Part shown: one piece after another, positions 1 through 64,000 of the stretch
How positions within the stretch are numbered: position 1 is the first letter of the stretch
Layout of the letters: each line of letters begins with the position of its first letter
Source: an uncultured Acidimicrobiaceae bacterium
GTDB taxonomy: Bacteria > Actinomycetota > Acidimicrobiia > Acidimicrobiales > SZUA-35
Direction: 5' to 3'
Assembly: GCA_947259095.1 (NCBI GenBank)
Contig: CAMYLA010000004.1
Span: forward strand, 62,001 to 126,000
Length of the DNA: 64,000 nt
The notes under the pieces: generated by a model
Databases searched by the model: none
The model's input: the letters and a program-made list of their open reading frames with translations, nothing else
Told to the model about the DNA's origin: nothing
Program-made: the position numbers and the translations under genes

Positions 1-2
1 TG

Positions 3-167
3 CTGGCCACTGCGGCCGGCACGACCGCCAATCGTCGGGGCCATCCGCTGCAACGTCGCCTGGCCGATGTGCGGGCGGTGCCCCAGCACTTCATGGTCGG
101 CGGGTATCACCGGTTGTCGGCCGGTCAGGTGCTCCTCGGTCTGGAGGCCGACGACCCGGCCTTCTGA
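3..167 (+). CDS. C-terminal fragment of an acyl-CoA dehydrogenase/flavin monooxygenase-like protein (cut by window edge)
   Basis: An open frame enters from the left edge and ends at TGA 165-167, giving about 54 residues. The tail has the pattern LQRRLADVRAVPQHF followed by AGQVLLGLE, which resembles the C-terminal helical domain of acyl-CoA dehydrogenase type 2 / flavin-dependent hydroxylases, where a 'PLQR..RD...A.QH' helix precedes a 'G..LLG' end. The start and the FAD-binding part lie outside the window, so the substrate cannot be inferred. The family call rests on this short motif only. Confidence 0.45.
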   Translation: MATAAGTTANRRGHPLQRRLADVRAVPQHFMVGGYHRLSAGQVLLGLEADDPAF

Positions 168-239
168 TGCCAATCCGGTGCCGGGGCTCTGTGGTCCGAG
201 CCGGGGTGGATCGACCCGGCACCCGATCGGCTGGAGGCC

Positions 240-545
240 TCAGCCCTGTTCGATGTGGGCCTTGACGGCATCGCCGGCGTCGTTGAGCCAGCCGTTGGAA
301 TCGGCGAACTCCAGCATCTTGGCGAATCCGGATTCCCATGCTGCGGTGGCGGCGTCCCCGGCCAGGGTGCGGACGGCGTCGATCTTGACGAAGACGTGAT
401 CGTCTTGCGATGCGGCTTCGCCGTGCGGCCCCAACGCCTCGAGCACCGCTGCGGCGTCGGGATCGGTGGCCTGGACGTCGAACGCGGTGAACTCGGTCGG
501 CTTGTCGAGGCCAAGGGTGCCGTCGTCGGAGATGGTGATGTGCAC
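240..545 (-). CDS. Small hypothetical protein, leaderless GTG start
   Basis: This 101-residue acidic protein has no family that I recognise. It begins VHITISDDG and has a beta-rich first half and a helical second half ending VKAHIEQG, with no signal peptide or membrane segment. The open frame extends further upstream, but GTG at 545 is preferred because a TAGTGT box lies seven bases before it (553-558 on the plus strand), the arrangement used by several other genes here. It converges with the partial gene at the left edge. The start choice is inference. Confidence 0.55.
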   Translation of the reverse strand: MHITISDDGTLGLDKPTEFTAFDVQATDPDAAAVLEALGPHGEAASQDDHVFVKIDAVRTLAGDAATAAWESGFAKMLEFADSNGWLNDAGDAVKAHIEQG

Positions 546-552
546 CGGGGTG

Positions 553-558
553 ACACTA
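553..558 (-). promoter_or_regulatory. -10 box (TAGTGT) for a leaderless transcript
   Basis: The minus strand reads TAGTGT, then seven bases, then GTG at 545. This fits the actinobacterial TANNNT -10 element with transcription starting at or next to the start codon. No convincing -35 element is visible. Confidence 0.4.
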
Positions 559-645
559 GTTCGACCCCGACCCGGGTCCTGATTCGGCCGCCGGTTCGGC
601 CTCGATGCCATCGACGTCGGTACCGATGGCGTTGCCAGGCAGAGG

Positions 646-1428
646 TCAGCGGCCGGGGAGGCTCAGCCTGGTGCCGGTCGGGTTGACCCTGGTGGTGGCG
701 GTCCGCTGCACGAACCCGACATCGTCGACCGAGGTGTTGGTGTTGGCACAGCCACCGTTGCTGAACGTCTGGTAGTTCAACCGGACCGACGATGCCCGGA
801 TCGCCTCGCCCCCGATCGAGCGGGCCTCCAGGTCCGACCAGCGGACAACGACCGGTGGATGGTCGCAGTGGGCGAAGACCTCGCTCCACACCATGGGGGT
901 CAACAGGCTGTCGGCCTCCGGCCAGAGATCCCGGACGACGGTTTCGTCCCCGGTCTCCAGATCGGTGATCGAGCCGCGCCAGCCCCGCTCCGGTGACCGG
1001 TGGATCCTGTGGCGATAGGCCCGGCCCGGCCGCCACCGGTAGGTCCGGGTGTTCTGGTTGTCCAGCGCAGAGGGCAGCGCCGAACCCGAGCCCGCCAGTT
1101 CGCCGCCCCGGTCGGCGTAGCCGCCCCAGTTCACCGCCCCACCTCCGGGGTACCGGGGGTGGTACTGCAACCCGAAGTGGGCGCCACCGGTCCTGGCCTG
1201 GCCGTTCATGAAGCTGACCTGGAGGGCCCAGAAGTACAGCATCGGCACCGTCGGCGGCGCCAGAACCTCGAACGTGGCCGACACCTCGATCAGCGGTACC
1301 GGCGGCACCTCCCAGCTGAGATGGAACGACGACGCCCCGTTGCTCGATGTCGGTGGCCCGGTGGTGCGGCCCGGCACGCCACCCGAACCGGGGATCACCA
1401 GTTTCCGCAACCACGACCGCAACGCCAT
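646..1428 (-). CDS. Hypothetical protein, possibly a lectin-like beta-sandwich (DUF3472-like layout)
   Basis: The protein has about 260 residues from ATG 1428; an in-frame ATG at 1464 and a GTG at 1437 are alternatives. There is no signal peptide. The middle contains 'GLQYHPRYPGG', a 'YRWRPGRAYRHRI' strand, 'ITDLETGDE' and 'MVWSEVFAHCDHPPVVVRW'. That order resembles DUF3472-type glycan-binding-like domains, where a FGxQ strand is followed by a 'Y..pG..Y...v' strand and a 'W.EvF..C' segment. The resemblance is from memory and weak. It is divergent from the AlkX gene downstream, and its role is unknown. Confidence 0.5.
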   Translation of the reverse strand: MALRSWLRKLVIPGSGGVPGRTTGPPTSSNGASSFHLSWEVPPVPLIEVSATFEVLAPPTVPMLYFWALQVSFMNGQARTGGAHFGLQYHPRYPGGGAVNWGGYADRGGELAGSGSALPSALDNQNTRTYRWRPGRAYRHRIHRSPERGWRGSITDLETGDETVVRDLWPEADSLLTPMVWSEVFAHCDHPPVVVRWSDLEARSIGGEAIRASSVRLNYQTFSNGGCANTNTSVDDVGFVQRTATTRVNPTGTRLSLPGR

Positions 1429-1539
1429 GGGCCCCACTGTGCCACGGCGATAGCCTGCCGGCATGGATCGACCCGCCCCCGACGTTGCATCACCGCCGGC
1501 GAAGGCTGATCATCGGACCGTCGACGACATCGCCACCTG

Positions 1540-2721
1540 ATGGCCACCATCAGTCTGGCCCGGGCCAGACGGATCGCGCTGGCGGCCCAGGGATTCAACG
1601 ATGCGAAACCGAAGGGTCCCGCCGACGTCCGCCATTTCCGTCGAGCGATGGATCGCATGACGATCCTCCAGCTCGACTCTGTCAACGTGGTGTGCCGGAG
1701 CCACTACCTGCCGATGCTGGCCCGGCTCGGCCCGTACGACCGGGATCGGCTCAACCGTTACCTCTACCATTCCGGCGAGCACTTCGAGTATCTGAGCCAC
1801 GAGGCGTCGATCACCTCCCAGGATCACCAGCCGTTGCTCCGGCCCCGGGCTCGGGCCGCCAAGCGCTGGGTCCGCCGGATCGAAGCCGAACTGCCAGACT
1901 ACATCGCCGCAGTGTTGGCGGAGGTGTCGGAACGGGGCCCGGTGTCGGTCAAGGACCTGCGCGACCCCGGCGGTCGGACCGGGCCATGGTGGGGTCATTC
2001 GAAGGGCAAGCGGGCCCTGGAGTGCCTCTATGTGACCGGGCGGCTGGCCATCAAGGAGCGCACACCGATGTTCGTGACCGTCTACGACCGGCCGGAGCGG
2101 GTGCTCAACCCCGAGGTGCTGGCCAGGCCCGATCCGGACGAAAACGAGGCCAACAAGGCAATGCTGGTGCTCGGGGCCAGAAGCCACGGCATCGGCACCG
2201 CAGCCGACATCGCAGACTATTTCCGGCTCAAGATGCCGGTGGCCCGGCCGTTGCTGGCCGAGTTGGTGGCCCACGGTGAGCTGGAACAGGTGGACGTGGT
2301 TGGCTGGAAGGAGCCCGCCTATCTCCATCCCGAGGCGACGCAGCCTCGTGCGGTGGTGGCCAAGGCGTTGCTCACACCGTTCGATCCGATCGTGTGGTTC
2401 CGGCCCCGGGCCCTTCGGCTGTTCGATTTCCACTACCGGATCGAGATCTATGTCCCGGAGGCGAAACGGGTCCACGGCTACTACGTGTTGCCGTTCCTGC
2501 TCGATGAGCAGCTGGTGGCCAGGGTCGACCTCAAGGCCGACCGAAAGGCCGGTGTGCTCAGGGTCCGGGGCGCCTACGCCGAGCCGGGGGTCGACCGGGC
2601 CCGGGTCGCCTCGGAGCTGGCCGGCTCGCTGGCCGAGATGGCGACCTGGCTTGGGCTGGGTGATGTTGCGGTGGCTCGTCGGGGCGACCTGGCATCGGCG
2701 TTGGCCACGAGCTGCCGCTGA
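1540..2721 (+). CDS. AlkX/YcaQ-family DNA interstrand-crosslink glycosylase (HTH_42)
   Basis: The 393-residue protein belongs to the winged-helix HTH_42 family that includes AlkZ and YcaQ (AlkX). Members excise alkylated bases and unhook DNA interstrand crosslinks. The N-terminal region reads 'RMTILQLDSVNVVCRSHYLPMLARLG'. The Q-L-D triad matches the Q-phi-D catalytic motif of the AlkX/YcaQ branch rather than the Q-phi-Q of AlkZ. 'HEASITSQDHQPLLRPR' and a C-terminal 'FDPIVWFRPR' segment are also typical. Length fits the family (about 370-410 aa). The ATG at 1540 follows no clear ribosome site. Pirin follows 49 bases downstream. Confidence 0.85.
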   Translation: MATISLARARRIALAAQGFNDAKPKGPADVRHFRRAMDRMTILQLDSVNVVCRSHYLPMLARLGPYDRDRLNRYLYHSGEHFEYLSHEASITSQDHQPLLRPRARAAKRWVRRIEAELPDYIAAVLAEVSERGPVSVKDLRDPGGRTGPWWGHSKGKRALECLYVTGRLAIKERTPMFVTVYDRPERVLNPEVLARPDPDENEANKAMLVLGARSHGIGTAADIADYFRLKMPVARPLLAELVAHGELEQVDVVGWKEPAYLHPEATQPRAVVAKALLTPFDPIVWFRPRALRLFDFHYRIEIYVPEAKRVHGYYVLPFLLDEQLVARVDLKADRKAGVLRVRGAYAEPGVDRARVASELAGSLAEMATWLGLGDVAVARRGDLASALATSCR

Positions 2722-2758
2722 TCCGGCGCCCGGTCGGGCCCCATCGGAGGGCCGGGCG

Positions 2759-2764
2759 TACAAT
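2759..2764 (+). promoter_or_regulatory. -10 box (TACAAT) for leaderless pirin mRNA
   Basis: TACAAT is a near-ideal -10 hexamer and lies exactly six bases before the pirin ATG at 2771. Transcription would begin at the start codon. No Shine-Dalgarno sequence lies in the six-base gap. Confidence 0.5.
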
Positions 2765-2770
2765 GCCGTG

Positions 2771-3769
2771 ATGTCTTCGCCCGTCCTGCAAACCTTCGCC
2801 CTGGGCAGCCAGTGGCAGACCCTCGACCCCTTCCTGTTCTGCGCCCACCATCTCGACCACTACCCGGCGGCCAACGGCAGCCTCGGCCCCGAACCGTCGC
2901 TGGCCGGGCGACAGCTCGGTCAGGATTTCGCCGGGATCGACGGCTGGAACATGTATCACGGCTCCACCGTGCCCGGCTTTCCCCAGCACCCCCACCGAGG
3001 CTTCGAAACGGTCACCTACGTCCGTCGTGGCTGGTGCGACCACTCCGATTCGCTTGGCGCAGAGGCCAGGTTCGGGGAGGGTGACGTGCAGTGGCTCACC
3101 GCCGGTGGTGGGATCGTGCACGCCGAGATGTTCCCCCTGCTCGACACCGAGGGTCCCAACACCCTCCACCTGTTCCAGATCTGGTTGAACCTCCCGGCGG
3201 CCGGAAAGATGGTCGACCCCTATTTCTCGATGCTGTGGAACGACGACATCCCCCGCCTTCATCGGGACGGGGCCGAGGTCACGGTCATCGCCGGCCGACT
3301 CGCCGACAGCAAGCCCCTCGATCCACCGCCGGACTCCTGGGCCGCAGTCGACAACAGCGACGTGGCGATCTGGCACCTCCGGCTCGACTCGACCGCCGGC
3401 TGGCGTCCGCCGCCGGCCGATGAGCGCTCATCGAGGGTGCTGTACCTGTTCGAGGGCGACGGGGTGACGGTGGCCGGGCAGGCGGTGCCGAGGAACACCG
3501 GCGTGGTGCTGGAACCGACCGCAGAGCCGGAGATCACGGCCGGTCCCGGCGGGGCCGAGGCCCTGATCCTGCAGGGCCGTCCCATCGGCGAGCCGGTGGC
3601 CCAGTACGGCCCGTTCGTGCTCAACGACGAGGCCGGGATTCGCCAGGCCGTGGCCGACTACCAGCGGACCGGGTTCGGTGGCTGGCCGTGGCCGACCGAC
3701 GACCCTGTCCACGGTCACGAACCGCAACGATTCGCCCGCCATCGCGACGGTCGGCTCGTCAGGCGTTGA
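2771..3769 (+). CDS. Pirin family protein (cupin metalloprotein)
   Basis: This is a 332-residue bicupin. Pirins bind one metal ion in the N-terminal cupin and act either as transcription cofactors or as quercetin dioxygenases. The metal-site signature is present: 'PQHPHRGFETVTYV' supplies two histidines, and 'TAGGGIVHAEMF' supplies the third histidine and the glutamate. The C-terminal cupin is the usual less conserved domain. The open frame extends upstream into the previous gene, but ATG 2771 is chosen because it aligns with family starts and has a -10 box six bases ahead. The ligand is unknown. Confidence 0.88.
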   Translation: MSSPVLQTFALGSQWQTLDPFLFCAHHLDHYPAANGSLGPEPSLAGRQLGQDFAGIDGWNMYHGSTVPGFPQHPHRGFETVTYVRRGWCDHSDSLGAEARFGEGDVQWLTAGGGIVHAEMFPLLDTEGPNTLHLFQIWLNLPAAGKMVDPYFSMLWNDDIPRLHRDGAEVTVIAGRLADSKPLDPPPDSWAAVDNSDVAIWHLRLDSTAGWRPPPADERSSRVLYLFEGDGVTVAGQAVPRNTGVVLEPTAEPEITAGPGGAEALILQGRPIGEPVAQYGPFVLNDEAGIRQAVADYQRTGFGGWPWPTDDPVHGHEPQRFARHRDGRLVRR

Positions 3770-3839
3770 CCGATCTCCGGCCCCCCGTCGGGCCCCACTC
3801 CGGACCGGCGGCCGCCCCGGCCCTGGGTTGCGGTGAAAC

Positions 3840-3852
3840 GGGGCAAAGCCCC
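3840..3852. terminator. Short hairpin after pirin
   Basis: GGGGC, AAA, GCCCC forms a five-base-pair stem with a three-base loop 70 bases after the pirin stop. There is no T tract, so this is only a weak terminator candidate, as is usual in high-GC genomes. Confidence 0.25.
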
Positions 3853-3905
3853 CCGCACCCCCCGATCGGCCGTTAGTCTTGGTCTTTCCCTTTCGGAGGT
3901 CTGCC

Positions 3906-4939
3906 GTGGCTGAGATAGACATTGGAATGGGTAAGTCGGCTCGGCGGGCCTATGGTCTCGACGAACTGGTCCTGCTTCCCGGTCGCCGAACCCGCGACGC
4001 CGATCTGGTCGATCTCTCGTGGCAGATCGACGCCTACCGGCTGGAGCTCCCGTTTCTGGCGTCGGCCATGGATTCGGTCACCAGCCCGGCCACCGCGGTG
4101 GCCGTCGGGCAGCTCGGCGGGCTGGCGGTTCTGGATCTGGAGGGCCTGTGGACCCGCCATGACGATGCCGACGCATTGCTGAGCGAGCTGTCTGGCCTCC
4201 CGAGATCCACGAGGGTGGGGTGATCGCGGCTGGGGCGGTGTCGCCGAAACATGTTGCGTCGCTGGCCGACATCCTGCTCCGGGCCGAACTGGACCTGCTG
4301 GTGATCCGGGGCTCGGTGATCTCGGCCGAGCACGTCGGCCACGGCGACACCCTCAACCTGAAAAGGTTCGTGAGAGAGCTGGAGACGCCGGTCATCGTCG
4401 GCGGCTGTGCCGGGTACCAGGCCGCCCTGCACCTGATGCGAACCGGCGCGGCCGCGGTCCTTGTCGGGGTCGACGGCGGCACGACCGCATCGGCCGGCCA
4501 GGTCATCGGTGTCGGTTCGGGGATGGCGACCGCCATCGCCGACGTCCGGGCCGCCAGGATGCGCCACCTCGACGAGACCGGGGTCTATGTCCATGTGATC
4601 GCCGACGGCGGATTCACCTCCGGAGGCCAGATCGCCAAGGCGATGGCCTGCGGGGCCGATGGTGTCATGCTCGGTTCGGCCCTGGCTGCGGCCAACGAGG
4701 CGCCGGGTCGAGGCTGGCACTGGGGCAACTCGGTGATCCACCCCACGCTGCCTCAGGGCAATCGTATCCCGGTCGAACAGGTCGGCTCCCTGGAAGAGCT
4801 GCTGGTCGGCCCGGCCCCCAACGCCGACGGTCGGTTGAACATCTTCGGTGCCCTCCGGCAGTCGCTTGCCACCCTGGGGTACGAGAATCTCAAGGACCTG
4901 CAGAAGGCCGAAGTGCTGATTCGATCGGGCAACCGGTGA
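3906..4939 (+). pseudogene. guaB3: GuaB3-family IMP dehydrogenase-like protein, frameshifted with an internal deletion
   Basis: The start is GTG 3906, with GGAGG at 3895-3899. The first frame gives 'EIDIGMGKSARRAYGLDELVLLPGRRTR' and 'LPFLASAMDSVTSPATA', ending at TGA 4221-4223. The second frame, readable from about 4199 to 4939, continues with '[17 protein letters not shown]', '[15 protein letters not shown]' and '[24 protein letters not shown]'. Compared with actinobacterial GuaB3 (about 375 aa), some 30-35 residues are missing at the junction near 4200, and the two halves are out of frame. The loop that carries the catalytic cysteine in true IMP dehydrogenase has none here (GGTTASAGQ). This also holds for some GuaB3 proteins, so it is not itself a defect. 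Real mutation or assembly error are both possible. Confidence 0.8.
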
Positions 4940-6510
4940 GCGGGCCGTTGACCGAGGGCTCGACCACCGTGGCTGCGCCGGCCCAGCTCGTCCTGGTGGT
5001 GGACTTCGGCGCCCAGTACGCCCAGTTGATCGCCCGTCGGGTCCGGGAGCTGGAGGTCTACTCCGAGATCATCGCCCACGACGTCTCCGCCGCCGACATC
5101 GCCGAGCGTCAACCGGCGGCCATCATCTTGTCCGGCGGCCCGGCCAGCGTGCATGTCGACCATGCGCCACGGCTCGACCCGGCGATCTTCGACCTCGGGA
5201 TCCCCATCCTCGGCATCTGCTACGGCGCGCAGTTGATCGCCCACCAGCTGGGCGGGGTGGTCGGTCGCAACAGCCAGGGGGAGTACGGCCGGACCGTCCT
5301 CACCAGGGGTCGGCCCGGCTCACTGCTGGGGCCGGACGCCCCGGAAACACAGACGGTGTGGATGAGCCACTTCGATGGGATCACCGTCGCCCCGGACGGC
5401 TTCGTCGGCTGCGGCGCCACCCCCAATGCCCCCATCGCAGTGCTGGAGAACGACAGCCGGCGAATCTGGGGAGTCCAGTTCCACCCCGAGGTCGGCCACA
5501 CCCCGAACGGGATGGCGCTGCTTCGCCGGTTCCTCCACGATCTGGCCGGCTGCGAGCCGACCTGGACCATGGGTTCGGTGATCGAGACCTCGGTCGATGC
5601 CATCCGGGCCCAGATCGGGCCCGGTCGGGCCATTTGCGGCCTGTCGGGCGGGGTCGACTCGGCGGTTGCCGCCGCGCTGGTCCACCGGGCCATCGGCCCC
5701 CGCCTGACCTGCGTCTATGTCGACACCGGCTTGATGCGGCTCAACGAGTCGGATCAGGTGGTCGAGACGTTCCAGAAACACCAGGGCATCGAGTTGATCC
5801 ACGTCCGGGCCGGCGAGCGGTTCCTGGACCGGCTCGAAGGTGTCGTGGAACCTGAGGACAAGCGCAAGACAATCGGTGAGGTGTTCATACGGGTCTTCGA
5901 GGAGGCATCGGGCGGGATCGAGGATGCCGATTTCCTGGTCCAGGGCACGCTGTACCCCGATGTGATCGAGTCCGGCACGTCTGATGCGGCCAAGATCAAG
6001 AGCCACCACAACGTCGGCGGGTTGCCTGAGGACCTGCAGTTCAAGCTGGTCGAACCGCTGCGCAACCTCTTCAAGGACGAGGTCCGCCAGGTCGGCAGCC
6101 AGCTCGGTCTCCCCGACGAGATCGTGTGGCGACAACCGTTCCCCGGCCCCGGGTTGGGGGTCAGGATCATCGGCGAGGTCACCGTCGAGAAGGTCACGAT
6201 CCTCCAGCAGGCCGACGCCATCGTTCGATCGGAGATCGCCGCCGCCGGGCTGGAACGGGAGATCTGGCAGGCCTTCGCCGTGTTGGCCGACATCCGGACC
6301 GTGGGCGTGATGGGCGACGAGCGGACCTACGCCCACCCGATCATCATCCGAGCCGTGACCAGCGATGATGCCATGACCGCCGATTGGGCCCGCCTGCCCT
6401 ATGACCTGCTGGAATCGATGTCCAACCGGATCATCAACGAGGTCGACGGGGTGAACCGGGTGGCCTACGACATCACCTCCAAACCCCCCGGCACGATCGA
6501 ATGGGAGTGA
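4936..6510 (+). CDS. guaA: GMP synthase (glutamine-hydrolysing)
   Basis: This 524-residue GuaA converts XMP to GMP in the cytoplasm using ATP and glutamine. The class I glutamine amidotransferase domain (about 1-205) has the nucleophile motif '[17 protein letters not shown]' and the His/Glu motif '[11 protein letters not shown]'. The ATP-pyrophosphatase domain follows with its P-loop '[14 protein letters not shown]', then the dimerisation domain ending in '[14 protein letters not shown]'. The GTG at 4936 overlaps the guaB3 TGA (GTGA); a second in-frame GTG at 4969 is an alternative start. The overlap implies translational coupling to guaB3, so the break in guaB3 could affect its expression. 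Confidence 0.97.
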
Positions 6511-6629
6511 CGGGGAGGGCCGGGAACCCGAGTCCGGCGGAGCCGGACTCGCAGAGTGAGGCCGAAGGCCGAACGGCGGGCACGATCGAATGGGAGTGAC
6601 GGGGAGGGCCGGGAACCCGAGTCCGGCGG
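6490..6629 (+). repeat. 51-bp direct repeat spanning the 3' end of guaA
   Basis: The 51 bases at 6490-6540, which include the last seven codons of guaA, its stop and the first arm of the following hairpin, recur exactly at 6579-6629. The period is 89 bases. The second copy no longer has the complementary hairpin arm after it. It looks like a local duplication of the gene end. Confidence 0.85.
6529..6551. terminator. Hairpin after guaA
   Basis: CGAGTCCGGC, loop GGA, GCCGGACTCG gives a perfect ten-base-pair stem 19 bases after the guaA stop. There is no T tract. The position and strength suggest a terminator, and it could also serve the convergent lipoprotein gene. Confidence 0.5.
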
Positions 6630-6632
6630 TGG

Positions 6633-7709
6633 TCAGCCGGCTCGGGTCGCCACCTCCACCTCGATCCACTGCTTGAGCGTCCCTCCCGCCCCCTGTGGTT
6701 CGAGTTCCTGCACGGTGCTGGAGCTGCCACTTGTGGTTGCCACCAGCGAGCTCAGATCGAACTCGATGCTGCCCTGGCCCGTACTGGTCCAGCTCAACAC
6801 GTCGATCAGGATCCCGCCCTGGCGAATGGTCGACCCGGCGTCCACGGTTTGCACGGTGGTGGTGTCCAGCTCCACCACCGAGCCCGAGATGCCGGCGATC
6901 GTGTAGGTCGTCGTCTGTTCCACCAGGAGTCCCGACGCTTCGAAAAGTTGGTTGACCTCCCAGCTGGCGCCGACTCCGACCGGCTCAGCAGGCAGCGGTG
7001 CCCCAAGCCTGGCCAGCGATCGGGCCAGTTCGGCCACGGCGGGATCGAGGCCCTCGGTGCCCGAGAGATCGCCGGTGGCGATGTTGCCACGATCGTCGAT
7101 GATGGTGGTGGTGGCGAGGCCGACCATGGCCTCGAGCTCCTGTTCGACCTGGCTGACCAGCGCCGGGTCCACGTCGGGGCCCGGTTCGGCCGCCACGACC
7201 GTGGTGGCGATCTCGTAGCCGCCGTCGACTGCCGTCGCACGGAGATCGAAGGTGGTGATCACCCCGGATTGGATCTCCTGGAACAGCTCCCCGTCGAGCT
7301 CCTGGGTGAGTTTCTGGGACTGGGTCGACACCATGGTCTCGGTCGCGCCGTCCGGCACCTTCAGACGCAGTTCCGACTTCGGCTCGGCGCCCTCGTCCAA
7401 CAACACCACATCGGCCGGCTCGGGCTCGACCCCGTCCTGCGGATCGTCGTCGTCGGGGCCATCACCCTGCGAGCTGCCGGTCTCGGAGCCGGCGGTCCCG
7501 GCATTGGCAGCGGTATCGCTGGAGTCGTGCGATTGGGCACTCCCGGCGCCGTCGGCTGTCTCCGCCGTGTCGACCACCGAGCCGCCGAGGGTCGTCTCGG
7601 CGGCGTCGGAGCTCTGGCAGCTCCCGACCGCGAGAACGAGTCCCAGCAGCAGCGCCACGACGACCCGCCCCGACGGCCCGTCTCTCCCGTCCCTGTTCCG
7701 ACCGTTCAT
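6633..7709 (-). CDS. Secreted lipoprotein, DUF6263-like
   Basis: ATG 7709 follows a GGAGG site on the minus strand and gives 358 residues. The start is 'MNGRNRDGRDGPSG', then a hydrophobic stretch ending in the lipobox AVGSC, so the cysteine near residue 31 should be lipidated. A low-complexity acidic linker (Ser/Asp/Gly/Ala) of about 70 residues follows, then a folded domain with 'LRLKVPDGATETMV', 'TTIIDDRGNIATG' and 'GVGASWEVNQLFE'. This layout resembles the DUF6263 lipoproteins of actinobacteria, whose function is unknown. The open frame extends well upstream but lacks any signal there. Confidence 0.7.
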   Translation of the reverse strand: MNGRNRDGRDGPSGRVVVALLLGLVLAVGSCQSSDAAETTLGGSVVDTAETADGAGSAQSHDSSDTAANAGTAGSETGSSQGDGPDDDDPQDGVEPEPADVVLLDEGAEPKSELRLKVPDGATETMVSTQSQKLTQELDGELFQEIQSGVITTFDLRATAVDGGYEIATTVVAAEPGPDVDPALVSQVEQELEAMVGLATTTIIDDRGNIATGDLSGTEGLDPAVAELARSLARLGAPLPAEPVGVGASWEVNQLFEASGLLVEQTTTYTIAGISGSVVELDTTTVQTVDAGSTIRQGGILIDVLSWTSTGQGSIEFDLSSLVATTSGSSSTVQELEPQGAGGTLKQWIEVEVATRAG

Positions 7710-7831
7710 CTCATCCTCCGGCGTCGCGTGCAAATCGGCGGCCCGGTGCCCGCCAGACCAACGCTCGACGGTAGCGGCCCGGCCCCGAGCCGCGGTGTCG
7801 TCCACGGCCCGGCCGGGGGCCGGACGGTGCG

Positions 7832-9157
7832 TCAGCCGGGCGGGAGCGGCAGGGAGTTCTCGCCCTCGTAGACCTCGGCCGGGTTGAGGCCGGCCAATTG
7901 GCGGGGGGTGCCGGTCTGGCCGTAGGAGCAGTTGCGGGCCGCCTTCATGCAGCCGTCGATCCACAGGTTCATCGTCTCGTCGTTCCAGCCGCCCCACCAA
8001 TCGGCGTGGAGCGTGCCACCCGGGGGCCCGTTGAAGCCCCCGAGGTCATCCGACGAGAGCTGCCAGCCGTCGACCGAGTCGCTACCCGGGTAGTACAACA
8101 GGATCGAAATCTGGGGCAGCCGCTTGGGGAAGCCGGCGGGGCACGGGGTCTGATCGTCGGCGTAGCTCAGGTGGGAGGAGAAGTCGGAGCTGGCCAGGTT
8201 GACCCCGTCCCAGCAGTTCGGGAACTGGATCGAGGCGTTGATCACGTCGCCGTTGCAATCCGGTATGCGGTTGGTGTGGTTGTAGGCGCTGCCGTTGGCC
8301 CCGCACGACCAGTGGAGGTAGCCGGTGGTCTCGAACGACTCGGCCCGGGTGTTGCCGGCCAGCATCTGCAGGCCCTGGGGCATGGCGTTGACCGCCTCGG
8401 GGTATTTGGTCTTGTAGTAGATGATGATGGCGTCGGGGACGATCACGTTGCCCCGGCCGTCGAGCAGGGCCGGCGTCCAGTAGGCGGAACGGTTGAGCTC
8501 GAAGCCGCTGCAGGTCCCGCCGCCGGTGTCGACCAGCTCGTCCTGGGTGGTGAAGGCGTCGGTCTCGGTGTTACCGAAGAACATGTGCAGGTGGGACTGG
8601 CCCGGTTGGCCGGGGAAGATGATCGGGTCGTCGAAGCCGAAATGGGAGTACTCGCAGGCAACCCGAAACTGGCCGGCGGTCGAGCTGCCGTTGTCATTGA
8701 CCGGGGCCGGCTCGGTCAGGGCCGTGAGGTCGAGCTGGTCCGACGGCACGTCGGCGAAGCCCGAGAACTTGTCCTGCACGTTCCGGATGGCCTCGAACTG
8801 CTCGGTGGAGCCCCGACCGGCCGGTGCCGCCGGGTCGGTTGCGCCCGCAGCGGCATCGGTGGGGGTGCCCGCCTCGGAGCCGATCGTGGTGCCGGTGGTC
8901 TGCAGCCGGGCAGCTTGATCACCGTTTTCACCGCCCGCACCGTTTGCACTGTCGGCACCGTTTGCACTGTCGGCACCGTTTGCACTGTCGGCACCGTTTG
9001 CACTGTCGAAACTGTCGAGCTGGGGGTTGGTTGTCGAAGGCACGGCTTCGACGTAGGCCCGGCGATCGGCCACCGAATCGATGACCAGGACCGAGCCGAG
9101 CACCGCCGCCAAAGCCAGCACGGCGACGATCGCTCGCTGTTTCCAAGTCCCGGCCAT
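7832..9157 (-). CDS. DUF1996 domain protein, membrane-anchored and secreted
   Basis: The protein has 441 residues. An N-terminal segment 'IVAVLALAAVLGSVLVI' acts as signal or anchor. It is followed by a low-complexity linker with four DSANGA repeats and a DUF1996 domain. That domain shows the family's conserved pieces: 'CEYSHFGFDDPIIFPGQPG', 'SHLHMFFGNT', 'YWTPALL', 'IIIYYKTKYPEAV', 'IQFPNCWDG' and 'HADWWGGW'. DUF1996 proteins are secreted in fungi and actinobacteria and have no agreed activity. Paired cysteines suggest disulfides. The ATG at 9157 is preceded at six bases by TACCTT, suggesting a leaderless message. Confidence 0.85.
   Translation of the reverse strand: MAGTWKQRAIVAVLALAAVLGSVLVIDSVADRRAYVEAVPSTTNPQLDSFDSANGADSANGADSANGADSANGAGGENGDQAARLQTTGTTIGSEAGTPTDAAAGATDPAAPAGRGSTEQFEAIRNVQDKFSGFADVPSDQLDLTALTEPAPVNDNGSSTAGQFRVACEYSHFGFDDPIIFPGQPGQSHLHMFFGNTETDAFTTQDELVDTGGGTCSGFELNRSAYWTPALLDGRGNVIVPDAIIIYYKTKYPEAVNAMPQGLQMLAGNTRAESFETTGYLHWSCGANGSAYNHTNRIPDCNGDVINASIQFPNCWDGVNLASSDFSSHLSYADDQTPCPAGFPKRLPQISILLYYPGSDSVDGWQLSSDDLGGFNGPPGGTLHADWWGGWNDETMNLWIDGCMKAARNCSYGQTGTPRQLAGLNPAEVYEGENSLPLPPG
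8937..9008 (-). repeat. 18-nt minisatellite (four units) inside the DUF1996 gene
   Basis: There are four near-identical 18-base units at 8937, 8955, 8973 and 8991. They encode DSANGA four times in the linker between the membrane anchor and the DUF1996 domain. The unit keeps the frame, so copy-number change would only lengthen or shorten the linker. Confidence 0.9.
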
Positions 9158-9163
9158 GGTGCC

Positions 9164-9169
9164 AAGGTA
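9164..9169 (-). promoter_or_regulatory. -10 box (TACCTT) for the DUF1996 gene
   Basis: The minus strand reads TACCTT, six bases, then ATG 9157. This matches the TANNNT-leaderless arrangement of other genes in the window. No -35 element is obvious. Confidence 0.4.
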
Positions 9170-9223
9170 ACAACCGGGCGTCGGTCAACCGCCACCGGGA
9201 GCCGGCGCAGCCCCGGTTGTGAC

Positions 9224-10243
9224 TCAGTGACCGGTGTCGCTCAACACACCGGGTGCGGGTTCGACCCGAGGGGCCAACCACGACACCCCGACCACGACCG
9301 CAAAGGCGATCACCGCCAGGGCCATCGGGCCGAGGACGCCGTCGGCGGCCGGCAACGCCAGCCCCGTCCCGCTGACAGACTCACCCTCGACATCGCTGAT
9401 GATGCCGACCCCGTTTGGCCAGGGCCACAGCACCCGGAACGACCCGACCATCAAACCGATCAGCACCGCCAGGAGGCGGTCGTGGTAGTTGTCGAGCAGC
9501 CAGCCGAGAGCGGTCGAGAACACGGTGATGCCAACCACCGCCCCGATGAAGAAGACCCCCAGGTTCACCAGATCAGCGCCGGACCGGTCGTGGACCGCCC
9601 CCAGCACTGCGGTGTACATGCCCATCATCAGCAGCAGGAACGAACCGCTGATGCCGGGCAGGATCATGGCGCAGATGGCAATCGCCCCGGCGCCGAAGAA
9701 GGCCAACGTCGACGGTTCGGCCACCGGCCCCGATTGGAAGCCGAGGAGGAAGAAGGTGATGGCCCCGACCCCGGCCATGATCGCCAGCTCCACCGCCGAG
9801 CGGTGCCGCAGGAGGCTCCAGGCGACCACGATCGACCCCGCAACCAGGCCGAAGAACAGCCCCGCCATCTCCTCCGGTCGGGTCTCCAGCAGCCCCTGGA
9901 TGACCGATGCCAGCGCCCCGAGGGCCACTGCCACCCCCGCACCAAGCGGGATGAGGAACCCCCATTCGACGTCGAACAGGTGCCGGCGGGCGGCGGCGAT
10001 GTCGAGTCGCAACACCGAACCGACCACCTTGGCGCAGCGGCGGATGTTGTCGAGCAGCCGCTCGTAGATCCCGAAGACCAGGGCCACCGTGCCGCCGGAG
10101 ACGCCGGGAACGATGTCGGCCGCGCCCATGGCGAACCCCCGGACGAAGGTGAGCAGGAGGGCCGAGAATCCCGACGGGCCTGCTCGACCCTGGCTCGATG
10201 AGAGGCGTCGCCCGTCCGCTGAGGCTCCAAGTGATGATTCCAT
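9224..10243 (-). CDS. DUF368 family polyprenyl-phosphate flippase (PopT-like)
   Basis: This 339-residue polytopic membrane protein has the DUF368 signature near the N-terminus, 'FVRGFAMGAADIVPGVSGGTVALVFGIYERLL'. A second internal copy reads 'GAIAICAMILPGISGSFLLLMMGMY'. DUF368 proteins, named PopT, return undecaprenyl phosphate across the cytoplasmic membrane for reuse in peptidoglycan and other envelope synthesis. About nine or ten hydrophobic segments are visible. The first 30 residues are polar and may be over-extended. The gene sits among other minus-strand envelope genes. Confidence 0.87.
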   Translation of the reverse strand: MESSLGASADGRRLSSSQGRAGPSGFSALLLTFVRGFAMGAADIVPGVSGGTVALVFGIYERLLDNIRRCAKVVGSVLRLDIAAARRHLFDVEWGFLIPLGAGVAVALGALASVIQGLLETRPEEMAGLFFGLVAGSIVVAWSLLRHRSAVELAIMAGVGAITFFLLGFQSGPVAEPSTLAFFGAGAIAICAMILPGISGSFLLLMMGMYTAVLGAVHDRSGADLVNLGVFFIGAVVGITVFSTALGWLLDNYHDRLLAVLIGLMVGSFRVLWPWPNGVGIISDVEGESVSGTGLALPAADGVLGPMALAVIAFAVVVGVSWLAPRVEPAPGVLSDTGH

Positions 10244-10260
10244 AGGGTTGGCATTCGAGC

Positions 10261-11475
10261 CTAGTGGAGCCTCGCTCGATTGCTGCCCGCCCGATCGGCC
10301 CGGGGAGCCCGATGGGTGGGTCTGTGGTTGTCGCCCCTCCGGCTACCACTGCGATCGGAGATCCCATCGATGGCGGCCACCACCGGCACCTCGACGTAGC
10401 GGTGGCTGGTGGCGGCGGCGGCCAGGCCGAAGACGATCTGTATCAGGAAGATGGCCGGGCCGGGCCAGGTGTGGCCCTGATCGACTGGCTCGAGCACGCC
10501 GACCTCCAGCGCCACGGCGAAGACCTGTGTCCAGACGTAGAAGCTGAGCGCTCGGGCCCCGAGCCACCACATCATCTGGTTGTCGACGGTGGCGGCCAGC
10601 GCACCCCGGAGCCCGACGGTGGCCGACGCTGTCAACACCACTGCGGTGAGGCCGATGGTGACGGCGATCAGCAGGCCGAGGCCGAGCATGGGAAAGCGGC
10701 CCGGGTCCGGCGCCACGGCCAGCAGGAACAGCAGGGCGGCGAAGGCCGGGGCCGCGTACTGCGCCGGCACGATCCGCTGCAGGGTCCGCCGGGGGAGCAG
10801 GCCGATGGCCAGACCGACAAGCAGGCCGTCGATCCGGCTCACCGTGTGGATGGCGATCGTGGCCGGGTCGGCGGCCTCGGTGACCAGCAGCGCCAGTCGG
10901 CCCAGCGCCACACCGGCCGCCAGCCCGACGATGATCGCCGCCCGCTGGGAGCGGCCGAGGGTTTTCGGTCCGGCGACGACCAGCACCGGGACCAGCAGCG
11001 TGAACTGGGCGATCACGCCGATGGCCCAGAGGTGCTCGATGGCCACGAATCGGGCCCCGCCGGAGACGCGGAAGAAATTGAGCGTCATCGTCACCCCACC
11101 GAGCACGGCTCGGATCCGGGCCTCGTCGAGGTTTTGGTCCCAGGACCAATAGAGGGTCACCAGCGCCACGGCAACCAGTACCGGCGGGCCGATCCTGGCC
11201 ACACAGCCCAACCAGAATCGTTTCAGCCAGTGGCGGTCACGATCGACGTCGCCGACCCGGCGGGCCAGCTCGAATCCGATCAGGACCATCACCATGTCCA
11301 GGGCCAGGTAGCCGCCGGACAGTGGCAGCCCCAGACCGGTCGAGACCAGGGCGGCAATGGCGAACCCGGTCAGGCCGAGCGACGGTCTTCGGCCGTTGCC
11401 TTCGACCGGTCCGGCGCGGCGATCGGTCGGGTTTCCACGATGGGTGGACGGGGCGCGTTTGCGAGTTTGAACCAT
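10261..11475 (-). CDS. Acyltransferase 3-like integral membrane protein, probably divergent
   Basis: The 404-residue polytopic protein (about ten membrane segments) starts at ATG 11475. The acyltransferase 3 fold is suggested by 'GGYLALDMVMVLIGFELARR' (cf. 'GG.lGVdlFFvlSGfll'), by 'IEHLWAIGVIAQFTLLVPVLV' (cf. 'HtWSLsvEeqFYl..P') and by a C-terminal 'HRYVEVPVV'. The Arg and His that normally mark the first membrane helix as the catalytic pair are not apparent; the corresponding stretch reads GFAIAALVSTGLGL. It may be a non-catalytic relative or use other residues. It lies 17 bases upstream of the DUF368 gene. Confidence 0.65.
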   Translation of the reverse strand: MVQTRKRAPSTHRGNPTDRRAGPVEGNGRRPSLGLTGFAIAALVSTGLGLPLSGGYLALDMVMVLIGFELARRVGDVDRDRHWLKRFWLGCVARIGPPVLVAVALVTLYWSWDQNLDEARIRAVLGGVTMTLNFFRVSGGARFVAIEHLWAIGVIAQFTLLVPVLVVAGPKTLGRSQRAAIIVGLAAGVALGRLALLVTEAADPATIAIHTVSRIDGLLVGLAIGLLPRRTLQRIVPAQYAAPAFAALLFLLAVAPDPGRFPMLGLGLLIAVTIGLTAVVLTASATVGLRGALAATVDNQMMWWLGARALSFYVWTQVFAVALEVGVLEPVDQGHTWPGPAIFLIQIVFGLAAAATSHRYVEVPVVAAIDGISDRSGSRRGDNHRPTHRAPRADRAGSNRARLH

Positions 11476-11739
11476 CTGATTCCTCTGCCGGCTCGCCCGC
11501 CTTGCTCCCGTTCCGATCGCCCGCGACCAGGATCGGTTCGGTCGACTGCAACGGTAGCGACAGCGTGGTCGGGCCCGACCGATGGCGGCCAACTATCGAT
11601 GGTCGCGATGCCCGGATCGAAACCGCGATATCGACACCCAGCCCCATTGATCGACGTCACACACCGTCCACCTGGTCGGCTGCGGCGCGGATCGGGCCGG
11701 TTGTCGGGCCAGGCGCGGTGGTGGGTCCCGGCCCGGCCG

Positions 11740-12615
11740 CTACCAGGCCACGATGGTGACGACGAAGGCCGCCACCGACACCAGGACGGCAACCCCGTGG
11801 GCGAGGCGAAGTTTCCGCTCGTAGCGCCACGCATCGGCGGCAAGGGCCCCGAACCGCCCGGCCGTCTCCGAGGTTCTCAGTCTGCGCAGGCGAAGCTCCC
11901 GGGCCAGGAACGGCACGGTCGTACCCACGGCCAGGGCCAGCACCCCGACCAGCAGGGCCGCCACCGCGGCCACCAGCCCCCAGCGGCTCTCGGCCAGGGC
12001 CCAGCGGTTCACCGCCCGCCCGATCCGCCATCGCTGGAGTTCGCTCAGCGCCGAGCCGTCGACGTGATCGAGGCACTCCCCGGCCTGCTCGAACCAACCC
12101 AGTCCGGCGTAGCCGGCGGCCAGGGCGGTCCAGGCGCCGGCGTTGTCCGGTTCCTGGGCCAGCGCGGCCCGGGCTGCGGCGTCGGCGTGCTGGTAGTTGC
12201 CCCGGGCCAGGGCCACGTTGGCGAACGCAACCCAGGTGTCGGCGCTGCGGGGCTGCACCGCCTGCAGTTCGTACATGGCCTCGCCGGAGATCCGGTGCCG
12301 GCCTCCGTCGGCCGCAATGACCGCCAGGCTCCGCAGCACGTCGGCCCGGTCGGCACCGTCCGTGGTGGCGGCGGCGACGGCAAGCAGGGTGGTGGCCTGC
12401 CGCCAGTCCCGGCGCTCGACCATCCGGCCGGCCTCGGCCACCAGCACCGACGGTGGCGTGGAATCCCAGAGCTTGGCCCGCCAGCTGCCGGTCGTCCCGG
12501 GACGGGGCCGTCGGATGCTCCTGCCGTTCGCGCCGAGACCCCGCCTGCCAGGCGGTCGCAGCGTCTTGGCCTTTCCGGCGGGATGGTCGGCCAGGCTGGT
12601 CGAAGCGTCGCTCAC
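11740..12615 (-). CDS. TPR-containing membrane protein
   Basis: The region around residues 65-180 has degenerate tetratricopeptide units such as 'ADTWVAFANVALARGNYQHADAAARAALAQEPDN' followed by 'AGAWTALAAGYAGLGWFEQAGECL'. Two hydrophobic segments follow ('WGLVAAVAALLVGVLALAVG' and a C-terminal 'VAVLVSVAAFVVTIVAW') separated by a basic loop. TPRs bind partner proteins; the partner is unknown. GTG 12615 is chosen. The frame is open to ATG 12711, but that start would leave only 31 bases to the divergent helicase gene. Confidence 0.6.
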   Translation of the reverse strand: MSDASTSLADHPAGKAKTLRPPGRRGLGANGRSIRRPRPGTTGSWRAKLWDSTPPSVLVAEAGRMVERRDWRQATTLLAVAAATTDGADRADVLRSLAVIAADGGRHRISGEAMYELQAVQPRSADTWVAFANVALARGNYQHADAAARAALAQEPDNAGAWTALAAGYAGLGWFEQAGECLDHVDGSALSELQRWRIGRAVNRWALAESRWGLVAAVAALLVGVLALAVGTTVPFLARELRLRRLRTSETAGRFGALAADAWRYERKLRLAHGVAVLVSVAAFVVTIVAW

Positions 12616-12733
12616 GTGGTCCCATCGGTCGCCCCGCTCCAACTGTGACGGCGGCGACGTCGACCCATGGTACGCCGGGTCGCCGGCGGTGACCCAGTCG
12701 GGGCTGCGCACTCGGATCGAGCGACCGATGCTC

Positions 12734-12739
12734 TAAGGT
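12734..12739 (+). promoter_or_regulatory. -10 box (TAAGGT) for the helicase gene
   Basis: TAAGGT ends three bases before ATG 12743 and six bases before the second codon, GTG 12746. By the spacing seen for other genes here, transcription would start at GTG 12746, making that the true leaderless start. Confidence 0.4.
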
Positions 12740-12742
12740 GAA

Positions 12743-14926
12743 ATGGTGTCCGCGCCCCCGATAGCCGACGGTCTCAATCCGGCCCAGCTCGACGCCGTCA
12801 CCCATGACGGTGGCCCGCTGGTGGTGGTGGCCGGTGCGGGCTCGGGCAAGACCCGGGTCTTGACCCGTCGCATCGCCTGGTTGATCGACCAGGGTGTCTC
12901 GCCGTTCGAGATCCTGGCCATCACCTTCACCAACAAGGCGGCCGACGAGATGAAGAACCGGGTCGCCGAGTTGGTCGGCCCGGTGGCGGAGAAGATGTGG
13001 GTCAGCACCTTCCACTCGGCCTGTGTCCGCATCCTTCGCCGTGAGGCCAAGGTGCTCGACTTCCCGTCGAACTTCACGATCTACGATCAATCGGACTCGG
13101 TCCGCCTCGTCGGCTACGTGATCCGAGACCTGGGCCTCGATCCGAAGCGGTTCCAGCCCCGCTCGATCCAGAACGTGATCAGCTCGGCCAAGAACGAAGG
13201 CCTGAACGCCGCCCAATACGCCGAGCGGGCCAACGTGATCATCGAGCGGAAAGCGGCCGAGGTCTACACCGAATACCAACGCCGGCTGCAGCAGGCCGCC
13301 GCCATGGACTTCGATGACCTGCTGCTCAACGCGGTCCGACTGTTCCGCCAGTCACCGGACACCCTTGCCGCCTACCAGCAGCGGTTCCGCCACCTGCTGG
13401 TCGACGAGTACCAGGACACCAACGGCGTACAGAACGAGCTGGTGGTCCGCCTGGCCGATGCCCACCGCAACGTCACCGTGGTCGGCGACTCCGACCAGTC
13501 GGTGTACCGGTTTCGTGGGGCCGATATCCGCAACATCATCCAGTTCGAGGACGCCTTCCCAGACACCACGGTGGTGCTGCTGGAGCAGAACTACCGGTCG
13601 ACCCAGACCATCCTCGATGCGGCAAATGCGGTGATCGCCAACAACTTCGGTCGCAAACCGAAGTCGCTGTGGACCGACGAGGGTCGGGGGGACAAGATCG
13701 ACGAGAGCCAGTTCGTGGCCTCCGAGCTCGCCCAACTGCACGACGCCGGCACCTACCGGTGGGACGACATGGCGGTCTTCTACCGGACGAACGCCCAGTC
13801 GAGGGTCATCGAGGAGTACCTGCGCCGGGTCGGCATCCCCTACAAGGTGGTGGGTGGCACCCGGTTCTACGATCGGCGGGAGATCAAGGACGCCGTGGCC
13901 TACCTCAAGGCGGCGTCGAACCCTGCAGACGAGGTCTCGGTCAAGCGGATCGTCAACACGCCAAAGCGGGGTGTGGGCGACACCTCGATCGGCAAGATCG
14001 ATGCCTTTGCCAAGATGCACGGGATGTCGTTCACCGACGGGCTGGGTCGGGCCGCCGATGCCGGGGTCAGCGGCAAGGCCCTGAAGGGCATCGCCGCCTA
14101 CCTGGCACTGATTGACGGTTTCACCGAACTGCTGGAGAAGGGACCGGCCGCGGTGCTGGAGGCCATCCTCCGCGACACCGGCTATGTGGCCGAGCTCGAG
14201 GACGAACGATCCCACGAGGCCGAGGGCCGGTTGGAGAACCTTCAGGAGCTGGTCGGCGGGGCCGCCCAGTTCGAAACGGTGGACGAGTTCCTGGAACAGG
14301 TCGGCCTGCTGAGCGACACTGACGAACTCGACGAGGACAACTCCGAGGTCGTCCTGATGACCCTCCACGGGGCGAAAGGCCTCGAGTTCCCGGTGGTGGT
14401 GATGCTGGGCATGGAGGACGGCATCTTCCCCCACATGCGCTCGATGACCGACCCGGACGAGATGGAGGAGGAGCGGCGGCTGGCCTATGTGGGGATCACC
14501 AGGGCCCAGGAGCGACTCTACGTCACCCACGCCTGGGCCAGAATGCTGTTCGGCCAGACCCAGTACAACCCACCGAGCCGGTTCCTCGACGAGATCCCCG
14601 CCGAACTGCTCGAAGAGGCGGCAGGCAGCCGGAGCAGCAAACGGGGGATGCGAACCTCGGTGTTCGGCTCCAGCGGGACGGCCAAGTCCTTCGGCGGTCG
14701 CAAGGAGATCGTCGACACCGCCCTCAAACCGAGGGGCCCGATCCCGTCGGGGGCGGCCGCCCTCGATCTCAAGATCGGCGACGACGTCAGCCACAAGAAG
14801 TTCGGCGAAGGCGTCATCCTCGACGTGAAGGGCAGCGGCGACAAGACCGAGGTGGTGGTCAATTTCGGGTCGACGGGGGAGAAGACGCTGCTCCTGGCCT
14901 GGGCTCCGCTGGAAAAGCTCGGCTGA
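12743..14926 (+). CDS. pcrA: UvrD/PcrA-type superfamily 1 DNA helicase
   Basis: This 727-residue 3'-5' DNA helicase acts in nucleotide excision repair and in removing replication obstacles. All motifs are visible: Q-motif 'LNPAQLDAV', Walker A 'GAGSGKTRVLTRRI' near residue 33, Walker B 'LLVDEYQDTN' near 218, 'VVGDSDQSVYRFRGA', 'NYRSTQTILDAAN', 'VVLMTLHGAKGLEFPVV' and 'EERRLAYVGITRAQERL'. The last 50 residues form the Tudor-like domain ('GDDVSHKKFGEGVILDV') that binds RNA polymerase in PcrA homologs. Length fits PcrA. ATG 12743 or GTG 12746 is the start; the -10 box position favours the latter. Confidence 0.95.
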   Translation: MVSAPPIADGLNPAQLDAVTHDGGPLVVVAGAGSGKTRVLTRRIAWLIDQGVSPFEILAITFTNKAADEMKNRVAELVGPVAEKMWVSTFHSACVRILRREAKVLDFPSNFTIYDQSDSVRLVGYVIRDLGLDPKRFQPRSIQNVISSAKNEGLNAAQYAERANVIIERKAAEVYTEYQRRLQQAAAMDFDDLLLNAVRLFRQSPDTLAAYQQRFRHLLVDEYQDTNGVQNELVVRLADAHRNVTVVGDSDQSVYRFRGADIRNIIQFEDAFPDTTVVLLEQNYRSTQTILDAANAVIANNFGRKPKSLWTDEGRGDKIDESQFVASELAQLHDAGTYRWDDMAVFYRTNAQSRVIEEYLRRVGIPYKVVGGTRFYDRREIKDAVAYLKAASNPADEVSVKRIVNTPKRGVGDTSIGKIDAFAKMHGMSFTDGLGRAADAGVSGKALKGIAAYLALIDGFTELLEKGPAAVLEAILRDTGYVAELEDERSHEAEGRLENLQELVGGAAQFETVDEFLEQVGLLSDTDELDEDNSEVVLMTLHGAKGLEFPVVVMLGMEDGIFPHMRSMTDPDEMEEERRLAYVGITRAQERLYVTHAWARMLFGQTQYNPPSRFLDEIPAELLEEAAGSRSSKRGMRTSVFGSSGTAKSFGGRKEIVDTALKPRGPIPSGAAALDLKIGDDVSHKKFGEGVILDVKGSGDKTEVVVNFGSTGEKTLLLAWAPLEKLG

Positions 14927-14944
14927 CCGGCCGAACCGGGTCAG
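14923..14944. terminator. Shared hairpin between convergent helicase and channel genes
   Basis: CTGACC pairs with GGTCAG, extended inward by GG/CC around a one-base bulge, leaving a CCGAA loop. It overlaps both stop codon regions of the convergent genes, which are only 14 bases apart. No T tract is present. Confidence 0.4.
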
Positions 14945-15957
14945 GAATCCCTGAGGACGATCAGTCGATCGCCGGGCCGTAGGTCGCCCGCCTCGTCGGC
15001 CCGCAGCCGTGACCCGTTTCGCAGGACCATTACCAGGGTGGTACCCGGCGGTGTCACCGGTGTCCCGTTCCCGGCCTGGGACCCGACCTCGGCCAACTCC
15101 ATGCCGGTGGAGGCATCGAGCAGATCGTCGAACACCCGCACTGCGCCGGGAGCGAAGGTGCCGAGCCCCAGCATTCGGCCAACCGCGGCGGTGGCGTCGA
15201 TCACCTCGTCGGCTCCTCCCTGGCGGAGCAGGTGGAGGTTCTCCTGGGATCGGCCGCCGGCCACGATGTGGATGGTCGGGTTGATCTCCCGGGCGGTGAG
15301 GGTGATCAGCACCGCGGTGTCATCCCGGTTCGGGGCCACGACCACCGCTTTGGCCCGATCGATCCTGGCCTGGCGGAGCACCGCGCTCTGGGAGGCATCA
15401 CCACGGACCCCGACAAAACCCAGTGCCGTCGCCTCGGCCACCACATCGGCCTGGATGTCGACCACGACGATCTGTTCCGGTTCGACCCCCCGGCTGACGA
15501 GATCGTCGACGGCGCTCCGGCCGGTGGCCCCGAACCCGCAGATCAGATAGTGATCGTGCACCTGTCGCCTCCAACGTCTGGTCAAGAGTGACTGTCTGGA
15601 CTGTTCGGTCAGGACCTCGACCGTGGTCCCCACCACCAGAATGAGGAATAGGATACGAGCCGGGGTGATCAGCACGACCGTGGCCAGGCGAGCTCCGGAG
15701 CTGATGGCGGTGATGTCGCCGTAGCCGGTGGTGGTGACCGTGACCGAGGCGTAGTAGAGGGCATCGAGGAAGCTGATCGGGTCGCCGGTCACGTCGACGT
15801 ACCCGACCCGGCCGATCCGCACCACGAGGGCCACGAAGACCACCAGCCCGACCGCCATGCCGATTCGCCGCAACACGGCCTGCAGCGGTGGCCGACCTCG
15901 GTTCGGCATGTGGACTGTCTCCACCAACGCCTGCGTCGGGTTCCGGGGGGCGGTCAT
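14941..15957 (-). CDS. Two-helix potassium channel with RCK (TrkA-N/TrkA-C) domains
   Basis: The 338-residue K+ channel subunit has an N-terminal helix, a pore with the selectivity filter TTTGYGD near residue 77, and a second helix. A cytoplasmic RCK domain begins 'HYLICGFGATGRSAVDDL' (Rossmann GxGxxG). The C-terminal TrkA-C domain includes 'PGAVRVFDDLLDAS' and 'RPGDRLIVLRDS'. RCK domains gate such channels in response to nucleotides, Ca2+ or cyclic di-AMP; the ligand here is unknown. The size matches MthK-type channels. ATG 15957 is assumed, with no clear ribosome site. Confidence 0.9.
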   Translation of the reverse strand: MTAPRNPTQALVETVHMPNRGRPPLQAVLRRIGMAVGLVVFVALVVRIGRVGYVDVTGDPISFLDALYYASVTVTTTGYGDITAISSGARLATVVLITPARILFLILVVGTTVEVLTEQSRQSLLTRRWRRQVHDHYLICGFGATGRSAVDDLVSRGVEPEQIVVVDIQADVVAEATALGFVGVRGDASQSAVLRQARIDRAKAVVVAPNRDDTAVLITLTAREINPTIHIVAGGRSQENLHLLRQGGADEVIDATAAVGRMLGLGTFAPGAVRVFDDLLDASTGMELAEVGSQAGNGTPVTPPGTTLVMVLRNGSRLRADEAGDLRPGDRLIVLRDS

Positions 15958-16039
15958 GGTCGGGGCGAACCGCTGGGCCGCCCACCGCCGGCCGGGCCCG
16001 GGCCTGTCCCCGGTGGCTGTGGCTGCATGTGGCCGGCCG

Positions 16040-16849
16040 TCACCTCGACCAGCGGGGGGAGATCGGCTCGTGGCCGGTGTCGATGTAGCGGATGTGGGTC
16101 ACCCATGCCGCCTCATCGATGTTGTGGAGCTGATAGCCGGCGGGGTCCTGGATGACCTCGATCGGGGCGTCCGGCGCCAGGTTGAGCTCGACGTGGTGGA
16201 TCGTCGACGGCCCGACCGTGGTGGTCACCCCACCGACGGTCGCGGTCAGCGGGCGGTGGAGATGACCACACAGGATCCGGATGACGTTGGCCCGGCGGCC
16301 GACGATGTCGCCGAACACCTCCAGCCCGTGCAGCCGCATGGTGTCCATCCAGTGGATCCCGCTGAGAAACGGCGGATGGTGCATGGCGATCACCGTCGGT
16401 CGATCGCCGGATGCGTCGAGGGCCTCGGTCAACCAGCGTTGCCGTTCCTCGTCGAACAGCCCGCCGTGACTGCCCGGCCTGAGGGTGTCGAGGCCGATGA
16501 TGTGGAGGTCACCGACGTCGACGACCCAGCTCAGGTGGGAGTCGTCGGTGGCCCACGGCATGTCGAACGCGGTGCGGAAGGTCTCCCGCCGGTCGTGATT
16601 TCCCGGCAGGGCCAGGATCGGGGCCTGCAGCGGGGCCAGCAGTTCGGCCAGGAGGTCCATCTCGGCCGGGGTGCCGTTGTCGGTCAGGTCGCCGGTGGCC
16701 AGGATCACCTCGGGCTGCACGGTTTCGCGGTTGAGCCTGGCAACGGCCATCGCCAGCCGCTGGTTGTTGTCGACCACGAGTTCGCTGTCGGCCACCGGGT
16801 CGACGATGTGGGTGTCGGTCAGTTGGGCCAGCAGCACGGCATTCTCCAC
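16040..16849 (-). CDS. Calcineurin-like phosphodiesterase (CpdA/GpdQ type)
   Basis: The 269-residue dimetal phosphoesterase shows every metal-ligand motif of the class III cyclic nucleotide/glycerophosphodiester phosphodiesterases: 'LAQLTDTHIV' (DxH), 'LATGDLTDNG' (GDxxD), 'ALPGNHDRR' (GNHD), 'VIAMHHPPF' and 'LCGHLHRPL' (GHxH). It has no signal peptide, so it is cytoplasmic. Substrate (3',5'-cAMP or glycerophosphodiesters) cannot be decided from sequence. The ATG at 16849 has GGAGA just upstream on the minus strand. Confidence 0.87.
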   Translation of the reverse strand: MENAVLLAQLTDTHIVDPVADSELVVDNNQRLAMAVARLNRETVQPEVILATGDLTDNGTPAEMDLLAELLAPLQAPILALPGNHDRRETFRTAFDMPWATDDSHLSWVVDVGDLHIIGLDTLRPGSHGGLFDEERQRWLTEALDASGDRPTVIAMHHPPFLSGIHWMDTMRLHGLEVFGDIVGRRANVIRILCGHLHRPLTATVGGVTTTVGPSTIHHVELNLAPDAPIEVIQDPAGYQLHNIDEAAWVTHIRYIDTGHEPISPRWSR

Positions 16850-16892
16850 GGTTCGTTCGGGACGAGCGGGGCCGGCCGGCGATCGGGGACCG

Positions 16893-17369
16893 TCAGCCGA
16901 GTGGGTTGAGGTTGATGGTGAGAGCTCCTTCGGGACTCACAGATACCGCATAGCGGGTGAGGCCCTCGCCGTTCTCCGGATAGACCGTACCGTCGCAGTT
17001 GTCGACAAAGGTTCGATCCTCGCTCTGCCATTCCACGAAACAGTCTCTCGGGGTGTCGGGGAGCCGGACCGAGAACACCAGCCATCCCTCGGTGTCGCCC
17101 GGGCCAAGATGCTGCAGGTAGAGGTCGCGATCTCCGCTGGCGGCATCTGGCAGGAACAGCGGGCCCTGCTCGGCGATCAGCGGGGCGAACTCCGATGCCT
17201 CGCCAATCTCGAACAGGGGGTCGCCCAGTTCGATCTCGGCGCTGTCCTCGGCGTTGAGGTTGTCGAAGCGGGTGATGAGGAAGGCCACCGCCAGGAGGCC
17301 GAGGAGGGCCCCCAGCCCGATGAGGACCGCCTGGCGGGCCGGTGGACGGCTGCCCTGGGCTACCGGCAT
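16893..17369 (-). CDS. Membrane-anchored protein with a Rieske-like C-terminal domain lacking cluster ligands
   Basis: ATG 17369 is preferred to ATG 17384 because GGGGAG lies seven bases ahead of it; this gives 158 residues. One N-terminal membrane segment ('AVLIGLGALLGLLAVAFLI') is followed by an extracytoplasmic domain. Its end, 'DCFVEWQSED..FVDNCDG..YPENGEGLTRYAVSVSPEG', follows the strand order of a Rieske domain (C..H, then CxxH with 'G.y...G....L..y.v'). However, only two cysteines and none of the histidine ligands are present. It would not bind a Rieske cluster. The function is unknown and the fold is an inference. Confidence 0.5.
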   Translation of the reverse strand: MPVAQGSRPPARQAVLIGLGALLGLLAVAFLITRFDNLNAEDSAEIELGDPLFEIGEASEFAPLIAEQGPLFLPDAASGDRDLYLQHLGPGDTEGWLVFSVRLPDTPRDCFVEWQSEDRTFVDNCDGTVYPENGEGLTRYAVSVSPEGALTINLNPLG

Positions 17370-17449
17370 GACGGTGCTCCCCATCGCCGGGGCCGGCTGC
17401 CGGGTTGGGTCCGTGTCGGGAACGACGGGTTCACCGCTCTAGTATCGCA

Positions 17450-17485
17450 GCAACCATGTGGGTTGCCGTCAATCGGGCGCCCGAT
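17450..17485. promoter_or_regulatory. Two adjacent inverted repeats upstream of sucCD
   Basis: GCAACC-ATGTG-GGTTGC occupies 17450-17466. A perfect 14-base palindrome, ATCGGGCGCCCGAT, occupies 17472-17485. Both lie in the 218-base divergent gap, about 100-140 bases before sucC. They could be operators for sucCD or for the divergent membrane protein, or RNA hairpins. No known regulator site is matched. Confidence 0.35.
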
Positions 17486-17587
17486 GGGTGTGTTCACGTT
17501 TTTCACATCGCTGCAGTACGCCGGCCGCAGCGGTTGGTGCTATGAACGGACCGACAGAATTCGCGACATCAGACCAGAGGGGCAGTA

Positions 17588-18739
17588 GTGGACCTACTCG
17601 AATATCAAGGCAAGCAGTTCTTCGCCTCCTACGGAATCCCGGTTTCGGACGGCCAGGCCACCGGTGACGTCGACGAGGCAGTGGCCATCGCCGACCGCAT
17701 CGGCTACCCCGTCGTGGTCAAGGCCCAGGTCCACACCGGCGGTCGGGGCAAGGCCGGTGGCGTCAAGCTGGCCAACGACGCCGCCGAGTGCCGGGAGCAC
17801 GCCTCCAACATCCTCGGCCTCGACATCAAGGGCCATGTGGTCGAGACCATCTGGATCGAGAAGGCGTCTGACATCGCCGAGGAGTACTACGCCAGCTTCA
17901 CCCTTGACCGCTCGGCCAAGCTCCATCTCGGCATGCTCAGCGCCGAGGGCGGCGTGGAGATCGAGACCGTGGCCGAGGAGAACCCCGACGCCATCGCCAA
18001 GATCCACATCGACCCCGTCGACGGACTGACCGAAGCGGCCTGCCGGGACTGGGTGCTGGCGGCCAACCTGGACCCGGAGGCGACCGACGGTGCGGTCGAC
18101 ATCCTGATGAAGCTCTACACCGCCTACACCGACGGTGATGCCGATCTGGTGGAGATCAACCCGTTGATCCTCAAGCCCACCGGTGAGGTCCACGCCCTGG
18201 ACGCCAAGGTCAGCCTCGACGGCAGCGCGATCTACGAACACCCGGACTACGAGCAGTACGAGGCCACCCAGCCCCGCGACGAGCGGGAGGAGGCGGCCCA
18301 CGACAAGGGGTTGCAGTACGTGGGCTTGGAGGGCTCGGTCGGTGTGATCGCCAACGGCGCAGGCCTGGCGATGAGCACGGTCGACGTGGTGAACCAGGTC
18401 GGGGGTAAGCCGGCCAACTTCCTCGACATCGGGGGCGGGGCCAACGCCGACGTGATGGCCGGGGCGCTCGAGGTCATCAACAACGATCCGGCGGTCAAAG
18501 CCATCTTCATCAACATCTTCGGTGGCATCACCAGGGGTGAGGAAGTGGCAAACGGCATCCTGGAGGCGATGCAGCGGGTCACCATCGATTCGCCGATCGT
18601 GATCCGGCTCGACGGCACCAACGCCGATGAGGGTCGGGAGATCCTGCGGCCGAACCTGAACGACAGGCTGATGATGGAAGAAACGATGCTCGATGCGGCC
18701 CGCAAGGCCGTCGAGCTGGCCGGCGGGCCGACGAGCTGA
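17588..18739 (+). CDS. sucC: Succinyl-CoA synthetase beta subunit (ADP/GDP-forming)
   Basis: The 383-residue ATP-grasp subunit of the TCA-cycle enzyme interconverts succinyl-CoA and succinate with substrate-level phosphorylation. Visible features are 'MDLLEYQGKQFFASYGIPV', the ATP-grasp Lys motif 'YPVVVKAQVHTGGRGKAGGVKLA', and the C-terminal ligase motif 'GGANADVMAGALEVI' with 'FINIFGGITRGEEVANGI'. Length matches E. coli SucC (388). The GTG start at 17588 has a weak AGGGG upstream. sucD follows after 19 bases, forming an operon whose product pairs functionally with the sdh genes at 51-55 kb. Confidence 0.96.
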   Translation: MDLLEYQGKQFFASYGIPVSDGQATGDVDEAVAIADRIGYPVVVKAQVHTGGRGKAGGVKLANDAAECREHASNILGLDIKGHVVETIWIEKASDIAEEYYASFTLDRSAKLHLGMLSAEGGVEIETVAEENPDAIAKIHIDPVDGLTEAACRDWVLAANLDPEATDGAVDILMKLYTAYTDGDADLVEINPLILKPTGEVHALDAKVSLDGSAIYEHPDYEQYEATQPRDEREEAAHDKGLQYVGLEGSVGVIANGAGLAMSTVDVVNQVGGKPANFLDIGGGANADVMAGALEVINNDPAVKAIFINIFGGITRGEEVANGILEAMQRVTIDSPIVIRLDGTNADEGREILRPNLNDRLMMEETMLDAARKAVELAGGPTS

Positions 18740-18758
18740 GGGTTGAGGAGAACGAGCG

Positions 18759-19643
18759 ATGAGCATTTTCGTTGATGAGAACACCAAGGTCATCTACCAG
18801 GGCCTGACCGGCTCCCAGGGCCGGTACTACGGCCTGCTCAACCGGGAGTACGGCACCCAGGTGGTTGCCGGCACCAACCCCAAGAAGGCCGGTACCGACG
18901 TCGAGGGCATCCCGGTGTACGCCAATGTGGCCGAGGCGAAGGAGGCGACCGGCGCCAACGCCAGCTGCATCTTCATCCCCGCGCCGGGGGTCCAGGGTGC
19001 GGTGCTGGAGGCGGCCGACGCCGGCATCGAATTCATCGTGGCCATCACCGAGGGTGTCCCGGCCCACGACGAGGCCTACTTCTACAACAAGCTGAAGCGC
19101 GACCATCCCAACTCGAGGCTGCTCGGCCCCAACTGCCCTGGCATCATCAGCCCCGGCAAGGCCAACATCGGTATCACCGCCGGACACATCGCCAAGGCCG
19201 GCGGCCCGGTCGGCATCGTCAGCCGGTCCGGCACCCTGACCTACCAGGCGCTGTACGAGCTCAAGCAGAAGGACATCGGCGTCACGACCTGCGTCGGCAT
19301 CGGGGGAGACCCGGTTCCCGGCATCAGCTTCATCGACTGCCTTGAGGCCTTCGAGGCGGACCCAGACACCCGGGCGGTCATGATGATCGGCGAGATCGGC
19401 GGTTCCGCCGAGGAGGAGGCGGCCGACTTCATCAAGAACAAGATGTCGAAGCCGGTGGCCTGCTACGTGGCCGGGGTCACCGCGCCTGCCGGCAAGAAGA
19501 TGGGCCACGCCGGCGCCATCGTCTCCGGCGGCAAAGGGACCGCGGCGGCCAAGATGGAGGCCCTGGCCGACGCCGGCGCCCGGGTCGGCCACAACCCGAC
19601 CGAGGCCGGGGAGCTGATGGCCGAGATCGTGGCTGCACTCTGA
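18759..19643 (+). CDS. sucD: Succinyl-CoA synthetase alpha subunit
   Basis: The 294-residue alpha subunit carries the CoA-binding Rossmann domain ('YQGLTGSQGRYYGLLNREYGTQVVAGTNPKK') and the phosphorylated active-site histidine in 'MGHAGAIVSGGKGTAAAKMEAL'. 'GPNCPGIISPGKANIGI' is also typical. The ATG at 18759 has GAGGAG nine bases upstream. The spacing of 19 bases from sucC shows an operon. Length fits the family (about 290). Confidence 0.96.
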   Translation: MSIFVDENTKVIYQGLTGSQGRYYGLLNREYGTQVVAGTNPKKAGTDVEGIPVYANVAEAKEATGANASCIFIPAPGVQGAVLEAADAGIEFIVAITEGVPAHDEAYFYNKLKRDHPNSRLLGPNCPGIISPGKANIGITAGHIAKAGGPVGIVSRSGTLTYQALYELKQKDIGVTTCVGIGGDPVPGISFIDCLEAFEADPDTRAVMMIGEIGGSAEEEAADFIKNKMSKPVACYVAGVTAPAGKKMGHAGAIVSGGKGTAAAKMEALADAGARVGHNPTEAGELMAEIVAAL

Positions 19644-19682
19644 TTTCCGGCCGACGTGGCCACCTCTGATGATCACCATCCC

Positions 19683-20939
19683 ATGATTGGATCCCGACTT
19701 CGCCGGCTGCTGGCGATGCTCGGGATCCTGTCGTTGATGGCCGGGGCCTGCTCGACCGGCGGGGTGGCCGAGCAGGCCGAGGGCAACGTCCGAACCGCCG
19801 ATGCGGCCACCGCCTCAGCCAGACGCTCCGGCGGCGACGGCCGGGGGAGTGACGAAGCCGATTCGGGAAGCGCCGACGCCGACGACGGCGACACCGGGGC
19901 TGTCCAGGACCGGGGTGGACTCACCGATGGGGGCCAACCCGATGCCGGGGGCGGTGGGAACGACGGTGGCGGCGCCCCGGAGGACGGCGAACCTGTCGAT
20001 GGTGCCGACGATGCACGACCGACGCCCCCGGGCAGCCGGACCGACGGACCGAGCGCCGACGACGACGGCCCGACCCCCGGCCCGTCCTCCTACCCGCCGA
20101 TCACCGGCCCGATCGGCCCGGCCGGCGGAGGCGTGCAGGCCATGCTCTCTCCCAGCGGTGTGCTGGTGACGGTCACCGGTCGGACCGGGCAGGGCTACGT
20201 GGTCGAGACACCCTGTGGCGGCGTCACCGAGTTGGCATGGGGCCAACCGGTGACCGGGGTACAGGTGATGCTCGACCCCGGCCACGGGGGAGACGAGCGA
20301 GGCGCCGAGAGCGCCATCGGGCTGACCGAGGCCGAGTTGAATCTGGCGCTGGCCCGGCGGGCTGCGGCCGAGCTGACCGGTCGGTCGATCGTCACCGTGC
20401 TGAGCCGCAACGCCGACTATCGCATCCCCATCCGACGCCGGGCGGCCCTGGCCGATGCGGTTGGCCCCGAGGTGCTCGTCTCGATCCATCACAACACCCC
20501 GGCGTCTCGCCCGTCCCCCCAACCGGGTACCGAGGTCTACGTCCAGCAGGCCTCCGATCGTTCGAAACGGCTGGGTGGGTTGTTGTACGAGGAGGTGGTC
20601 GAGACGCTCGACCGGTTCGACGTCGAGTGGACCTCGCGAGATGATGCCGGCGTGCTGACCGTGATCGACGACGATGGTGAGGACGCCTACGGCATCGCCC
20701 GGTATCCGGCCACCACCTCGGCCCTGATCGAGATGGCCTATCTCGGCAACGACAAGGAGGCGGTGCTGCTGGCAACCCCGGACTACCTCGATGCCGCCGG
20801 CACCGCATTGGCCGACGCCATCGAACGTTTCCTGACCACCGATGACCCCGGCACCGGGTTCGTCGAGCGGCCGCGGGTGTTCAACCCGTCGGGAGCGACC
20901 GGTGGCGTCGGCGGCTGCAACGACCCGCCGCTGCAGTAG
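19683..20939 (+). CDS. N-acetylmuramoyl-L-alanine amidase, lipoprotein
   Basis: The 418-residue zinc amidase cleaves the lactyl-amide bond between peptidoglycan glycan and stem peptide. The N-terminus 'MIGSRLRRLLAMLGILSLMAGACSTGG' is a lipoprotein signal with lipobox MAGAC, so the protein sits outside the cell membrane. About 130 residues of Gly/Asp/Pro-rich linker precede the Amidase_3 domain: 'VMLDPGHGGDERG' (first His), 'EAELNLALARR' (Glu), 'LVSIHHNTP' (second His) and 'ALIEMAYLGN' (catalytic Glu). A GTG at 19656 in frame is an alternative start, but ATG 19683 gives the better signal peptide. Confidence 0.9.
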   Translation: MIGSRLRRLLAMLGILSLMAGACSTGGVAEQAEGNVRTADAATASARRSGGDGRGSDEADSGSADADDGDTGAVQDRGGLTDGGQPDAGGGGNDGGGAPEDGEPVDGADDARPTPPGSRTDGPSADDDGPTPGPSSYPPITGPIGPAGGGVQAMLSPSGVLVTVTGRTGQGYVVETPCGGVTELAWGQPVTGVQVMLDPGHGGDERGAESAIGLTEAELNLALARRAAAELTGRSIVTVLSRNADYRIPIRRRAALADAVGPEVLVSIHHNTPASRPSPQPGTEVYVQQASDRSKRLGGLLYEEVVETLDRFDVEWTSRDDAGVLTVIDDDGEDAYGIARYPATTSALIEMAYLGNDKEAVLLATPDYLDAAGTALADAIERFLTTDDPGTGFVERPRVFNPSGATGGVGGCNDPPLQ

Positions 20940-21083
20940 CGGCCGCCCCCGGTCCCCTGCCGGCCGACGCAAGCGCACCTCCGACGGCGTCCGCACGCCG
21001 CTGCTTCAGCCACCGGTGGTGGTGGTTGGACCACCAACGGTAAAGAGTTGGGAAAGATGCGACATTCCGACCGTCGGGCCCGC

Positions 21084-21089
21084 TAGGTT
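21084..21089 (+). promoter_or_regulatory. -10 box (TAGGTT) for leaderless purH
   Basis: TAGGTT lies seven bases before GTG 21097, the position expected for transcription starting at the start codon. There is no Shine-Dalgarno sequence. A hairpin-forming GGTGG/CCACC pair lies about 60 bases further upstream. Confidence 0.45.
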
Positions 21090-21096
21090 CGGCGCG

Positions 21097-22632
21097 GTGC
21101 GAGCCTTGCTTTCGGTGTATGACAAGACGGGTGTGGTTGATCTGGCGCAGCGGCTCCACGCCCTGAACGTCGACCTCATCTCTTCCGGCGGAACGGCGTC
21201 GGCCATCGCCAAGGCGGGCATTCCGGTCACCGACGTGGCCGATATCACCGGTTTCCCGGCCATGTTGGGCCATCGCGTCGTCACCCTCCACCCCCGGATC
21301 CACGGTGGCATCCTGGCCGACCGTCGAGACACCTCGCACCTGCGGGATCTCGAGACCCACAACCTGGATCTGATCGACATCGTGGTCGGCAACCTCTATC
21401 CGTTCGGCAACGACCCCTCGATCGACCTGATCGACATCGGCGGGCCCACCCTGCTGCGGGCCGCGGCCAAGAACCACCAGTACGTCACGGTGCTGGTCGA
21501 TCCTGCCGACTACGAACCGGTCCTCGATGAGCTGACCAGGGGCGGCAAGACCAGCCCCGGGCTCCGACTCCGGCTGGCCCGCAAGGCGTTCGCCCACACC
21601 GCGGCCTACGACGCCGCCATCGCCGGCTGGTTCAACGAGCGAACCGCATCGAAGGATTCACCGCTCCCGGAGTCGATCCACCTGTCGATCGACAAGGCAC
21701 AGGATCTCCGCTACGGCGAGAACCCCCATCAATCGGGGGCCCGGTACCGTCGCAGCGGCACATCGAGTTGGTGGGATGCCGTGGTCCAGCACAGCGGCCT
21801 CGATCTCAGCTACCTCAACATCTTCGACGCCGACGCCGCCTGGTCGCTGGTCCACGACCTCGGCCGGTTGTCCGGGACCGCCACGCCCACTGCGGCCTGC
21901 GCCATCATCAAGCACGCCAATCCCTGCGGTGCGGCGGTGGCCGGCGATCTGGCTTCGGCCTACGCTGCGGCCTTCGCCTGCGACGAACGGTCGGCCTTCG
22001 GGGGGATCGTGGCCTGCAACCGGATCGTCGACGTCGCCACCGTCGAGGCCATGGAGGCCGCAGCCCAGGCCGACCTGATCATCGCCCCCGGCTACGAGCA
22101 CGGGGCCATCGACAGACTGAAGGCCAAGCGAAAGAACACCCGCATCCTGACCGCCCCCCTGCCGAACGGAAAGGGCCGCCTGCTGGTGCGCCAGCTCAGC
22201 GACGGCTACCTGGTCCAGGACCCGTACGCCTTCGCCACAACCCCCGACGATTGGGAGGTGGTGACCGCCCGCCAGCCAACGGCCGAGGAGCGGCTCGACG
22301 CCGAGATCGCCTGGCGGGTCTGCGGCCACGTCACCTCCAACGCCATCGTCATGGCCAAAGACGGTGTGGCGTGGGGCATCGGGGCCGGTCAGCAGAACCG
22401 GGTCGAATCGAGCGAGTTGGCCGCCCAGAAAGCCGACGGTCGGGCCAAGGGCGGTGCCTGCGCCTCGGATGCCTTCTTCCCCTTCCCAGACGGGATCGAC
22501 GCCGCGGCACTGGCCGGGGCGGCAGTGGTCATCCAGCCCGGGGGGTCGGTCAACGACGAGGCGGTCATCGAAGCGGCCGACCGGCACGGCATGGCTATGA
22601 TCTTCACCGGTGAGCGGCAGTTCCGCCACTGA
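21097..22632 (+). CDS. purH: Bifunctional AICAR transformylase / IMP cyclohydrolase
   Basis: This 511-residue enzyme performs the last two steps of IMP synthesis, using 10-formyl-THF. The MGS-like cyclohydrolase domain begins '[34 protein letters not shown]' and includes '[13 protein letters not shown]'. The transformylase domain includes '[14 protein letters not shown]' and the catalytic Lys-His pair in '[12 protein letters not shown]'. The end, '[20 protein letters not shown]', is canonical. The open frame extends upstream, but GTG 21097 aligns with the family and has a -10 box seven bases ahead. folD, which makes its formyl donor, follows after 59 bases. Confidence 0.96.
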
Positions 22633-22691
22633 GTCCACCGTTTGGCGTCGATGCACTCGAACCCGACGGACAACACACGAGGGCACGGTTG

Positions 22692-23549
22692 ATGGCAGCG
22701 CAACTCTTGGAAGGTGGCCCCGTCGCCGAGGCGGTGTCGGACGAAACCCGGATGCGGGTCGGTGCGCTCCGGGCCCATGGCGTCGTCCCCGGTCTGGGCA
22801 CCATCCTGGTCGGTGACGACCCGGCATCGGCCGGCTACGTCAGAAGGAAACACGAGACCTGCGAGCACGTCGGCCTGGCGTCGTTCAACATCGAGATCCC
22901 GGCCAACGCCGGTCAGCAGGCGCTCGTGGAGGCGGTCGACGCCTTCAACCGCGATCCCGAGGTCCACGGCTACATCATCCAGCATCCGGTGCCGGACGGG
23001 TTCGACTTCAACCAGGCGCTGGCCAGAATGGATCCGGCCAAGGACGCCGACGGGCTCCACCCGACCAACCTCGGAAAACTGGTGCTGCAGGAGCCGGGCC
23101 CGGTCCCGTGCACACCGGCAGGCATCCAGACCATGCTCGGTCACTACGGGATCGACACCGCAGGCCGCAACGTCGTCGTGGTCGGCCGGGGGCCCACCCT
23201 GGGGCGGCCGATGGCGCTGCTGCTGTCCAACCGAGGGCCGGGGGCCGATGCTGCGGTCACCGTGGTCCACTCCCGGGTTCCCGATCTCGATGACTACACC
23301 CGGCGGGCCGACATCCTCATCGGCGCAGTGGGTATCCCGAACTTCATCACGCCGGACATGGTGAAGTCCGGCGCGGTGGTCGTCAGCGGCGGGATCACCT
23401 GGGAGGGTCGCAAACTCCTACCGGACGTCGACGAATCGGTGGGCGAGGTCGCCTCCTGGATCACCCCCCGGCTGGGTGGGGTCGGGCCGACGACGGTGGC
23501 GATGTTGTTGCGGAACACGGTGGCCGCCGCCGAGCATCGGATCGGTTGA
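22692..23549 (+). CDS. folD: Methylenetetrahydrofolate dehydrogenase / methenyl-THF cyclohydrolase
   Basis: The 285-residue bifunctional FolD makes 10-formyl-THF from methylene-THF with NADP. The catalytic Tyr-Lys are in '[16 protein letters not shown]'. The substrate-binding 'QHPVPDGFD' replaces the usual QLPLP. '[14 protein letters not shown]' and '[11 protein letters not shown]' match the family, and the NADP site reads '[18 protein letters not shown]' (usually GRSxxVGxP). ATG 22692 has GAGG about ten bases upstream. The link to purH is metabolic: FolD supplies the formyl donor. Confidence 0.94.
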
Positions 23550-23584
23550 CCCGGGCCGGGTGTCGAGCCGATGCCAACGGAGCC

Positions 23585-24127
23585 ATGGTCGGGAGGCGCG
23601 ACATCATCGCACCGGTGGTTGACGCTTGCCGAGCGCTCGGACTGGCGATCACCGAGCCTGGTGTTCTCGGAGCCGGAGCGAATGTCGTGCTCTATCTCGC
23701 GCCATCGCCCGTCGTGGCTCGGGTTGCCACCCTGACGGCCGAGATACGCCACAACCCAGCGGACTACCTTCGTCGAGAGCGGGAGGTGACCACGGCGGTG
23801 GGCCGGCTCGGCTTGGACGTCGTCGCTCCGACCGATCTCGTTGACCTGGGTCCACACGAAATCGATGGCCTCTGGTTTCTCTTGATGTTGTACCGACGCC
23901 TCGAACCCGTCGACCTCGGCTCTGCGGAACACGCCGCGGCCGTCGGCCGGTCTCTCGCCGAGCTTCTCGCGGCCCTGGCCGAGCTACCGCCGACGCTCAG
24001 CGACACCGGTCAGGGGCAACCATGGGACGAGATCACGACTCTTCTGGCGACGGTCAGACCAACCACGGATGCGGCGGTGATGACCAGCCTGACCGACGCC
24101 AGGCCATCGCCATGTCCGTGGGGGTGA
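23585..24127 (+). pseudogene. Aminoglycoside phosphotransferase-family protein, 3' half missing
   Basis: About 180 residues match the N-terminal kinase-like lobe of APH-family proteins: 'EPGVLGAGANVVLYLAPSPVVARVATLTAEI', 'LRREREVTTAVGRLGLDVVAPTDLVDLGPH' and 'LAELLAALAELP'. Full-length members have about 300 residues with a catalytic HGDxHxxN loop and DxD metal site. Those are absent: the frame runs into non-family sequence after 'PTTDAAVMTSLTDA' and stops at 24127. The gene is therefore truncated, and the break lies near 24100 where a membrane-protein reading frame begins. ATG 23585 is the likely start. Confidence 0.7.
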
Positions 24128-24663
24128 TCGTCGGGGTATTGGCGGCCATGGGGCTGACCCAGTGGTCGCTGCGGGGCACGATGGTGTTCGGTGGGATCTG
24201 GATCCTGATGACGGTGGTGGCGCTCCCGGTCATGGTGGTGGTCGGTCGCCGCATCGAACGATCCAGCGATCGCCGGTCCGCAGCGCTCATGGTCGGCTTG
24301 CCGGTGTTGGGCACGATCGGGGTCGGCGCCATGTCCGGCACGGTCTTCGTGTTGGCCGCCTTCGCCGCCGGCGCCGGTCCGTACTCACCTTCATGTCCAT
24401 CGAATGGGCTCGCGTTGCGTATTGGTTTACACCGTATGGGCTTCGCTGGTCGGTGTGTTGACAGAATCTCGGTGCATGTGGGTTTGGCCCATGCCGCTGC
24501 TTCGCCGGTCGGTTTACACCGTATGGGGTGCTGGTGGAGGAAAGAAATCGACGATTTCAACCCGTTTCGCTCTCGAAAATGTCACAAGCAGCACCTAAGA
24601 TGGTGTCGCAGTTCGACAACGCTCGAACGGCAACTCGGGGCACCGGTAGTCCTTCTGGTCTAG
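24112..24663 (+). CDS. Hypothetical membrane ORF in a decayed region, doubtful
   Basis: From ATG 24112 the frame starts with hydrophobic helices 'VGVIVGVLAAMGLTQWSL', 'TMVFGGIWILMTVVALPVMVVVG' and 'LMVGLPVLGTIGVGAMSGTVFVLAAFAAG', which look like real coding sequence for about 85 residues. After about 24380 the composition changes: GC drops, the protein becomes Cys/His-rich without pattern, and two copies of GLHRMG reflect a DNA repeat. I think only the first part is genuine, a gene fragment fused at its 5' side to the truncated phosphotransferase and running into non-coding DNA at its 3' side. Confidence 0.3.
   Translation: MSVGVIVGVLAAMGLTQWSLRGTMVFGGIWILMTVVALPVMVVVGRRIERSSDRRSAALMVGLPVLGTIGVGAMSGTVFVLAAFAAGAGPYSPSCPSNGLALRIGLHRMGFAGRCVDRISVHVGLAHAAASPVGLHRMGCWWRKEIDDFNPFRSRKCHKQHLRWCRSSTTLERQLGAPVVLLV
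24424..24527 (+). repeat. 17-bp direct repeat pair with a second nested pair
   Basis: GGTTTACACCGTATGGG occurs at 24424-24440 and again at 24511-24527. A second motif, CTTCG(C/T)-type with GGTCGGT, follows the first copy (24441-24454) and precedes the second (24500-24513), so the order is A-B...B'-A'. The stretch is less GC-rich than its surroundings and lies in the gap before the pilus operon. Confidence 0.7.
24544..24558. promoter_or_regulatory. Palindrome GAAATCG-A-CGATTTC upstream of the Tad operon
   Basis: This perfect seven-base inverted repeat has a one-base centre, 171 bases before cpaB. It has the size and symmetry of a transcription factor operator. No family match is known to me. 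Confidence 0.35.
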
Positions 24664-24729
24664 CGAGCCTCCACAGTGGGTCAGTGTGGTGGCTCCGCAG
24701 CGACGGATCTAGAGGTGGGTGAAGGACTG

Positions 24730-25398
24730 ATGGCGGCGACCGTTCGTACCGGTGAGAAAGACGATCTCGTAGGCGGAACTCCGTTCGATCTCGTCACGGC
24801 GCAGACCGGCAGGCCGAAGCGGCGGGTGCCGGAAATCCTGGTCGGCACGTTCCTGGTCGCCCTCTTCGCCCTGGCCGGGGCCTGGTTCTACTCCACGTCC
24901 ACCGAGAGCACCACATATGTGGCATTGCGCGAAGATGTCACCCGTGGTCAGGTCATTACCGAACAACAACTCACGGTGTATGAGCTGAACACCGAGGCTC
25001 CGATCCGTGGTCTTGGAGCGGCCGACGTCGCCTCCGTCATCGGTCAGGTCGCCCTGGCCGACCTTCGGGCCGGCACCCTGGTCACCCGGGATCAGTTCGT
25101 GGAGACGGCGGAGATCGCCGCCGGCTTCGGCGTCGTCGGGCTCGATCTGTCGCCGGGCGAATACCCCACACTGTCACTCCGCCCGGGAGACCGGGTTCGG
25201 GTGGTGGTGCTGCCGAGAGGGGGCGACGTGCTCGACCCGGTTGCCGTGGTCGACGCCAACGCCGAGGTCGTCGAAGTGGTCGTCGGCAGTGGCAGTGATC
25301 GGTTCATCTCGCTGACCCTGCCGGCAGAACTGGCAGACCAAGTGGCCGCCGCCGACGCGGAAGATCGGATTCGGCTCATCCAGGTCCCCGAAGGGTAG
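24730..25398 (+). CDS. cpaB: Tad pilus assembly protein CpaB/RcpC (SAF domain)
   Basis: The 222-residue protein has a basic cytoplasmic N-terminus ending in RPKRR and one membrane segment ('EILVGTFLVALFALAGAWFY'). A SAF domain follows ('YVALREDVTRGQVITEQQL', 'LADLRAGTLVTRDQF', 'VVGLDLSPGEYPTLSLRPGDRVRVVVLP'). CpaB/RcpC proteins act at the envelope in Flp pilus assembly. ATG 24730 has GAAGGA six bases upstream. It is the first gene of a tightly packed operon running to at least 31.7 kb, since the tadZ-like gene starts seven bases later. Confidence 0.85.
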   Translation: MAATVRTGEKDDLVGGTPFDLVTAQTGRPKRRVPEILVGTFLVALFALAGAWFYSTSTESTTYVALREDVTRGQVITEQQLTVYELNTEAPIRGLGAADVASVIGQVALADLRAGTLVTRDQFVETAEIAAGFGVVGLDLSPGEYPTLSLRPGDRVRVVVLPRGGDVLDPVAVVDANAEVVEVVVGSGSDRFISLTLPAELADQVAAADAEDRIRLIQVPEG

Positions 25399-25404
25399 GC
25401 CGGC

Positions 25405-26844
25405 GTGACCCTCATTTGTTTTGCCTCTCAGAAGGGCTCCCCGGGTACCACTGCGGTCGCCCTGGCGGTCGCCGCTGCGCTCCGCCCCGGGCCCGGGCGC
25501 CGCAAGCTCCTCCTCGAGGCCGACAGTGCCGGAGGCGCGCTGGCCATCCGCTACGGGCTGCCGGTGGAGCCCGGTTTGCTCACGCTGGCCGCGGCCGTGC
25601 GTGGTGGGCTGGAGTCCGAGGGGCTGTGGCGCCACAGCCAGGAGCTCCCCGGCGGGTTGCCGGTGGTGCTCTGTCCCGATGGCCCGGAACAGGTCGGTGC
25701 CGCGATGTCGGCCAGTGGCGATCGGCTGGGCCGCTTCCTCAACGGCCTCGGCGATGTCGACGTGATCTGCGATATGGGGCGGCTGGGATCGGACCCGTCC
25801 ACCCTGGCGTTCGTCGCCGAGGCCCGCGCCCTGCTCATGGTGGCCAGGCCCACCGCAGAACAACTCCAGCCCGCAGCCCGGCGGCTGGCCATGGTGCGGC
25901 CGACGCTGGGCAATCTGGGCTGGGTCCTGGTCGGCCAGAAGCCCTACGGGGCGGCGGAGGTCGAGCGCACCTACCGGTTCCCCGTCGTCGGGGTCATCGC
26001 CGATGACCGGAGGTCGGTCGTCGCCCTGGAGCAGGGGGCGATCACCAAGCGGCTTCGCCGGCACCCGTTCATCCGGTCATCGGTCACGCTGGCCAAGACG
26101 CTGTCGACGTGGCTGGAACCCGTCGCCGTCGTTCCGTCCGCCGATGTCCGATCAGAGGTCACCGGCGAGAGCCGGGCTGTTACCGCACGCCCCACTGGCG
26201 GCCCACCGGCTCCCACCGATGTCGACGGTCGCTGCGACGATGCCGTCGGGCCCGAGTTGCCGGTCGGGCCTCGGGTGATGGGCACCCCCTCGCCGAGGTC
26301 GTCGGATCCACGGGGAGCGGACCACGAGGTCGGCGTGGCCGATTCGCAGGCCGGCCGGTCGGGAGCGGGCCCCGCCAACGACGCGGTCCAGTCGCTCGGG
26401 CCTGCGGTGCGCCCTCCTCCCGCCTTCCGCGCCCGCACCGCCGATGCCGACGGCTCGAGGCCACCGACGGCCGGCGATGGGGCGCCGTCAACGCCGGCAA
26501 AATCGGCCAGGCGAACAGCCACCTCCGCCACTGCGGAGGGCCGCCCGATCGGGGCCGGGCTGCCCGGCCCCCGTCTGCCGGCGTGGCCGCCCGTCCCATC
26601 GCCGGCCCCGCCTGCGCCACCGGTCCCGCCCGGCACCGCGGCCGACCGCCCAAACACCGACCCCGGCCTCGATGACCATCTCGGCCCCGACACCGATCGC
26701 GGCGCCGACACCGGTGACCACACCGACGCCGAATGTGGTGTGGCAGGAGCGGCAGCCTCCGACGCCATGCCACACCGTGACGATGATGATCCATCCTCGG
26801 CCTCGGCCCGCAGGGGCAGCGATGTCGACTGGGCGATGCCATGA
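25405..26844 (+). CDS. TadZ/CpaE-like MinD-family protein with a degenerate P-loop and a long disordered tail
   Basis: Residues 1-235 form a MinD/ParA-like fold: 'MTLICFASQKGSPGTTAVALAVAAAL', 'LLLEADSAGGALAIRYGL', 'DVICDMGRLG' and 'WVLVGQKPYG'. The Walker A lysine that should precede Thr (GKT) is missing; the loop reads KGSPGTT, so ATP hydrolysis is doubtful. TadZ/CpaE proteins place the pilus machine at the cell pole or other sites. The last 240 residues are Pro/Ala/Gly/Asp-rich and probably disordered. The start is GTG 25405, and the stop overlaps the cpaF ATG. Position in the operon supports the assignment. Confidence 0.75.
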   Translation: MTLICFASQKGSPGTTAVALAVAAALRPGPGRRKLLLEADSAGGALAIRYGLPVEPGLLTLAAAVRGGLESEGLWRHSQELPGGLPVVLCPDGPEQVGAAMSASGDRLGRFLNGLGDVDVICDMGRLGSDPSTLAFVAEARALLMVARPTAEQLQPAARRLAMVRPTLGNLGWVLVGQKPYGAAEVERTYRFPVVGVIADDRRSVVALEQGAITKRLRRHPFIRSSVTLAKTLSTWLEPVAVVPSADVRSEVTGESRAVTARPTGGPPAPTDVDGRCDDAVGPELPVGPRVMGTPSPRSSDPRGADHEVGVADSQAGRSGAGPANDAVQSLGPAVRPPPAFRARTADADGSRPPTAGDGAPSTPAKSARRTATSATAEGRPIGAGLPGPRLPAWPPVPSPAPPAPPVPPGTAADRPNTDPGLDDHLGPDTDRGADTGDHTDAECGVAGAAASDAMPHRDDDDPSSASARRGSDVDWAMP

Positions 26845-28151
26845 GCCTCGAACGTTCACTGGTCGACGGTGTCCGAGCCGAGGTCGGCGAGCAGCTGAAC
26901 CAGCGGGCGGCCGAGGCCGAGGCGGCCGGGCGGTCCCCGATCCTGGGCGAGAACCGACGGATGCTGGCTCGCAAGCTCATCGGCGAACAGCTCGAGGAGA
27001 TCGACACCCTGGCCATGAACCGTGGTGCCGGGGTGCTCAGCGAGGTCGAACGCAACGAGCTGACGAACTCGGTCATCGCCGAGCTGTTCGAGCTGGGCCG
27101 GATCCAGCAATACGTCGACGACCCGTCCAACACCGACATCGCCATCAACGGGTTCGACTCGGTGTGGCTGACGAAACGCAACGGTCAGAAGGTTCGGGCC
27201 GCCCCGGTCGCCGACAGCGATGATCATCTGATCGAGATGATCCAGACCGCGGCCCGCCGGGGCCGCTCCGAACATCGGTGGGATCCGTCGAGCCCGATGC
27301 TCGACCTCCAGCTCGGCTCCGGTGATCGCCTCAACGCCATCGCCTGGGTCTCGGGCAGGCCATCGATCTCCATCCGCCGCCACGATTTCGACATCCACCG
27401 GCTGAAGCAGCTGGTCAGCCTCGGCACGATACACGAACCGCTGTTCCACCTGCTCAAGGCAATGGTCCTGGCTCGATTCAACATCATCGTCGCCGGCGGC
27501 ACCGGGGCCGGCAAGACCACCATGCTCCGCTGTCTGCTCAACGAGGTGCCGCCGGACGAGCGATTGGTCACGGTCGAGGACTCGTTGGAGATCGGACTGG
27601 AACGCTTCGCCGACCTTCACCCCGACTTCGTCGACCTCGAGGCCAGGGATGCCAACGTCGAAGGTGTCGGCCTGCTCTCGATGGACGACCTCGCCATCAA
27701 CGCCCTGCGGATGAACCCCGGTCGGCTCATCGTTGGCGAGGTCCGGGGCGACGAGGCGCTGACCCTGCTGTTGGCCTGCACCCAAGGCAATGACGGTGCG
27801 ATGTGCACCGTCCATGCCGACTCATCGGGCGGCGTCTTCGGTCGGTTGCAGATGTACCTGGCGATGACCAGGGAGCGGTTCGAGCCGGAGGCGGCCAATC
27901 TGCTGGTGGCACAGGGCATCGACTGCATCATCCACGTGGCAAAGCTCTTGGACGGGCCCCGGGCCGTCACCAGCGTTCGAGAGGTCACCGGCGCCGACGG
28001 CGACATCGTGGTGTCCAACGAGATCTACGGGCCGGACAGCGAGGGGCGGGCCATGGCCCGGTTCCGGTTCAGCGAGCAGAGGATGGTCCGCCTCGAGCGT
28101 GCCGGCTTCGATCGGCGCTGGCTCGACACGCCGGGGAAGTGGTACCGATGA
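26841..28151 (+). CDS. cpaF: Tad secretion ATPase CpaF/TadA
   Basis: This 436-residue hexameric ATPase powers Flp pilus assembly. The N-terminal domain includes 'YVDDPSNTDIAINGFDSVWL'. The motor domain has Walker A 'IIVAGGTGAGKTTMLRCLLN' near residue 220, the Asp box 'LVTVEDSLEIGL', Walker B 'ALRMNPGRLIVGEVRGDEALTLL' and the His box 'GAMCTVHADSSGGVFGRLQMYL'. The ATG overlaps the TGA of the upstream gene (ATGA) and its own stop overlaps tadB in the same manner, so translation is coupled. Length fits the family. Confidence 0.95.
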   Translation: MSLERSLVDGVRAEVGEQLNQRAAEAEAAGRSPILGENRRMLARKLIGEQLEEIDTLAMNRGAGVLSEVERNELTNSVIAELFELGRIQQYVDDPSNTDIAINGFDSVWLTKRNGQKVRAAPVADSDDHLIEMIQTAARRGRSEHRWDPSSPMLDLQLGSGDRLNAIAWVSGRPSISIRRHDFDIHRLKQLVSLGTIHEPLFHLLKAMVLARFNIIVAGGTGAGKTTMLRCLLNEVPPDERLVTVEDSLEIGLERFADLHPDFVDLEARDANVEGVGLLSMDDLAINALRMNPGRLIVGEVRGDEALTLLLACTQGNDGAMCTVHADSSGGVFGRLQMYLAMTRERFEPEAANLLVAQGIDCIIHVAKLLDGPRAVTSVREVTGADGDIVVSNEIYGPDSEGRAMARFRFSEQRMVRLERAGFDRRWLDTPGKWYR

Positions 28152-29071
28152 GCACGGTGTTGATGGCCGCCCTGTCGGCCGGTGTCGCCCTCGGGATCCT
28201 GCTCATCAGCCAGGGCCTGATGGGCAAGCGCATACTCCCCCCACTCGGGTCGGTGTTCCCCGATGGCACGACCACGGCCACGGCCACCGCCTGGACGGCC
28301 GGGGCCTGTGCCGCCGCTCTCGTGGTCTTCGCGGTCACCCGTTGGGTCGGTGCGGCGGTGGGTATGGGCATCCTGGTGGTCGGTGTCCCATGGTTCTTCG
28401 GCAGCACCAGGCAGATCAAGCAGGAGATGGAGCGGACGCAGGCCATTGCCACCTGGACCGAGATGATCCGGGACAACATCGCCGGGGCGGCCGGCCTCGA
28501 GCAGGCGTTGTCGTCGACCGCCGACATCGCCCCGAAACCCATCGCCAAGGAGGTCCGAGCCTTTGCCCATCGGCTGGATGGGCTCACCGTGGTCGAGGCC
28601 CTGACCCTGTTGGGTCGAGACCTCAGCCATCCGGCCGCCGATCTGGTGGTGGTGTCGCTGGCCAATGCCTCACGAATGGAGGGTCGGGATCTCGGTCCGC
28701 TCCTCACCCGACTCGCCGATTCGATCCGGGCCGACGTGCGAATGCGACTTCGGGTCGAGGTCGGCCGTGCCCGCATCCGGACCTCCTCCAAGATCGTGCT
28801 GGCGGTGACCCTGGCCACCGTCGCCATGGTCTACTTCACCTCCCGCGATCTCCTGGCCGTCTACGACACGTTTGGCGGCCAAATCTGGTTGCTGGCGGTC
28901 TTCGGGCTGTTCATCGCTTCGCTGTGGATGATGAACCACTTCGCCCAGGTACAACTGCCGGAGCGTTTCTCGGCCCGGCGGCTCGACCCCCGCCTTCCCG
29001 CCCCCGGATTCGACCCGGTCGGCGCGGTCACAGCCTCCACTGACCCGCTCCGGCCCGGTGATCGACCGTGA
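28148..29071 (+). CDS. tadB: Tad inner-membrane protein TadB
   Basis: The 307-residue type II secretion F-like platform protein has N-terminal membrane helices. Its T2SSF domain includes 'WTEMIRDNIAGAAGLEQALSSTADIAP', 'FAHRLDGLTVVEALTLLGRDLSHPAADLVVVSLANAS' and 'GPLLTRLADSIRADVRMRLRVEVGRARIRTS', followed by two more helices. With TadC it forms the membrane platform turned by CpaF. ATG 28148 overlaps the cpaF stop (ATGA). The frame is open further upstream, but only inside cpaF. Confidence 0.9.
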   Translation: MSTVLMAALSAGVALGILLISQGLMGKRILPPLGSVFPDGTTTATATAWTAGACAAALVVFAVTRWVGAAVGMGILVVGVPWFFGSTRQIKQEMERTQAIATWTEMIRDNIAGAAGLEQALSSTADIAPKPIAKEVRAFAHRLDGLTVVEALTLLGRDLSHPAADLVVVSLANASRMEGRDLGPLLTRLADSIRADVRMRLRVEVGRARIRTSSKIVLAVTLATVAMVYFTSRDLLAVYDTFGGQIWLLAVFGLFIASLWMMNHFAQVQLPERFSARRLDPRLPAPGFDPVGAVTASTDPLRPGDRP

Positions 29072-30024
29072 CCGGCACCCTGATCGCCGCACTGTTGGCC
29101 GCCGGTATCGGTCTCGGGCTGTTGACCGTCGGCCGGGGCCTTCGTCGACGGCCGGTGCAACTGGTGGACGCGGTGGCCACGCTCCATCGCCGCCCACGCC
29201 CCTCGGTGGCCACGCTGGTCCGCGAACCCGACGACGAACTCACCAGGTTCCAGCGCCATCTGGCAAGACCGGGCTTGCGGCTCTTGGAAGGGCTCGGCCT
29301 CGCGGATCGAGGTCTGTTGGAGGAGCGGCTACGCATCCTCGACAAATCGTTGGAACGCCACGCCTACGAGAAATTGTTCGCCGGCCTGGTCGGGCTCCTC
29401 CTGCCGCTGGCCTTGGGATTGATCCTCGGCTTGAACGGGACGCCGGTATCACCCCTGTTGCTGTTGCTCGTCACCTTCGGGCTGGCGGTCGGTGGCTTCT
29501 TCTACCCCGACCTGCCGCTGGCGGAGCGGGTTGCCGATCGCCAGCGGGCATTCCGCCATGCGCTTTCGACCTATCTCGACCTGGTCAGCATCATCCTGGC
29601 CGGCGGTGGGGGGACCGAGAGCGCCCTGACCGGCGCGGCCGCAGCCGGCGACGGTTGGGTCTTCGCCGAGATCCGAGCGACGCTGCGCCGGGGCGAGCTG
29701 ACCGGCCGCACCCCCTGGGACATGTTCGAGGAACTCGGTGAACGGTATGGGATCGAGGAGCTCCAGGAGCTGGCCTCGTCGATCTCATTGGCCGGCGGCC
29801 ACGGCGCCAGGGTCCGCCAGTCGTTGGTTGCGAAGTCCGAGGCGTTACGAGCCAAGCAGACCGCCGAGATCGAGTCGATGGCCGAGTCCAACACCGAAAA
29901 GATGATCGTGCCGGTCTCGATCATGGTGCTGGGCCTGATGGTCTTCATCGGCCGTGGTGCCATCGACGCCATCGGTGGCACCACGCCGGCCACCGATCCC
30001 CAGACCCCGATCGACGGCCCGTGA
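29068..30024 (+). CDS. tadC: Tad inner-membrane protein TadC
   Basis: The 318-residue second platform protein has three or four membrane helices. Its T2SSF domain carries 'HALSTYLDLVSIILAGGGGTESALTGAAAAGDGWVFAEIRA' and 'ELASSISLAGGHGARVRQSLVAKSEALRAKQ', followed by a C-terminal helix pair. The GTG at 29068 overlaps the tadB TGA (GTGA). The order tadB-tadC directly before the pilin gene is standard. Confidence 0.9.
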   Translation: MTGTLIAALLAAGIGLGLLTVGRGLRRRPVQLVDAVATLHRRPRPSVATLVREPDDELTRFQRHLARPGLRLLEGLGLADRGLLEERLRILDKSLERHAYEKLFAGLVGLLLPLALGLILGLNGTPVSPLLLLLVTFGLAVGGFFYPDLPLAERVADRQRAFRHALSTYLDLVSIILAGGGGTESALTGAAAAGDGWVFAEIRATLRRGELTGRTPWDMFEELGERYGIEELQELASSISLAGGHGARVRQSLVAKSEALRAKQTAEIESMAESNTEKMIVPVSIMVLGLMVFIGRGAIDAIGGTTPATDPQTPIDGP

Positions 30025-30071
30025 CTTCGCGGGCCCAGGCGGTTCTCACCCACATCAAAATGGAGACGACG

Positions 30072-30299
30072 ATGGACCATGACGAGATGACCACCGAGAC
30101 GCAACCGACCCGATCGTTTCGGCGGATGTTTCGCCATGAGCGGGGAGCGGTCGGCACGGAGATGGCGATCGTGGTCGCCATCGTGGTTGCCATTGCGATC
30201 GCCCTCGGTGTGGTCATGCGGGACTCGGCCGAGGCCCACCAGGAGTGCATCCCGGCCGCGCCCGGTGATTCGATCCCGGCCGGTTGCGATCGGGGCTAG
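30072..30299 (+). CDS. flp: Flp-type prepilin
   Basis: The 75-residue small pilin has a short polar leader ending 'FRHERG', then 'AVGTEMAIVVAIVVAIAIALGVV'. Cleavage after the glycine places Glu at +5, the hallmark of type IVb Flp pilins, and starts the hydrophobic helix used for assembly. The C-terminal part is short with two cysteines, which may form a disulfide. ATG 30072 is preferred because GGAG lies six bases upstream; GTG 30021, overlapping the tadC stop, and ATG 30060 are in-frame alternatives. Only one flp copy is seen. The prepilin peptidase gene is at 35948-36550. Confidence 0.85.
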   Translation: MDHDEMTTETQPTRSFRRMFRHERGAVGTEMAIVVAIVVAIAIALGVVMRDSAEAHQECIPAAPGDSIPAGCDRG

Positions 30300-30341
30300 C
30301 AGGGTGCTGAAAACACGTGCCGGGGCGGGAGAACTGGTCTG

Positions 30342-30818
30342 ATGGGCGATGGCTTGGCCTCGGGGCCGTCGCCCTGTCGTGGGCCACGTCCGGTGCGTCT
30401 GCGTCGGGGGCGGCCCCGACGCGGCCACCGGCCGGCGGCCGCCGAATCCGGTATGACCAGCCTCGAGATGGCGATTCTGTTTCCGAGCGTACTCCTGGTG
30501 ATCCTGTCGATGTTCCAGATCAGCCTCTACTGGCACACGGCGAACGCGGCGGCGGTGGCTGCCGAGCAGGGACTCGACGCCGGCCAGATCTTCCCTGAGG
30601 ACAAAACCCGGGCGGTCGACGAGGCTCGGGCAGCAGCGCAGTGGATTCTCGAAACCACCAACCATCGCAACGCCGTGGTCAACCCCACGATCAACGGAGA
30701 CCTCCTGACCGTCACCGTCACCGCCGAAGCCCCCCGGATCGTCGGCATAGGGAGCTGGCAGGTCCGATCGGTTGCCGAGGGTCGGTTCGAGGCGTTCATC
30801 CCGGCCGGCGAGCGATGA
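30342..30818 (+). CDS. TadE-family pseudopilin
   Basis: The 158-residue protein has a basic N-terminal stretch followed by 'ESGMTSLEMAILFPSVLLVILSMFQISLYW'. Cleavage after Gly gives Glu at +5, as in TadE pseudopilins. The mature part starts with a helix ('HTANAAAVAAEQGLDAGQ') and ends in a beta-rich domain with 'VTVTAEAP'. ATG 30342 has GGGAG about ten bases ahead. The 40-odd residue leader is long, so a later start is possible. The stop overlaps the start of the next TadE-like gene. Confidence 0.8.
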   Translation: MGDGLASGPSPCRGPRPVRLRRGRPRRGHRPAAAESGMTSLEMAILFPSVLLVILSMFQISLYWHTANAAAVAAEQGLDAGQIFPEDKTRAVDEARAAAQWILETTNHRNAVVNPTINGDLLTVTVTAEAPRIVGIGSWQVRSVAEGRFEAFIPAGER

Positions 30819-31255
30819 GCCTCCGGAGCCAGCGGAGCGTCGCCCGGCCCGTCGGCGAAGACGGAAGTGTGTCGATCGAATTCGCCATCGTCATGAGCGC
30901 AGTGATCGTCGGCTTCTTCAGCCTCATGATCATGGCGGGCCGGATCATGCAACAGGAGAGCGATGTGCGGTCGGCCGCCCATGCTGCGGCCCGGGCCGCC
31001 AGCCTCCGAGATGACTTCGCCGTCGCCGAGGCCGACGCCCGGGCCGTGGCGTCGCGGAATCTGGCCGAGAGCGGCGTCACCTGCAGCGGCCAATCGATCA
31101 CCATCGTCAGCGCACCGGGCGACTTCGAACCGAGTGGGGTGGTGACCGTGCGGGTCGAGTGCACCGCCCGGGCCGTCGGGGCCTTCGGCCTCCCGGCCAA
31201 CCTCTACTGGTACGAGGCGACCGAGGTCATCGATGACTATCGAGGTGCGCCATGA
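30815..31255 (+). CDS. Second TadE-family pseudopilin
   Basis: The 146-residue TadE/TadG-like protein carries the prepilin-like signal 'GEDGSVSIEFAIVMSAVIVGFFSLMIMAGR'; after the Gly, Glu is at +5. It continues 'DVRSAAHAAARAASLRDDFAVAEADARAVASRNLAESGVTC', the typical TadE helix followed by a Cys-containing beta domain. ATG 30815 overlaps the stop of the preceding gene (ATGA), and its stop overlaps the next ATG in the same way, so the three minor pilin genes are translationally coupled. Confidence 0.82.
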   Translation: MSLRSQRSVARPVGEDGSVSIEFAIVMSAVIVGFFSLMIMAGRIMQQESDVRSAAHAAARAASLRDDFAVAEADARAVASRNLAESGVTCSGQSITIVSAPGDFEPSGVVTVRVECTARAVGAFGLPANLYWYEATEVIDDYRGAP

Positions 31256-31689
31256 GCCGCCGGCATGGCCGGCCGGGCCAGGATCGAGGTGCGGTCTCGT
31301 CGATGGTCGCCGTCCTGGGATTCGCCATCTTCGTCTCCTTGGCGCTGGTCGTCGACGGCGGCCGCCAACTTGCCGCGCTCTCCGAAGCCCGGGACATCGC
31401 GGACAACGCCGCCCGCTTTGGCTCCCAGCAGATCGACCTCGACCAGTGGCGGGCCACCGGCCGCCCGGTGATCGACCGCGGCGAGGCCCGAGCCAGGGTC
31501 GAGGAGTTCTTCGACGAGCACGTGATCCCGGGCAGCGCCACCGGCCGCATCGTTCCGAGCGCCGGCCCCGACGCCGACATCACGGTCACCGTCGAGGTCA
31601 CCGTGCGGCCGGTCGGCTTCTTCTTCCCGGCCAGAGATGCGATCGCCACCGAATCAGCCACCGCCCTCGACGGCGTCATCACCCCGTAG
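31252..31689 (+). CDS. TadG-like minor pilus protein
   Basis: The 145-residue protein has 'DRGAVSSMVAVLGFAIFVSLALVVDGGRQLAALSEARDIADNAARFG', the N-terminal TadG-type helix. The +5 glutamate seen in its two neighbours is absent, as in many TadG proteins. The large von Willebrand domain of proteobacterial TadG is missing; the rest is a short beta-rich domain ('ITVTVEVTVRPVGFFFP'). This short form is common in actinobacterial Tad loci. It starts at ATG 31252, overlapping the previous stop. Confidence 0.75.
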   Translation: MSRRHGRPGQDRGAVSSMVAVLGFAIFVSLALVVDGGRQLAALSEARDIADNAARFGSQQIDLDQWRATGRPVIDRGEARARVEEFFDEHVIPGSATGRIVPSAGPDADITVTVEVTVRPVGFFFPARDAIATESATALDGVITP

Positions 31690-31696
31690 GTAACCA

Positions 31697-34600
31697 ATGA
31701 CAACAATCACCGACTTCTTCAAAGGGATCGTCAGCCTGGCGCTGATCGTCACGCTCCTGGTCGGCGTGCCGGCGTTGCTGGCAACCATCGTCGGCTTCCC
31801 CCTGCCGACGGAGCTCCCCTCACCGTCGCTCATCGCCAACCACATCGAGGACGGGGTCATCCCCGACTTGTTCGTCGTCAAGACCTCGGCACTCGTCGTC
31901 TGGATCGTCTGGCTCCAACTGGCCGTGGCCGTGCTGGCCGAGGTGTTCGGCCTGCTGCGAGGTCGGGCCTCGGGTCGGGCCCCCGTCCTGCCCGGTATCC
32001 AGCTGTTCGCAGGCAAGCTGGTGGCCTCGACCGTCCTGATCGTCTCCGCCCTCACGCCCCCGAGGGCGGTCACCGCCGCACCGATCCTGCCTCTCGGCGC
32101 GGCGGCGGCGACGGCTGTCGAACGGGCGCCCGGCCCACCGACGCAGCCGGTCCACCTCGACGAGATCGTCGTCCAGCCTCGATCGCCGGGCGGAAGCGGG
32201 GCCGGCGACGAGTGGCTCGTCCCGGAAGGCACGCCCGGACGCCACACCACGAAACAGTACGCCACCACCCAAGGCGACAACTGGTGGGATATCGCCGAGC
32301 GCCTGCTCGGCGACGGCATGCGGTGGAGCGAGGTCCGACAGCTGAACACCGGCAAGACGATGCTGACCGGCGAGATCGTGACCCAACACACCGAGACGGT
32401 CGGCGCCGGCTGGCATCTCGACGTGCCCTCGGATGCCGATCCTACACTGCTGACCCCATCGGTCCCGACGTCGCCTTCGGCTGCGGCCGGCGTGGCTGAC
32501 CGGGCCGGCTCGTCCGAGGCCCACAGGCCTGTCGGCGACTCCGAAGACCCCGGAAGGCGCCCCGCCGGCCCCGATAGTGCGGTTCCGGTCGGGCTCCTCG
32601 ACGCCATCCGGCCTCACATGCTGGTCTACGAGGGGCCCACCGGCACAACCGATGGCGGGCCCGGCGTTCCCTATCAGGTCGTCGAGGGCGACAACCTGTG
32701 GGACATCGCCCGACGGCACCTCGGCGACGGCTTTCGCTGGCCCGAGATCTTCGAGAACTCCACCGGCTTGGAGCAGACCTTCGGTCGCACGATCACCGAC
32801 CCCAACCTGATCTGGCCCGATTCGATCCTGTGGCTGCCCGGCGACGCGGTTGCGGTCCCCGAGGCCGATCCCGAGTTGGTCGGCGAGGTCATCGGGCCGC
32901 TGCAGCGGGTCGGGCCCTCCGATGGCGCCGGGCGCAACGACATCCAGCCCGAGGAGCTGCAACATCTCAACGCCGCCGCCCGTCGGACCGCAACCGGTGC
33001 AGGTTTGATCGCCCCCGAGGCCGGGGGCGGCTCGGCCGGCGCCGATGTGCCGCCGAGCGCAGAGCCGCCAGCCGGTCCCGACACGCCGCCCAGCACCCCT
33101 CCGCCATCGACGACCGCCGTGGCGCCCGGTCCCGACCGCCAATCAGCCAACAAGGATCGACCGCCGGGGCCACCGAGCCCCGATGCCCCGGTGGGTGAGC
33201 GCCGACCGCCGGAGAGCATCGGCCCGTCAGCCGGCCCGGCCGGCCTGGCCTTCGGGGCCGGCGGGGTGCTGCTGGCTTCGGGGCTGCTGGGCCTGGTGAC
33301 CAGAGCGAGGAAGCTCCGGTTGTCCGAAGCCGGGCCGAGCTCGATACCGGCCCCACCGCCGCTGGAGCTGGTCGAGCTCGAAACGGTGTTGCGCAACGAC
33401 GCCGACGGCGAACGGGCCCGGTCGATTCACCGGGCGATCCAGTCACTCGGCCATCGACCGATCGTCGTCGGTGAGCCACTGGCTGCGCCGGAGGTGATTC
33501 GAGTCTCCGGCGACCGTTTCGAAGTGGTGCAGCGGGGAGCCGATCCCGATCTCCCCGCTCCCTGGTTGCCCGCTGTCAGTCCGGCGCTGGACGGGATGGC
33601 CGATCGATCCCTGGCGGTGCTGCCGGCGGCTTCGCTCCCAGCCGACCAGGACGACCGGGACGACAGGGACGACCGCCAGGGATCGTCGGGTCACGACCGC
33701 TTCGATCATGACCGGACGGGCGGGTTCGCCCCCGGTTGCGTGACCATCGGCGGTGGTCTGCTGATCAATCTCGAGGCCATCGGCGTTCTGGGGATCGACG
33801 GTCCGGTGGAAACCGCCGCCGGGCTGGTCCGCGCCATGGTTCAGGAACTGGCCTGCGGGCCGGCACGACGGTCGATCGACCTTCGGGTCTCCGACTGGCT
33901 CCCCGGGGCCGACCTCCACGAACACGTTCGCTGCGGTCCGCTCGACCACCTGGCCGGCGAACTCCGCCCATGGCTGGAGGACGCCGAACTCCGGCTGGCG
34001 GCGTCCGGCGGGTTCAGCGCCTACTCGCTACGGGTCGCCAACTCGCCGCAGGCGATCCCGACCTTCACCATCATCTTCGCCGATGTCTCCGACGCCGACC
34101 GGCTCGGCCATCTGGTCGACCGGGCCAGACGCCACGCCCTGCCTCTGGCCGTCGTCTTCTCCGGCGACCTGACCCGGCTGTCGACGGCGCCCGAGGCGGT
34201 GGTCCGCCTCGGCGACGATCGTCTCACGCTGGAGCCCTACGGCTTCACCGCGGCAATGCAGTACCTCGACATCAACCTCCTCGCCGGAACCTCGGCGCTG
34301 GTCGATCACGCTCGAAACGCTCCACTGGTGCTCCGCAGGCCGGAAGACCCCGGGGCCGTCGCCGACGATCACGACACCGACCCTGCCCAGGTCCCAACCG
34401 AGGAGACGCCGGAACGAGAGATCATCACCGAGTTGCCGCCGGGGGAGGAGGAGGTCACCGATCGGTCGGAAGAGGATCCGGACAGCGGCATCCTGATCCG
34501 GGTTCTCGGCCCGGTCGAGTTCGAGGGCGGCCCGGCCGGACTCAGCGAGCCGGAGCGATCGCTGCTCACCTTCCTGGCGCTCGTCGGGCCGTCGACGTCC

Positions 34601-35212
34601 GAGCAGCTCCGAGATGCCATCTGGCCCGGTCGACAGGTCGGCGACGCCGAATTCGACCGGACGATCCACCGGCTCCGCGCCCTGCTCGGCCCTCGGTTTC
34701 CCGACGCCGGTGATGGCCGCCATCGATTGCGGTCGGTCGTCACCGATCTCGGCTCGGCCCGTCGCTGGATCGAAAAGGCCCGCTCGATGAGCGCCGAACG
34801 AAGCCGCAACCTTCTTCAGCTGGCGTTGACCGATGTTCGGGGCGAGCCGTTCGCCGGGGTCGCCGAGCGGTACTGGCAATGGACCGCCGACCACAAGATG
34901 GCCGTTGCCACGCAGGCCACCTCCTTGCTGATCGACGCCTGCTTCGATCTTTGCGACGGTGCCTACGACGCCAACGATCTTCACCTCGCGGTGTGGGCCT
35001 GCGAGGTCGGATCGCTGATTGTGCCGTTGCACGAAACCCTGGTCGTCCGGCGAGCCCAGCTGCTCCAGGCCCTCGGTTCTGTCGAGGCTGCCAGGCGGGT
35101 GGTCGAGGACTGGGAGATGGCCTACGAGCGGGCTGCATCCAGGCCGGCCCCCCGGGGGCCACGTGCGGCGCTGGGGCCGGCCAGAACGGAGGCATCCAGT
35201 GTCCTCCGATGA
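31697..35212 (+). CDS. LysM and BTAD-domain transmembrane regulator
   Basis: The 1171-residue protein starts at ATG 31697, eight bases after the tadG-like gene. The first 120 residues have three hydrophobic segments. LysM 1 is near 188 ('YATTQGDNWWDIAERLLGDG') and LysM 2 near 325 ('YQVVEGDNLWDIARRHLGDG'). A Pro-rich linker and a fourth membrane segment near 515 ('GLAFGAGGVLLASGLLGLV') follow. The cytoplasmic half ends, from about 930, in a winged-helix plus bacterial transcriptional activation domain ('ILIRVLGPVEFEGG', 'TIHRLRALLGP', 'VWACEVGSLIVPLHETLVVRRAQLLQALG'). LysM binds peptidoglycan and BTAD occurs in regulators. I infer a sensor that reads wall state and acts inside the cell. Such proteins recur near actinobacterial Tad loci. 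Confidence 0.85.
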   Translation: MTTITDFFKGIVSLALIVTLLVGVPALLATIVGFPLPTELPSPSLIANHIEDGVIPDLFVVKTSALVVWIVWLQLAVAVLAEVFGLLRGRASGRAPVLPGIQLFAGKLVASTVLIVSALTPPRAVTAAPILPLGAAAATAVERAPGPPTQPVHLDEIVVQPRSPGGSGAGDEWLVPEGTPGRHTTKQYATTQGDNWWDIAERLLGDGMRWSEVRQLNTGKTMLTGEIVTQHTETVGAGWHLDVPSDADPTLLTPSVPTSPSAAAGVADRAGSSEAHRPVGDSEDPGRRPAGPDSAVPVGLLDAIRPHMLVYEGPTGTTDGGPGVPYQVVEGDNLWDIARRHLGDGFRWPEIFENSTGLEQTFGRTITDPNLIWPDSILWLPGDAVAVPEADPELVGEVIGPLQRVGPSDGAGRNDIQPEELQHLNAAARRTATGAGLIAPEAGGGSAGADVPPSAEPPAGPDTPPSTPPPSTTAVAPGPDRQSANKDRPPGPPSPDAPVGERRPPESIGPSAGPAGLAFGAGGVLLASGLLGLVTRARKLRLSEAGPSSIPAPPPLELVELETVLRNDADGERARSIHRAIQSLGHRPIVVGEPLAAPEVIRVSGDRFEVVQRGADPDLPAPWLPAVSPALDGMADRSLAVLPAASLPADQDDRDDRDDRQGSSGHDRFDHDRTGGFAPGCVTIGGGLLINLEAIGVLGIDGPVETAAGLVRAMVQELACGPARRSIDLRVSDWLPGADLHEHVRCGPLDHLAGELRPWLEDAELRLAASGGFSAYSLRVANSPQAIPTFTIIFADVSDADRLGHLVDRARRHALPLAVVFSGDLTRLSTAPEAVVRLGDDRLTLEPYGFTAAMQYLDINLLAGTSALVDHARNAPLVLRRPEDPGAVADDHDTDPAQVPTEETPEREIITELPPGEEEVTDRSEEDPDSGILIRVLGPVEFEGGPAGLSEPERSLLTFLALVGPSTSEQLRDAIWPGRQVGDAEFDRTIHRLRALLGPRFPDAGDGRHRLRSVVTDLGSARRWIEKARSMSAERSRNLLQLALTDVRGEPFAGVAERYWQWTADHKMAVATQATSLLIDACFDLCDGAYDANDLHLAVWACEVGSLIVPLHETLVVRRAQLLQALGSVEAARRVVEDWEMAYERAASRPAPRGPRAALGPARTEASSVLR

Positions 35213-35924
35213 TCTGGTGGTCGAGTTCATCGGCGAGGAGTATCCGGTCCCGTCGACCGACTCGTTCTGCTTCGGACGCAGCGCCGATCTGATCGTCGAC
35301 GACAACCGCCATCTGCATCGTCGCCTCGGCCTGTTCGACTTCGTGGATGGGATGTGGTGGCTGCACAATGTCGGCTCCGCGCTCACCATCGAGGTGGCCG
35401 ACCGGAACTCGCCGTCCCGCCTGACCTTGGCCCCGGGGGCCACGATGGCCCTGGTCTTCGAGGAGGCCGTGCTGCGATTTCGGGCCGGCACGACCAGCTA
35501 CGAGTTGCGGGTCGACGTCCCCTTGTCGCCCCCTGACGCATTGTCGCCCCCCGACGCAGTGGTGGCGATCGACGGCGATGGCACCCCCACCATCACCGGC
35601 GCAGACCTTTCGTTCACCCCCGACCAACTCCGGTGCGTGCTGGCCCTGGCCGAACCACGGCTCGTGGACCCCTCGGTCGTCGACCTGCCGACCAACAAAG
35701 CAGCGGCGGCCCGGCTCGGCTGGAAGCTGACGAAGTTCAACCGCAAACTCGACAACGTGTGCACCAAGATCGGCAACGCCGGGGTCTCCGGCCTGCATGG
35801 AGGTGCCGGGGCGCTGGCGGTGAAACGACGGGACCGGTTGGTCGACTTCGCGGTCTCCGCCCACCTCGTCACCGTGCAGGACCTCGTGCTTCTCGACGGC
35901 CGGCGCCCCGACCACCAGCTATGA
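35199..35924 (+). CDS. Degenerate FHA-like domain plus HTH protein
   Basis: GTG 35199 has GGAGG seven bases upstream and overlaps the end of the LysM/BTAD gene, giving 241 residues. The N-terminal 100 residues resemble an FHA domain ('FCFGRSADLIVDDNRHLHRRLGLFDFVDGMWWLHNVGS'), although the phosphothreonine-binding Ser/Arg pattern is only partly kept. After a short linker with the repeat SPPDALSPPDA, the C-terminal half reads 'LSFTPDQLRCVLALAEPRL' and 'LPTNKAAAARLGWKLTKFNRKLDNVCTKIG', which looks like a sigma region 4/LuxR-type helix-turn-helix. Coupled translation with the LysM/BTAD protein suggests a shared pathway, perhaps with the kinase at 37-38.5 kb. Confidence 0.65.
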   Translation: MSSDDLVVEFIGEEYPVPSTDSFCFGRSADLIVDDNRHLHRRLGLFDFVDGMWWLHNVGSALTIEVADRNSPSRLTLAPGATMALVFEEAVLRFRAGTTSYELRVDVPLSPPDALSPPDAVVAIDGDGTPTITGADLSFTPDQLRCVLALAEPRLVDPSVVDLPTNKAAAARLGWKLTKFNRKLDNVCTKIGNAGVSGLHGGAGALAVKRRDRLVDFAVSAHLVTVQDLVLLDGRRPDHQL

Positions 35925-35947
35925 CAGGACGTCGTCGGCACCTCCTA

Positions 35948-36550
35948 TCAGGAGGCGGTGGCCAGGAGCCCTCCGGCCAAACCGAGGGCCATGTAGGGGC
36001 CATACGACAACTGGGCGCTCCGGCCCCGACCGAGCACCAGCATCACCACCGCGGCCACGGCGCCGCTCACCGTCGTGACGACGATGGTGACCGACAGGGC
36101 GTCCCAGCCGAACCAGCCAACGGTGGCGGCCATCGGAAAGCCGTACTTCACGTCGCCCATCCCAAGGCCCCCCAGGATGTTGGCCAGCAGCAGGAAGCCG
36201 GCAACGGCCAGGCCGAAGCCCAACGCTCGGGCCGTCCGGCCCAGGTCGTCCTCCACCAACCCGGCCACGAAGAGCCAGACCGCCACCGCCCCGGCCAGTG
36301 GCCCCACGATCCGGTTTGGCAGGCGGTGCTCCCGGAAATCGATCACCGCAAGCCACGTCGACACCATCACCACCGCGGCCGAGCCGAGGGCGGTGAACGG
36401 GGTGGATCGATGGCCGATCAGCACCAGGATCGCCGCAACCGCACCGACCAGAACGGTCAGTCCGTCTCGAATCGGGTGACCCGAGACGCCGGCCTCGTCA
36501 TCGGGATCGGGCCCGTTCGCCCGGTCAACCGGTGGCCGTGGGGACGACAC
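35948..36550 (-). CDS. Prepilin peptidase (CpaA/TadV type, A24)
   Basis: This aspartic membrane protease, which cleaves Flp and TadE leaders, has the two catalytic aspartates in 'AVIDFREHRLPNRIVGP' and 'GLGMGDVKYGFPMA'. About six membrane helices and 200 residues make it the short form without the N-terminal methylase domain, as usual for CpaA. GTG 36550 is chosen because GAGG lies seven bases upstream; the frame is open to 36637. The gene is on the opposite strand, converging with the FHA/HTH gene, and overlaps the 3' end of the FHA gene by 26 bases. Confidence 0.88.
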   Translation of the reverse strand: MSSPRPPVDRANGPDPDDEAGVSGHPIRDGLTVLVGAVAAILVLIGHRSTPFTALGSAAVVMVSTWLAVIDFREHRLPNRIVGPLAGAVAVWLFVAGLVEDDLGRTARALGFGLAVAGFLLLANILGGLGMGDVKYGFPMAATVGWFGWDALSVTIVVTTVSGAVAAVVMLVLGRGRSAQLSYGPYMALGLAGGLLATAS

Positions 36551-37091
36551 GAGCCTGCCTCGAACCGAAGTGGATGATGTCGCCGCAGCGAACCGGTACG
36601 GCACGGTCGGCGGGAACCCGCCGCCGCCCACGCTCATCGGGCCGGGCCAGGAAGGTGCCGTTGGTCGAGTCGCAGTCTCGCACGTAGAGCTGCCAGCCCC
36701 TGGCCTCGATCACCAGATGACGACGGGAGACCTGACGGCCGGCCACCGTCAACGTCGCCGATGGGCCGCCGCCACCCGGGCTGCGGCCGATCAGCAGATC
36801 GTCCGCCACGTCGATGGCCGAGCCGTCTTCCAGTAGGAGCCGCGCCACCGCCCCGGGCCGGGCGGCCACGATGTGGGCCGCCCCGACAAAAGCCTCGTCG
36901 CAGATCCGGCAGGTCGAGCTGTCGGGGTTGTTGGGGTGGTGATGGGCGCAGAACTTGGTGGCCACCGGTTCCGGGTCGGCCACCGGGCGAAGCTCGGCCG
37001 GAGGGGCGTGATCGGTTGGTGGATTGCCGGCGGGGCCCAAAGGCTGTTGATCCGACCGGGCGGTCGATGCGGAGCTCATGGCATCCGTCAC
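36525..37091 (-). CDS. Zinc-ribbon-like FHA domain protein
   Basis: The 188-residue protein has a disordered N-terminus, then a small Cys/His motif 'FCAHHHPNNPDSSTCRICDEAF' that could bind zinc. A canonical FHA domain follows: 'LLIGRSPGGGG', 'VSRRHLVIEARGWQLYVRDCDSTNGTFL' and 'VRCGDIIHFGS'. GR, SxxH and NG are all present, so it should bind phosphothreonine peptides. The adjacent membrane Ser/Thr kinase is an obvious source of such phosphorylation. Start GTG 37091 or ATG 37079 are both possible. Confidence 0.85.
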   Translation of the reverse strand: MTDAMSSASTARSDQQPLGPAGNPPTDHAPPAELRPVADPEPVATKFCAHHHPNNPDSSTCRICDEAFVGAAHIVAARPGAVARLLLEDGSAIDVADDLLIGRSPGGGGPSATLTVAGRQVSRRHLVIEARGWQLYVRDCDSTNGTFLARPDERGRRRVPADRAVPVRCGDIIHFGSRQARVVPTATG

Positions 37092-37279
37092 CTTAGAGCG
37101 GATTTTCGGGTCCGGCGGATGGGGAGCGGTCCCCGGGCCCCGATCTCCCGGCGCCGGCCTTTGTGTTCGGGGCCGCCCGTGCCTCGGAACCCGGCGCAGG
37201 ATGGGCTGGCCGACACGGCCTGCCCATCGGTGGCCCTGGCCCGCCTGCCGACCGCGTCGATCGAGACGGCAGACCAGGC

Positions 37280-38557
37280 TCAGGTCGCCAGCAGCCAGCC
37301 GATCCCGGCCATCAACAACAGGAGCCCGGCGGTCACCATGGTGATGAAGAGGCCGGTCACCAGCCGATCCCGCCGAGCGACCCCCACTGCCGAGCCGAGC
37401 TTGGCCGGTGAATCCACCCGCTGCTCACTGAGGCGGACCGCTCGTCGCAACTCTGCGCCGAACGCCACCGCATCGGTCGGTCGACGGGTCGGGTCCTTGC
37501 TCATGGCCCGCCGAAGCAACTCGGTGACCGGGCCGGGTGTGCCGTCGGTCGGCTGATCGATGTCCTGGCTGATCGAGCGTTCGATCACCTCGGCACCGTC
37601 CACCGTTTCGCCAGCGGCGGTGAACGGCGCTCGCCCGGCCAACAGCGCCCACAGTGTGGCACCGAGGCCATAGACGTCGATGGTCGGACCGGTGACACCG
37701 GCGGTGAACGCCTCAGGAGGGCTGTAGGAGGGCGTGTATGCCACGGCCGCCCCTGCGGTCCCGGTGCCGTCCGGCAGGGTGATGCCGAAGTCACCCAGAC
37801 GGGGTCGCAGGTACTCGGTCAGCATGACGTTGCCCGGCTTCACGTCCCGGTGCACGATCCCGGCACGGTGGCAGTCTGCCAACGCCTGGGCCAGCGTCTC
37901 GACCATGAACGTCGCCTCCCGCCAGGGGAGAGGCCCCCGATCCTGCATCAACCGGAACAGCGAACCCCGCTCGTAGAACGGCATCAAGAGGTAGGGCTCA
38001 CCTCGATTGGTGATACCGGTCTCGAAGATGGGCACGATGGCGGCGTGACCGGACAGGCGGCCCATGACCTGTCGCTCCTGTTGGAACCGTTCCCTGGTCT
38101 CGATGCTCCAGGCGGCATGGACGACCTTGACCGCAACCGTTCGGTCCAGCGCGTCCTGTCTGGCCCGGTACACCGTGGACGAGCCGCCGCTGCCGACGAC
38201 CGACACGTGGCTCAGCCCTTCGATCCCCAGCTCGGCGGCGTCGCCGATCCGATGGTGCACCGATCGCCGGCCACCCGCTTCGCCGACCGCCGGGGACACC
38301 GGGCCCGGCCCGCCGGCTGCCCGGCCCCTGAGACCGCCTGAGCCGGGCGACTCGGCCCCAAACCCATCGAGACCGCCGGAGGCGGCCGAACCGCCGTCTC
38401 CGGCCCCGGCTGTTCCCGACGCTCGCTCCACCCCTTCCGCCATGGAGATCCACAGTAGGTCAGCGACCTCGGCTGGAGAAGACCCTCGACCTGGCGAGGA
38501 GAGCCGCCGTCCCTCGATGGGGACCGGTCCCCCTTCCGTCACCTGCGGGGCGGTCAT
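37280..38557 (-). CDS. Membrane-anchored Ser/Thr protein kinase
   Basis: The 425-residue protein has a disordered N-terminal 90 residues, then a full Hanks-type kinase domain: 'SVVGSGGSSTVYRARQ', the ATP lysine in 'TVAVKVVHA', the catalytic loop 'IVHRDVKPGNVML', 'LGDFGITL' and 'YSPPEAF'. A juxtamembrane linker leads to one C-terminal membrane helix ('LFITMVTAGLLLLMAGIGWLLAT') with no extracellular sensor domain. It lies next to the FHA gene and the Tad locus, so it may phosphorylate FHA partners that control pilus assembly or expression. That link is inference from position. Confidence 0.9.
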   Translation of the reverse strand: MTAPQVTEGGPVPIEGRRLSSPGRGSSPAEVADLLWISMAEGVERASGTAGAGDGGSAASGGLDGFGAESPGSGGLRGRAAGGPGPVSPAVGEAGGRRSVHHRIGDAAELGIEGLSHVSVVGSGGSSTVYRARQDALDRTVAVKVVHAAWSIETRERFQQERQVMGRLSGHAAIVPIFETGITNRGEPYLLMPFYERGSLFRLMQDRGPLPWREATFMVETLAQALADCHRAGIVHRDVKPGNVMLTEYLRPRLGDFGITLPDGTGTAGAAVAYTPSYSPPEAFTAGVTGPTIDVYGLGATLWALLAGRAPFTAAGETVDGAEVIERSISQDIDQPTDGTPGPVTELLRRAMSKDPTRRPTDAVAFGAELRRAVRLSEQRVDSPAKLGSAVGVARRDRLVTGLFITMVTAGLLLLMAGIGWLLAT

Positions 38558-38733
38558 ACAGTCGCTTCAGAAGACATCGGTGACGGTGAAACGGCGGGTA
38601 GCCGGCGCCGATGTCCGAAGGTGTCGTCGTCGGTGGCCACCACCCACCGGCGGCGGCGCCCGGCGTTTTGCACCCGGGACCGGTCGGACCGGCCCCGAAA
38701 TCGACTCCCGGGCTTCGGGGCATCGCTGCTAGC

Positions 38734-40743
38734 GTGACCACTTCGCCATCGTTGCCGAGTCGATGGTCTCCCCGACACGCAGCCGGGGCGTTGGCGATCG
38801 TCCAGGAGTGTCGGTTGGCCGAACAGAGCGTCTTGAAGAGTGGTTTTCGGCTCGTTCGTGAGCTGGTCGGCCTCCACCCCCTGCCATTCGCAGTGGCGGT
38901 GACCGGAGCCGCGGTCTACGCCGCGGCCACCGTCGGTTCCACCATCGTGCTCGGCAGGATCACCGACCGGGTCGTGTACCCCACCTTCGAGACCGGGCGC
39001 ATTCCTCCCGGCTCGCTGCGGCTGACGGCGCTGGCGGTGCTGGCGGTCACCGTGCTGCGGATCTCGGGCGTGGTCACCAGGCGGTATTTCGCCGGCATGA
39101 CCAGCGAGCGGGGGCAGCGGTCGATGCGTCAGCGACTCACCGACAAGTACCTGTCGTTGCCCCTGTCCTGGCACCATCGGACACCGACCGGCCAGCTGCT
39201 GGCCCACGCCGACAACGACACCGAGGTGGCCACCGAGCTGTTGCACCCGCTGCCGTTCTCGCTGGGGGTTGCGTTCCTGGCCCTGTTCTCATCGATCTCG
39301 TTGGTGGTGATCGACGTGTGGTTGGCGCTGGTGGCGTTCATGATCTTCCCCGCCCTGACCGTGCTCAACCACATCTACAGCCGCCGGGTCGAGGGGCCGT
39401 CGGCCGACGTCCAGGCCTCGGTCGGCCAGGTTTCCGCAGTCGCCCACGAGAGCTTCGACGGGGCCATGATCGTCAAGACCCTCGGCCGGGCCGACGCCGA
39501 GGGGGTGCGGTTCGCAACCGCAGCCAACCGGCTCCGGTCGAATCGGGTGACGGTTGGCTACATCCGGGCCGTCTTCGAATCGATCATGGATGCGCTACCC
39601 AGTCTCGGCATCGTCCTGGTGGTCGTGTTCGGGACCTATCGCATCCAGGCCGGCGCCATCACCAGGGGCGACCTGATCCAGGTTGCGGCCCTCTTCTCGG
39701 TGTTGGCACTGCCGATGCGGGTGCTCGGCTTCTTTCTCGAGATGATGCCACCGTCTGTGGTGTCTCGGCGGCGGCTGAACTTCGTGTTCGACCAACCCGA
39801 GCCCCGGCCGATCGCCGACCCGCTCCCGCTGCCGGACGGCCCCCTCTCGCTGGAGGTCAACAACCTCAGCTTCGCCTACCCGGAGCCGGTGAGCGACGCC
39901 ATGCCGGCCGGCGATCACGCACTGGCGCCGGCCGAATGGTCGATGGCCGACGGCCTGGTGTCGCGGGGATCATCGGAGCGGGCCGAGACCGTGCTGGACG
40001 GTGTCAGCCTGGCCATCGCCCCCGGCGAGGTGGTGGCCCTCGTCGGCTCCACCGGCGCCGGCAAATCCACGTTGTGCCAGTTGGTCTCCGGCCTGATCCC
40101 ACCGGAGGTGGGAACGATCAGGATCGGGGGCCGTCCGGTGGACCGGATCACCGATCGGGACCGAACCGACGCGGTGTCGCTGGTCTTTCAGGAGTCGTTC
40201 CTGTTCGCCGACACCCTCCGGGCCAACATCGACCTCGCCGGCACTGCATCGGACCAGGAGATCGACTGGGCCGCCGGGATCGCCCAGGTCGACCGCTTCG
40301 TTGCCGATCTGCCATTCGGCTACGAGACCGTGGTCGGCGAGCGGGGCGTCACCCTCTCCGGGGGCCAGCGCCAGCGGGTTGCGTTGGCCCGGGCATTGAT
40401 TCGTCGACCCCGGCTGCTCCTGCTCGACGACGCCACCAGCGCCGTCGACCCCAAGATCGAACAGCAGATCCTGCTCGGGTTGCGTCACGCTCGGTCCGGC
40501 ACCGGTCGGTCCGGCACTGGGCAGGCCGGCAACGGGTCGGACGGCGACCCGGCGACCGCCGTTTCGCAGATCGAGGGCCCGACCGCGTTGATCGTGGCCC
40601 AGCGGGTGTCGACCATCGAGCTGGCCGATCGGGTGCTGTACCTGGCGGCCGGGCGCATCCTCGGTGATGGTCCCCATGCCGACCTCATGACGATCCCCGG
40701 CTATGCGGCCCTGGTCCGAGCCTACGAGGCGGTCAACCGATGA
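38734..40743 (+). CDS. ABC exporter half-transporter (membrane + ATPase)
   Basis: GTG 38734 is chosen, giving about 669 residues; the frame is open to 38611. Six membrane helices form the ABC type 1 exporter domain ('HRTPTGQLLAHADNDTEVA', 'RVTVGYIRAVFESIMDALPS'). The ATPase domain has Walker A 'VGSTGAGKSTLCQLVSG', signature 'VTLSGGQRQRVALARALIRRP' and Walker B 'LLLLDDATSAVD'. Near residue 590 a Gly/Ser/Thr-rich insertion interrupts the region before the H-loop, where 'LIVAQRVSTIE' has Gln instead of His. The next gene overlaps by four bases and is a second half-transporter, so the pair forms a heterodimer. The substrate is unknown. Confidence 0.85.
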   Translation: MTTSPSLPSRWSPRHAAGALAIVQECRLAEQSVLKSGFRLVRELVGLHPLPFAVAVTGAAVYAAATVGSTIVLGRITDRVVYPTFETGRIPPGSLRLTALAVLAVTVLRISGVVTRRYFAGMTSERGQRSMRQRLTDKYLSLPLSWHHRTPTGQLLAHADNDTEVATELLHPLPFSLGVAFLALFSSISLVVIDVWLALVAFMIFPALTVLNHIYSRRVEGPSADVQASVGQVSAVAHESFDGAMIVKTLGRADAEGVRFATAANRLRSNRVTVGYIRAVFESIMDALPSLGIVLVVVFGTYRIQAGAITRGDLIQVAALFSVLALPMRVLGFFLEMMPPSVVSRRRLNFVFDQPEPRPIADPLPLPDGPLSLEVNNLSFAYPEPVSDAMPAGDHALAPAEWSMADGLVSRGSSERAETVLDGVSLAIAPGEVVALVGSTGAGKSTLCQLVSGLIPPEVGTIRIGGRPVDRITDRDRTDAVSLVFQESFLFADTLRANIDLAGTASDQEIDWAAGIAQVDRFVADLPFGYETVVGERGVTLSGGQRQRVALARALIRRPRLLLLDDATSAVDPKIEQQILLGLRHARSGTGRSGTGQAGNGSDGDPATAVSQIEGPTALIVAQRVSTIELADRVLYLAAGRILGDGPHADLMTIPGYAALVRAYEAVNR

Positions 40744-42540
40744 GCGCCATCGACCCCGGTGTCGACCCCGGGTCGCCCGGCCGACCCCCGGCCGAGCCCG
40801 AGGCGCACCCGGAGCCGGCGACGGTCGACCTGCTGGATCCGTCGGCCGACGCCGATGTCGGCGCCCTGGACATCCTCCGCCGTGGCATCCGGGCCAGCCC
40901 CGAGCTTCGCCAGGGGCTCCTGGTCACCGTCGCGATGGGGCTGGCGGTGGCCGTCGGCCGCCTCACCGTGCCGGTGATCGTCCAGCAGGCGCTCGACAGC
41001 GAACCGCTCGATGACGGGTCGGTCGACACCCCTGCGATCGTCTCCATGGCCGGCCTGGCGCTGGCGGTGATCATCGGGGCCGCCGTCGTCGGGTGGTGGA
41101 CCCAGCGCAGGCTGGTCGAGCGAGCCGAGGCCGCCATCGCCAACCTGCGGATCCGGGCCTTCAACCACATCCACCACCTCTCGGTGGCCGATCACAATGA
41201 CACCAAGCGCGGTGTCCTGGTCTCCCGGGTCACCAGCGATGCCGAGGCGCTGGCCCGGTTCGCCCAATGGGGCCTGTTCTCCTGGACGGTCAACCCGGCG
41301 CTGATCGTCGGCGTGCTCGCCGTTCTCGCAACCTACTCCTGGCAGCTGTGTCTGGTGGTGATGGCGGCCTACGGCCCGGTCGTGCCGGCGCTGGGCTGGA
41401 TTCAGAAGCGCCAGATCGTGGCCTACGACAACTTCCGGACCAGGGTCGGGGAGATGCTGTCGGCGTTTTCCGAAGCGGTGATGGGGGCGGCGGTGATCCG
41501 GGCCTACGGCGCCGAGGGCCGGACCCGCCGAAGCGTGCACCACACCGTCGAACGGCGCTACTCGGCCCGGATGCTGGCCAACCGCTACATGGCCATGATC
41601 TTCGTGGTCGGCGATCTGTTCGGGGCCCTGGCCCTGCTGGCGACGCTGGTGATCGGGTTGTGGCAGCGGGAGGCCTGGGGGTTGGGCCCTGGCACCTTGC
41701 TGGCCTGCCTGTTCCTGACCACGATGCTCAACGCCCCGATCGCCGATCTGGCCGAGACGATGGACCAGACCCAGACCGCGGCCGCCGGCTGGCGCAAGAT
41801 CCTCAACCTGTTGGACCACCCGATCGACGTGATCGAGCCCACCGACGGTCTGGCCCTGCCGCGAGGCCCGATCGACATCGAAGCCGACGCCGTCGACTTC
41901 GCCTACCGCGACTCGCCGGGGCCGGTGCTCGACGGTGTCAGCATCACCATCCCGGCCGGGACAAAGGTGGCGGTGGTCGGCCAGACCGGCTCGGGTAAGA
42001 CCACCTTCGCCAAGCTGTTGTGCCGCTTGGCCGATCCGACCGGCGGCCGGATCCTGCTCGACGGCCGGGACCTCCGCCACATCGACCCCCGGTCGCGGAT
42101 GGACTCGGTGCGGATGGTGCCACAGGACGGCTTCCTGTTCGACGCCACGGTCATGGAGAACGTCGGCTTCGGGGCCACCGGCCCGGTCACCGATACCCCG
42201 GTCACCGAGGGAGAACCTGTCGGTCGGTGAGCGGCAGTTGGTGGCGCTGGCTCGGGCCCAGCTGGCCGACCCCGGTCTCCTGGTGCTCGACGAAGCGACG
42301 TCCGCCGTCGATCCCGAGACCGACCAGGCGCTGACCCATGCGCTGCGGCGACTGGCGGCCGGCCGGACCCTGGTCAGTGTGGCCCACCGGTTGGCCACCG
42401 CCGAGGCGGCCGACCTCGTACTGGTCTTCGATCATGGTCGGTTGGTCGAGCACGGAAGCCATGAGGAGTTGGTGGCCGTCGGGGGTGTCTACGGCGAACT
42501 CCACCAGGCCTGGATCGGCACTACCCGCTCCGGTCGGTAG
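40740..42540 (+). pseudogene. Second ABC exporter half-transporter, frameshifted before the signature motif
   Basis: It starts at ATG 40740 overlapping the first half-transporter (ATGA). The membrane domain and Walker A ('VGQTGSGKTTFAKLLCRLA') and the Q-loop ('VRMVPQDGFLFDATVMENVGFG') are intact in the first frame, which stops at 42230. The signature 'ENLSVGERQLVALARAQ', Walker B 'LLVLDEATSAVD' and the H-loop 'LVSVAHRLATAE' continue in another frame to 42540. About 25 residues normally lying between Q-loop and signature are missing at about 42195-42215, where an 11-base motif (CCGGTCACCGA) occurs twice. If real, the half-transporter lacks its signature motif and the exporter is dead; if an assembly error, the gene is normal. 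Confidence 0.8.
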
Positions 42541-42682
42541 CCACGACCCGGTTGTGGGACGGCGTCGGTGTCGGGGGGCGGGCGGCGCTACGATCAGGCG
42601 GGGCTGCGGCACCCACTCCCCATCCTCCGGATGACGGCCGGTGGGAAGCCGCCCCGTCAACCCGCAAAAGGAGCGCTTTGTC

Positions 42683-43672
42683 GTGAGTACGTCACCCGTT
42701 CGAGTAACCGTTACCGGCGCCGCCGGCCAGATCGGCTACAGCCTGCTGTTCCGCATCGCCGCCGGCGAGCTCCTGGGGCCCGATCAGCCGGTCATCCTCC
42801 AGATGTTGGAGATCACGCCGGCCCTGGGCGCCCTCGACGGTGTCGCCATGGAACTCGACGACTGTGCCTTCCCGTTGCTGGCCGGCATGGTGAAAACCGA
42901 CGATGCCGACACCGCCTTCGGCGATGCCCAGTACGCTCTGCTGGTCGGTGCCATGCCCCGGAAGCAGGGGATGGAGCGAGCCGACCTCTTGGAGGCGAAC
43001 GGTGGCATCTTCGGTCCCCAGGGCAAAGCCATCAACGATTCCGCCGCCTCCGACATCAAGGTCCTCGTGGTCGGCAATCCGGCCAACACCAACGCCCTGA
43101 TCGCAATGTCGGCCGCCCCCGACGTGGATCCCCGGCAGTTCAACGCCATGACCCGGCTCGACCACAACCGGGCCATGAGCCAGCTCGGGGCCAAGGTCGG
43201 CAAGCCGATCACCGACATCACCAAGATGACGATCTGGGGCAACCACTCGACCACCCAGTACCCCGATCTGTTCCACTGCGAGGTCGACGGTCAGAACGCG
43301 GCCACATTGGTGAACGACCAGGCATGGCTGGAGAACGAGTTCATCCCCACCGTTGCCAAGCGGGGCGCAGCCATCATCGAGGCCCGGGGTGCGTCGTCTG
43401 CGGCATCGGCGGCCAATGCGGCCATCGATCACATGCACGACTGGGCCCTCGGTACGCCCGAGGGGGACTGGGTGTCGATGTCGGTCCCGTCCGACGGCTC
43501 CTACGATGTGCCCGAGGGCATCATCTCCAGCTTCCCCTGCACCACCTCCGGCGGATCCTACAGCATCGTGCAGGGCCTCGAGATCGACGATTTCAGCCGC
43601 TCCAGGATCGATGCCTCGACCGCCGAACTGGCCGAGGAGCGGGACACGGTCAACGAGCTCGGTCTCATCTGA
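42683..43672 (+). CDS. mdh: Malate dehydrogenase
   Basis: The 329-residue NAD-dependent malate dehydrogenase is of the cytosolic-like type. Seen are the Rossmann motif '[20 protein letters not shown]', the substrate arginine loop '[15 protein letters not shown]', '[12 protein letters not shown]', '[13 protein letters not shown]' and the catalytic histidine in '[12 protein letters not shown]'. It works in the TCA cycle with succinyl-CoA synthetase and succinate dehydrogenase, also in this window. GTG 42683 has GGAG nine bases upstream; the frame extends 42 bases further without a better start. Confidence 0.95.
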
Positions 43673-43714
43673 GCACCGCCCCGCCCCGCCCCGCTCCGCC
43701 CCGCAGTGCGGTGC
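43673..43714. terminator. Hairpin with CCCGC tandem repeats after mdh
   Basis: GCACCGC at 43673-43679 pairs with GCGGTGC at 43708-43714. The 28-base loop is almost entirely short CCCGC-type tandem repeats. It lies between convergent mdh and the glycosylase gene, so it could terminate both. No T tract is present. Confidence 0.4.
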
Positions 43715-43722
43715 GGCGTCGG

Positions 43723-44592
43723 CTATTTGAGGAACTTGCTGGTCGTGTTGTCGGCCAGCAGCTTCCCGTCGGTCTGCTCGGTCGGGCAGTAGTACACGGT
43801 GTAGCGCCGATACTCGACGGTCCTGATCGTGTCGTCGCAGCCGAGGCATGGTTCGCCACTGCGGTTGTGGACCTTGGACGGCCGATCAACACTCTTGCCG
43901 ATGTCGTCCAGGGTCCGCTCGTGGTCGGTGGCCCTGGCCACGACCGACCCGAGGGCGCGATGGAGCCGGTCGACCTGGTCGTCGTCGAGCTTCGAGGCGT
44001 TGGCGAACGGCGAGAGCTTCGCTTCGTAGATGATCTCGTTGGCCAGCATCCGACCCAGCCCGGCGACCGTTCGCTGCTCCCGCAGTAGACCGTGAAGCCG
44101 ACGGGAGTTCTGGCCCAGGATGGCTGCCAGCTCGTCCCGGTTCAGCTGGTCGGCCTCCGGACCCAGTCCCAGCAGCGGCTCCACCGGCAATGGGTCGCCG
44201 TCGATGGCCCAGACCCCGGCCTTGCGCTCGGTGCCGGCCTCGGTCAGCAGCCAGGCTTCCTCGCCTGCCGAACCCGCATCGCCTCCGGGCTCTGCTTCGA
44301 ACACCCAGCGGGCGAGGCCGAGCCTGGGCTTGCGGGATCTCTTCGGGTCCGGCCGGAGTCGGCCGCCCTGCATCAGGTGGACGACATGGGTATGACCGTT
44401 GTCGAACTGCATGAGCAGATACTTGGCCCGGCGGCCGACACCGGTGACGGTATGGCCGACCGCGCCGTCGGCCGGCGGATCGAATGTCTTGAGGGCGGCG
44501 AAGTTCAGCAACTCGAACTTGGCCAGCTTCCTGCCGGCCATGGCACCGGTCAACCGTTCGGCGTGGGCCTGCACCTCGGGCATCTCGGGCAT
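43723..44592 (-). CDS. Fpg/Nei-family DNA glycosylase-lyase
   Basis: The 289-residue base-excision repair enzyme removes oxidised bases. The N-terminus 'MPEMPEVQAHAERL' supplies the catalytic Pro2 and Glu3. 'GVGRRAKYLLMQFDNGHTHVVHLMQGGRL' includes the conserved Lys, and the helix-two-turn-helix contains 'GLGRMLANEIIYEAKLSPF'. The C-terminal zinc finger is 'CLGC...YYCPTEQ': the fourth cysteine of the usual CPxCQ is replaced by Glu, so zinc binding is uncertain. The ATG at 44592 is preceded at six bases by a TAGCGT box, suggesting a leaderless message. Confidence 0.87.
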   Translation of the reverse strand: MPEMPEVQAHAERLTGAMAGRKLAKFELLNFAALKTFDPPADGAVGHTVTGVGRRAKYLLMQFDNGHTHVVHLMQGGRLRPDPKRSRKPRLGLARWVFEAEPGGDAGSAGEEAWLLTEAGTERKAGVWAIDGDPLPVEPLLGLGPEADQLNRDELAAILGQNSRRLHGLLREQRTVAGLGRMLANEIIYEAKLSPFANASKLDDDQVDRLHRALGSVVARATDHERTLDDIGKSVDRPSKVHNRSGEPCLGCDDTIRTVEYRRYTVYYCPTEQTDGKLLADNTTSKFLK

Positions 44593-44598
44593 GAACCC

Positions 44599-44604
44599 AC
44601 GCTA
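44599..44604 (-). promoter_or_regulatory. -10 box (TAGCGT) for the Fpg/Nei gene
   Basis: On the minus strand TAGCGT is followed by six bases and then ATG 44592, the leaderless arrangement repeated elsewhere in the window. Confidence 0.45.
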
Positions 44605-44645
44605 TCAATGGCCGCCCGGCCATGCCGCCGTGAGGGCGGCGTCGA

Positions 44646-45896
44646 TCACGACCTGATCGTCTCGTTCCACGGACCGGTGTCGTTTCGCGGTTCCCGGGGC
44701 AGCCCCAGCACCCGTTCGCCGACGATGTTGCGCTGCACCTCGGAGCTGCCAGAGTAGATCGTGCCCGGCCGGGCTCCCATGAAGGTGGTGACCCAGGCCG
44801 CGGAGGAGAACGGGCTGCCGACGTCGTCCATGCCGACACCGGTGGCGGCGTCGCGGCCCGAGGGGGCCATGGCGTCGGGTCCGATGATGTCGAGCGCCAA
44901 TTCGGTCAGCCGCTGATGGTATTCCGACCATCGCAGCTTGTTGAGCGACGATTCCGGTCCCTGGTGGTAGCCGTTGAGCGCATCGGTGACCATGCGGAGA
45001 CCCTGGTAGCGCATGATCTGGACCTCGGCGTGACAGCGGGCCAGCCGCTGACGGATGACCGGATCGTCGAGCCGACCCCGTCGCCGGGCCACCGCGATCA
45101 GTCTGGTCAACTCATCGCCGTGGCGGATGCCGGTGATGGTGGCGTCGTCACCCCGTTCGTAGGCCAGCAGGGTGTTGGCCACCGCCCACCCGTTGTTGAC
45201 GCCGCCCACCACGTTCTCCCTGGCCGCCCTGGCATCGGTGAAGAAGACCTCATTGAAGTCGTGGTGGCGGGAGGCGTTGACGATCGGTCGGACCTCGACC
45301 CCCCGCTGATCGAGTGGGCACAGCAGGAACGAGATCCCGGCCTGCTTGCGAACCTCGGGATCGGTTCGGCAGAGCACGAAGATCCAGTTGGCGTTGTGAC
45401 CCTGCGAGGTCCAGATCTTCTGCCCGTTGATCACCCACTCGTCGCCGTCCAGTTCGGCTCTGGTGGCCAACGATGCCAGATCGGAGCCGGAGTTGGGTTC
45501 GCTGTAGCCCTGGCACCACACATCGGTGCCGTCGAGGATGCGGGGCAGGTGATGGGCCTGCTGCTCCTCGGTTCCCCACTCGATCAGGGTGTGGCCCAGC
45601 ATGCCGATGGAGAAGATGTCGTTGTCGTTCCCGGTGGGGACGCCGGCCTTTGCGAACTCCTCGGCCAGGACGGTCCGCTCCAGCATCGACAGTCCGGCGC
45701 CGCCGTAGCGTTGGGGCCAGGCCACCGCCAGCAGGTCGTTCTGGGCCAGGATCGGTCGCCATCGGGCGATGAACGCCGCCCGGTCCTCCGGCGACAGCGA
45801 ACCCATGCCCGACCAGTCGGCCGGGAGGTGTTCGCCCAGGAAGGCCTGGATCTTCTGACGGAACGCCTCCGCGGTTTCGGTGTAGGTCGGGTCCAT
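44646..45896 (-). CDS. Acyl-CoA dehydrogenase family protein
   Basis: This 416-residue FAD enzyme oxidises an acyl-CoA or CoA-linked steroid side chain. The N-terminal helical domain includes 'LLAVAWPQRYGGAGLSMLERTVLAEEFAKAG'. The middle beta domain has 'GYSEPNSGSDLASLATRAELDGDEWVINGQKIWTS'. The C-terminal domain has 'NKLRWSEYHQRLTELALDIIGPDA' and 'YSGSSEVQRNIVGERVLGLPRE'. Length fits. The adjacent SCP2-like gene, 42 bases upstream on the same strand, suggests lipid or sterol degradation, but the substrate is not determined by sequence. Confidence 0.9.
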   Translation of the reverse strand: MDPTYTETAEAFRQKIQAFLGEHLPADWSGMGSLSPEDRAAFIARWRPILAQNDLLAVAWPQRYGGAGLSMLERTVLAEEFAKAGVPTGNDNDIFSIGMLGHTLIEWGTEEQQAHHLPRILDGTDVWCQGYSEPNSGSDLASLATRAELDGDEWVINGQKIWTSQGHNANWIFVLCRTDPEVRKQAGISFLLCPLDQRGVEVRPIVNASRHHDFNEVFFTDARAARENVVGGVNNGWAVANTLLAYERGDDATITGIRHGDELTRLIAVARRRGRLDDPVIRQRLARCHAEVQIMRYQGLRMVTDALNGYHQGPESSLNKLRWSEYHQRLTELALDIIGPDAMAPSGRDAATGVGMDDVGSPFSSAAWVTTFMGARPGTIYSGSSEVQRNIVGERVLGLPREPRNDTGPWNETIRS

Positions 45897-45938
45897 TTGC
45901 CAAGTCTCTCAGGCCGGCCTCGGAGTGGCGAACCGGCG

Positions 45939-46322
45939 TCAGCCGAAGTGGGTTCTGGCCCGAAGTTCGTCGAGCCGGTCCTCGATGTCGGCCAAGGTCG
46001 ACTGATGCCCGAGCAGGAGCGACGTGTCACCACCGAGTTGCAGGTCGCCGTCCAGGAACGCCCGCTGGGCGCCGGCCCGGCCGTTGGCCACGTCCACCGC
46101 CACCGACCATCGCAGCGTCATGCGGACACCGCTGTCGCCGAGACCGGAGGCCATGCCCACCCGGTCGGGGCCGAGAATCAACCGGTAGCGGCGGTCGCCG
46201 TCCGGTCCACCGACAACGGTCACCCCGAGCGAAACCTCGGCGTCGACCGGCTGCAGGTCCCGGAGTTGACCATCGGCCAACCGCAGCCATTCGTCGCTCA
46301 GGTATCGCACCCGATCACGCAT
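45939..46322 (-). CDS. SCP2 sterol-transfer family protein
   Basis: The 127-residue small protein starts 'MRDRVRYLSDEWLRLADGQL'. The rest matches the SCP2 fold: a beta sheet ('VSLGVTVVGGPDGDRRYRLIL', 'VRMTLRWSVAVDVANG') and 'AQRAFLDGDLQLGGDTSLLLGHQSTLADI', equivalent to the 'A...f..Gki.v.Gd...l' helix of SCP2. Such proteins bind sterols, fatty acids or acyl-CoA. It stands between an acyl-CoA dehydrogenase and the GTPase pair, consistent with a lipid role. Confidence 0.8.
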   Translation of the reverse strand: MRDRVRYLSDEWLRLADGQLRDLQPVDAEVSLGVTVVGGPDGDRRYRLILGPDRVGMASGLGDSGVRMTLRWSVAVDVANGRAGAQRAFLDGDLQLGGDTSLLLGHQSTLADIEDRLDELRARTHFG

Positions 46323-46340
46323 CGTCGCCGCCGGCGCTGG

Positions 46341-47957
46341 TCATCTTCGGCCCTGGGCGGTGAGAAGCAGTTTGCGGAGCTCCTGGCGCTTGGCCAGCTC
46401 TGCTTCGATCGGATCAACGATCAGCTCGTCGACCACGGCCTGTACCGACTTCTCCGCTCGTTGCCGGACCGCCCGGCTTCGCCGGGCCGCCCCGACAGCA
46501 GCCACCCGGGAGGCCAGGAAGGACAACACCAAGCCGATGACGATCCCGCCGACCAGCAGACCGGTGGGGATCGGAATGCCCCGATACTCCGGGGTCGGCA
46601 GTTCGGGGATTTGCAGATAGGCGGCGAAGGCCAGGAGCCCCAGCCAGATCGCCCCCGACAACGTGGCCAGGGCCAGGATCAGTTGCATGACGTTGACCGC
46701 TCGCCACCATGCCGGCTCGCCACCCTGCCCGACCCGGGCCGAATCGGCGATCACGGTGTCGATCCGGTCGTTCAGTTTGGCCGGGTCCGGGGTGCCGGCT
46801 TTGTTGATCAACTCCGGCCAGGGCGGTGGCATCCCAACGGTGATGGCGGCATTGGCCTGACGAACCGCATTGGCCGAGCGGGCCAACTGCACGCCGGACG
46901 GTTCCGGCAGCGACGCCCGCCCGCCGGTGCCCCGGTCGAGGTGGAAGCGGCCGAGGGGGTGGGGCCGGAGCCGCCGGACCCAGCGGGTGAAGGGCCATCC
47001 GGTCCGCTTCACGGCATCGCGCCGATAGCCGGCCGCCACCGCATCGCTCACCAGCTGCAGACCGGACGCATCGACCAGGTCTCCGGTGAGGGCCTTGGTG
47101 ACCTTGCCCGGGACCGAGGTTGCGCCCTGGGCCGGTCCCAGTTCGTCGAGCAGGGATCGGGCCGCCATCGTGGTGTCGGCCGACAACCGATCGATCACCA
47201 TCCGCTGGCCTTTGACCGTGTCGATCAGCAGGGCCCGCAGCGAATCGACACCGTGGCCGTTCAGCGCCGACATCGACAGCACCGGCGCGCCCTCGACCCC
47301 GGCCTCATCGAGCAGCCGCTTGAGATCGACCCGGCACCGCTCCACGCTGGCCCGGTCGAGCTGATCCGACTTGTTGAGGACCAGCGCCATGACCGCGCCG
47401 TGGCCGGCCAGTTCCCGCAGATAATCGTGCATTGCCTTGTCGGCGTACTTCTCTATGTCGGTGACCCACAGCAGCATGTCGGCGTGCTCGGCGATCCGCT
47501 CCATCTCCTCCCGATGGGCTTCGGCAACCGAGTCGTGGTCTGGCACATCGAGCAAGACCAGGCCGTCGAGGCTGCGATCCGGACCGGTCTCGCTGCTGCC
47601 ACCGACGTGGTGCCGGTTCTTGATCTCCATCCAGTCCAGCAGCGGCTGGGCGTCGTCCTCGCCCCAAGAGCAGGCCAGGGTGCTGGAGGTGGTCGGTCGT
47701 CGGACCCCGGTGGTGGCGATGTCGTGGCCGACCATGGCGTTGGCGATCGACGACTTGCCACTCCCGGTCGCCCCCAACAGCGCCACCAGCGTGCGGGTGG
47801 TGCCGTGCCGGAGGCGCTGGTCCGCCTTGTCGACGACGTGGCGACCGAACGCCACCTGCTCGTCGTCCAACCGACCGTCGGCGATCGCCACGGCCTGGCC
47901 CAACGCCTCGACCTGGCGGGGGAGTCCGACTGCCGAACGGGCGCCGAAACCGATCAT
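46341..47957 (-). CDS. Membrane-associated dynamin-like GTPase
   Basis: ATG 47957 overlaps the stop of the upstream GTPase gene (ATGA) and gives about 538 residues. The GTPase domain has G1 'VALLGATGSGKSSIANAMVG', a Thr for G2 in 'GVRRPTTSSTLA', G3 'LVLLDVPDHDS' and G4 'ALVLNKSDQLD', all intact. Two membrane helices follow near residues 390-480 ('LILALATLSGAIWLGLLAFAAYL' and 'GLLVGGIVIGLVLSFLASRVAAVGAA'), then a basic helical tail. Side-by-side dynamin-like pairs occur in actinobacteria, where in Streptomyces DynA and DynB stabilise the division septum. Whether this pair is equivalent is inference. Confidence 0.8.
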   Translation of the reverse strand: MIGFGARSAVGLPRQVEALGQAVAIADGRLDDEQVAFGRHVVDKADQRLRHGTTRTLVALLGATGSGKSSIANAMVGHDIATTGVRRPTTSSTLACSWGEDDAQPLLDWMEIKNRHHVGGSSETGPDRSLDGLVLLDVPDHDSVAEAHREEMERIAEHADMLLWVTDIEKYADKAMHDYLRELAGHGAVMALVLNKSDQLDRASVERCRVDLKRLLDEAGVEGAPVLSMSALNGHGVDSLRALLIDTVKGQRMVIDRLSADTTMAARSLLDELGPAQGATSVPGKVTKALTGDLVDASGLQLVSDAVAAGYRRDAVKRTGWPFTRWVRRLRPHPLGRFHLDRGTGGRASLPEPSGVQLARSANAVRQANAAITVGMPPPWPELINKAGTPDPAKLNDRIDTVIADSARVGQGGEPAWWRAVNVMQLILALATLSGAIWLGLLAFAAYLQIPELPTPEYRGIPIPTGLLVGGIVIGLVLSFLASRVAAVGAARRSRAVRQRAEKSVQAVVDELIVDPIEAELAKRQELRKLLLTAQGRR

Positions 47958-49657
47958 CGAGAGCGTTCGTAGTCCTGGAGGGCCGCGGCCAGTGCCTCGG
48001 CGTGCTCCTGCGGGCTGACAACCGACCACAGCTTGACCCTGAACCGGTTGGCATCGCCGTCGAGCAGACCCGACACCCGGTCGATCAGCAGACGCTTGGC
48101 CTCGACGGCCAGCTCACGGACCGCCTGCTCGCCGAACAGGGCCGAGAGCAGCGTCTGGGACAGGCCGGCGGTCCCTGCCCCGATGGCGATCTCGCCGCCG
48201 GTGATCCCGCCGGTCTGCGAGAACAGGACCACCATCAATGCCACGCCGATCGAGTTCACGCCGAAGGCCAGGATTCGTGCCGTGGTGCGCTTGCCGGCCC
48301 CCCGCTCCCGCACCAGGTTCAAGATGTCGTCCTGCCACGCTCGGATCTCGGAGGCCACGATGGCCCGGAACTCCTCCGACGAGCGCTCCAGGCTGCGATC
48401 GTCGTCCAGCACCTGGCGACCTCCTGGCAGTTCCTTCCATGCCGAGATGACGGCCGAGGAGGCGCTGTCGGCGTGATCGATCAAGAGCTGTTCCAGGGTG
48501 GAGGTGATCTCGCCCTGAACCTCGGCGGTGGCGCCGGGCCGGCCGCTGATGAACGCCCCGATCCGGTCACGGATGAGGGAGATCCGGCTCTGCACCGCCT
48601 GCATCAACTCGGCCGTGCCGATGAGCTCCTGCCACCGCTCGAGGACCTCGCCCTGCAGCAGGTTGCCGGAGCTGATGTCGTCGCTGAGGCCGTCGCGGGC
48701 TCGGCTGTAGACCCGCTCCATCGTCTCCTGCAGCTCCAAGATGGCGGCGTTCTGGTCCCGGCCGGCGTCGATCACGGTCCCGACCCGGGGGCCGATGCTG
48801 TCCAGCGCACCGTCGAGGGTGGTCCTGACCACCTCGCTTCGGCGGTCGGCGTCGGTTGCCAGCTCGCTCAGGAGCTGGTGAAGGTCACCGATCGCCGCCG
48901 CAGGCAGCATGCCGTCGGTCAAGTCGGTCTGCTCGATGGGATACACGGCAACCCCGGCCAGGCGGGCGGCCTCCAGCATCGACTCCAGATGAGGCACGAT
49001 CTCGGCGGTGGCACCGGGGGGCACTCGATTGATCACGATGGCCAGTGAGGTCCCCCTGGCCTGGGCCTGGCGGAGGAAGTCCCAGGGCACGGCGTCGGCG
49101 TAGCGGACTGCGGTGGTTGCAAACAGCCACATGTCGGCTGCGCCGAGCAGTTGGGTCGCCAGGTCGCGGTTTGCCTCCTCCACCGAGTCGATGTCGGGGG
49201 CGTCGATGATGGCCAACCCCGGGTCGAGGGCCGACACGGGAACAAGGCGGAGGACCGTGCCGGTGGTGACCGCATCGCCGGTGGCCGACTGGCCGGTGAG
49301 CCGGGGCAGATCGGGGAGCACGTCGCCGCCGGCGAACCACGGCTCGTCCTCCGGATTGCACAGCAGCACCGGTGCCCTGGTGGTCGGTCGGAGCACACCG
49401 GCGGGGGAGACCTCCTCACCAACGATGGTGTTGGCGATGGTCGACTTGCCGGAGCCGGTCGATCCGCCAAGCACCACGAGCAACGGGGCGTCGAGCCGCT
49501 TGAGCCGGGGGACCAGGTAGTCACCGATCTGATCGGCCAGCTCGTCACGGGTATGACGGGCGGCCGTGGCGTCGCCGATGTTCAGTTCGAGCCCGTTCGA
49601 CCGCAGCGCCTCGGTGAGCCGCTCCAGCGCGGCGATGGTTGTGGCTTCGCTGGACAT
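47954..49657 (-). CDS. Dynamin-family GTPase, first of a coupled pair
   Basis: The 567-residue protein has G1 'VVLGGSTGSGKSTIANTIVG', G2-like 'GVLRPTTRAPVLL' and G3 'LAIIDAPDIDSV'. At the G4 position 'LAIVINRVPPG' replaces the usual NKxD, so guanine specificity may be relaxed or provided otherwise. A long helical stalk follows ('LELQETMERVYSRARDGLSDD'), then a hydrophobic hairpin ('SIGVALMVVLFSQTGG' to 'GAGTAGLSQTLLSALFG') and a C-terminal helix. The next gene starts within its stop codon, so the two proteins are made in equal amounts and probably form a heteromer at the membrane. Confidence 0.82.
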   Translation of the reverse strand: MSSEATTIAALERLTEALRSNGLELNIGDATAARHTRDELADQIGDYLVPRLKRLDAPLLVVLGGSTGSGKSTIANTIVGEEVSPAGVLRPTTRAPVLLCNPEDEPWFAGGDVLPDLPRLTGQSATGDAVTTGTVLRLVPVSALDPGLAIIDAPDIDSVEEANRDLATQLLGAADMWLFATTAVRYADAVPWDFLRQAQARGTSLAIVINRVPPGATAEIVPHLESMLEAARLAGVAVYPIEQTDLTDGMLPAAAIGDLHQLLSELATDADRRSEVVRTTLDGALDSIGPRVGTVIDAGRDQNAAILELQETMERVYSRARDGLSDDISSGNLLQGEVLERWQELIGTAELMQAVQSRISLIRDRIGAFISGRPGATAEVQGEITSTLEQLLIDHADSASSAVISAWKELPGGRQVLDDDRSLERSSEEFRAIVASEIRAWQDDILNLVRERGAGKRTTARILAFGVNSIGVALMVVLFSQTGGITGGEIAIGAGTAGLSQTLLSALFGEQAVRELAVEAKRLLIDRVSGLLDGDANRFRVKLWSVVSPQEHAEALAAALQDYERSR

Positions 49658-50068
49658 CAGGTCTACAGGCTAGGTTCAGTTGGCTCACGAGCCTCGTCTC
49701 GGGACAACGGTGGCCACCACGAGCGTCACCACGGTCGCTGCTTCCGTCGATTCGATCAGGCGGCCGGTCGTTCATGGGGCGGGAGGCAGTTTTCCTCGGT
49801 TGGACATGTGTCAGGATTGGGCACAATCCGTGTGGCGGGAACCGTCACAGGTTTGTCACCGCCGACGCCGGGGGGTTGGCAACGGGCCGGGGACCAGGGA
49901 CACTGAAGGTATTGATCGACTGAGGGAAAAGTCTAGGTCGGTCCTGTTCGCAGGTCGGTGGGGGTCCAGTCGCCCGGACTTCCGCCGGCCTGCTCCAATC
50001 GTTGAACCCGGTCGGCACGAGGCTCGAAACATGCCCCTTTCGGCGGCTCCCGCCGCCTCCCAGACCTG
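49658..50068. other. Intergenic region with a hairpin, no gene recognised
   Basis: This 411-base divergent gap lies between the GTPase pair and the next plus-strand gene. GGATTG-GGCA-CAATCC forms a six-pair hairpin at 49814-49829. A TAGCCT box lies nine bases before the GTPase start on the minus strand. I see no tRNA, no riboswitch consensus and no convincing small ORF. Confidence 0.5.
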
Positions 50069-50953
50069 ATGGTGAGCCAGGGACCCTCGGCGGAAGACCG
50101 CCGGACCAGCGAGGCTCGCCATCGGCCGACCGGACCCGGTTGGTCGGAGTGGCACCGTCTCCTGGTGCTGGCTGACGGCGGTGCACCGGCCCTGGCGATG
50201 ACGGTCGGGATCGAGACGCCACAGGACCGCGATGCGGCATCGTCCCAACGCGCCGCGTCGTTTCAATATGCAGCATCATTTCAAGGCGCAGCGTCATTTC
50301 AAGGCGCAGCATCATTTCAATGTGCGGTGTTCGAGGACGGCCGCCCGCCGGTGGTCATCGCCGAGGACGACATTCCAGCACCGGACGATCGCTGGGAACT
50401 TCGAACCTCGGGGCTGTGGACCGACAACATCTGCGAGACCCCCCATCGCCACTGGAGCTACGGGCTCGAGGCGTTCGCCTTGGAGATCGATGACCCGGCC
50501 GAACTGCTCGGTCGAGGGTATGGCCGGCGGGTCCCGCTTGGCTGGGAGCTGGAGTTCGAGAGCGGCCCGGATCGGGTGGTGCGATGGCCAGTGGTGGACG
50601 GTGGAGCCTACGGCCAGGCCGGTCGGGTCGACGGGGTCGTGCTCTTCGCCGGTCGGTCATCGCCGCTCACCGGCGATGCAGTCCGCCAGCACTGGTGGGG
50701 ACCGACCGCAGCAGCGCCACTCGAGCTCCTCGACCACCAGGCCGAGCTCGGTCGCCGTCCCGACCGTTCCCGCGGTTCCGGTCCGGTTGGACCCGACGGC
50801 AACGGCAACGGCGACCAAGCGGGTGGCGGTCGGGTCGCTGCAGCGGTTGGCCTCCCATTGTCATCCGGTGTGTGGTGGGTCGACGCCGGCCCCGGTTGGC
50901 TTGTGAGCCGAACCGACCCGGCGGTGGGCGACGGTTTCGGTCCTCAGCGCTGA
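50069..50953 (+). CDS. Hypothetical protein with five AASFQ-type repeats
   Basis: The 294-residue soluble protein belongs to no family that I recognise. Residues 56-85 are five imperfect hexapeptide repeats (AASSQR, AASFQY, AASFQG, AASFQG, AASFQC) from an 18-base DNA repeat inserted between two beta strands. The conserved-looking core is 'WELRTSGLWTDNICETPHRHWSYGLEAFALEIDDP' followed by 'VPLGWELEFES', rich in Trp and aromatic residues, suggesting a beta-barrel. The C-terminal 60 residues are Gly/Asn-rich. ATG 50069 has no ribosome site. The 3' end overlaps the convergent glycan-binding gene by ten bases. Confidence 0.6.
   Translation: MVSQGPSAEDRRTSEARHRPTGPGWSEWHRLLVLADGGAPALAMTVGIETPQDRDAASSQRAASFQYAASFQGAASFQGAASFQCAVFEDGRPPVVIAEDDIPAPDDRWELRTSGLWTDNICETPHRHWSYGLEAFALEIDDPAELLGRGYGRRVPLGWELEFESGPDRVVRWPVVDGGAYGQAGRVDGVVLFAGRSSPLTGDAVRQHWWGPTAAAPLELLDHQAELGRRPDRSRGSGPVGPDGNGNGDQAGGGRVAAAVGLPLSSGVWWVDAGPGWLVSRTDPAVGDGFGPQR
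50234..50323 (+). repeat. 18-nt minisatellite (five units) inside a hypothetical gene
   Basis: Units start at 50234, 50252, 50270, 50288 and 50306. Divergence is graded: the third and fourth units are nearly identical and the first is the most changed, as expected from stepwise slippage. The unit is noticeably AT-richer (TCATTTCAA) than the surrounding gene and keeps the frame. Confidence 0.88.
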
Positions 50954-51582
50954 ATCGCCACGAAGCCGATCTCGCTCACCGCCAGGTCGGCGGTCAACTC
51001 GCTGTCGGCGAATCCGGTTCCGGTGTAGACGTCGACCACTTCCACGATGACCTTGGAGGTGAGACCGAAGTCGAAGCCGACCTCCTGGGGATCGCTGGTG
51101 TCGAGCAGGGTCAGGGATCGGGCACCCTGGTCGGTTCTGACCACAACATCGCGCAGCCGGTGGTTGGCGTCGAAGATCCCCGAGCTCTTGGCGTACCCGT
51201 TGACGAAGCGCAACACCTTGAGATCCACCGGTTCGGCGAAGCGGAAGACCAGGGTCTCTCCCCGGCCTTCGGTTCCCTGGGCGTCACTGTTCCAGGCGGT
51301 ACCGGGATCACCGTCGATGGTGTTGGCCGGGTCGTAGTCGATCTGGTTCGCCGGCGGGAGATGGCTCGACGCAGTGACCATGATCCTCGCCGGATCGACC
51401 GGCGTCGGCTCGCCGTCTGGAACTGCGAACGACGAGGTGTCGCCGTTGCCACCATCGTCGGACGGGCCGTTCCCCGACCGGTCGGTCACCACCCCGGGCA
51501 CCACGAACAGCGCCACCACGGCCCCGATCGAGACCAGCCCGATGGCCAGGATTTTGGCCATCGACGAAGATCGCCGCGCCAT
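50944..51582 (-). CDS. Membrane-anchored protein with a discoidin-like (NADase-type glycan-binding) domain
   Basis: The 212-residue protein has one N-terminal membrane segment ('AKILAIGLVSIGAVVALFVVPGVV') and a Gly/Asp-rich linker. The beta-sandwich domain includes 'IMVTASSHLPPANQIDYDPANTIDGDPGTAWNSDAQGTEGRGETLVFRF', 'LKVLRFVNGY' and 'DVVVRTDQGARSLTLLDTSDPQ'. This is the F5/8-type pattern with a conserved Trp ('TAWNSD') of the NADase-type glycan-binding domain group. It is predicted to lie outside the cell and bind sugars. It is located just downstream of sdhB on the same strand, 27 bases away, but a functional link is not evident. Confidence 0.75.
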   Translation of the reverse strand: MARRSSSMAKILAIGLVSIGAVVALFVVPGVVTDRSGNGPSDDGGNGDTSSFAVPDGEPTPVDPARIMVTASSHLPPANQIDYDPANTIDGDPGTAWNSDAQGTEGRGETLVFRFAEPVDLKVLRFVNGYAKSSGIFDANHRLRDVVVRTDQGARSLTLLDTSDPQEVGFDFGLTSKVIVEVVDVYTGTGFADSELTADLAVSEIGFVAIQR

Positions 51583-51609
51583 GAGGTTGTCGTGCCGGTC
51601 CGGTTCGGT

Positions 51610-52382
51610 CTACTTCTGGCCTGCGAGCTTCCGGTTGTAGACCAGGGACTTCATGTAATCGCGGTTCATGTAGGCGATGAAGTCCTGGCTGATCTCCTTG
51701 GGGCAGGCCTCGGTGCATTCGCCGTGGTTGGTGCAGGAGCCGAAGAACTCCTCCATGGTCTCCACCATGTTCTGGGTCCGCCGGTACCGTTCGGCCTGGC
51801 CCTGGGGCAAGGAGTTGAGGTGCCAGACCTTGGCCGAGGTGAAGAGCTGGCCGGCCGAGTTGGGACAGGCGGCCACGCAGGCCCCGCAACCGATGCAGGC
51901 TGCGGCGTCCATGGCCGAGTCGGCCACTTCCTTGGGGATGGGCGTCTCGTTGGCGTCGGCCGCGGTGCCGGTGGGAGCGGTGATGAAGCCTCCGGCTTCC
52001 ACGATCTTGTCCAGCGGCGAACGGTCGACCACCAGGTCCCGGACAATCGGGAACGCCGCGGCCCGCCACGGCTCGATCACGATCGTGTCGCCGTCGCTGA
52101 ACTTCCGCATGTGGAGCTGGCAGGTTGCGGTGCCCTTCTCCTGTCCGTGGGCCCGGCCGTTGATCATCATGCCGCAGGTGCCGCAGATGCCTTCCCGGCA
52201 ATCGTGGGGGAACTCGATCGGAACCTCGCCCTTTGCGATCAGCTCCTCGTTGACCATGTCCATCATCTCCAGGAAGGAGGCGTCGTCTGGAACCCCGTTT
52301 GCCGGGTAGGTAACGAATTGTCCCCGGGCGTCGGATCCGGGCTGACGCCATACGCTCAGCGTCAAATTGAGCTTCTTGCTCA

Positions 52383-52383
<1 letters not shown>
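51610..52383 (-). CDS. sdhB: Succinate dehydrogenase iron-sulfur subunit
   Basis: The 257-residue subunit carries electrons from flavin to quinone. The 2Fe-2S site is '[16 protein letters not shown]' with a later Cys in 'GTATCQLH'. The 4Fe-4S and 3Fe-4S sites are '[12 protein letters not shown]' and '[12 protein letters not shown]'. ATG 52383 shares its A with the sdhA stop (TAATG). Family length is about 250. The set sdhC-sdhA-sdhB without sdhD is the type-B (B. subtilis-like) enzyme. Confidence 0.95.
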
Positions 52384-54314
<1,931 letters not shown>

Positions 54315-54326
54315 CGGCGAACTCCT

Positions 54327-55139
54327 TTAGGTGGCCGGGCCGAGCAGACTCGGCTCGTAGTCGATCACGCCGGCCAGGACGGCAATCGGGAAACTGATGT
54401 TTCCCACCAGAATAGCCAATGCCAAGGTTGCGGCGAGACTCCGGCGGAGACGGTTGTACTGGGGATTGTTGATGCCGAGGGTCTGGAACATCGAGTAGAC
54501 GCCGTGGAAGATGTGGATCGCCAGCATCACGTTTGCCACGATGTAGATGGCGGCCACCACCGGATTGGAGAGGCTGTTGACCACGTTGGCCTGGACCTCG
54601 CCCCGTTCCCAGTCGGTGTTGGGGATCCAGCCCCAGGTCAGGTCGGCCAGGTGGAACACGAGGTAGGCCAGGACGATCACGCCGGTGTATCGCATGCTGC
54701 GGGAGGCGAAGTTCGCAGCCAGCCAGTCCCGCTTCGATTCGTAGGCGTTGTTGGTGGCCAGGTTCATCCTGGTGAGGCTGTAGGCGGCGTGGATGTGGAA
54801 CACGAAGGCGCCGATCAGGCCGAACCGCAGCAGCCACAGGAACCACGTCCGGGGGAACAGCGGGACCAGCAGTTCCCGAAGGAATTCGCCGTAGACGTCT
54901 ATGTCGTAGACCATCTCGCCGTTCTCCTCGATGACACCGAGGTACAGCTTGATGTTGCCGAACATGTGGTAGAGGACGAAGCCGAGCAGCATGATGCCGG
55001 TGATCGCCATCACCCACTTCTTGCCAACGGCCGTCTGGTAGAGGTTGAACGGAAAAGGCCGGCGGCGAATAGCCGGCCGGATTGGACGCGATGCGCTCGT
55101 CGTGCCCGATGCCTGCTCGGCGGCAGTGGGTGCAGCCAC
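54327..55139 (-). CDS. sdhC: Succinate dehydrogenase cytochrome b subunit (type B)
   Basis: The 270-residue membrane anchor has five helices and binds two b haems. Histidines suited as ligands are in 'GFVLYHMFGNIK', 'FVFHIHAAYSLTRM', 'LAYLVFHLADLTWGW' and 'AIHIFHGVYSMF'. The single-polypeptide anchor is the hallmark of type-B succinate:menaquinone reductases of actinobacteria and Bacilli. The GTG at 55139 has GGGAGG about ten bases upstream. It is the first gene of the sdhCAB operon, with 13 bases to sdhA. Confidence 0.92.
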   Translation of the reverse strand: MAAPTAAEQASGTTSASRPIRPAIRRRPFPFNLYQTAVGKKWVMAITGIMLLGFVLYHMFGNIKLYLGVIEENGEMVYDIDVYGEFLRELLVPLFPRTWFLWLLRFGLIGAFVFHIHAAYSLTRMNLATNNAYESKRDWLAANFASRSMRYTGVIVLAYLVFHLADLTWGWIPNTDWERGEVQANVVNSLSNPVVAAIYIVANVMLAIHIFHGVYSMFQTLGINNPQYNRLRRSLAATLALAILVGNISFPIAVLAGVIDYEPSLLGPAT

Positions 55140-55311
55140 TAGGGGAACCTCCCAAGGGGGTAGAGATTGCAGTTCGAAACCCGAGAAGTCAGTGGAACTC
55201 GATCGTCCGCATCGGGTGGTGTCCGTAAAAACCGAGAGCCCGCGCCAACGCGGTCCCGGAAAGGACGAAAGCCGAGCCCGACGATAGCCTCCCAGCCGGT
55301 GAGCGGCCCAA

Positions 55312-55333
55312 CTGTGACGTTATTTCGTCACAG
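55312..55333. promoter_or_regulatory. 22-bp inverted repeat upstream of sdhCAB
   Basis: CTGTGACG-TTATTT-CGTCACAG is a perfect eight-base inverted repeat with an AT-rich six-base centre, 173 bases before the sdhC start. It resembles a dimeric regulator site. The half-sites recall TGTGA/TCACA, but the spacing (ten rather than six bases) is wrong for CRP/GlxR. It could also be a terminator hairpin for the upstream minus-strand gene. Confidence 0.45.
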
Positions 55334-55416
55334 ATCGGCCGGGGCCTGTCCGCACGGCCTGGATCGGCGCCGGATCGGCCGCAATCGGTGGCCCTGGGGG
55401 TCGGCTCGTCGCCTCC

Positions 55417-57771
55417 TCAGCGTCGACCGGAGGTGCGGCCCTGGGGAATGGCCTCCGCCGGTGGGATGACGATGGTTCGGTACCGGTTGGTCGCCAGGAG
55501 CTCCGACGATTCGAGCTGCAGGTCGATCTGGATCGCTCCCGGGCCGGCCGGGGTGGTGAACGTCAGGTCGCCGACCCACTGGCAGCAGTCGGCAGGCAGA
55601 TCACCCTGCCAGACGGTTCGCCGCCGCCACCGGCCCCGACCCCGCCGGCCCTGCTGGTCGTCGTCGGTGTCCTCCTGCCCGTCGCTCCGGGCGACGGCGG
55701 TGACCCGCACGTCGTGGAGGGGTTCACGGCGGTCGCTGACCACCCAGACCGGGATCGATACCTGCTGATCGGGGACGATCAGCGCCGGCGGTTGCTCGGC
55801 GATCACCACGACCGGCCGGCAGGCGTCGATCAACACATTGAGCGCCGGCTTCGGGTGCCGGTCGTGATCGAAGACACCGAAGCCACCCTCGGCCACGGTG
55901 TCGACGAGGGCGGTGACGCAGAACCCTCCGGTGGGGCGGTACTTGAGCCGACGGAGGGTTTCGATGTGACCCCGCAGCAGGTCGGCCTGGTAGGAGCGGG
56001 TGGCCTGGGCCCACGACCGGCCGTCACCGTAGGCTCGACGGGGCAGGTACCGGTTGAAGGCCCCCCGCTCGGCGCCGGGCCAGGTCGGCGCCTGCTCGTC
56101 CCAGTCCTCGAGTCCAACCGACTGGCTGCCGATACCACCGGGGAAGGCACCGAGCCTCGGCCAGCGGTGGAGGATCCCACCCAGTTCCTCGACCCGGCCG
56201 ACATGCCACCCCAGCCACAGGTGGGCATCGGAGCCCGCAGGATCGCCGAGGCTGGGCAGGCTGCCGGAGCGGGCAACGATCGGTCTCGTTCGATCGGCGT
56301 TGCGCAACTCCCGGCTCACCACGGGATCCAGGATCGAGCGGTTCCAACTCGGCAGCACGTGGCGGATGAGCCGACGAGCGGCCGACGGTCGGGCCGGGCT
56401 CGATCGGTCGGGCCCGGCGGGCCCACCGGTGGGGGCCCGTTCGTGCTCCGGGCCGGCACCGCTGCCGACCCCGGTGGGTGCCGGCCCGGACCGCCTGGGC
56501 TGACGGTTGCCGGACCGATTGCCGGACCGATTTGGGCTGTGGGGCTCCGGCATGGCCCGGCCGTTTGGCTCGATGTGGCCGCACCACAGCCCGACCGATG
56601 GGTGGTGGCCGAGGTGATCAACCGCGGCCCTGGCCATGGCCCTGGCCGCCGATCGTACCTTCGAGGAGTACCCCCCGATCATCGGCAGATCCTGCCAGAT
56701 CAGCAATCCCTGGCGGTCGGCTTCGTCGTACAGCTCCCGGCGGCCGATGTGGCCGTGGACCCTGACCAGGTCAAGGCCTGCATCGCGGATCGCGGCGATG
56801 TCCTTGACCAGGGTGGCCACCCCGACGTTGTTGAGGAACCGGTCCGGCGGTCCGTAGACGATGCCTTTTGTGAACAGCCGGCTGCCGTTGATCCGCCAGA
56901 TGAAGTTGTCGACCCGGATCTGGCGCAGCCCGGTCCGCCAATCCCGTCGATCGGAGAGCCGGCCGTCCGGCAACCGCACCGCCACCGCCACGTCGTACAG
57001 GGGCTGCTGGCCGAGGGTGGCCGGCCACCACAGATCGGGTTGGTCGACGGTCACGGTCCATTCGATCCGGTTTTCGCCCGATGCCAGGTCGTGTTTTTCG
57101 ACGCCACCGCCGGCTGCGCTGCCGTCCGGTCCGACGATCGAGGTGTCGATCCTGATCTCGGTCTGGGCCGCAGCGTCGAGCACCAGCCGCACCACCACCT
57201 CGGCCGCCTCGGTGGACGCCTCGGTGCACAGCAGCCGGGAGTACCTGATGGCGACCGGGCCGGTGGAGTCGATGGCCACATCCCGCCAGATGCCGCCCGG
57301 GTTTCCCCCCGGGGCCAGGTGGCCGGTTTGAAGGGAGCCGGTCAACGAGGTCTTGCGACGGTCGTCACCGGCGGCGGGGGAGGACACGTCGACGGCCAGC
57401 AGGTGGTCGACCGAGTCGGCCAGGAGGCCGGTCACGTCATAGCGGTGGGGGGCGAAATAGCTGGTGGTGTCGCCGATGTAGCTGCCGTCGAGCCACACCT
57501 CGGCGCCGCTCAGCACCCCGTCGAATCGAAGCCACAGCCGCTCCTCGGCTTCGGGGCCGCGGTGTTGGAAACGCCGCCGGTGGAGGATCGGACCGTCGTG
57601 GTCGGCCAGGGCCGGGTGGAGGCCCCAGTGGCCGGGCACCTCCAGCGCCTGCCAGTCGGAATCGTCGAGGTCGGCGTCGGCCCCGGTCCGCTTCAACTCC
57701 AGCGTCGACGGCGTTGCCCGCCACAGACCGGTGAGATCGCCTTCTGCCGGTTCGCGGGGCCGAAATTCCAC
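55417..57771 (-). CDS. Glycoside hydrolase family 2-like protein with altered catalytic residues
   Basis: GTG 57771 has a TATGGT box seven bases upstream, giving 784 residues. A jelly-roll sugar-binding domain comes first ('RLWLRFDGVLSGAEVWLDGSYIGDTTSYFAPHRYDVT'), then an Ig-like domain and a TIM barrel ('NFIWRINGSRLFTKGIVYGP', 'LDLVRVHGHIGRRELYDEADRQGLLIWQDLPMIGG'). The acid/base site reads 'GLWCGHIEPNGR' where GH2 enzymes have WCGxNE: Glu is kept but the preceding Asn is Ile. The expected nucleophile segment (SEFGaQ) reads PGGIGSQ, with Gly for Glu. It is probably not an active glycosidase; a binding role is possible. No signal peptide is seen. Confidence 0.65.
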   Translation of the reverse strand: MEFRPREPAEGDLTGLWRATPSTLELKRTGADADLDDSDWQALEVPGHWGLHPALADHDGPILHRRRFQHRGPEAEERLWLRFDGVLSGAEVWLDGSYIGDTTSYFAPHRYDVTGLLADSVDHLLAVDVSSPAAGDDRRKTSLTGSLQTGHLAPGGNPGGIWRDVAIDSTGPVAIRYSRLLCTEASTEAAEVVVRLVLDAAAQTEIRIDTSIVGPDGSAAGGGVEKHDLASGENRIEWTVTVDQPDLWWPATLGQQPLYDVAVAVRLPDGRLSDRRDWRTGLRQIRVDNFIWRINGSRLFTKGIVYGPPDRFLNNVGVATLVKDIAAIRDAGLDLVRVHGHIGRRELYDEADRQGLLIWQDLPMIGGYSSKVRSAARAMARAAVDHLGHHPSVGLWCGHIEPNGRAMPEPHSPNRSGNRSGNRQPRRSGPAPTGVGSGAGPEHERAPTGGPAGPDRSSPARPSAARRLIRHVLPSWNRSILDPVVSRELRNADRTRPIVARSGSLPSLGDPAGSDAHLWLGWHVGRVEELGGILHRWPRLGAFPGGIGSQSVGLEDWDEQAPTWPGAERGAFNRYLPRRAYGDGRSWAQATRSYQADLLRGHIETLRRLKYRPTGGFCVTALVDTVAEGGFGVFDHDRHPKPALNVLIDACRPVVVIAEQPPALIVPDQQVSIPVWVVSDRREPLHDVRVTAVARSDGQEDTDDDQQGRRGRGRWRRRTVWQGDLPADCCQWVGDLTFTTPAGPGAIQIDLQLESSELLATNRYRTIVIPPAEAIPQGRTSGRR

Positions 57772-57778
57772 CGGGCCA

Positions 57779-57784
57779 ACCATA
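57779..57784 (-). promoter_or_regulatory. -10 box (TATGGT) for the GH2-like gene
   Basis: The minus strand reads TATGGT, seven bases, then GTG 57771. It supports this GTG over the ATG 24 bases further upstream. It is divergent from the promoter at 57916. Confidence 0.4.
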
Positions 57785-57915
57785 CATGCCGACAAATCCG
57801 GGGCCAGACCCGGATCGTCGGGGCCCCGCCGGGGCCCGCCGGCCGGGGGTCGTCGACGCGGTGTCGAGGGTCGCTCGGTTTGGCCCCCGATTCACCGTTT
57901 TGAGATCTGGGGATC

Positions 57916-57921
57916 TAGGGT
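57916..57921 (+). promoter_or_regulatory. -10 box (TAGGGT) for the MoxR-like ATPase gene
   Basis: TAGGGT is followed by six bases and GTG 57928. This implies a leaderless message. A possible -35 (TTCACC) lies 19 bases upstream. Confidence 0.45.
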
Positions 57922-57927
57922 CGAAGT

Positions 57928-59328
57928 GTGGATAGTCGACCTGAAACAATCGGTTCGCTTCGTCAGTCCGGCTGGGTTTCACGCTCGGTCAAGGACGAGA
58001 TGCGGCAGAACGCCATCCGGCGCATCCGCTCCGGAGAGGCGCTGTTTCCAGGTGTTCTGGGCTACGAGGACACCGTGCTGCCCCAGCTCGAGCATGCGGT
58101 GCTGGCCGGCCACGATGTGATCTTCCTCGGCGAGCGGGGCCAGGCCAAGACCCGCATGATCCGAACGCTCTCGGGACTGCTCGACGAGTACATGCCGATC
58201 ATCTCCGGCTCGGAGATCAACGATGATCCGTTCAACCCGATCTCCCGCTATGCGATCGACCTGGTCGAGGAGTTCGGCGACGAGACGGCCATCGGCTGGG
58301 TCCACCGCGACCTGCGGTTCGGCGAGAAGTTGGCCACCCCGGACACCTCGATCGCCGACCTGATCGGTGAGGTCGATCCGATCAAGGTGGCAGAGGGCCG
58401 ATACCTGTCCGATGAGCTCACCCTCCACTACGGGCTCGTCCCCCGAACCAACCGAGGCATTTTCGCCATCAACGAGTTGCCGGACCTGGCGGAGCGGATC
58501 CAGGTCGGGCTGCTGAACGTGTTGGAGGAGCGCGACGTCCAGATCCGGGGCTACAAGATCCGGCTGCCACTGGATGTGCTGCTGGTCGCATCGGCCAACC
58601 CGGAGGACTACACCAACCGAGGCCGGATGATCACCCCCCTGAAAGACAGGTTCGGGGCCCAGATCCGAACCCACTACCCGCTCGACGTTGAAACCGAGAT
58701 CGAGATCGCCCGTCAGGAGGCCCAACTGCCGAACGACGAGAACGTGATCGTTCCCGAGTTCATGGAGGAGCTGATCTCCACCTTCACCCACATGGCCCGC
58801 TCCAGCCCCCAGGTCAACCAGCGGTCCGGCGTGTCGGTCAGGCTGACCGTGGCCAACATGGAAACCCTGGTGGCGGCGGCCACCCGCCGGTCGTTGCGGC
58901 TCGGCGAGACCGAGATCGTGCCCCGGGTCAGCGACCTCGATTCCCTCATCTCCTCCACTGCGGGCAAGATCGAAATCGAATCGTTGGAGGAGGGCCGAGA
59001 CGGCGAGGTGATCGATCACCTCCTGCGGGGTGCGGTGCTGACCGTGTTCAAGGACCGTTTCTCCGGTGAAGGCGTCCGCCAGGTCGTCGATGCGTTCGAC
59101 GAGGATGTGACCGCCAGCGCCGGTGACGACCTGCCGGTGTCGGCCTACATGGACCTGCTGGAGAAGACCCCTGCTCTGGCCGCCCCGGTCGCCGAGCTGG
59201 TGGGCGACACCGGCTCCGACGGTGTCAAGGCATCGGCCATCGAGCTCCTGCTCGAGGGTCTGCACCTGTCAAAGCGGCTGAACAAGGATTCGGTCGGCGG
59301 ACGGGCCAGCTATCGGGCCAGAGCCTGA
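57928..59328 (+). CDS. MoxR/magnesium-chelatase-like AAA ATPase
   Basis: The 466-residue AAA+ ATPase is of the ChlI/MoxR type. Walker A is 'IFLGERGQAKTRMIRTLSG', with RGxAKT as in the magnesium chelatase I clade. Walker B is 'RGIFAINELPDLAERIQVGLLNVLEERDVQIRGY', followed by sensor 1 'LLVASANPEDYTNRGRMITPLKDRFGAQIRTHYP' and a helical lid. Such proteins usually act with a von Willebrand factor A partner to insert metals or remodel complexes, but no such gene follows here: the next gene is a diguanylate cyclase on the opposite strand. The GTG start at 57928 fits the -10 box. It is cytoplasmic; the client is unknown. Confidence 0.85.
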   Translation: MDSRPETIGSLRQSGWVSRSVKDEMRQNAIRRIRSGEALFPGVLGYEDTVLPQLEHAVLAGHDVIFLGERGQAKTRMIRTLSGLLDEYMPIISGSEINDDPFNPISRYAIDLVEEFGDETAIGWVHRDLRFGEKLATPDTSIADLIGEVDPIKVAEGRYLSDELTLHYGLVPRTNRGIFAINELPDLAERIQVGLLNVLEERDVQIRGYKIRLPLDVLLVASANPEDYTNRGRMITPLKDRFGAQIRTHYPLDVETEIEIARQEAQLPNDENVIVPEFMEELISTFTHMARSSPQVNQRSGVSVRLTVANMETLVAAATRRSLRLGETEIVPRVSDLDSLISSTAGKIEIESLEEGRDGEVIDHLLRGAVLTVFKDRFSGEGVRQVVDAFDEDVTASAGDDLPVSAYMDLLEKTPALAAPVAELVGDTGSDGVKASAIELLLEGLHLSKRLNKDSVGGRASYRARA

Positions 59329-59392
59329 GCCGACGGGAACCTCTGCCCCGGGCGTCTCCTGCCCGCCATGGCGCCGGTAACCCTCGGCGCGC

Positions 59393-60934
59393 TCACTCGG
59401 CGGTGAGGTTCACCGCATGACGATCGCCGCCGGACCGCTTCGCCTCGTACATGGCGGCGTCGGCGGCCCGAATCAGGTCCTTGACGTCCATGGTCTCGCC
59501 GTTGCGCCGAGCCGAGACGCCGAGCGAACAGGTCACCCGCTCATCGATGGTCGAGATCGCCCCGGTGATCCTGGTCGAGATGGCCCGGACGTCGTCGGCT
59601 GAGCCGATCTGCCCGGTGAAGACCACAAACTCGTCGCCACCGAGCCTGCTGACCAGATCCTCGGTCCGGAAGATGGTGCGAAGCTCGGCCGCCACGGCCC
59701 GCAGCACCTGGTCGCCCCGTTCGTGGCCTGCGGTGTCGTTGACCAGTTTGAACCCGTCGAGATCGATGAAGAACACCGTTGCCGGACCGTTGACCGGTGC
59801 ACGGCGGGCCGCCTCGACAAGGCCGTTGCGGTTGAGCAGCCCGGTCAGGGGGTCGGTGAGCGCCAGGGTTCTGGCATGGGCCAGCTCGAAGCGGGCGGTA
59901 TTGAGGTGCAGCCGGTTGCGGAGACGACGGATCGTGGCCCCGTAGGCGGCGACGGTGGCCAGAGATCCCACGATCCAGATCCAGAACTGGTCGAACAGGC
60001 CGGTCGGTGGGCCAAAGTCCGGATCGGCCCAGACCTCGATTCGCCATTGCAGCGAGGTGGTGGTGAGCTCGCGGACCGCTTTCAGCCCGGCCGACTCGGC
60101 GGCCGGGGCGCCGGGGCTGAGCCGGGCTGCCACCGGCTCGTCGATTCCGATCACGTACACCTCGACGCTGAGGCGGTCGAGATCCTGATCGGTCACCTTC
60201 CCGAGCAGGCCGCGGACGGTCTGGAAGTAGATGGCGTGGCCGATGAAGGTGTCGTCCTCGGTGGTGACCGCACCGACCAGGAAGGCCACGTAGTCCTCGT
60301 ACCCGGCATCGTCGCCGTCCAGTCGCTCGTCGGGGCCGATGAACGCGGTCAGGTCATCCGACGCCACGACGAACAGCTCGATGCCTCTCGTTTGCCCGTC
60401 ATCGGGCAGCAGTTGGCGTTGCAGAGCGGTCACGTCCAGGCCCAGGAGGGGGAGATCGAAGACCCGGGCCGGTCGGGCCGAGCGGGTGACCAGCAGCCGC
60501 TCGTCATCCGGGCTCGGCAGGACGGTCAAGGTCAGTTCATCGTTGCCGAGGCTGCGTTCGCGGTCCAGCAGGTCCTCGACCTCGTCGATGGCGACGAACT
60601 CGAGGAACAGGACGCCGGGATCGTTGCTGGGCGCCCCCACCACCTCCCTGGTGAAGAACGACTGGTACTCGTCGAGCGGGCCGGGGTGGGTGGCGCCGAT
60701 GAAGTTGATGCCGGATTGGAAGTCCTTGACCCTGGCGTCGACGGCGTTGACCAGGTCCTCCTGGACGTGGGCCGCCGCGGCCTCGAATTTCAGGTTCCGC
60801 TCCTGGCGGGCGTTCGACTGCTGCAGCAGGGCAACCACCGCAGTCAGGGTCAGCCCGCAGACCAGCACCGCAACCGAGACGCCTCGATTGAGTCCCTCCC
60901 CGGCTGGTGGCTCCTTGTTCTGGGCAATCCGCAC
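59393..60934 (-). CDS. CHASE-domain diguanylate cyclase (GGDEF)
   Basis: The 513-residue cyclic-di-GMP synthase has a first membrane helix ('VSVAVLVCGLTLTAVVALLQQ'). An extracytoplasmic CHASE-like sensor of about 270 residues follows ('DEYQSFFTREVVGAPSNDPGVLFLEFV', 'GHAIYFQTVRGLLG'), then a second helix ('FWIWIVGSLATVAAYGATI') and a GGDEF domain. The active site 'SRLGGDEFVVF' is intact, and the inhibitory site RxxD (RTED) lies five residues before it. CHASE domains bind small extracellular ligands. Cyclic-di-GMP could influence pili or adhesion, but no direct link to the Tad locus is visible. Start is GTG 60934. Confidence 0.9.
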   Translation of the reverse strand: MRIAQNKEPPAGEGLNRGVSVAVLVCGLTLTAVVALLQQSNARQERNLKFEAAAAHVQEDLVNAVDARVKDFQSGINFIGATHPGPLDEYQSFFTREVVGAPSNDPGVLFLEFVAIDEVEDLLDRERSLGNDELTLTVLPSPDDERLLVTRSARPARVFDLPLLGLDVTALQRQLLPDDGQTRGIELFVVASDDLTAFIGPDERLDGDDAGYEDYVAFLVGAVTTEDDTFIGHAIYFQTVRGLLGKVTDQDLDRLSVEVYVIGIDEPVAARLSPGAPAAESAGLKAVRELTTTSLQWRIEVWADPDFGPPTGLFDQFWIWIVGSLATVAAYGATIRRLRNRLHLNTARFELAHARTLALTDPLTGLLNRNGLVEAARRAPVNGPATVFFIDLDGFKLVNDTAGHERGDQVLRAVAAELRTIFRTEDLVSRLGGDEFVVFTGQIGSADDVRAISTRITGAISTIDERVTCSLGVSARRNGETMDVKDLIRAADAAMYEAKRSGGDRHAVNLTAE

Positions 60935-61082
60935 ATCGTCGGATCGGCATATCCGGGGCCCAGGTTTACCTCCGGCTCCCGCCGGTAGGCCCGACCGGCC
61001 AACACCACCGGACTTTCTCCGCCACTGCGGTCGGCCCTAGCCTCGGGGTGGCGATCGATCGCATCTCCGGAAAGGGAGCATC

Positions 61083-62186
61083 ATGGGAACAGCGGCCAGG
61101 GTGGTGGTTCTGCCGAAGGATCCGGCTCCGATGAGGCTCGAGGACGTCGAACTACCCGATCCCGGACCCCACCAGGTGGTGGTCAAGGAGTTCGCCAGCG
61201 GCATCTGTCACTCCCAGCTCCACACGATCCACGGTCGGCGCAACACCGACATCGTGCTCGGTCACGAGGCCACCGGTGAGGTGGTCGCGGTCGGTGACGA
61301 GGTGGACCACGTCGGTCTCGGCGATCGGGTGATCCTCACCTTCCAGCCCCGGAACCTGCGCGACACCGACCGCATGCCGTGGATGGCCGATCTCGAACTG
61401 GCCGGCGGCGACGTCGCAAAATCGGCGAACATCTTCACCTGGTCGACCCATACCATCGCCGACGACCAGTACCTGATCCCGCTCCCGCCCGGCACCCCGA
61501 CCGACGTGACCTCGATCGTCGGCTGTGCGGTGCTGACCGGCGCCGGTGCGGTACTGCGGGCCGCAGAGGTCCAACCTGGCCAGAGCGTCGCAGTCTGGGG
61601 TGTTGGCGGGGTCGGGCTCAATGCGGTGGCGGCGGCCAGGATGGCCGGCGCCGATCCGATCATCGCCGTCGACCTCGACGACGACAAACTGGCAAATGCC
61701 GAGCGGTTCGGGGCCACCCACACCGTGAATGCGACCCGGGACGATGCGGCCAAGCGGATCAGGGACCTCACCCCCGGACCGTCCGATGCCTTCGGGTTCC
61801 GGGGGGCGCCGATCGCCGGCGTCGATTTTGCGTTCGACGTCGTGGCCAATCAGCAGACTTTCACCGAGGCGTTCAACGCCACCAGAAACAGCCGCAATGC
61901 GGTCCACGGCGGTGGCACCACCGTGGTCGTCGGGGTGCCGACCGGTGGCGATTTCCAGCTTCCGGCCCTCAGTATGTTGATGAACGAGCGGCGGGTGATG
62001 GGCACCATCGGCGGGACCGCCATGCCAGAACAGGACATCCCGCGGTTCCTGGAGTGGTACCGCAACGGCGATCTCGACCTCGATGCCCTGGTGACCTCCC
62101 GGGTCGGGCTCGACGAGATCAACGAGGCCACCAAGCTGCTCGAGGACGGCAAGGTGCTCGGACGGACCATCATCGAGTTCGACTGA
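61083..62186 (+). CDS. Zinc-dependent alcohol dehydrogenase family (MDR), structural zinc lobe absent
   Basis: The 367-residue medium-chain dehydrogenase has a catalytic zinc site with Cys in 'SGICHSQLHTIHG' and the His-Glu pair in 'IVLGHEATGEVVAVGD'. The third ligand is plausibly in 'SIVGCAVLTGAG'. The NAD(P) fold has 'VAVWGVGGVGLNAVAAARMAGAD' and an Asp after the second strand, favouring NAD. The four-cysteine structural zinc lobe is missing (that loop reads 'FQPRNLRDTDRMPWMAD'). ATG 61083 has AAAGGGAG upstream. The DsbA-like candidate selenoprotein follows by 72 bases on the same strand, so they may be co-transcribed. Confidence 0.87.
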   Translation: MGTAARVVVLPKDPAPMRLEDVELPDPGPHQVVVKEFASGICHSQLHTIHGRRNTDIVLGHEATGEVVAVGDEVDHVGLGDRVILTFQPRNLRDTDRMPWMADLELAGGDVAKSANIFTWSTHTIADDQYLIPLPPGTPTDVTSIVGCAVLTGAGAVLRAAEVQPGQSVAVWGVGGVGLNAVAAARMAGADPIIAVDLDDDKLANAERFGATHTVNATRDDAAKRIRDLTPGPSDAFGFRGAPIAGVDFAFDVVANQQTFTEAFNATRNSRNAVHGGGTTVVVGVPTGGDFQLPALSMLMNERRVMGTIGGTAMPEQDIPRFLEWYRNGDLDLDALVTSRVGLDEINEATKLLEDGKVLGRTIIEFD

Positions 62187-62258
62187 ACGTCGCCCACGGG
62201 ATCGTGCCGGCAGCCCGATGTCCACCAACCACAACAAGCAAACGGAAAGGCCAACGCC

Positions 62259-62906
62259 ATGGAGCCTGTGAAACTCGAAGTCTGGTCGGACTATCTCTGA
62301 CCGTGGTGCTACGTCGGGACCGTGCGTCTCGAACAGGTCGTCGAGGAGTACGGCGATGACGTCGAGCTGATCTGGCGCAGCTTCATGCTGCGCCCGGAGC
62401 CCGAGGAGCGCTCGGCCGAGAAGTTCGCCGAGTACACCCGCTCCTGGGAACGACCGGCCTCAATGGAACCAACGGTGACGTTCCGAACCTGGTCGACCGA
62501 CAATGCTCCTCCCAGTCACAGCATGCCTTCGGCGGTGGCGGGCAAGGTGGCGGCCCGATTCGGCCCCGAGCGCTATCGAGCCTTCCATCGCCGGGCCATG
62601 GAGGCCTACTTCACCGAGAACCGCACCATCTCGGACCGGTCGGTCCTGCTCGACCTGGCCGAGGAGGCGGGCATCGACCGTGAGGCGTTCGATCAGCGGT
62701 GGCAGGAGGAGGGCGAGGCGCTGCTGGCCGAGGTGGTGGCCGAGCACAACGAGGCGGTCGGCGCCGGGATCAACGCCGTCCCGTCCCTGGTGGTCGGCGA
62801 GAAGTACCTGGTGGCCGGGGCGGTCGACGTGGCCGACTATCGCCGGGTCATCGACACCTACCGCTCCGAAACAGCCACCGAGCCCGGGCCCGACGCCGGT
62901 TCCTGA
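62259..62906 (+). CDS. DsbA/FrnE-family oxidoreductase with in-frame TGA at the active site (candidate selenoprotein)
   Basis: From ATG 62259 (GGAAAGG upstream) the frame reads 'MEPVKLEVWSDYL', then TGA 62298-62300, then 'PWCYVGTVRLEQVVEEYGDD' and continues without a stop to 62904-62906, 215 residues in all. The DsbA/FrnE family has WSDY.CPWC at this place, so TGA occupies exactly the first Cys of CxxC. The rest is a normal FrnE protein with its helical insert and the cis-Pro loop 'INAVPSLVVGEKYLVAGAV'. I infer selenocysteine (U-P-W-C). Alternatives are a point nonsense mutation or sequencing error, but chance placement on the catalytic codon is unlikely. No sel genes are in the window. Confidence 0.75.
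62311..62327 (+). promoter_or_regulatory. Putative bacterial SECIS hairpin downstream of the in-frame TGA
   Basis: ACGTCG pairs with CGTGCGT (six pairs including one GT, with one T bulged), closing the tetraloop GGAC. The loop starts 16 bases after the TGA, and its first two bases are G, which fits bacterial SECIS rules (apical loop about 16-37 bases downstream, G in the first two loop positions). A second hairpin, CTCGA/TCGAG at 62328-62345, has AGGTC in its loop, like the E. coli fdhF element, but is further from the TGA. Confidence 0.45.
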
Positions 62907-62981
62907 CCGCCTGGCGCGGCCGCTGACCCGCCCGCTGATCCCGACGTTGCCGGCCGGGGCGGTAGCGGCCTCCAGGCTCCT

Positions 62982-63001
62982 GGCCCCGGGTCGCCGGGGC
63001 C
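62982..63001. terminator. Bidirectional hairpin between the DsbA-like and F420-type genes
   Basis: GGCCCCGG-GTCG-CCGGGGCC is a perfect eight-base-pair stem with a tetraloop in the 98-base gap between two convergent genes. No T tract is present. It is the strongest hairpin in the right end of the window. Confidence 0.5.
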
Positions 63002-63004
63002 GGT

Positions 63005-63460
63005 TCAGCCGGCCAGGGGTTTCCGGTCGATGACCACGACCGGGATGGTTCGATCGGTCTGGGTCACGTAGTCGCCGAACCGGGGCATGGCGGCGATCCG
63101 CTGGTCCAGGAGCCTCGTCCGCTCCGGCTCGGGGGCCACCCTGGCGGTGGCCTCGAACCGCTCGGTGCCGACCTCGATCACCACCTCGGGGTTGGCCACC
63201 AGGTTGTGGTACCAGTCGGGGTGACGGTCGTCGCCGGCGCGCGAGGCGATCAACACGATGCGATCGCCATCGGTGGTGTAGGTCAGTGGTGACGTCCGCT
63301 CCTGCCCGGAGCGGGCCCCGATCGTGGTCAGCAGCACCATCGGGTTGCCCTCCCAGCGCCCGCCGCAGCGCCCACCGTTTGCCCGGAACTCGGGGATGAC
63401 CCCGCGGTTCAGTGTGAGCCACTGGTCGTCGGTCAACCTCGGTTGCGAATCGTCGGCCAT
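63005..63460 (-). CDS. F420-dependent nitroreductase-family (Ddn-like) protein
   Basis: The 151-residue split-barrel protein belongs to the deazaflavin-dependent nitroreductase family. It has 'GRWEGNPMVLLTTIGARSGQERTSPLTYTTDGDRIVLIASRAGDDRHPDWYHNLVANPEVVIEV', in which 'RSG..R..PL' and 'HP.WY.NL.ANP' are family hallmarks for binding F420. These enzymes reduce quinones or enones with F420H2 in actinobacteria. The ATG at 63460 is separated from the MOSC gene by two bases, so the two are co-transcribed. Confidence 0.88.
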   Translation of the reverse strand: MADDSQPRLTDDQWLTLNRGVIPEFRANGGRCGGRWEGNPMVLLTTIGARSGQERTSPLTYTTDGDRIVLIASRAGDDRHPDWYHNLVANPEVVIEVGTERFEATARVAPEPERTRLLDQRIAAMPRFGDYVTQTDRTIPVVVIDRKPLAG

Positions 63461-63462
63461 GA

Positions 63463-64000
63463 CTAGTGGACCACCACATCGTCACCGACGGTCAGCGTGC
63501 CGGTGTTGAGCACCACCGCACCGATCCCGAGGTGGTTGTCGTGGTCCCGGGCGATGGTCTTGAGCACCTCGAGATCGCGCTCGACGGCCGGCTGGTCACC
63601 GAGCGGCGGCTGGGGCCGGGTGGTCATCACGCAGCGGTCGATCTGTTTCAGGACGTCGAGGTCGACGCTGCCGATCTCGATCCGGTGACCGACCAGCTCG
63701 GCGTCGCCGGAACCGTCGAGGATCACGTTGGTCCGGAATCGCCGCCGATCCCAGGGCCCGAAGGCCTCGAGGCCGGCCAGCGAGATCCTGGTCTTGGTCG
63801 AGTCGTGGAACGAACCGGCCGGGCCGCTCCACTGGACCCAGCTGCCGGTGTCGGTCTCGTCGAGCTGGATCTCGTAGGTCCCGGCCGCCTCGGCCTCGGC
63901 TCGGCGCAACTCGACCGGCCGCCCGATCCAGGCCGACAAGGTGGCGTCATCGGTGGCCTCGGTCCCGTCCGGGAGGGTGATCGCCACCTCTCCGTCGTCG
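63463..64000 (-). CDS. MOSC domain protein (N-terminus beyond the window)
   Basis: The frame is open to the right edge ('DDGEVAITLPDGTEAT'), so the protein starts outside the window. At least 179 residues are seen. The N-terminal MOSC beta-barrel leads into a MOSC core with 'FGPWDRRRFRTNVIL', 'ELVGHRIEIGSVDLDVLKQIDRCVMTTRPQPPLG' and 'DHDNHLGIGAVVLNTGTLTVGDDV'. The Cys in 'DRCVMTT' is the conserved residue thought to carry sulfur for molybdenum cofactor-type chemistry. Related mARC-like proteins reduce N-hydroxylated compounds. Confidence 0.85.
   Translation of the reverse strand, partial: DDGEVAITLPDGTEATDDATLSAWIGRPVELRRAEAEAAGTYEIQLDETDTGSWVQWSGPAGSFHDSTKTRISLAGLEAFGPWDRRRFRTNVILDGSGDAELVGHRIEIGSVDLDVLKQIDRCVMTTRPQPPLGDQPAVERDLEVLKTIARDHDNHLGIGAVVLNTGTLTVGDDVVVH

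Follow-up and report, generated by a model that had tools for sequence, protein, structure and literature searches.

The window, by which we mean the whole analysed stretch of 64,000 nucleotides, lies on contig C4 of a genome of 6.39 Mb (229 contigs, 96.5% complete, 7.1% contamination) and carries on its forward strand a FrnE/DsbA-like reading frame of 215 codons, which extends from an ATG at 62259 to a TGA end stop at 62904-62906. The frame (62259-62906) contains a single internal stop, the TGA at 62298-62300, in the context WSDYL-*-PWC. This TGA, codon 14, occupies the place of the first Cys codon of the CPWC motif of FrnE and is the proposed selenocysteine (Sec) codon at the first position of a UPWC motif; read in this way, on the basis of the frame itself, its orthologues and the predicted fold, the gene would encode a Sec-containing protein of 215 residues. 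The second redox residue of the motif, Cys17 (62307-62309, forward strand), is the sole Cys of the protein, is invariant in 23/23 aligned sequences and would have the resolving role. Pro175 (62781-62783, forward strand) is likewise invariant in the 23-sequence alignment, with the strand 176-179 next to it in the predicted model, and is presumably the cis-proline that lies opposite the active site, which we take to be its usual role in the thioredoxin fold. The gene has a Zn-alcohol dehydrogenase upstream and an F420H2-dependent quinone reductase and MOSC genes downstream. These neighbours gave no functional clue, and none of the 25 most widespread gene clusters around 80 relatives and the window region 58001-64000, the cluster of the gene itself set aside, held a neighbour from the window.

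An earlier note on this DNA had described a 215-codon FrnE/DsbA frame with one in-frame TGA and had placed this TGA on the first Cys of a CxxC motif. Both descriptions were confirmed, the protein read through the TGA scoring 89.3 bits against the Pfam family DSBA (PF01323; cut-off, 25.6) and its WSDYL-*-PWC stretch aligning with the CPWC of FrnE. The best matches among PDB sequences were FrnE of D. radiodurans (E 2e-16, in two stretches) and then SCO1869. Modelling by AlphaFold2 with a 23-row alignment resulted in a pLDDT of 93.6, and the top five PDB fold matches of the model were all FrnE entries, with TM scores of 0.80-0.81 by query length; residue 14 was placed just ahead of a helix of residues 15-34. 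The protein is FrnE-like by sequence and by predicted fold. A mechanical list of open reading frames gives instead a frame of 194 codons starting from a GTG at 62322 (62322-62906), and such a plain reading starts the gene late and loses the active site. Although this list entry would be consistent with translation occurring only downstream of the TGA, to yield a protein without CxxC, we consider this very unlikely, since the protein would lose its first strand and, with it, the entire redox motif, the densest invariant run in 23/23 sequences (S10, D11, L13, site 14, P15, W16, C17 and V19).

The identity of the codon at the site was compared in two sets of relatives. In a search of 148 genomes, the own genome included, 78 had a match at E<=1e-10. 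The window frame and, from other genomes of the order, the 22 highest-ranking complete frames all (23/23) have a single internal stop, which is a TGA at the motif; a fragment in another genome (G012) also had TGA at the same site. Among the weaker matches (<=39% identity), the 12 that were read had CPWC in nine cases and TGA at the site in three. A separate genome collection yielded 195 relatives, and the best 80 of these had TGA in 70 cases, TGC in eight and TGT in two; the stop that follows lies 190 or more codons beyond the site. The two sets overlap, 17 of the 22 frames being identical to one of the 80 relatives over 300 nt. Judging from titles, 72 of the best 80 of the 195 relatives are Acidimicrobiales or other Actinomycetota, and in the named collection the protein has its closest relatives, at 74% and 70% identity, in records of uncultured Acidimicrobiales. 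The ten TGC/TGT forms are, also by title, two Actinomycetota and eight Myxococcota, delta-proteobacteria or Chloroflexi. A quick tree, made to see the direction of exchange between Cys and Sec, required three changes; its long branches meet, and the basal nodes of the clade are poorly supported. In viral contigs, 16 pattern matches were obtained, and no relative was detected by tblastn.

These counts bear on whether the TGA could have arisen by nonsense mutation or from an error in base calling, with the protein either not being made or having Cys at the site. A single base separates TGA from TGC and TGT, and the window is an assembly; nevertheless, there is hardly any chance that the frame is a damaged gene, because the same TGA is found in 23/23 frames and in 70/80 relatives, which come from many projects, and the rest have TGC or TGT. 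The earlier note had named TAA, TAG or other disabling mutations in close relatives as signs against a selenoprotein, and it had raised the question of whether Cys or TGA occupies the site in FrnE homologues. Neither TAA nor TAG was seen at the site in the 23 frames and the best 80 of the 195 relatives, no other internal stop was present in 23/23 frames, conservation extends over the remainder of the frame, with 25 invariant columns in the 23-sequence alignment, and the homologues have TGA or a Cys codon in the numbers given above. A reading of the TGA without selenium as another residue, such as Trp, by near-cognate read-through or under a reassigned code, might be suggested by the C that follows the UGA in 71/71 TGA forms, UGAC being a leaky stop context. 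It is, however, highly improbable, given that TGA is also the end codon of 32 of the 80 relatives (TAG, 34; TAA, 14), that the 10/80 relatives without TGA all have Cys, and that tRNA-Sec, selA and selB are present in the genome, as described below. Sec at residue 14, the reading that we prefer, agrees with the presence of an in-frame UGA at the position of a redox Cys of the homologues, by which bacterial selenoproteins are recognised.

A predicted bacterial SECIS hairpin follows on the forward strand at 62313-62333, as supported by covariation, folding and comparison with the Cys forms. In the window copy, the stem is formed by 62314-62320 with 62326-62332 and the loop is CGUGC at 62321-62325, and 62313 pairs with 62333 in some relatives. 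If numbering begins with the T of the TGA as 1, the two arms of the stem are positions 16-23 and 29-36 and the loop between them has five bases, the pair 16-36 being present in 48/71 TGA forms and absent in the window copy. The hairpin starts 12-13 bases past the UGA, and the distance from the UGA to the loop is 20 bases. Among the 71 TGA forms (70 distinct), 93.6% of the cells were paired and 29 cells were double-changed, neither value being reached in any of 500 shuffles, and versions of the hairpin slid along the sequence paired at 36-45%. In the ten Cys forms, on the other hand, 43.8% of the cells were paired, which was as high in 133/500 shuffles. By the number of stem pairs changed on both sides (2/8; at least as high in 493/500 shuffles) and by the number of further pair types (eight; 487/500), there was no excess over shuffles. 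Compensatory changes that cross codons were seen from A22-U30 to G22-C30 in 17 rows, by which Thr is changed to Ala in 16 and to Val in one, and from G21-C31 to C21-G31 in 14 rows, by which Leu is changed to Val. The minimum-energy fold of a 42-nt segment contained the hairpin in 57/71 TGA forms, the window included, and lacked it in the other 14, whereas it was contained in 0/10 Cys forms. This retention in the TGA forms and loss in the Cys forms also speaks against a nonsense mutation or sequencing error. For the window copy, the pair probabilities in the 42-nt segment were 0.90-0.91 for positions 18-23 with 29-34, and the minimum-energy fold of a 60-nt segment differed from the hairpin. The loop bases G25 and U26 were invariant in 71/71 TGA forms; this conservation alone proves little because both bases are fixed by the codon of the invariant Val22, and a Val codon is also present there in 5/10 Cys forms. 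Regarding the hairpin with a GG-starting loop that the earlier note had pointed out, the hairpin itself is real and kept in the TGA forms, but the loop of the window copy does not start with GG, G being its second base; GG-starting loops are found in 32/70 TGA relatives. The hairpin, having a small loop with a G, lies directly downstream of the UGA and is conserved as RNA, and its place and form fit the description of bacterial SECIS elements in Zhang et al, 2005 (PMC1088965).

A covariance model of the hairpin scored 62.5 bits at the window site and 14.3 bits at the next place within the window, and 35 matches at E<=10 were obtained in the own genome; the model contains the letters of the UPWC codons, and a match alone is hence no proof of RNA structure. 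The five best places after the window site were read, of which one was in an Rv2466c-like frame (L149, described below) and three had no TGA at the start. The fifth, L152, has TGA-PWC, with no convincing frame. As a side observation, two other TGA-interrupted frames of the window, at 43293 and 50659 on the reverse strand, pass a crude GC3 filter and have no redox motif at the TGA; the filter is insensitive, having missed the window's own TGA at 62298-62300.

The genes selA, selB, selC (tRNA-Sec) and selD, the search for which had been proposed in the earlier note, were all found in the genome with scores over the cut-offs. The tRNA-Sec is on contig C99 (64.8 bits; gathering cut-off, 47) and was also called as tRNA-SeC with the anticodon tca by ARAGORN. 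On contig C168, selA (404 bits; cut-off, 267.9) adjoins selB (275.1 bits; cut-off, 242.25). Two copies of selD, each having one in-frame TGA, are on contigs C27 and C83 (L066 and L067; 361.2 and 346.3 bits; cut-off, 125), with 71% DNA identity over 926 bases, and they may be two genes (paralogues), or one of them may come from a contaminant in a mixed bin. The GC content of the loci for the Sec machinery is 0.653-0.700 and that of the window is 0.683. The machinery and the FrnE-like gene are on different contigs of a bin with 7.1% contamination, and it is possible in principle that they come from different organisms, but this is unlikely, the pattern being repeated in relatives. Over its cut-off, selA was found in 24/24 genomes with TGA-FrnE (those of the 23 frames and of the G012 fragment), compared with 93/148 overall, resulting in a hypergeometric P of 4e-6, which ignores kinship. 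In a comparison with genomes having the Cys form, selA was found in 9/10 of these and in 4/4 having the TGA form. The idea that the Cys form occurs where the Sec genes have been lost was therefore rejected, and selA cannot separate Sec forms from Cys forms because it is present in 9/10 genomes of the latter.

Taken together, we estimate from the sequence comparisons a probability of about 95% that the gene is intact and that Sec is inserted at residue 14 to give a UPWC oxidoreductase. The Sec insertion that the earlier note had surmised is in line with the conservation of the TGA, the hairpin kept in the TGA forms and lost in the Cys forms, and the presence of the Sec machinery. It may be supposed that SelB carrying Sec-tRNA-Sec binds the hairpin after the UGA and that the ribosome then inserts Sec at residue 14. 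The product would be a FrnE/DsbA-like thiol oxidoreductase, presumably cytoplasmic, of which Sec is the attacking residue. The Sec14-Cys17 pair of the UPWC motif, located where the first helix of the thioredoxin fold begins, would exchange with disulfides, and Cys17 would resolve the mixed bond as a selenenylsulfide, after which an outside thiol would restore the enzyme. Such an outside thiol would be needed because the CX4C that FrnE of D. radiodurans has near its C-terminus is missing from the protein. The cell location, reaction direction, substrates and reductant assumed for the enzyme are proposals, and it could be that the Sec enzyme is an unusually strong reductant or an isomerase. Judging by the comparison, many Acidimicrobiales, most of them uncultured, use Sec in DsbA-type enzymes. 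Sec relatives that have the hairpin and Cys relatives that lack it could be paired directly to study the benefit of selenium to such an enzyme.

The second-best place of the hairpin model in the own genome (25.7 bits, on contig C22) belongs to a frame that reads MDIEFWVDPI-TGA-PWCWV (L149:1471-2082, which is 69064-69675 on the forward strand of contig C22 of the own genome, G000). This candidate for a Sec Rv2466c-like protein, having an in-frame TGA at UPWC followed by a hairpin, scored 131.2 bits (cut-off, 27) against the Pfam family Rv2466c-like, mycothiol-dependent nitroreductase (PF22234) and matched four PDB sequences at E values of 8e-38 to 3e-36, one of which is named Rv2466c. Rv2466c-like matches at E<=1e-10 were found in 112/148 genomes, and TGA was present at the site in 30/30 loci fetched, the own one included. 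In the genomes of these loci, selA was over its cut-off in 29/30, the remaining one (G034) having a partial match only. Matches without a stop were also present, some at 50-58% identity and one, in the own genome (contig C16), at 40%, and these look like Cys forms. The hairpin folds in 30/30 Rv2466c-like loci (26 distinct), centred one base further on and with GUU in the loop in 28/30, and has hardly any sequence variation. Among the 24 genomes with TGA-FrnE, 12 are represented in the 30 TGA Rv2466c-like loci. In genome G009 (contig C1, about 69370-70646, reverse strand; L173), the two genes share a strand and the end of the Rv2466c-like frame is five bases ahead of the FrnE match, an arrangement as in an operon; pairing of the two genes was not found in the loci L068-L147. 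A third, distant DSBA-type group with WSDYL-TGA-PWC was found in three genomes of the order (L060, L061 and L062, in G127, G136 and G096); the window protein shares 29% identity with L060 and 27% with L061, both of which score over the DSBA cut-off; the hairpins of this group were folded singly.

The Sec Rv2466c-like form is apparently a second UPWC selenoprotein candidate of the genome and new to the literature searched, in which no Sec form of Rv2466c was found by the titles and abstract openings listed on mycothiol or Rv2466c with selenium, the coverage being one that leaves most subscription journals outside. For Rv2466c of M. tuberculosis, the first Cys is the nucleophile, and mycothiol mixed disulfides are reduced (PMC8280269). 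Mycothiol synthesis is possible in the own genome, judging from an MshC-like match (L184, contig C1:62970-64037; 423.5 bits, next 299.5, cut-off 485.1) and an MshA-like match (L186, contig C34:13789-14964; 393 bits, next 89.5, cut-off 462.5), both of which stand well clear of the next matches and below the curated cut-offs. We tentatively suggest, at somewhat less than even odds, that Acidimicrobiales run a selenium branch of redox chemistry based on a low-molecular-weight thiol, probably mycothiol, with at least two DsbA-type UPWC enzymes in which Sec attacks and which have similar SECIS elements, and that the Sec Rv2466c family is an undescribed selenoprotein. If the link holds, the Sec Rv2466c form would tie selenium to mycothiol chemistry.

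Among known proteins, FrnE of D. radiodurans (PDB 5cnw and others) is alike in that its CPWC aligns with the UPWC of the window protein, and it differs, at 25% identity in the structural alignment, in having Cys where the window protein would have Sec and in having a C-terminal CX4C, which is absent from the window protein with its one Cys. FrnE proteins are described as predicted cytoplasmic oxidoreductases of the DsbA family; for FrnE of D. radiodurans, a role as disulfide reductase with regeneration through the C-terminal CX4C is proposed, and some FrnE proteins are without CX4C (PMC8945050). Rv2466c (PF22234), a mycothiol-dependent reductase, shares the DsbA type and the CPWC motif with the window protein but represents another subfamily: the window protein has 19% identity to the Sec Rv2466c-like form of its own genome and, among the four Pfam families that it matched at E<=0.001, had no match to PF22234. 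The Rcas_1661 (seleno)lipoprotein family NF041057 is also thioredoxin-like and described with Sec members, and membership of the window protein was rejected (36.8 bits; cut-off, 190).

A search for selenoprotein literature on Acidimicrobi found none about selenoproteins, as far as titles and abstract openings indicate. The group COG2761 is, we assume, that of FrnE. DsbA-like proteins with Sec, which the earlier note had not described as known, have been reported repeatedly: a predicted "DsbA-like" UXXC selenoprotein with nine sequences, assigned to COG2761, from the Sargasso Sea (Zhang et al, 2005; PMC1088965); DsbA 1 with 63 sequences, commoner in marine samples, as well as DsbA 2 and 3, in the GOS study of 2008 (PMC2398784); 45 DsbA-like selenoproteins in 41 organisms in a survey of >5,200 organisms (PMC5029168); two DsbA-like Sec cases in Asgard archaea (PMC11227280); and a DsbA-like Sec family in reviews of 2022 and 2026 (PMC9312934 and PMC13188914), with "DsbA-like protein form 1" in the latter. 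The window gene is like the DsbA-like UxxC selenoproteins of the 2005 and GOS studies in its PF01323 assignment, in the proposed Sec as the first residue of UxxC and in the SECIS-type hairpin, which closely follows the UGA and has a G in its small loop. It differs in that the gene is here tied to one order and to the Sec genes of that order and in that the hairpin has been measured against Cys relatives, the likeness being one to the published description. The Sec DsbA-like UxxC kind is thus already known, and the window gene is a further member of it, repeated within one order.
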